NCBI GenBank assembly: GCA_021157815.1
Contig: JAGGVT010000145.1
Span: forward strand, 1-35,763
Origin: a bacterium
GTDB taxonomy: Bacteria > JAJVIF01 > JAGGVT01
DNA: 35,763 bases
Direction: 5' to 3'
The notes under the pieces: generated by a model
Databases searched by the model: none
What the model was told of the DNA's origin: nothing
What the model saw: only the letters and a program-made list of their open reading frames with translations
In this document: positions 1 to 35,763 of the stretch, one piece after another
How the letters are laid out: each line of letters begins with the position of its first letter
How positions within the stretch are numbered: the first letter of the stretch is position 1
Translations under genes and position numbers: made by a program

Positions 1-142
1 TAATCACGAATTCAGCTGTCCAAATGCTGTCTGATGCTTAATTCACCTTGATTATGCCCTAAAAGCCCTTTATTTCAGGTATTCAGAGTTGGTTTATGCA
101 AATTTAAAAATTCCAAATCACATTTCAGCTGTCCAGGAAATC

Positions 143-937
143 CTATTTTGGACAAGTATGAAATGCGTACATAATTAATCCGCTTGCTAGTCCACCGACA
201 AACGTATTCATGAAATTCAGAAGTTCATTATTAAGTTTCTTTCCGCCAATCGCGCCGACAATGCTTTCTACCATATTGCCGATAAACGCACCTGCAACTA
301 TTGAAATGAAAGCGCGTAGATTTATGTCGTCATAGCTCAAAATTTGAAAATCAAAACTATTGATGTAAATATATAACTTAGAGAACAATCCGGATAACAC
401 TCCGACAATCGCTATAATCATAGATGCCAGAATGCCCAATGATGTTCCCTCAATTGAAACTGCTCCCTCTGTTCCGGGCTTTACTCTTTTGAAAGTAAGA
501 GGATTTATCGGGGTCTTGCCATACAACTGTCCCATTTCACTCGATGTCGTATCGGCTGCTGCTGTCGCGAATGAACCAGCCATCGCAACCATAAACAAGA
601 CTCGATATTCAGCGCCAAAAAGTAAGGATGCAGATGCAAAAATAGTTCCCGCGAGAATATTAGCCAGCGCGTGTTTTGCTCCTCTTTTACCGCCTTCCTC
701 CTGAGCTATTCCCATCTCGGTTTTTTTCTTGTATCCGATTTTGGTACACATACTTCCAATAACCACAAACGCAAGAGGTACAATAAATCCCTGCCAACCT
801 GTGCAGCCGTAAATGATAGTCCCGAAAACAATTCCGCCTATCATGCCTGAGAGCGAAATAATTCGGAGTAAAAACGCCACAAGAGCGCATATCGACGATA
901 CAATGAAACCCTGAAAGAAACTAACAAGAAATTCCAA
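143..937 (-). CDS. DUF92-family integral membrane protein
   Basis: The 264-residue product is almost entirely hydrophobic helices and carries the conserved signatures of the DUF92 family: ADTTSSEMGQLYG at about residues 127-139 and GTEGAVSIEGTSLG at about 154-167. Length is normal for the family. A plant member (VTE6) acts as a phytyl-phosphate kinase, so a role in isoprenoid-phosphate metabolism is conceivable, but the bacterial members are largely uncharacterised and I do not assign a reaction. Translation probably starts at a TTG (935-937), with GGTGA six bases upstream. The gene stands alone; a strong terminator for the next upstream gene lies between them. Family assignment is firm, function is not. 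Confidence 0.85.
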   Translation of the reverse strand: MEFLVSFFQGFIVSSICALVAFLLRIISLSGMIGGIVFGTIIYGCTGWQGFIVPLAFVVIGSMCTKIGYKKKTEMGIAQEEGGKRGAKHALANILAGTIFASASLLFGAEYRVLFMVAMAGSFATAAADTTSSEMGQLYGKTPINPLTFKRVKPGTEGAVSIEGTSLGILASMIIAIVGVLSGLFSKLYIYINSFDFQILSYDDINLRAFISIVAGAFIGNMVESIVGAIGGKKLNNELLNFMNTFVGGLASGLIMYAFHTCPK

Positions 938-1040
938 TTTTATTCACCAGCCAGAAAGTATAGGTTTGATGGCAAATCATGGCAATATGTTTTTTGGCGC
1001 AACAATTTAAAGCATAGTTTTCAGGAACGACGAAATAAAC

Positions 1041-1078
1041 GTCATTCCGATCATCCACTTCGTGAATGTCGGAATGAC
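1041..1078. repeat. REP-like inverted repeat
   Basis: The arms GTCATTCCGA (1041-1050) and TCGGAATGAC (1069-1078) are perfect inverse complements around an 18-base loop. The arm sequence matches the ATTCC/GGAAT core of the palindromes near 7130, 8808, 22924, 27979 and 28291, so this looks like a small member of the same dispersed family. Confidence 0.6.
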
Positions 1079-1119
1079 TAATAGGCTTTCTACTTGCAAT
1101 CTGATAATGTCGCTGCCAC

Positions 1120-1145
1120 AAAAAAAAGGAAGCGCGTACGCTTCC
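1120..1145 (-). terminator. Rho-independent terminator of the XRE-type regulator gene
   Basis: On the minus strand a perfect 7-bp stem (GGAAGCG / CGCTTCC, 1128-1145) with a 4-base loop is followed by eight T residues (A run at 1120-1127 on the plus strand). It lies 30 bases past the stop codon of the regulator gene that ends at 1175. Confidence 0.9.
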
Positions 1146-1174
1146 CTTGGTTTTTCTTATGCCAGATTATATTC

Positions 1175-1708
1175 TCAAGGTTTTATCTTGATTTTCATGC
1201 TTTTCTCATCAGTGGATATTGTGTACTCACCACTCTTCAAACCATCGAATGAGAACTTCCCAATAGCATCCGTATATGTCCCGCTAAGAAATTCCTCTCC
1301 CTTGAACAGGCGAATCGGAAAATACTTAAGCCGCATACCATCGATGGAAAATATGAACCCTATCAATTTGTTGTCCCTGATAAGGTAAGTTGTATCATTC
1401 TTTGCATCATTTTTGATCGGCGTAAGAGAAAGGCTCTGCTGTGAATTGCTGATTAATATATCACCAATGGTGTTGGCTTTCATCGCAGCAGATTTTCCCC
1501 TGCCTTTTTTAACAAGGCTTCCATCATTGGGAAATATTTCCTCTACTGAAAAACCAAGCGTATTAGCCAATCTCTGGCGGGTTAGATATGATGGTGTCCG
1601 TTTGTTATTCTCAATGTTTGAGATTGTCGCTTGCGCAACTCCGGTATCCCTTGATAGCTGAATTTGAGACAAGTCAGCTTTTGCTCTGAATTCTCGTAAT
1701 CGATTAAT
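1175..1708 (-). CDS. XRE-family regulator with C-terminal carboxypeptidase-regulatory-like domain, probable ATT start
   Basis: Residues 4-58 form a Cro/C1-type helix-turn-helix (QIQLSRDTGVAQATISNIEN, then KRTPS and a second helical stretch). A basic linker follows. The C-terminal part is beta-rich and ends in SGTYTDAIGKFSFDGLKSGE (142-161), the pattern of the carboxypeptidase regulatory-like / prealbumin-like fold usually found in exported proteins. The first conventional start is a TTG at 1672, but it would remove the opening NRLREFRAKADL, the normal first helix of this family. The reading frame is open only back to a TGA at 1715-1717, leaving ATT (1706-1708) with AGGTGA six bases upstream as the best start, giving 177 residues. 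DNA targets are unknown; self-regulation is common in this family. The HTH is certain; the start and the beta domain are inferences. Confidence 0.8.
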   Translation of the reverse strand: MNRLREFRAKADLSQIQLSRDTGVAQATISNIENNKRTPSYLTRQRLANTLGFSVEEIFPNDGSLVKKGRGKSAAMKANTIGDILISNSQQSLSLTPIKNDAKNDTTYLIRDNKLIGFIFSIDGMRLKYFPIRLFKGEEFLSGTYTDAIGKFSFDGLKSGEYTISTDEKSMKIKIKP

Positions 1709-1714
1709 GGTAAT

Positions 1715-1720
1715 TCACCT
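1715..1720 (-). promoter_or_regulatory. Ribosome binding site that points to an ATT start codon
   Basis: AGGTGA on the minus strand is placed six bases before ATT at 1708-1706. The same AGGTGA/GGTGA type of site precedes several other genes here (DUF92, anti-sigma gene, GxGD protease). No ATG, GTG or TTG lies in frame between this site and residue 13. Confidence 0.6.
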
Positions 1721-1735
1721 CGATAAAATAGTATG

Positions 1736-1741
1736 ATTATA
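1736..1741 (-). promoter_or_regulatory. Possible -10 box for the XRE-type gene
   Basis: TATAAT on the minus strand, 28 bases before the proposed start codon. I do not see a good -35 hexamer at normal spacing, so this is a weak prediction. Confidence 0.25.
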
Positions 1742-1860
1742 GAAAAAGATATTCCTAAATATTAAAGACAAGGCAGGATTCTATCACATCTTCATAATGC
1801 TGTAAAGTGATATTATTACATCAGAAAACGAACAATTAGTATGTAATCTGAAAAGAGTAA

Positions 1861-1885
1861 ATATCCTATACTTAAGATAGGATAT
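1861..1885. promoter_or_regulatory. Perfect 9-bp inverted repeat, operator-like
   Basis: ATATCCTAT (1861-1869) and ATAGGATAT (1877-1885) are exact inverse complements separated by 7 bases. The site lies between the XRE-type regulator and the end of the ABC permease gene. It has no U tract, so it is a poor terminator candidate. It could be a binding site for the adjacent regulator, but nothing in the sequence proves that. Confidence 0.3.
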
Positions 1886-1972
1886 GCATTGCTGTATTTC
1901 AGTAAAGCTCTGAGTAAAACAAACGCGCGTTTCCATCAGGAGCTGCTTTGAAAGATACCAGCATTAATCATG

Positions 1973-3628
1973 TTATTGAGAGGAGACATTCTGGTAAATG
2001 CTCTCACGATACCGTGGCAGTAATTTCTCGCCTGCGAAAAGAAGGTAGCCGTAAATCATCAGTGAGTACAGAATCGAGGCAATGATTGCAAAGAAAAGCC
2101 ATATTGGACTTCCTGATGTTAAGGAATAATATAACATAAGAACAACCGGGATTATCAAAACCGATAACGCCATGACAGTAATCATATTCATTAACCCCAC
2201 AATCAAGGTTCCCTGAAAACTGACCGTTGGCTTGTCCATAGGAACGTAGTAGGGGAATATCATCGAACTTATGTTTCCCAGCCCGACAAGAATCATTACA
2301 AGGCACTCCATGAAAGAGAAGAATGATAACGGATAGCTTATTCCGGGGAAAAACAATCCAATCAGAATGGAAATAACAAGTGAATCAATTGAAAGCAAAA
2401 AGAACATAAATATATTTTTGCCGAGTAAAATCTGCCTGTCCGTAACGGGTGCTGTAAACATGCTTGAAACAGCGGCTCTATCATAGCCGAAAATATTTCC
2501 CACAAAAATATATGACTGCGCGAGAAACAGAATCATAACAAGAATAATGAAAGATATCTGAATCATCATTTGCAGTTCAGGCGAGATTGAAAGATCCGAT
2601 CCAACCAGTGAATATCTGATGATAAGAAGTATCAGAACGGGCGTTATTATCCCGGGCATCATCTTGTAGAACATGAAATGCCAGTCCCTGAAAAAGGTTT
2701 GAGCATCCTTAGACGCAATTGCCATTACAGGATTCCGCTTAAAATTGTCAAGCAGCGATTTCCTGCACGGTTTATTCTTGAGACGTTTTCGTCCACGAGC
2801 ATGAGATCGGATTATCCCCTGCTCGACACTCCTGTATGTCAGATATGTGGCAACGAAATTAAAAACTATCACAGGGATTAGGATTAGAGCGCTTTTTACC
2901 AGAAAAGCATATCCAAGGCTTAAATTGCCTGCATGGAATTCATACGCTGATATGGCAAAAATGCCGGTTGGAAGATAGTTGTGAAAAGAAAGATTCTCAT
3001 CATCGAGCAAAACCAGTTCCGAAGGCATTTTGATAACGTTAAGGTTTATCAGCACAACCAGCCCAACAACAGCCAGAAGAACCAGAGCAGCCAGTTTTAG
3101 CGGATTGAATCCCGGCAGCAGATTGTAAAGAATCAGTATTACGGTTTGATATATCGATTGAAGAAAAATAAAAACCACGATACATAAGAGAATAATTCCG
3201 AGGATGCCCTCGTGATTGCCAAAAAGAAATTCGAACTTGATAAACGCCGCCATGATTGTCAGCGGCACAATGTTGGATATATCAAGGAAATTGCTGATGG
3301 ACAAAGATGTAAAAAGAGTGGGGAATGTAATCGGATAGTGAATCAGGCGTTTTATGTCGAGGCTTTCATTCAATCGAAATCCCATGAATGGAATCATTAT
3401 CCAGAGCACCGCAAGCGAAAAGAAAAACAGGTTAAAAACCATTACGGGAGCTGGAATATAATCGAGCGCCATTGAAAGCGTGTGAGGGACGATGCGATAA
3501 AAAGCCAGCATCGCCATAATAAAGAGCGGAAAGAAGAAATAGCTTTCAACACGGCTTTGTGTCGATTTGGTATAACTCCTTAGCGTTACCAGAACCCTCA
3601 GTTTTATAATGCTTATTACTTTATCCAA
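1973..3628 (-). CDS. ABC-2 type transporter, membrane permease subunit
   Basis: The 551-residue protein has about twelve hydrophobic segments, no signal peptide and short polar loops, with a basic cytoplasmic stretch (GRKRLKNKPCRKS) near residue 280. It follows the ATPase gene with a 13-base overlap, so the two are translationally coupled and should form one transporter. The start is TTG (3626-3628) with AAGGAG ten bases upstream, inside the end of the ATPase gene. The substrate is not predictable. Permeases of this size paired with a single CcmA/NatA-like ATPase are usually exporters of unknown small molecules, lipids or peptides. No odd base composition or truncation is seen. Confidence 0.85.
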   Translation of the reverse strand: MDKVISIIKLRVLVTLRSYTKSTQSRVESYFFFPLFIMAMLAFYRIVPHTLSMALDYIPAPVMVFNLFFFSLAVLWIMIPFMGFRLNESLDIKRLIHYPITFPTLFTSLSISNFLDISNIVPLTIMAAFIKFEFLFGNHEGILGIILLCIVVFIFLQSIYQTVILILYNLLPGFNPLKLAALVLLAVVGLVVLINLNVIKMPSELVLLDDENLSFHNYLPTGIFAISAYEFHAGNLSLGYAFLVKSALILIPVIVFNFVATYLTYRSVEQGIIRSHARGRKRLKNKPCRKSLLDNFKRNPVMAIASKDAQTFFRDWHFMFYKMMPGIITPVLILLIIRYSLVGSDLSISPELQMMIQISFIILVMILFLAQSYIFVGNIFGYDRAAVSSMFTAPVTDRQILLGKNIFMFFLLSIDSLVISILIGLFFPGISYPLSFFSFMECLVMILVGLGNISSMIFPYYVPMDKPTVSFQGTLIVGLMNMITVMALSVLIIPVVLMLYYSLTSGSPIWLFFAIIASILYSLMIYGYLLFAGEKLLPRYRESIYQNVSSQ

Positions 3629-4452
3629 CTAAGGTTCGCTCCTTCTGAATCCACGCCGACGATATCAACGAAAACCTCCTCAAGCGTATGATGGGTGTCT
3701 TTACGCTCACCGCGAAGCAATTCCTGCGTTGAACCGCTTAAGAGAATTTTACCGTAATGAATTATCGCTACCTGATTGCACAATCTTTCGATTATTTCCA
3801 TTATGTGCGATGACATGAAAATCGTAACACCGCTTCTAGTCATCGTCTGCAGAATATCCTTTATTTTTCTCGCGCTTATGGCATCCACTGATGTGAAAGG
3901 TTCATCGAGTATTAATATTCGCGGTTTGTGAAGCAATGCCGCTCCGAGGCTGACTTTCTTTTTCATTCCGAGAGATAAGTCAGTAATGAATTTCTCTCCA
4001 TCAATCTCAAGAAGAGACAATATTTCTCTTGTTCTACTAATCGCTTCCTCTCGTTTTAATCCATACAACGCACCTGAAAATTCAAGATATTCCCTGCCTT
4101 TAAGGCGGTCGTACAGATTCAGATGCTCCGGGACAATTCCAAGCATCCTTTTAACATCAATACGCTGCTTCGAAATGTCGTGCCCCAGAACAAGTATTTT
4201 CCCGGAAGTCGGTTTAATCAGCCCAATGAGCATGTTGATTGTCGTAGATTTTCCCGCTCCATTGGGACCCAGGAATCCAAAAAAACACCCCTTTGGAATG
4301 CTAAGGTTTATATTATCAACGGCAATTACATTGTCGAATTTCCGAGTCAGGTTTTCAAACTGTATCGCGGGCGTTTTAGAGCCAGATGAGTTTTCCATCG
4401 AGTGTTTCACAGTATGAATTATAGCACCATCCAATATTATAGAATCCGGCAT
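3616..4452 (-). CDS. ABC transporter ATP-binding protein
   Basis: This is a classic nucleotide-binding subunit of 278 residues: Walker A GPNGAGKST (about 61-69), Q-loop region, signature LSLGMKKKVSLG (about 159-170), Walker B ILILDEP (about 179-185) and switch histidine in SSHIMEI (about 214-220). It energises the permease encoded immediately downstream. The protein resembles the CcmA/NatA-type exporters in having the LSxGM signature and a short C-terminal tail. The first ATG (4450-4452) adds about 28 weakly conserved residues before the domain; an internal ATG at MENSSG (about 4395-4397) is an alternative start. Neither has a strong ribosome binding site. Confidence 0.93.
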   Translation of the reverse strand: MPDSIILDGAIIHTVKHSMENSSGSKTPAIQFENLTRKFDNVIAVDNINLSIPKGCFFGFLGPNGAGKSTTINMLIGLIKPTSGKILVLGHDISKQRIDVKRMLGIVPEHLNLYDRLKGREYLEFSGALYGLKREEAISRTREILSLLEIDGEKFITDLSLGMKKKVSLGAALLHKPRILILDEPFTSVDAISARKIKDILQTMTRSGVTIFMSSHIMEIIERLCNQVAIIHYGKILLSGSTQELLRGERKDTHHTLEEVFVDIVGVDSEGANLSWIK

Positions 4453-4513
4453 TTGCGATTTCTTTTGAATTGCCGGAAGAATAACCTTCTACTATGTTTG
4501 ACATAAAACAATG

Positions 4514-4539
4514 AAAAAACCGGGTTATCTGCCCGGTTT
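4514..4539 (-). terminator. Terminator downstream of the 8-bp array and lipoprotein gene
   Basis: AAACCGGG (4517-4524) and CCCGGTTT (4532-4539) form an 8-bp stem with a 7-base loop. On the minus strand it is followed by a T run (complement of the A run at 4514-4519). For minus-strand transcripts it lies after the lipoprotein gene and after the tandem array, implying that the array is transcribed. The plus strand also has ATTTT after the stem, so it may act both ways. Confidence 0.8.
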
Positions 4540-4584
4540 ATTTTCAAATATTCTATAAGACAATAATCTTAAGCCCCTTGTTAT

Positions 4585-4768
4585 TAACCTGCTAACTTAC
4601 TAACCTGCTAACTTACTAACTTATTAACCTGCTAACTTGCTAACTTACTAACCTGCTAACTTACTAACTTACTAACTTGCTAACTTACCAACCTACTAAC
4701 CTGCTAACCTGCTAACTTGCTAACCTGCTAACTTGCTAACCTGCTAACCTGCTAACTTACTAACCTAT
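4585..4768. repeat. Tandem array of 8-bp units (TAACYTRC), 23 copies
   Basis: The stretch is 184 bases, exactly 23 units of eight bases without an indel. The unit is TAAC(C/T)T(A/G)C on the plus strand; variation is almost confined to the fifth and seventh positions, both transitions. Single deviants are TAACTTAT, CAACCTAC and a terminal TAACCTAT. The array ends two bases from the stop codon of the lipoprotein gene, so on the coding strand it begins immediately after the stop. Because eight is not a multiple of three, the coding-strand unit places TAG/TAA stops in all frames. A second array of the same unit lies at 23065-23304. Confidence 0.97.
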
Positions 4769-4770
4769 CA

Positions 4771-6870
4771 TTATCTTCTAAACGCGAAGAAAACTTCCTG
4801 CTCTGTTTTGCTTCTTGTGTTTCTGGCATCAGACCAAATTATATACGCGCGACCAAGGAAATCGCTGGTTATCGATGGCGCGAACTGATTCTCCTCGGTT
4901 GTGTCCATATTCACTATGAAGTTATCCGAGAATACCGGCGGGTCATAGGATTCAGCGAAGAACACATCCTGATGGTTGTTGCGCTCATCTGTCCACGCTA
5001 TGAATACTGTTCCGACCAGATTAACGTTTATGCTTGGATCATATTGCGGAGCAGTGTTGCCGATGTCATCGTTTACCCGGATATCCTCGCCGAAATTAAT
5101 CCTGTCGGGTGAGTAATCGAAAAATATATTCGCGTCGTTTAACTTTTCGCTTGCCCATGCGACATAGGCTCCACCTGTAAGATAAAGCGAAATTGCCGGG
5201 GCGGGATCAATCGGGCCTGTGTTGTTATCGTCGTTTACCTTGATATTTTCACCAAAGGTATCGCCCATATCACCAGTTGTCGTGAAGTAAACATCTCCGT
5301 GGATAAACGCTCCAACTGTATTTCGCTTATCCTCCCATACAATAGCCGCGTTTCCAAAAAGGTCGGCGGCGATTGCAGGTGAAAACTGTCCTTTGTCGGA
5401 TATATCATCGTTCACGCGAATTGGGTCACACCATGTGAGCCCTTCATCAGTTGAAACAATTAATGCTATATCGATTCCGTAACCGAATATGTCCTCTTCG
5501 TATGTGATATAAATAACACCGTCGCCATCAACGCATATATGTGAATTTCCCTGATACGAGTTGTAAGGATCGGGATGAGGTCTGATTTCATTTTCAAATG
5601 TCATTCCGCCATCAATTGACCTTGCGAATTTGACATCATAATTGAAGAGATCAGTTCTTGTCCATGTAACATATACATTGTCGCCATCAACCGCGATTGC
5701 GGGATAAGTGTCCATAACTGAACTTTGAGAGGAAACCTTGATACTCGGCATGAATGAATTTCCAGAATTGTCACTCATCTGAACCCTTGTGTGATAAACA
5801 CCGGGATTATCCCTGTTATCGCTGTATGTAATCCAGATATAAGGTGTAAATATTACAATTCCACGTTGGCCAATTCCCTCGGTGGATGCATCGCAGCTAA
5901 TACAGTCTGATACCGGAAGGTTGTCACTGAAAGGCGCCTCGCTTACCTCGATATCAACATAATGATACATGCTGATATCATAATTGTTAGGAGATTCGGC
6001 CTTGATAAGCGCCGGATATGTTCCCACCGGTGAATGAAGGTAATTATTCACAAACGCGCGATATGTGTTGGTCTGCGGAATAAGTGAGAAATTGGTTATT
6101 CTTGCGTTTAGCGCGGTTGTATCGAGAGTTGCTTTTTCCATGTCATCCTGCCAGTCATATATGTCGGTAAGGATAACAGTCCAGCCTCCCTCATCAGGAA
6201 GGACGCCGTACTGATGCTGATTCTCAACCTGATACGGCTCCTCTGTGTTTCCGCCAAATGAACATTCGAATACGAATTTAACTGCAGCATACGCTCCGGG
6301 AGGGGCATCGATAATCAATTCCTCATGGATAATTGACCATGGGCCGGCAGGGAATCGCCTGTTGTTTTCCTCTTTGGCATATGCGATGAACGGATTTATT
6401 TCCTGTGGCGTTGAAGGCGGATCAAACAAATCCGTATAACCATCCGGATTGAGGATTTCCTTGCCGTTAAGTTCAGTAAATATCTGGCGAACATCATAAG
6501 GTGCAAAGGTTGACGGATTTGCCAGAACAAGGTCAATTGTCAGTACTGTTCCTGTCCAGTCCGTGATAAAGAACTGAAAACATCCCTTAGGCGGGCACGG
6601 CGGTGAAAACAGATAGCTGGTTATTATTACATGAACCGAATCTGAATCTCGCACAGGGATAACCTCTGTTTCCCATGTTTCCGGATCGAAAGTCATGATA
6701 TATTCACCCAGGAAATTATGCCCATCCGCCATTTCATCGGGAGACGCCGGGTAGTTTATATCCGAACTGCCCGATGGTGTCATCGGATTGCTGTTATGTG
6801 TTGAACATGATGTGAATGTAAATATCACTACTGATAACATCAGTATTAATACAAGGTTTAACCTGATCAT
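4771..6870 (-). CDS. Large surface lipoprotein with C-terminal sialidase/BNR-like beta-propeller
   Basis: The 699-residue protein starts with a lipoprotein signal peptide ending TFTSC, so it is lipid-anchored, most likely in the outer membrane. Residues about 40-320 form a beta-rich domain I do not recognise, with a Cys pair in FSPPCPPKGC. From about residue 330 there are roughly seven repeats of the type V-[YF]-I-x-W-x-D-x-R: for example YIWITYSDNRD, VYVTWTRTD, AAIVWEDKRN, VFIAWTDERN and YIIWSDARN. This is the blade pattern of BNR/sialidase-like propellers. Catalytic sialidase residues are not evident, so binding or adhesion is as likely as hydrolysis. ATG at 6868-6870 is favoured over GTG nine bases upstream because GGAG sits eight bases before it. 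The gene ends two bases from the 8-bp array. Confidence 0.75.
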   Translation of the reverse strand: MIRLNLVLILMLSVVIFTFTSCSTHNSNPMTPSGSSDINYPASPDEMADGHNFLGEYIMTFDPETWETEVIPVRDSDSVHVIITSYLFSPPCPPKGCFQFFITDWTGTVLTIDLVLANPSTFAPYDVRQIFTELNGKEILNPDGYTDLFDPPSTPQEINPFIAYAKEENNRRFPAGPWSIIHEELIIDAPPGAYAAVKFVFECSFGGNTEEPYQVENQHQYGVLPDEGGWTVILTDIYDWQDDMEKATLDTTALNARITNFSLIPQTNTYRAFVNNYLHSPVGTYPALIKAESPNNYDISMYHYVDIEVSEAPFSDNLPVSDCISCDASTEGIGQRGIVIFTPYIWITYSDNRDNPGVYHTRVQMSDNSGNSFMPSIKVSSQSSVMDTYPAIAVDGDNVYVTWTRTDLFNYDVKFARSIDGGMTFENEIRPHPDPYNSYQGNSHICVDGDGVIYITYEEDIFGYGIDIALIVSTDEGLTWCDPIRVNDDISDKGQFSPAIAADLFGNAAIVWEDKRNTVGAFIHGDVYFTTTGDMGDTFGENIKVNDDNNTGPIDPAPAISLYLTGGAYVAWASEKLNDANIFFDYSPDRINFGEDIRVNDDIGNTAPQYDPSINVNLVGTVFIAWTDERNNHQDVFFAESYDPPVFSDNFIVNMDTTEENQFAPSITSDFLGRAYIIWSDARNTRSKTEQEVFFAFRR

Positions 6871-6879
6871 TTTTATCAC

Positions 6880-7127
6880 TCCAGGTTTTTATACATAAGA
6901 AATTTGTCCTCCTGCCATATATACAGGATACCACATCGATATAGATATTGCTATTACATATAAGATGCGATAAGGTTGTGAAAGAGTAGGAACATTATGA
7001 TTTGTTAGGTCTGCACGTGATTCGCAACAGCACCATGATAAATAGTCTTAAAGAAAAGACGTTGCTATTTATTAGTAAAAGGTAAAAAATAAACGTGGCA
7101 TATGAAATCCTTATTCGTCAATTAACA
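6880..7127. other. Non-coding stretch with one AT-rich hairpin
   Basis: I find no convincing gene between the lipoprotein start and the first dispersed element. The only structure is an inverted repeat, ATAAATAG (7038-7045) with CTATTTAT (7065-7072), containing an inner GTCTT/AAGAC pairing. It could be a weak terminator or a regulatory hairpin; no T run follows on either strand. Confidence 0.4.
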
Positions 7128-7290
7128 CGTAATTCCCGCGAAAGGGTTTGTTGAAAAAGCCTATTATATCCAAGACAGTAGGGGCAACTCTCCGTGGTTG
7201 CCCTGTATTTATGCCAATATTTAGGGTAGGCACAGAGACCTACCCCCTACATTCAGCCCTTTTTCAACAGCCCCTTTCACGGGAATGACG
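7128..7290 (+). mobile_element. Dispersed element A, copy 1 (MITE/REP-like)
   Basis: A ~160-bp non-coding element. Its ends are imperfect inverted repeats built from CGTCATTCCCGCGAAAG and GTTGAAAAAG. Inside are two further hairpins, GGGCAAC/GTTGCCC and AGGGTAGG/CCTACCCCCT. Near-identical copies lie at 27979-28138 (opposite orientation) and from 35637 to the window end (same orientation). No transposase gene is present in the window, so it would need help from outside to move. Confidence 0.85.
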
Positions 7291-7375
7291 GAATCTGCTC
7301 AATAAGTGAAAAATATCCATTATGAAGATGTTCTGAGACAATCTCCAAGCAACGCCCTTACGAAATAATAAAAAA

Positions 7376-7410
7376 CATCTCCCCCCGCTCGCGGGGGGAT
7401 TAAGGGGGGG
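7376..7410. repeat. GC-rich palindromic repeat B overlapping the end of hisS
   Basis: The sequence CCCCCCGC-TC-GCGGGGGG followed by ATTAAGGGGGGG recurs at about 8957-8987. A related inverted copy lies at about 8857-8892. It overlaps the last codons of hisS, whose TAA stop comes from the ATTAA of the repeat. Confidence 0.8.
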
Positions 7411-16338: not shown

Positions 16339-16516
16339 CCTGGGAGCGCTGGTCTCTGACCGGCATCTGGACAAAGTTAATAGAAATCAACAGAGCTTAT
16401 CTAACAGATGAAATAACCAAATCACAAGTTTAATTTATCAACCATGTTTGTTAGATTCCCATTTAAACGTTTTAGTTAGATCGTTCAAGTGCCGGTCAGA
16501 GACCAGCGCTCCCAGG
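16339..16516 (-). mobile_element. Dispersed element C, copy 1 (MITE-like, 178 bp)
   Basis: Terminal inverted repeats of about 30 bp begin CCTGGGAGCGCTGGTCTCTG and end with the complement; an AT-rich core of ~115 bp lies between. A second copy at 30992-31171 is in opposite orientation: its core shares AACATGGTTGATAAATT and TTGATTTCTATTAAC. Similarity extends about 18 bases outside one end (TATGAGATAAATGTTTTT), so the true boundary may be beyond 16516. No transposase lies inside. Confidence 0.85.
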
Positions 16517-16567
16517 AAAAACATTTATCTCATACCTGAAATACTATTCATCAAGGACGACCACTCT

Positions 16568-17363
16568 CTACCACTTGGTCGGAATGTCAGTTTTAAAATC
16601 AACCCGACGCTCGCGAGGTTCGCTTTCACGAATATCTCCACCTCTTGTTTCTCCTTCATATACAATCATAATTGCCTTCTCGGGTTCAGTCGGACAATGA
16701 TAAACGCAGTTTCCACATCCGATGCAATTCTCCTCGACTACATGAGTTAGTTTGATTATTTTCTCTTCGCCGTTATCTGAAATATATTTTCGATTCTCAA
16801 TCTCAATTGCCTTTTGTGGAATAATCCGATGATTTAAAAATCGGCAGAAGTACAAGCGCGCCGATAATGGAATTTATAAAATCACGCCTGTCTCGCTTGT
16901 ACTCTAATTTGGAGATTTTTATTGAAGGTCTTGCAAGTTTAACAAATAGCGAATTGCTGTTGTACGATTCAATGCATGACAAGCATAAAATACATTCACG
17001 AGCATCCAGATGAATATCGCCATCAATCTCAAGAGCGCCTGTTTTACATACTTTTGAACATAATCCGCATGACGTGCAGCTCGATTTATCAATTGCGATT
17101 CTCAGTGGTGAATACCGTGAAATATATCAAAAACCGCAGTATCTACAACGGGATTAACCACACAAGGGCTTTGTTTCGTGTGAATGTTGATGCTGGGTCC
17201 AACAGCCAGTAGAGTGTGATACATCAAGCGACAGAAGAATCATGCAGGATATAAATATACAGTATTTCCACCTTAGATATTCCGGTTTGAATAATCGATT
17301 AATTTTGCGTAATTTATGCCCAATCAACCTATTATAGATATCAAGCCCCGCACCATTCCCCAT
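16568..17363 (-). pseudogene. Remnant of a membrane polyferredoxin (NapH-like, 4Fe-4S)
   Basis: Pieces of one iron-sulfur protein are read in different frames. From 17363: a start and hydrophobic segment (NRLFKPEYLRWKY...FISCMILLSLDV). Then in another frame LLDPASTFTRNKALVWLIPL and a stop. Then at 17126-16803: RYSPLRIAIDKSSCTSCGLC with a 4Fe-4S motif, a second motif that has lost its fourth cysteine (CILCLSCIESYNSN), and a RRDF-containing hydrophobic stretch ending in a stop. Finally at 16855-16568 another ferredoxin motif, CIGCGNCVYHCP, shifted again. An intact ancestor would be an electron-transfer protein of the inner membrane. At least three frame changes plus loss of a cluster ligand argue for real decay rather than a single read error. 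Confidence 0.75.
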
Positions 17364-17396
17364 CGATAGTGTCCCTTTTTTAATTCACCGGAAATC

Positions 17397-17504
17397 TCAA
17401 GCCTCCCTTATTTCAAGAAGCTTAGTATCAAATTCACCGCGGGCAAGTTTTTGTGCGATAGTAAGACATTTCAGTTCATCAGGCTTGCGATGGAAAAGAC
17501 TCAT
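17397..17504 (-). pseudogene. Short fragment, 35 residues, in the decayed cluster
   Basis: The frame reads MSLFHRKPDELKCLTIAQKL and continues for 15 residues to a TGA; it is open a further 15 codons upstream without a start. I do not recognise it. Its position between the 56-residue small protein and the polyferredoxin remnant suggests it belonged to the same lost operon. Confidence 0.3.
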
Positions 17505-17550
17505 GCCGCTTTGTGCAATACTGACAACATTCTGATTGATATCAGTTTTT

Positions 17551-17721
17551 TTATTTCATTTTTAGATGATGCGACCGGCTTGCTTTTTTGTTTTGTTTTT
17601 TCGAGCAGATTGACAGATAAACAAGACTGCCAGATGCCAGGAATGCTGAACCATAGCGCAGGCAATCCTCAAGGAATTTCCGTTGTGCAGCATCAAATCT
17701 ATCCCTTTTGCGCTTTTTCAT
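17551..17721 (-). CDS. Small protein with Tat-like or membrane-anchor N-terminus, probably a remnant
   Basis: This 56-residue frame starts 28 bases after dxs: a basic start (MKKRKRDRFDAAQRKFLEDC), a hydrophobic stretch (GSAFLASGSLVYLSI), then a basic tail and TAA. The RKFLEDCLRYG pattern resembles RRxFL-type twin-arginine leaders of small proteins that accompany membrane polyferredoxins. The normal Cys-rich C-terminus is missing, so I think the gene is truncated and part of the decayed cluster. No clear ribosome binding site precedes it. Confidence 0.4.
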   Translation of the reverse strand: MKKRKRDRFDAAQRKFLEDCLRYGSAFLASGSLVYLSICSKKQNKKASRSHHLKMK

Positions 17722-17748
17722 AATTTTCTAAATAGTGTATTGCGATTA

Positions 17749-19719
17749 TCAATCTTTGTTTTCTCTTGTGCGGATTTCCATTATCTCCTCAAACTCCTCG
17801 CCATCACCGTTTCCGCCAAGAATTTTATCTGCAACTTCAAAGATATTCTTCGCGGAGATTCCGTATTTCTCACGCAGAATGTTCTGGTCACCATGCTCAA
17901 TAAATCTATCCGGAAGTCCAAGCGTTACAACCTGGCAATCGTTGATTCCCCACTTCGAAATAACCTCAAGAACAGCAGTGCCAAATCCGCCCTGAACAAC
18001 GTTTTCCTCAACAGTGATTATTTTCTTCGTCTTCCGGGCATGTTCAACAATCAATTCTTCATCCATCGGTTTCACAAAACGCGCGTTAATAACACCGACA
18101 GACCGTCCTGCTTCCTGATGGCAACTCGCTGCAGAGAGCGCTTCATAAACGGTTTTACCAATGGCTATGATTGTTAAATCATCGCCATCAAGAAGCAATT
18201 CACTTTTTCCAATTGGAATTTCCCTATAATCACTTCTAGGCGGAACACCCTCCGCCTTGCCTCTGGGATATCGAACAGCAATAGGCCCATCATGCCTTAC
18301 AGCAGTGTACAGCATGTCGCGAAGTTCATTCTCGTCTTTTGGAGCCATTACAGTAAGATTCGGAATGAATCTTAGATAGGACAGGTCAAAAGTTCCATGA
18401 TGAGTTTCGCCATCCTCCCCGACTATTCCGCCTCTATCAAGTGCAAATATTACCGGCAGATTCTGAAGGCAGACATCATGGATAACCTGATCAAATGCTC
18501 GCTGCAGGAAAGTTGAATATATGGCTACCACAGGTTTGAGGCCGCATTTAGCCATCGCAGCGGCTGATGTTACCGCGAACTGCTCAGCGATTCCAACATC
18601 GAAAAACCTGTCAGGATAATTTGTCTGGAATTCTTTCAGCCCTGTGCCATCGCACATGGCGGCTGTTAACGCGACTATGCGATTATCCTGTGCTGCCAGT
18701 TCAACAAGCGCCTGTGAGAAAACCTTTGTGTATGACACTTTTTTCTGCGGTTTCTCAACCTTTCCGGTTGCGGAAATGTGAACAGGCGATACGCCGTGGA
18801 ATTTGGTTGCATCAACCTCAGCAAGATAATGTCCCTTGCCTTTTCGAGTAATGCAATGGATAAGAATTGGGCCCTCAGTTTCCATGTCGCGAGCGCCCTT
18901 GAAAACATCGATCAGTTCAGGAATGTTGTGCCCGTTGTAAGGGCCCAAATATGTGAATCCCATCTCCTCAAATAAAACGCCTTCTCTTGTCGGTGTTAGG
19001 AAATAGAAAATCGATTCCTGCATGGCGTCAACGCTAAGAGCCATGTGCCTTCCTAAAAATGGGATTCTACGAAGCGCTTTGAGAGTAGCCGCTTTGAATC
19101 GCCTGATTGACCGTTTTGTTCGTAAATTGGAAAGATGGCGTGAAATTGAACCGATATTCGGTGAGATTGACATCTGATTATCGTTAAGAATAACAATGAA
19201 TTTGGATTTCAAATCAGCGACATTGTTAAGCGCCTCGAAACTTGAACCGGAAGTCAGCGCGCCATCGCCTACAATAGCGATTATATCCTCATCGGTTCCG
19301 CCAAGATCGCGGGCATGGACAAATCCAAGCGCCGCGGCAAGCGCGGTACCCGCGTGTCCAACAGCGAAATGATCGTGCTCACTTTCCAATGGTTTTGGAA
19401 ATCCTGAAATCCCGCCGTTCTGCCTTATCGTGTGAAAACGGCTTTTTCGTCCGGTAAGAATTTTATGGGCGTATGCCTGATGGCCAACATCCCAGATAAA
19501 TTTATCCTTTGGCGAATTAAAAACATAATGAAGTCCGATGATTATATCAACAGCGCCAAGACTGCTAGCGAGATGCCCTCCGGTATGCTCTTCTACAACA
19601 TCGATAATATACCTGCGAATTTCCGATGCAAGTTGCGGTAGTTCACGTACGGAAAGTTTTTTTAGGTCTTCTGGTGAATTGACACGTGGAAGAATATTGT
19701 TTTTTGTTTTATTTGACAT
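17749..19719 (-). CDS. dxs: 1-deoxy-D-xylulose-5-phosphate synthase
   Basis: This thiamine-diphosphate enzyme joins pyruvate and glyceraldehyde-3-phosphate in the first step of the MEP isoprenoid pathway, in the cytoplasm. Visible features are the N-terminal GGHLASSLGAVDIIIGLHYV, FIWDVGHQAYAHKILTGR, the ThDP motif GDGALTSG followed after ~25 residues by LNDNQMSIS, the transketolase pyrimidine-binding domain, and a C-terminal domain with TVEENVVQGGFG. Length 656 residues is normal. I chose ATG at 19717-19719 (MSNKTK) because AAAGGA lies five bases upstream; an ATG at 19746 adds nine residues and immediately follows the previous stop. It is co-transcribed with the small membrane protein upstream. 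Confidence 0.97.
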   Translation of the reverse strand: MSNKTKNNILPRVNSPEDLKKLSVRELPQLASEIRRYIIDVVEEHTGGHLASSLGAVDIIIGLHYVFNSPKDKFIWDVGHQAYAHKILTGRKSRFHTIRQNGGISGFPKPLESEHDHFAVGHAGTALAAALGFVHARDLGGTDEDIIAIVGDGALTSGSSFEALNNVADLKSKFIVILNDNQMSISPNIGSISRHLSNLRTKRSIRRFKAATLKALRRIPFLGRHMALSVDAMQESIFYFLTPTREGVLFEEMGFTYLGPYNGHNIPELIDVFKGARDMETEGPILIHCITRKGKGHYLAEVDATKFHGVSPVHISATGKVEKPQKKVSYTKVFSQALVELAAQDNRIVALTAAMCDGTGLKEFQTNYPDRFFDVGIAEQFAVTSAAAMAKCGLKPVVAIYSTFLQRAFDQVIHDVCLQNLPVIFALDRGGIVGEDGETHHGTFDLSYLRFIPNLTVMAPKDENELRDMLYTAVRHDGPIAVRYPRGKAEGVPPRSDYREIPIGKSELLLDGDDLTIIAIGKTVYEALSAASCHQEAGRSVGVINARFVKPMDEELIVEHARKTKKIITVEENVVQGGFGTAVLEVISKWGINDCQVVTLGLPDRFIEHGDQNILREKYGISAKNIFEVADKILGGNGDGEEFEEIMEIRTRENKD

Positions 19720-19746
19720 TGTTTCCTTTCTCAATTGCATCGACAT

Positions 19747-20079
19747 TTACATTTTGTCACGCAGATTTTTTGTCGCTTCTTCGATTTCCTCAAATTCCTT
19801 CAGGCGAATTTCGTAATCCTTCTCAAGTTCTTCCGATTCATGGATAAACTTTGGATTCGCCGATGTTGAAATGCCTGAATCAGGCGCTATGTTGCCCTCG
19901 GAACTATAATCGTACATTTTTTTGTTGTATTCGGATGCCTCACGTCGCAAGTGTTGAAATTGATATGCGACTACCGCGCCTATTCCGGCAAACAGGATTG
20001 TTGAGCCTATTCCAATCATAAGTCCCTTGAGAAAACTGTTCTGCTCAAGAAGATGGTCATTTTTTTGTGTTTTTTTCAT
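19747..20079 (-). CDS. Small single-pass membrane protein with coiled-coil tail
   Basis: The 110-residue product has a short charged N-terminus, one hydrophobic helix at about 17-42 (GLMIGIGSTILFAGIGAVVA), then a charged tail whose last 35 residues (ELEKDYEIRLKEFEEIEEAT) look like a coiled coil. It resembles YtxH-type small proteins in layout only. It lies directly upstream of dxs with no gap between its stop and the first possible dxs ATG, so the two form an operon, but no link to isoprenoid synthesis is evident. ATG with an AGAGAG purine stretch before it. Confidence 0.7.
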   Translation of the reverse strand: MKKTQKNDHLLEQNSFLKGLMIGIGSTILFAGIGAVVAYQFQHLRREASEYNKKMYDYSSEGNIAPDSGISTSANPKFIHESEELEKDYEIRLKEFEEIEEATKNLRDKM

Positions 20080-20221
20080 TTTATTTCTCTCTCTAAAATT
20101 AAAGACCTCTCTCTCAAATAATTAAAGACAATTAAACAGAATTGCCCGTTCATGGCTTTAGAATTTTATGACAAGCCTGTCTAACTGATATTTCGACACT
20201 GCAACTAAATACTTCCTTTAT

Positions 20222-20230
20222 ATTATATCA
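20222..20230 (-). promoter_or_regulatory. Possible extended -10 promoter for the dxs operon
   Basis: On the minus strand TGATATAAT fits an extended -10 box (TG-n-TATAAT), 143 bases before the first gene of the operon. The nearest -35-like hexamer, TTGGCA, would be spaced 20 bases away, which is too long, so the call rests on the extended -10 alone. Confidence 0.35.
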
Positions 20231-20259
20231 AACTTATCTGAAGTAATTGCCAAATCCCG

Positions 20260-22875
20260 TCACAGTTTAACAGGTGTTTGCTTCTCATCCCCGACAATCA
20301 TCAGAAGAAACCTGTCCGGGTCAAGATACTTTTCAGCGACTTCCATAATCTGTCTGCTTGTAACCTCCTCAACATTCCTGAAGAAATTCGCGAGGTAATC
20401 ATCGCCAAGATCGTGATACGCCACCGAAAGTAGTTTTATCGCCAGCCCCTTGTTGGATTCAATCTCAAGCGCGCTCCTTCCCCTGAAATTGCTTTTCGCA
20501 TCTTTCAGATCATCATCTGTAATTGAAATCTCACGAAGTTTCCGCATTTCATCGCGAATCAAACTTACCGCTTTATCAGTTGATTCATTCTTCGTTTGTG
20601 TCATTACATTCCAATATCCGGTTTTCTTGAGAGGATAAAATCCTGATTGGATATTGTATGTAAGGCCGTGTTTCTCACGCACCGTATCCCCAAGCCTGCT
20701 CGCGAGTGGGTCGCCGCCAAATATCAAATTCATCACAAGCCAGGGGAAATAATCGTTGTCGCTTCGATTAAACAAAGGCGCCCCGACAGCGATTGTCGAT
20801 TGGGATAATTCTTTCTGATACCACTTGATTAGCGGATTGCCATATCCAGCGTGTTCATATTCAGGCGGATCAAATCGCTCACCCGTTGGCATTTTCGATA
20901 AGTAGAACTCAAGATCTTTTTTCAAGGATTCCTTATCGTAATCACCGACAATAACGATTAGCGTATTTGAACCTGTGTAATATTTCTTATGGAATTGCAG
21001 TATGTCATCATGAGAAATGGAATCGACAGTTTCCAAATCACCGAGAAGCGGATTGCCATAGGGCGAACCATCATAAAGATTTCTAATAAATTCCCGTGAC
21101 CCCAGTATCCATGCGTCATCCTCGATTGATTTGATGTCCCCGCTTTGCATCTCTTTATATCTGGTCAGCTCGGAATCATCGAGTTTTGGATATATAAGAC
21201 ATTCAGAGACGACATCCAGATTTGTTTTCAGAAATCGCGACAGGCATCTGGCGCTAATCTTCAGAGTTTCCCTGTCAACGCTGACATCAAACGAGCCTCC
21301 GACCCTCTCAATTTCTTCGGCAATCTCGGATGAACTTCGCGATTCCGTACCCGCTTTTATCATTTTGCCTGTGAGCCTGGCAAGTCCGGCTTTGCCGTCA
21401 GGGTCGAACACAGCGCCAGCCTGAATTATCAATCCGAACTGCACAATGGGAAGGTTGTCGCGATGATATGCCACGACGCTTATTCCGTTCGACAATTCGA
21501 ATTTGTCCGCGTCATTCCAGAACGGGATGCCATCGGGAAGGTCGGGTGATGACATTAAAGGCGGTTCAAACCTGTAGTTGCATCGCCTGTCCAGTTTGAA
21601 ATTAGATTTATTGCCGCCTGAAATTGAAACACCTGAACCTTTCGCCGGCACAAGATTTGAGACTGTTGCGTTGTCCTTTCTGAAAATATGCGCGCATGTG
21701 TTTTGAATATCTTCAGGATTAACCTCACGAATCCGCTCGATAAATGAATCGTATTTATCCATGCTTGAAACTAGATGAAACTCACCGCGAATCAATGATT
21801 CCATAAGTCCTTTTTCGCGCCTGTAAACAAATTGCGCTTCCAGAATATTCTTCGCTTTTTCAATTTCCTCGATGCTGAAATCTCCTGAACGCATTCGTTC
21901 AACCTCGTCCCAAAGAGCATCTTCAAGTGTTTCCAGGTTCTTATCCGGTGATGCCTGAGCGTAAAAAATAAACAGCCCGGGATCACGTTTTATATAATCA
22001 AAGAATCCGCCCGCCATTGTTGCAAGGCGTTTTTCGTGAATGATGTTCCGATAAATCCTGCTTGATTCACCGCTGGATAGAATTTTCTCCGCGACAAGCA
22101 ACGGATAAAGTGCTGAATCATCTATTCCCGGAGCGTGGAATCCCATCATTATTACCGGCAGTTCAGCGGGTTTGTGAATTGTTGAGCGCCTTATGCCAAT
22201 CTGTTCAGGCTCAATCGTGTTTGCTCGAATAATCGGTTCGGTTCCCTTTGGAAATACGCCAAAATGCTTTTTAATCATACCGAGGATTTCATCCGGATTA
22301 ATATCACCCGATGCCACAATCACGGCGTTATCGGGACGGTAAAACGTTTTGTAATATTCATGAACCTGATTGTGGGTGATGTTTTGAATATCGCTCATCC
22401 ATCCAATAACAGGCCACCGGTACGGATGCGCCCAATACGCTGTCGCGTTCAGTGATTCAAAAAGCGCGCCAATAGGGTCATCCTCCGTGCTAAGACGCCT
22501 TTCCTCAATGACAACATTCCGTTCGCTCTTGTATTCATCGGGTTTGACCAAAACGTTATTCATTAGATCGCCCCAGATTTTAATCGGGTATTCCCGTTCC
22601 GATACTGGCATGTTCATGAAGAAAACCGTTTTATCCTCCGATGTCATCGCGTTTAAATATCCGCCATGGCGTTTTACATGATAGTTTAGTTCGGTTCCGT
22701 CGATTTTATCCGACCCCTTGAAAACCATGTGTTCGAGCATATGGCTTATGCCGGTTATTCCCGGACGTTCATCCATTGAACCGACCTTGTATAGAATCAC
22801 GAAAGAAAATATGGGCGCGCGATGATCCTCGTTGACGAAAACATCGAGTCCGTTATCCAGTGTTTTGAAAAGCAA
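20260..22875 (-). CDS. M16-family zinc metallopeptidase, two-domain
   Basis: Residues 1-430 and 450-871 are two tandem pitrilysin/processing-peptidase-like domains. The first has the inverted zinc motif H45-M-L-E48-H49 (HMLEH) and the third ligand, Glu125 in NVVIEERR, at the right distance. The second domain lacks the motif and shows the R/Y region usual for the non-catalytic half (near KSNFRGRSALEIESNKGLA). Substrates are probably peptides or unfolded chains. There is no signal peptide. Translation most likely starts at TTG (22873-22875), with AGGAG seven bases upstream; a longer frame to 22935 begins inside a REP palindrome and is unlikely. Length 871 residues fits bacterial two-domain M16 proteins. 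Confidence 0.93.
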   Translation of the reverse strand: MLFKTLDNGLDVFVNEDHRAPIFSFVILYKVGSMDERPGITGISHMLEHMVFKGSDKIDGTELNYHVKRHGGYLNAMTSEDKTVFFMNMPVSEREYPIKIWGDLMNNVLVKPDEYKSERNVVIEERRLSTEDDPIGALFESLNATAYWAHPYRWPVIGWMSDIQNITHNQVHEYYKTFYRPDNAVIVASGDINPDEILGMIKKHFGVFPKGTEPIIRANTIEPEQIGIRRSTIHKPAELPVIMMGFHAPGIDDSALYPLLVAEKILSSGESSRIYRNIIHEKRLATMAGGFFDYIKRDPGLFIFYAQASPDKNLETLEDALWDEVERMRSGDFSIEEIEKAKNILEAQFVYRREKGLMESLIRGEFHLVSSMDKYDSFIERIREVNPEDIQNTCAHIFRKDNATVSNLVPAKGSGVSISGGNKSNFKLDRRCNYRFEPPLMSSPDLPDGIPFWNDADKFELSNGISVVAYHRDNLPIVQFGLIIQAGAVFDPDGKAGLARLTGKMIKAGTESRSSSEIAEEIERVGGSFDVSVDRETLKISARCLSRFLKTNLDVVSECLIYPKLDDSELTRYKEMQSGDIKSIEDDAWILGSREFIRNLYDGSPYGNPLLGDLETVDSISHDDILQFHKKYYTGSNTLIVIVGDYDKESLKKDLEFYLSKMPTGERFDPPEYEHAGYGNPLIKWYQKELSQSTIAVGAPLFNRSDNDYFPWLVMNLIFGGDPLASRLGDTVREKHGLTYNIQSGFYPLKKTGYWNVMTQTKNESTDKAVSLIRDEMRKLREISITDDDLKDAKSNFRGRSALEIESNKGLAIKLLSVAYHDLGDDYLANFFRNVEEVTSRQIMEVAEKYLDPDRFLLMIVGDEKQTPVKL

Positions 22876-22920
22876 TATTGGTCTCCTGAATCTTATGTTT
22901 ATTAAATCAATTAAAATGAA

Positions 22921-22947
22921 TGGATTCCGGGTCAAGCCCGGAATGAC
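22921..22947. repeat. REP-like palindrome
   Basis: ATTCCGGG (22924-22931) and CCCGGAAT (22937-22944) pair perfectly around TCAAG. This is the GGATTCCGGGTCAAGCCCGG type of dispersed palindrome seen in many bacterial genomes. It lies just upstream of the M16 gene. Confidence 0.75.
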
Positions 22948-23013
22948 AGTAGTCTATTGTAACGACAATGGCTTATCAGAATAACAGTGATTTGCATTCT
23001 GGATATTCCTTTT

Positions 23014-23038
23014 GTCATTCCTGCGAAAGCCAGAATCC
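23014..23038. repeat. Degenerate REP-like palindrome
   Basis: GTCATTCCTGCGAAAGCCAG followed by AATCC. It matches the family seen at 27979, 28289 and 35637, with substitutions that spoil the pairing. It lies between the M16 gene and the second 8-bp array; the 360-base gap holds only repeats. Confidence 0.55.
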
Positions 23039-23064
23039 ATATTGTTCAATTAATAACAACTTTC

Positions 23065-23304
23065 TAACCTACTAACCTACTAACCTACTAACCTACTAAC
23101 TTACTAACCTACTAACCTACTAACTTACTAACCTGCTAACCTACTAACCTGCTAACTTACTAACCTGCTAACTTACTAACCTGCTAACTTACTAACCTGC
23201 TAACTTACTAACTTACTAACCTACTAACCTGCTAACCTGCTAACTTACTAACCTACTAACCTGCTAACCTGCTAACATGCTAACTTACTAACCTGCTAAC
23301 GTTC
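23065..23304. repeat. Second tandem array of the 8-bp unit (TAACYTRC), 30 copies
   Basis: Exactly 30 units of eight bases run from 23065 to 23304, then fade into a partial unit. The first 29 follow TAAC(C/T)T(A/G)C except one TAACATGC; the last is TAACGTTC. On the coding strand (minus) the array again starts at the 3' end of a gene for an exported protein, here overlapping it: the last codons (LER) and the TAG stop are read from the first repeat units. This is the same unit, phase and orientation relative to the gene as at 4585-4768. Confidence 0.97.
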
Positions 23305-26076
23305 TAACTTTTTCGCCACTTCCTCTATTTCCCTAAAATCATCCTGCGTGACAGCATAAAGATATCCTCTGTCGAAATTGTTCGACAAGAATGTGTGGAA
23401 TTCATCATCAGTCATCATGTCATCAGGTTTGATGTAATCGACTCTAACCGAATACTCTCCGACCTGCCTGCCTGTGAATGGAATCTCAATCTCAGCTTTT
23501 CCCTTGGACAAATCGCACGGAACGATGAAAGCTGTTCCTGAGTCAAACTGGATTATGTTAGTTGTCAGATTCATGATTTCCAGATAGAGAATTTCATCCT
23601 CAGGAAATTCGATATCTCCGGCATCAAGTGTGAGTGTTATTTTACCACGTTCGTTCGATTTCAAAACAGGCGTACCCTCGCTTGTAAGCTTGACCGCCGT
23701 TGTAATCTGGTTGGTTGGTAGAACTGTCACATCGTTTAGAATCTCATAAACCTCGTATTTACCCGGCTCAGTGTTCGTGGGGATATAGCAGCGATAGTCA
23801 ATCGAACTGGTCGCAAGAGGCGGCAGTTTGACAAGTTCGCTAATATTCACATCGGATTTATCAACAGGCCCCAGGCCCAAACCGAGAAGGTCGCCGCTTT
23901 CCGTTGGCACAAGAGGATTGTCGATAACTCTTTTCGGAAAATATCCGAAAGCGTCAACAGTCTCACCCGGCTTGATTATTTCAGGGAAATGCTTAACAAC
24001 CGGAGGCAGATACTCCTCAGGATTTATTATCAGATCATCCCAGACAGGATCGGGAGTCTCATACACAGTTGGCATGTCAGGCTTGTAAATATCATCGGGA
24101 TTTGGATACGCTGTATCCGCTGATGGCGGCTTATATCCATCAGGCGTGAAAGCTGGTGAATCCTCAGGGATTTCCGGGCTATACTCAGGCTGATCCTTTG
24201 GTGAATACACCCAGGTATCCTCCGGCATGATTCTTTCAGATGGATACGGTGACGGATCAATTGACCTTTTCAAAAATGGATTCGGTATGTCATCCGGAAC
24301 GAATGTTGTTATTTCACCAAGTTCAGTCTTTTTGTTGCCGGGATTAATTAAGCTAACAATTCCGGCTCCGCCAGTAATCATGGTTACCCATTCCATGCTT
24401 GAGTATTTACCACTCGGATCAGTCAATGGCTCACCAACTGGTTCAACCGTGTAATCATCCACGACAACGTTTCCGACAATGATATCCCCGTCGATATTTC
24501 TGAAATCGAAAGGCACTTCAGGATCAACCTTTCTAGCGTCGTTGATTACAGTTCCGGTGATTATGTCGCAATCAAGCGCGTAATCGACAAATTCAACTTT
24601 CTGTTTGAACTTATCCCAGTCGAGTTCTTTGGGATCCCACATAATATCATCCATATCAGCGGGATCAATCAGGGGCTTCCATCCGGTTGGCGGCGGGTCA
24701 AGAGGGGTGCCGTCTGTGTCATAGCGACCGGGCCACATGCCCTCGCCGGGAGTGATTACTCCTCCACCATTATCCGGAATGTCAATAGTTCCGCTGCCTC
24801 TGTAACTTGAACCCGGAGTTACAGCCGGTCTTGTGCGTTGATTGTATGATCCCTGACCACTTGACGGTGTGGTTGCTGAACCGGGAGTTGTAGCCGGCGT
24901 ATCGGTTGAAGCTGGCTGCCTGCAGTAAGCGTCCATGGTTGCCGTGAAACACCTTCCATCCTGTTTTCTTCCGTTGTAAAGCACTCTCGTTTCCCATGTT
25001 TTGGAATCCCAGTAGCTTTCATAATCTGTTTTAGCCTTTCCGGTCAGGCTGGGTTTTGGCGGCATGTTGAATTTGCCTTTAGCTGTGAAATTTAATTTGT
25101 CACGATAATGAACAGTATGCCCCGGATGTTCCGGTGTCGCATGAGTTCCGTTAAATACAACATCTTTTACCTCATGGTCACCAAGCGGAAATGGATTTGA
25201 CGGTTCAAATTCCCAAATCCAGCCACCGGTTGATGGCAGCTCTTCTACATAAATATTGCATGTTCCCGGATGAGTTACAATGCTCTCACCACCGGCATCA
25301 TGCGATCCATGTATTTTCAGTTTAAGATAAACCGTACCGACTGGTCCCGTATGATCCATTCGGTTTATGATATGGAAATCATCGCCCCAGTAGGGGTTAA
25401 TCACAATAATCTCCGTGTTGGCGGAGGCATCCGCGTTTACATTAATCCATCGATATCTTGGAGTCGAATCCCATAGCGACGTATTCTGGAAATAAGCATG
25501 ATTCTGCCATGTTGGTCCGCTGTTATTCAACTTGAAATAACCGTCATCATAAACAGCAGCGACAATTTTCAAATTATGGCTGTTGAATCCGCCGCATTCC
25601 CACTCGTCCATTCCCATGAGAAGTTGATTTTGAACGTGGACATAACAGTCTTCATCCTTTGCAGCGTAGCCAGTCTCGGGAATACGCTCCTGATACATAA
25701 GTTCGCCGTCGTAGAAAACCAAATACTCGAAGTAAATCCATTCATCATTTGAAATTGACCAGGCGTTGCTAAATCCAAATTCAATATCAATTGGGACTTG
25801 GATGACATCGCCGATATCAGCCCACACAGTTTTCTGTGTCGCTGCCTGATTTATCCTGCAGAACGTTGATCCCTGCGATTGTTTATATACTTTGGTGGCA
25901 CAATCAAGTATCGTCATTACAGTTGACGCAATCCCGATTACAGCCACAACACCGATAGCCTCTGCAGGTTTCGGTGTAAAAGCACCCGGCACAAGGATAA
26001 GTACCGCAAGAAGGATAATGACAACGAATCGTTGGACAGGTGAAATATTTCGTCTTGAATTGTTTGGTATTTTCAC
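23296..26076 (-). CDS. Large exported protein, Pro/Asp-rich, unknown function
   Basis: I do not recognise this 926-residue protein. It begins with a signal peptide (hydrophobic VVIILLAVLILVPGAF, probable cut after PAEA near residue 40). Residues 60-390 are beta-rich with scattered cysteines (C58, C73, CYVHV, ECGG). A Thr/Ser/Pro/Gly-rich linker (TDTPATTPGSATTPSSG) follows at about 398-440. Residues 450-740 are dense in Pro, Asp, Glu and Tyr (SPEIPEDSPAFTPDGYKPPS). The end is an Ig-like beta domain (KLTSEGTPVLKSNERGKITL). No lipobox, no anchor and no cell-wall motif is visible. GTG at 26074-26076 has GGAGG eight bases upstream. The stop lies inside the 8-bp array. Likely a surface or extracellular structural protein. 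Confidence 0.7.
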   Translation of the reverse strand: MKIPNNSRRNISPVQRFVVIILLAVLILVPGAFTPKPAEAIGVVAVIGIASTVMTILDCATKVYKQSQGSTFCRINQAATQKTVWADIGDVIQVPIDIEFGFSNAWSISNDEWIYFEYLVFYDGELMYQERIPETGYAAKDEDCYVHVQNQLLMGMDEWECGGFNSHNLKIVAAVYDDGYFKLNNSGPTWQNHAYFQNTSLWDSTPRYRWINVNADASANTEIIVINPYWGDDFHIINRMDHTGPVGTVYLKLKIHGSHDAGGESIVTHPGTCNIYVEELPSTGGWIWEFEPSNPFPLGDHEVKDVVFNGTHATPEHPGHTVHYRDKLNFTAKGKFNMPPKPSLTGKAKTDYESYWDSKTWETRVLYNGRKQDGRCFTATMDAYCRQPASTDTPATTPGSATTPSSGQGSYNQRTRPAVTPGSSYRGSGTIDIPDNGGGVITPGEGMWPGRYDTDGTPLDPPPTGWKPLIDPADMDDIMWDPKELDWDKFKQKVEFVDYALDCDIITGTVINDARKVDPEVPFDFRNIDGDIIVGNVVVDDYTVEPVGEPLTDPSGKYSSMEWVTMITGGAGIVSLINPGNKKTELGEITTFVPDDIPNPFLKRSIDPSPYPSERIMPEDTWVYSPKDQPEYSPEIPEDSPAFTPDGYKPPSADTAYPNPDDIYKPDMPTVYETPDPVWDDLIINPEEYLPPVVKHFPEIIKPGETVDAFGYFPKRVIDNPLVPTESGDLLGLGLGPVDKSDVNISELVKLPPLATSSIDYRCYIPTNTEPGKYEVYEILNDVTVLPTNQITTAVKLTSEGTPVLKSNERGKITLTLDAGDIEFPEDEILYLEIMNLTTNIIQFDSGTAFIVPCDLSKGKAEIEIPFTGRQVGEYSVRVDYIKPDDMMTDDEFHTFLSNNFDRGYLYAVTQDDFREIEEVAKKLER

Positions 26077-26302
26077 AATTGATACCTCCGAAAATCGATT
26101 TACGATTTAATCTGATTTAATCATTTTATCAGAAATAAATTAATCACACATAAAGGATTTCGGAGATTTTATGATTTTCTTCATCGTGTGCGCTATGGTA
26201 ATGTTAATGGAAGGAAATCCCCAGCGAGGGGACGCCGGGTTACAATGAGAATTTACTTTTTTAATAGGTCTCATATTGTATTTATCATTTAATGGAGCAA
26301 CC

Positions 26303-27457
26303 ATGAAATACTCAATTCTTGCGATAGTTATATTCTGCATGCTCTTGACGGCTTCCGCTCACGCGACCGAGAGTTCCGATGCGCAAAAGAGATTCAAAAA
26401 AGCGCTTTATTACTCGATGGCTGGAAGCTCATTAACTGGATTTCTGGTAATTGAAAATAAAGTAGATGGTGAAATATATTTCCACGGTAAGAATATCAAG
26501 AAAATAGTGCTTGGACGTGTGATTGTTCCCGCTTCGCAATGGAATGACAAACCGTTTGAAGCGGCTCATTGGGCGCCTAGAGGAGTGTGCGCTACATCGG
26601 TAAATGCTATTCATGTCAAAGATATATCGTTAAACGAGGACGGCACTGAAACTACCCGGATAATATCTATACTCCCGCGCGAAATGCTGACTGTCGATCC
26701 TAAAAAACACGCATCATATTATGATTCATCATCAAGCATATATACATCCATTCACGCCGGAGAGGTCATTTTCGGCGGCGAATACACACCGTTACTGGGA
26801 TTTACAGTGATGTCTTATGGCGGCGATAATAAGTTGGATGAGATTAGATTATCCTACAAAATACCAGTTGAGTTTCCTTTGTGGGTAACATTTGAAAATC
26901 GATTCGGCGGAATGATAAAAATCAAATATCCCGGTGTGGATGAAATTAACGCCGGTTTGGTTTACAGGCCTGTTTATGGCGTAGGACGATTCACCGGCAC
27001 CAAATATTGCGGCATTGGACGAATTCGCGCTGTTCACAGCGGGGTTATAGACATTTCCACATCACCTGATGGTGAGATAGGGGGATTTCAAATCGTTCCC
27101 CATTTTCACGCCGACACATCCAGTGTGAAAAACATACGCCTTCTTACACAATGGATGGTTATTGGGCCTCTCGACCCGACACAGAAGGATTACGGTATGC
27201 TAACTGATTTATTTGTTACGATTCAACCAAGATTTGTTGAACTGACATCTGAAACAGTGGATAACAAAATCTCACCGATGAAATCAAGATTTCACGTTGT
27301 CACGAAGTTTCGCGGCGATGACGATTGGCATAATTTCCCTGAATTGACAGGTCGCGATGATGATGCCCTTGAATCGCTTGAAGCTATCAGAATATATTTC
27401 CCATCCTGTAAATCATATTATTCGGTATTTGTTAACAATCAGAACAGGGGATTTTAA
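26303..27457 (+). CDS. Exported protein of unknown function
   Basis: The 384-residue product has a clear Sec signal (MKYSILAIVIFCMLL, cut after SAHA at residue 21). The mature part is beta-rich with no domain I recognise; notable segments are VIVPASQWNDKPFEAAHWAP, GGEYTPLLGFTVMSYGGDN and FGGMIKIKYPGVDEINAG. ATG at 26303 has GGAG five bases upstream and is preferred to an upstream TTG. The next gene starts three bases after the stop, so the two are an operon. Confidence 0.75.
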   Translation: MKYSILAIVIFCMLLTASAHATESSDAQKRFKKALYYSMAGSSLTGFLVIENKVDGEIYFHGKNIKKIVLGRVIVPASQWNDKPFEAAHWAPRGVCATSVNAIHVKDISLNEDGTETTRIISILPREMLTVDPKKHASYYDSSSSIYTSIHAGEVIFGGEYTPLLGFTVMSYGGDNKLDEIRLSYKIPVEFPLWVTFENRFGGMIKIKYPGVDEINAGLVYRPVYGVGRFTGTKYCGIGRIRAVHSGVIDISTSPDGEIGGFQIVPHFHADTSSVKNIRLLTQWMVIGPLDPTQKDYGMLTDLFVTIQPRFVELTSETVDNKISPMKSRFHVVTKFRGDDDWHNFPELTGRDDDALESLEAIRIYFPSCKSYYSVFVNNQNRGF

Positions 27458-27460
27458 GTT

Positions 27461-27904
27461 ATGGTTTTAATCAATGGTTCGAATGATAAACACCCCGATG
27501 TTGAATTCTTTCTGCCTGATATCAGCTGGAAGGAATTTAAACTATCCACAAAGGAATCGTTTCTGATATTGGTTGATCAGGCGTTAAAAGCAAACGCAAG
27601 CGGGATTGAAATAGCAATCACACCCGATGCCAAAGCTCACATATCCATGATAATGGGTGAAAAAACATTTCCGATTGTGAATATCAGTTCCGGCATATTC
27701 GATAGATACTGGGAGTTTCTCTCATCCGCGTTTGAATCTGAAAACGGGTTAAGAGTCAAAGTCAAAGGCGAGGATAAAATCCATGATATCGCCGGTGAAT
27801 TGATTGACCATCAGAGCGGACGTACAATCACAATGCGATTCTCCCCCCCAATGAAAGAGAAGGATGTTTTAAATATTGATGATGAAGAGGCGAATGAAAA
27901 ATGA
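27461..27904 (+). CDS. Cytoplasmic 147-residue protein, weakly GspE N-domain-like
   Basis: The protein has no signal peptide or membrane helix. The segment LILVDQALKANASGIEIAIT followed by a strand-rich half resembles the LLDxALxxGASDIHIEP region of type II/IV secretion ATPases, but there is no Walker motif and the match is weak. It is coupled to the exported protein upstream (3-base gap). A hairpin terminator pointing toward this gene follows three bases after the stop. Confidence 0.6.
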   Translation: MVLINGSNDKHPDVEFFLPDISWKEFKLSTKESFLILVDQALKANASGIEIAITPDAKAHISMIMGEKTFPIVNISSGIFDRYWEFLSSAFESENGLRVKVKGEDKIHDIAGELIDHQSGRTITMRFSPPMKEKDVLNIDDEEANEK

Positions 27905-27930
27905 AAAAGACCGGCATTAGTTACCGGTCT
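27904..27930 (-). terminator. Hairpin terminator between converging transcripts
   Basis: AGACCGG (27908-27914) and CCGGTCT (27924-27930) form a 7-bp stem with a 9-base loop. On the minus strand it is followed by five T residues and a further T-rich stretch, so it best ends transcripts arriving from the lipoprotein gene at 28390; on the plus strand the U tract is missing. Confidence 0.6.
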
Positions 27931-27978
27931 GATGACTTCGCATTTGCAGCATCTGTTTTGAAAATGGAAACCTCATTT

Positions 27979-28138
27979 CGTCATTCCCGCGAAAGCGACT
28001 GTTGAAAAAGGGCTGAATGTAGGGGGTAGGTCTCTGTGCCTACCCTAAATATTGGCATAAATACAGGGCAACCACGGAGAGTTGCCCCTACGGTCTGGGA
28101 TATAATAGGCTTTTTCAACAGCCGCGAAAGCGGGAATC
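27979..28138 (-). mobile_element. Dispersed element A, copy 2
   Basis: Reverse-complement copy of the element at 7128-7290: same ends (CGTCATTCCCGCGAAAGCG, GTTGAAAAAG) and the same internal hairpins. Its left end is the intact REP sequence. The 485-base gap 27905-28389 holds only repeats and an AT-rich spacer. Confidence 0.88.
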
Positions 28139-28288
28139 AATTTTTCTTTTTAAACCATATTATCGAAAAAGTATTTACATTCTTTATTAAAGTTTTCAAC
28201 CAACTCAATCTTACACATCAGGGTCCAAATTTTCTGAAGTCGTTCGCTAAATCAGTTTTATGGCTGATATTCGAAGCAGAAGAAAATT

Positions 28289-28312
28289 GGATTCCCGCTT
28301 TCGCGGGAATGA
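28289..28312. repeat. REP palindrome
   Basis: ATTCCCGC (28291-28298) and GCGGGAAT (28303-28310) pair perfectly around TTTC. Same family as the ends of element A. Confidence 0.8.
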
Positions 28313-28363
28313 CGTACTATCAAGCCTAACGTACTATCCAGCCTAACGTAATATTCAACCTGG
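28313..28363. repeat. 17-bp tandem repeat, three units
   Basis: CGTACTATCAAGCCTAA, CGTACTATCCAGCCTAA and the degenerate CGTAATATTCAACCTGG follow each other directly after the REP palindrome. Confidence 0.8.
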
Positions 28364-28389
28364 ATGAAATTCATATCTAAATTTGTTCT

Positions 28390-28920
28390 TTAAAGATCAG
28401 CAGCTGGAGCAGCTGAATCATCTTCTTTTTCCTCAATTGCATCATCCGCGGCATCAAAATCCACGCTTTCCCATATCTCAGCCAAGAGAGCATTTCCCGA
28501 ATTCTTTTCAGCCAATTCAATGATGGTATCCATCCTTATTGAATAAACAGTCGTTGAGCCGGATAGAACCACATGGATTTCCTTGAGATTCTTAAAATTC
28601 TCAGACAGAATTTTGATAGCTTTCGGAACATTCTTTTCAGCATTGTCATTCTTGATAATCGCTTTAATCAAAGTACCCTTTTTGTTCTTCTGGAGGCTTT
28701 CCAGAATCATGGATGAATCCTTGAACAGTGATTCTATTTCCTCGAAAATCGTGGGCGTTAAATCTGAAAGAACTTCAGATTGATTTTTGGATGATGAGTC
28801 ACCATTCATGGAATTCGCCTGAGGTGTCAAATCATTTTTTTTGGCGGCGTTCGATCCGCTGCATGCAATACTGAATACTGCAAGCATTAGAATAATCACA
28901 CAGGCATAGTATCTTGTCAT
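28390..28920 (-). CDS. Small lipoprotein of unknown function
   Basis: The 176-residue product has a lipoprotein signal ending FSIAC (C20). The mature protein is a Ser/Asn-rich spacer, a helical and beta central part (about 50-155) without a family I recognise, and an acidic tail (EEKEDDSAAPAADL). ATG has AAGGA eight bases upstream. It is the last gene of a minus-strand run that includes the GxGD membrane protease 103 bases upstream, so it may be in the same transcript. Confidence 0.7.
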   Translation of the reverse strand: MTRYYACVIILMLAVFSIACSGSNAAKKNDLTPQANSMNGDSSSKNQSEVLSDLTPTIFEEIESLFKDSSMILESLQKNKKGTLIKAIIKNDNAEKNVPKAIKILSENFKNLKEIHVVLSGSTTVYSIRMDTIIELAEKNSGNALLAEIWESVDFDAADDAIEEKEDDSAAPAADL

Positions 28921-29023
28921 GATAATTTTCCTTGTTGTTTGATATTCAATTCTATTAATACTATCGCAGGATAAATAAGGAAATTCAACGTAATGTTTAA
29001 TAAATCTTGCTCTTCAATAAATC

Positions 29024-29914
29024 TTAAAGCAATCTCAGAACCCAGACAAGAATAATGATGAATAACACTGCAATTATGGAAATGACTATTTCCTTCCGGC
29101 TTAACGAAAGGTGGCGAAGGTTAACCAGAATAAATAAAACCGCGATAACAGGAAGCGCCGGAATACCCTTTCCAATAATATTGGCTGTCATTACAGCGAT
29201 TGTAGGCCCGGCGATTAACGCCGCGTAGGATTGTATTCTTGGCAGGTTGAATCGATAAATGCATCCTATGAAAAACGCGAGTATTATTAAATCGCCAACT
29301 CCGATAAATGAGTATATTTTATCGGTTGCCAATTGCGGAAAATTCAAAAGTAGAAATGAAATAAAAGGCGGCACGACTTCCTGAGCGTAACCTCCGCTTT
29401 CGGTGAATTCAGCCGCCTTTTGCGCAATCTGCTTGCTGGGTCCCTGGCTTACGCTCCAGAAATCAACAAGCGCAATAACTATTGCCACCGGCAAAAGGTG
29501 TCCGGCTTTGATAACCTCGCGAGACAAAAGCTCTCCAAGCAGAAACGATGTGATAATTAAAAATATTCCATTAGACATCACCAGAGCCAGCGATGTTGGC
29601 AATGACCGTACAGCAATTATCGTCAGTATGAAAATCAGCAGCGATGGTATTAATGCGAGTTTCAGCGACATTGATGAAAAATTTTCAAGATTAGAAATTC
29701 GATATCCGCCGATTATAATCAAAATTGCTGTGAGTACAGCGATAACCGCAGACACATGAAGAACGAGCATGTGGGTGGAGTCGCTTGCAATCGCGTCAAC
29801 ATGACCTGACAAAATCCTGCCGATTAGGGCAAATAATCCAAACGCCACAATCCAGATTAACAGGTAACCGATTGGATGAGAGAAAACAGGTGAGTTCTTT
29901 ATATTTTCATTCAA
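29024..29914 (-). CDS. Presenilin/signal-peptide-peptidase-type GxGD intramembrane aspartyl protease
   Basis: The 296-residue protein is built of about nine hydrophobic helices. Three hallmarks of family A22-like GxGD proteases appear in the right order: a first aspartate in a helix (D151 in VIALVDFWSVSQGPSK, compare YDAISVYK of archaeal presenilin homologues), the GxGD motif with the second aspartate (FIGVGDLII, G205-D208), and the PAL motif (GIPALPVI, P252-L254). The two aspartates are 57 residues apart and PAL follows 44 later, close to the archaeal enzymes of about 300 residues. It would cleave transmembrane segments of membrane or lipoproteins inside the bilayer. TTG start (29912-29914) with AGGTG five bases upstream, overlapping the stop of the upstream gene's region (11-base gap): one operon. 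Not prepilin peptidase: the cysteine domain is absent. Confidence 0.8.
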   Translation of the reverse strand: MNENIKNSPVFSHPIGYLLIWIVAFGLFALIGRILSGHVDAIASDSTHMLVLHVSAVIAVLTAILIIIGGYRISNLENFSSMSLKLALIPSLLIFILTIIAVRSLPTSLALVMSNGIFLIITSFLLGELLSREVIKAGHLLPVAIVIALVDFWSVSQGPSKQIAQKAAEFTESGGYAQEVVPPFISFLLLNFPQLATDKIYSFIGVGDLIILAFFIGCIYRFNLPRIQSYAALIAGPTIAVMTANIIGKGIPALPVIAVLFILVNLRHLSLSRKEIVISIIAVLFIIILVWVLRLL

Positions 29915-29925
29915 AATGTCACCTG

Positions 29926-30951
29926 TTAAAGCGCATTGCTTAAATCAAAAACACTGAGTTTGCCGAGAAAATCGAGCACGATAAGTTCACGTGTTCCATC
30001 ACCGTTTATATCACCAAGCACCCATTTGGATGTATTTGATGGCACCGAAACATCAAATATGGTGGCTGGATTATCATCCATTCTGAAAAAGCTGATTTTG
30101 CTGTCAGCGTCCTCACTCCTGACAAAATATGTAAGATATGAAATCCCGGATTTGTCAATCTGTCCAGCCCATCCGATTTTCTCAACATTATTGGCGGGAA
30201 GCCTGAATTGCCTGTATTTGTTAAACGGCGGATATGTTTTGTGAATACGATAATGGCCATCCGATGCCGGATTATCTGAAACAATCAGAAGTCCCTGTGG
30301 TTTATCACCCATGTAATGGTCTATTTCCAGATGGGATTCCTTTTCAATGTTGAAAAGAATCGCGGCGGCGTGCTGGCGAAGTTCAGGTGTGAAATTACCC
30401 GTGTTGAGTATGCCATAGGTGAAAGAGATTCCATCAAATGCGATTGAGCCGCATCGGAGAGTGATCATCTCCCAGCCGGACAGTTTTGAGCTGAACTCAC
30501 CTGCGGTGAAATCCTTTACCCATTCATTTCCCGGAGTACTGTTAAAATGAATCACACCGACATCACTGACCATATATTCCATCCACTGAAATAGATGAAG
30601 ATCATCCAAAGTGTCAAGAAATACAAGAAACGCGCTTTCGTTTGATGATACAGGCGGTAGAAATATTTTTATCACGCGGTGTATTTCAAATTCAGGATTA
30701 GATACCCATTTTTCTATGAACTCCATGTTTATCGAATCCCAGGACAATATCTGATAAGCGCCGTAATCATCGGAAAGAACCAGCTCATCGCCCGGATTGC
30801 CATCCAGATTGGAACACGCGATACACGCTGTGTAATACTGCTCACCTGCAGGAGGAGTATCGCAGTATATCAAAGAGACATCCGCTGCATGGATAACAGA
30901 AACAGGCAGCATGAAAATAGCGATGATGCTCATAAGCACTATCTTAGCCAT
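29926..30951 (-). CDS. Exported FG-GAP/propeller-like protein
   Basis: The 341-residue product has a Sec signal (IVLMSIIAIFMLPVSVIHA) and repeats with Ca-binding DxNxDGxxE-type loops, best seen at the end (LGDINGDGTRELIVLDFLGK) and start (CSNLDGNPGDELVLSDDYGA). This points to a beta-propeller of the FG-GAP/VCBS kind. I chose ATG at 30949-30951; the frame runs on to 31080 but those codons are read from element C. The gene is 11 bases ahead of the GxGD protease gene. A MITE-like element sits about 40 bases before the start, so it may have altered the promoter. Confidence 0.75.
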   Translation of the reverse strand: MAKIVLMSIIAIFMLPVSVIHAADVSLIYCDTPPAGEQYYTACIACSNLDGNPGDELVLSDDYGAYQILSWDSINMEFIEKWVSNPEFEIHRVIKIFLPPVSSNESAFLVFLDTLDDLHLFQWMEYMVSDVGVIHFNSTPGNEWVKDFTAGEFSSKLSGWEMITLRCGSIAFDGISFTYGILNTGNFTPELRQHAAAILFNIEKESHLEIDHYMGDKPQGLLIVSDNPASDGHYRIHKTYPPFNKYRQFRLPANNVEKIGWAGQIDKSGISYLTYFVRSEDADSKISFFRMDDNPATIFDVSVPSNTSKWVLGDINGDGTRELIVLDFLGKLSVFDLSNAL

Positions 30952-30991
30952 CCCTGATAGACTATATTTCAAGTATGAGATAAATGTTTTT

Positions 30992-31171
30992 CCTGGGAGC
31001 GCTGGTCTCTGACCGGCACCTGAGCAGGCTAACTTTAAATAGTAAAAATGATATCTCTCGAACATGGTTGATAAATTCAACCCCTTTCTTTTAGCATGTT
31101 ATCTGTTAGATATACTCTATTGATTTCTATTAACCTTGTTCAGGTGCCGGTCAGAGACCGGCGCTCCCAGG
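30992..31171 (+). mobile_element. Dispersed element C, copy 2 (MITE-like, 180 bp)
   Basis: Same terminal repeats as copy 1 at 16339-16516 and a matching core in opposite orientation. It fills the gap between the TPR lipoprotein gene and the FG-GAP protein gene. The TATGAGATAAATGTTTTT flank shared with copy 1 lies at about 30974-30991. Confidence 0.88.
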
Positions 31172-31197
31172 AGCAGCATTTTTCTGATATTATAAAC

Positions 31198-32325
31198 TCA
31201 ATCGCTTATTTCGCTGTCAAGTTCAGTTAGCTTTTCCTTTGCCTTTGCTGCATTACTCCCAAACGGATTGTTTGTCAGGTAGTTACGGTAATAGTCAATG
31301 GCTTTATACAAATCACCGATATTCTCATACGCTCCCGCTATTTCAAAACCATCCTTCTCATCCCCTCCGCTTAGCCTGACATACTCCTTTATGTATTTCT
31401 CCTCTAGGGAATTGCTGCCTTTCGCGTAATACAATTTAGCCAGGCTTTTAGCTGCCTCGATTGATTTTTTATCCTGCCTTAAAGCCTGTTTCAGACGATT
31501 CTCCGCTGTAGAGTATTCGCCTTTTTTCAAAGATGCATTGCCCTCGTTTAGTAACTGCGATGTCGTTTTCTTCGGCTTGGGCGCAACTGTTTTCTTTTTA
31601 ACTTCCTTATCGGGCGTTTTGATTATATCAGGCTTCTTCTCTTCAACCGGAGTTTCCTTTACAGGCTGTACTATTTCTGCAGGAGTTATTTCAGGAATTT
31701 CCACAGGTTGTGAATCCGTAGTTTCAGTTGTAGATATTTCAGTCTCCTCGATAATGCCTTCATCAGATGCCAGTGAATTAAGCACCTCATTTGCTTTTTT
31801 CGACCATCTTCCATCAGCTGAATTTGCGATGTAATTCTGAAGATGGAATTTAGTTAAAGCATCCTCATTCTGGGCATGAGCGAGCATCGCCAACCCATAA
31901 TCTGAATCAGTGAAAGAGGGATCAACTCGACGGCTTTTTCTGAACAGTTCAGCCGCCGTTTCATAATTCTCCTGCTTTAGATATATCCAACCAAGATTGA
32001 AAAGCAGGCGCGGGTCGTATTGTTTCTCTTCCAGAAGTTTTGTGTATTCATCACGTGCCTTATCCAGATTTCCTTTGAGAAAGTCAATATTTGCCAGATT
32101 CAATCGCGCTTCAGTGAAATCAGGATTCAGGATTACCGCTTTTTTGAAATAATTCCCCGCCAAATCCAGGTTATTAGCCTTAACTGCTTTTACACCAAGG
32201 TTGTATGAATTATATGACTCTATCTGCTGTTTATCCCCACTGCGGCATGAGATAGCCGATATCGCCATGATACCGGCAATAACTGCAAGGATTATTCCAA
32301 TTCGATATGAATGCAAACCTGTCAT
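31198..32325 (-). CDS. TPR-repeat lipoprotein
   Basis: A lipoprotein signal ends at C27 (ISAISC). Residues 35-190 contain about four tetratricopeptide repeats (for example AGNYFKKAVILNPDFTEARL, then LFNLGWIYLKQENYETAAEL). A Thr/Pro/Lys/Glu-rich linker (about 205-260) follows, then two or three more TPRs (LLNEGNASLKKGEYSTAENR; AIDYYRNYLTNNPFG). Such proteins are scaffolds for envelope complexes; the partner is unknown. ATG with GGA five bases upstream. A small zinc-ribbon gene ends about 16 bases before it. Confidence 0.85.
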   Translation of the reverse strand: MTGLHSYRIGIILAVIAGIMAISAISCRSGDKQQIESYNSYNLGVKAVKANNLDLAGNYFKKAVILNPDFTEARLNLANIDFLKGNLDKARDEYTKLLEEKQYDPRLLFNLGWIYLKQENYETAAELFRKSRRVDPSFTDSDYGLAMLAHAQNEDALTKFHLQNYIANSADGRWSKKANEVLNSLASDEGIIEETEISTTETTDSQPVEIPEITPAEIVQPVKETPVEEKKPDIIKTPDKEVKKKTVAPKPKKTTSQLLNEGNASLKKGEYSTAENRLKQALRQDKKSIEAAKSLAKLYYAKGSNSLEEKYIKEYVRLSGGDEKDGFEIAGAYENIGDLYKAIDYYRNYLTNNPFGSNAAKAKEKLTELDSEISD

Positions 32326-32341
32326 AATCTTCCAAATACTT

Positions 32342-35763: not shown

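Follow-up and report, generated by a model that had tools for sequence, protein, structure and literature searches.

The locus and its neighbours

The window analysed here, meaning the whole stretch of 35,763 nucleotides of bacterial DNA, carries on its minus strand an open reading frame at 29024-29914 that starts with TTG at 29914-29912 and is translated into a polytopic protein of 296 aa. The TTG start and the 296 residues given in the initial annotation are borne out by the translation, and the strand, absent from that annotation, is established here. The gene and the features around it are as follows:

29024..29914, minus strand: presenilin-like GxGD diaspartyl membrane protein, 296 aa (open reading frame, homologues, profile and AlphaFold2 model)
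29919..29924, minus strand: AGGTGA resembling a Shine-Dalgarno sequence, 4 nt upstream of TTG (sequence)
29926..31080, minus strand: upstream gene, candidate partner; its FG-GAP-like product is secreted and has a signal peptide (weak FG-GAP match)
31198..32325, minus strand: TPR lipoprotein gene, farther upstream
28390..28920, minus strand: downstream gene for a lipoprotein-like protein of 176 aa with lipobox ..FSIAC, candidate partner (sequence)

Since AGGTGA stands 4 nt upstream and the stop codon of the preceding gene is 11 nt from the TTG, both this start and an operon with the 29926-31080 gene are plausible; the FG-GAP-like and presenilin-like genes likely belong to one transcription unit. 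Zero matches were returned when the window protein was compared with the Pfam and NCBIfam models, and equally when plasmid and phage collections were searched with it.

An FG-GAP-like homologue also lies directly upstream of the presenilin-like gene at a second locus (G001/L023; BLASTP E 1.3e-9), and a lipoprotein with weak similarity to the 176-aa protein lies directly downstream of the homologue in genome G002 (BLASTP E 2.4e-5; hhalign E 0.024). The FG-GAP-like neighbour is common to presenilin-like loci only inside the class of the window organism. Outside this class the neighbours are mostly housekeeping genes, for example those for tRNA pseudouridine synthase, DAP epimerase, radical SAM proteins and CtaA. 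A dedicated partner gene shared by the whole family was looked for in the homologue neighbourhoods and not found; as the neighbours outside the class are unrelated housekeeping genes, there is no family-wide partner. The secreted FG-GAP protein and the lipoprotein may be regarded as candidate partners only. The idea that the presenilin-like protein replaces the usual bacterial membrane and signal-peptide proteases was rejected, as the window genome has M50 (RseP-type) and S49 (SppA-type) genes.

Distribution and conserved motifs of the family

A divergent bacterial family of about 30 members was assembled around the window protein by searches with the protein and then with alignments. All four genomes sampled from the class of the window organism contain homologues, as do 11 of the 381 further bacterial genomes that were sampled. 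In the named GTDB collection, members belong to Fimbriimonadales and other Armatimonadota, Abditibacteriaceae (Abditibacteriota), UBP7 and unnamed bacteria, and also include the cultured Minicystis rosea (Myxococcota), two Deltaproteobacteria-labelled bins and Planctomycetota-labelled bins. In a tree, the window copy clusters with genomes of its own class and one Myxococcota-labelled bin, the Armatimonadota copies come together, and PSEN1 sits on a very long branch. The archaeal family model PF06550 had zero matches in the 289 bacterial genomes searched and thus gives no hint that a gene of this kind was recently acquired from archaea; PF01080 gave nothing over cut-off in 97 bacterial genomes. 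The presenilin-like bacterial family looks old and divergent. Judged from its sequence, the window gene is a member of a previously unnamed, patchily spread family of bacterial membrane proteins with presenilin hallmarks.

These hallmarks are located as follows:

29462..29464, minus strand: D151, predicted first catalytic aspartate (Asp1), equivalent to PSEN1 D257 (invariant in 28/28; hhalign onto D257)
29438..29455, minus strand: S154-V-S-Q-G-P159, where the Asp1 helix ends and the next one starts, equivalent to PSEN1 AVLCPKGP/TM6a (conservation, DSSP, hhalign)
29291..29302, minus strand: G205-V-G-D208, GxGD motif with the predicted second catalytic aspartate (Asp2), equivalent to PSEN1 D385 (conservation; hmmsearch and hhalign onto GLGD)
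29153..29161, minus strand: P252-A-L254, PAL motif (PALP 252-255; conservation; aligned to PSEN1 PAL 433-435)

The initial annotation had read an aspartate in a helix at 151, GVGD at 205-208 and PAL at 252-254; the translation places all three exactly there, and the motifs are conserved across 28 members. In particular, G205 and D208 are found in every member and G207 in 24; P252 is likewise universal, with A253 and L254 in 24 each. D151, G205, D208 and P252 are the sole invariant residues in this set, whose members share 16-33% identity with the window protein, while L140, P142, V155 and G158 are conserved in at least 90%. In the S154-P159 stretch, which hhalign aligns to CPKGPLRMLVETA of PSEN1, V155 is kept in 26 members and G158 in 27, and DSSP assigns a helix to 159-172. 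Four members replace GxGD by GxAD, GxTD or GxSD, and the aspartate is never altered. The residue before Asp1 is V, A, M or another, and the tyrosine that makes up the YD motif of presenilin occurs once among the 28. An invariance limited to both aspartates, the GxGD glycine and the PAL proline is what one expects of an active-site signature. When the window is translated in six frames, the pattern D-x(35-75)-GxGD-x(30-60)-PAL is seen a single time; it also occurs in 30 of 1,660 stop-to-stop open reading frames from all fetched loci, 29 of these 30 being members of the presenilin-like family.

Relationship to presenilin

Presenilin, the membrane-cutting protease linked to Alzheimer's disease in humans, is the known protein to which the family comes closest. 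When 177,635 PDB sequences were searched with the family profile (hmmsearch), presenilin-1 (2KR6) was the best match at E 7.7e-4, with GxGD aligned on GxGD and PALP on PALP. Detectable homology to a known A22 member was also found by hhalign with human PSEN1 (full-length, identical to PDB 5A63_B): the alignment with the full-length protein spans GxGD to PAL at E 1.6e-5, and removal of the large variable loop improves it to E 1.6e-6, with D257 falling on D151, D385 on D208 and PAL on PAL. In this loop-less alignment D257/CPKGP coincides with D151/SVSQGP; it was run with a permissive setting (-mact 0.01) and its flanks outside the motifs are therefore unreliable. As controls, 19 polytopic proteins gave E 0.13 or worse and reversed PSEN1 gave E 0.76, while none of the 60 local shuffles scored above 20, compared with 44-49 for the real PSEN1 alignments. 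The N-terminal part of presenilin taken alone did not match the family profile significantly (hhalign E 0.18); the Asp1 motif is precisely where its best local alignment falls.

In the HMM search proposed in the initial annotation, no gathering-level match was obtained to PF01080, PF04258 or PF06550; among these A22 models, PF01080 alone is reached by any member, below threshold, with a best E of 0.0024. The homologue at L023 scores 14.7 bits against a PF01080 gathering threshold of 34.3, and the window protein has no match to this model. None of the 28 members matches PF04258 (A22B) or PF06550 at E up to 1.

The claim of nine helices agrees with the AlphaFold2 model of the window protein (pLDDT 80, pTM 0.77, alignment depth of 19 sequences), which has nine helices of membrane or near-membrane length, the one at 253-264 being short. 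A second model, of the Fimbriimonadales homologue L030, has pLDDT 82.4 and pTM 0.81; the two are not fully independent because the same sequence pool was used for both. Both share one order: helices 1-4, the Asp1 helix, an adjoining second helix, the GxGD helix, one more helix, a short PAL helix and an extra C-terminal helix. Asp1 and the GxGD aspartate thus lie in one transmembrane helix and in the next (D151 in helix 137-156, D208 in helix 206-221), and PAL is placed C-terminally ahead of the last core helix, as in A22 proteins. D151 is in the fifth helix rather than in the sixth as in presenilin, a point missed in the initial annotation, and the layout is therefore shifted by one relative to presenilin. 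Indeed, the arrangement of PF01080 presenilins, with nine transmembrane segments and Asp1 in TM6, is not found here, as a further helix follows the PAL helix.

Foldseek against the PDB ranks PSEN1 first for both models, with probability 1.00 and a weak E of 0.029 for the window model and probability 0.97 and a weak E of 0.033 for L030; the TM-scores are only 0.3-0.42. The list for the window model also holds SPPL2a and the archaeal PSH 4HYG. Given these weak E values and low TM-scores, the support from the fold lies in the ranking and not in superposition, and the overall arrangement of the helices is not confirmed. For comparison, the C-gamma atoms of the two aspartates are 10.6-12 angstrom apart in apo enzymes (PMC9282858). 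The reading of the gene as a presenilin-like GxGD protease is supported, as PSEN1 comes first by profile and by fold search with the motifs in register.

Compared with presenilin (PF01080, MEROPS A22A; PSEN1 in gamma-secretase), the family shares a valine four residues after Asp1 followed by G-P a few residues on, a TM6a-like helix after Asp1, GxGD and PALP. It differs in its length, at about 300 aa, and in lacking the large PSEN1 loop, in having four instead of five helices before the Asp1 helix and an extra one at the C-terminus, in the V, A or M that replaces Y before Asp1, in a putatively inverted orientation and in scoring below the Pfam cut-off. With SPP and SPPL proteins (PF04258, A22B) it has in common GxGD, PAL, the probable orientation and the SPPL2a entry among the Foldseek matches, but it lacks an A22B match, YD and a PA domain. 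The archaeal PSH/MCMJR1 proteins (PF06550, PDB 4HYG) are likewise prokaryotic, of about 300 aa and equipped with GxGD, and 4HYG is in the Foldseek list; the bacterial family differs by having no PF06550 match and by its canonical PAL, whereas MCMJR1 is without a clear PAL motif (PMC2947513). The family lies outside the curated Pfam presenilin, A22B and archaeal SPP families; within the A22 superfamily, it is most suitably classed as a new variant from bacteria.

Orientation, proposed function and alternatives

The mean number of lysines and arginines across the family is 1.7, 1.8, 2.4 and 2.8 in loops 2-3, 4-5, 6-7 and 8-9, and 0.25, 0.57 and 0.54 in loops 1-2, 3-4 and 7-8. Loop 6-7 has a net charge of +2.25, and the Asp1-Asp2 loop is slightly negative. 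By the positive-inside rule, this places the N-terminus inside and the catalytic Asp1-Asp2 loop outside. A natural fusion points the same way. In genome G131 (L060:2303-5701, minus strand), a presenilin-like domain makes up the N-terminus of a protein of 1,132 aa. Some 270 soluble residues, two helices, a further soluble region, a HAMP domain and a class III nucleotide cyclase come, in this order, after the last presenilin-like helix; the fusion carries a GVSD variant and keeps both aspartates. Counting back from the cytoplasmic HAMP domain puts the region past the last presenilin-like helix outside, in agreement with the charges, and the roughly 270-residue soluble part is like a sensor-type, extracytoplasmic region. 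The same genome also encodes a free-standing presenilin-like copy.

Presenilin and SPP have reversed topology relative to each other (PMC7768045). From the charge counts and the one fusion, the family would, with reasonable though not high probability, be oriented like SPP and inverted with respect to presenilin, from which substrates with N-in/C-out (type II) segments are predicted. The same superfamily membership combined with a presenilin orientation, in which the active site would lie near the cytoplasm and type I segments would be cut, differs in topology alone and is rather unlikely: the sequence is indeed nearest to presenilin and not to SPP, but the positive charges, among them those of loop 6-7, would then sit outside, and the sensor-like region of the fusion partner comes after the last helix.

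Taken as an A22-superfamily homologue with a conserved active site, the family stands on firm ground, and we hold this part with high confidence. That its members are active proteases is predicted with somewhat less certainty but remains likely; the product of the window gene, a homologue of presenilin and signal peptide peptidase, is probably a bacterial intramembrane protease of the diaspartyl (GxGD) type. In the proposed mechanism, D151 and D208 on neighbouring helices would activate water inside the membrane, and a partly unwound transmembrane segment of the substrate, held against the PAL loop, would be cut; the helix at 159-172 after D151 may act as a TM6a gate. The N-terminus and the loops past the second catalytic helix would be cytoplasmic and the Asp1-Asp2 loop periplasmic, as the loop charges and the natural fusion suggest, so that N-in (type II) segments might be cleaved near the periplasmic face. 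Likely substrates would be segments in N-in/C-out orientation, for instance remnants of signal peptides or proteins with a signal anchor.

A true homologue of the superfamily could also have kept fold and motifs and be non-proteolytic; it might then serve as a sensor or scaffold, say, or as a channel or a module that binds lipids. The fusion of a GVSD-bearing homologue to a sensor, HAMP and cyclase, the GxAD and GxTD variants and the lack of a visible substrate in the gene neighbourhood are in line with this, yet it is quite unlikely, since the conservation of both aspartates in 28/28, members with altered GxGD and the fusion included, would be difficult to account for if neither catalysis nor proton chemistry were involved. 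Coincidental motifs in an unrelated multi-pass protein such as a transporter would account for the lack of a curated family match and for the TM-scores of less than 0.5 against presenilin; the conservation and the profile searches make this very improbable, as the motifs are invariant in a deep family, PSEN1 comes first by two methods and the controls are negative. A24 enzymes are common in bacteria, and a prepilin-peptidase-type GxGD protease (A24, including FlaK) would share the GxGD diaspartyl chemistry and the polytopic build. This origin is the least credible, hardly to be entertained: the family has no match to the A24 model (PF01478) at E up to 10, its motif context and helix layout differ, and PAL together with aspartates on adjacent helices are A22 features, whereas the A24 aspartates lie several helices apart (PMC2947513).

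With a diaspartyl protease as the preferred reading, the family may tentatively be seen as a branch of the intramembrane aspartyl proteases that is confined to bacteria, the third after presenilin and SPP. Such a branch would combine motifs like those of presenilin with shifted helices and an SPP-like orientation, and in at least one genome it is wired directly to a HAMP/nucleotide-cyclase signalling protein. Presenilin-type proteases have so far been studied in eukaryotes and archaea, and in the literature examined no description of a bacterial presenilin-type family was found. If true, this would mean that the presenilin active site arose in bacteria or was transferred there early. Small bacterial homologues with a canonical PAL would bear on the origins of presenilin and SPP and, should they be active without cofactors, could be models for gamma-secretase mechanism and inhibitors; genetics would be possible in principle in the cultured Minicystis rosea.

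Elsewhere in the window, the plus strand at 9175-15148 holds an ECF sigma factor gene, then a gene whose 923-aa product has a zf-HC2 anti-sigma domain at its N-terminus, followed by a transmembrane segment and MG2/MG3/alpha-2-macroglobulin bait-region domains, and then one for a lipoprotein with an A2M/TED part. This resembles an alpha-2-macroglobulin that has been split and joined to an anti-sigma factor, possibly a protease-sensing switch; as a partner of the presenilin-like protein it was discarded, as co-occurrence lends it no support. On the minus strand, 23296-26076 encodes a large (926 aa), proline-rich exported protein with an N-terminal signal and zero Pfam matches, and 34596-35444 a CAP-domain (SCP/YkwD-like) protein near tRNA-Pro.
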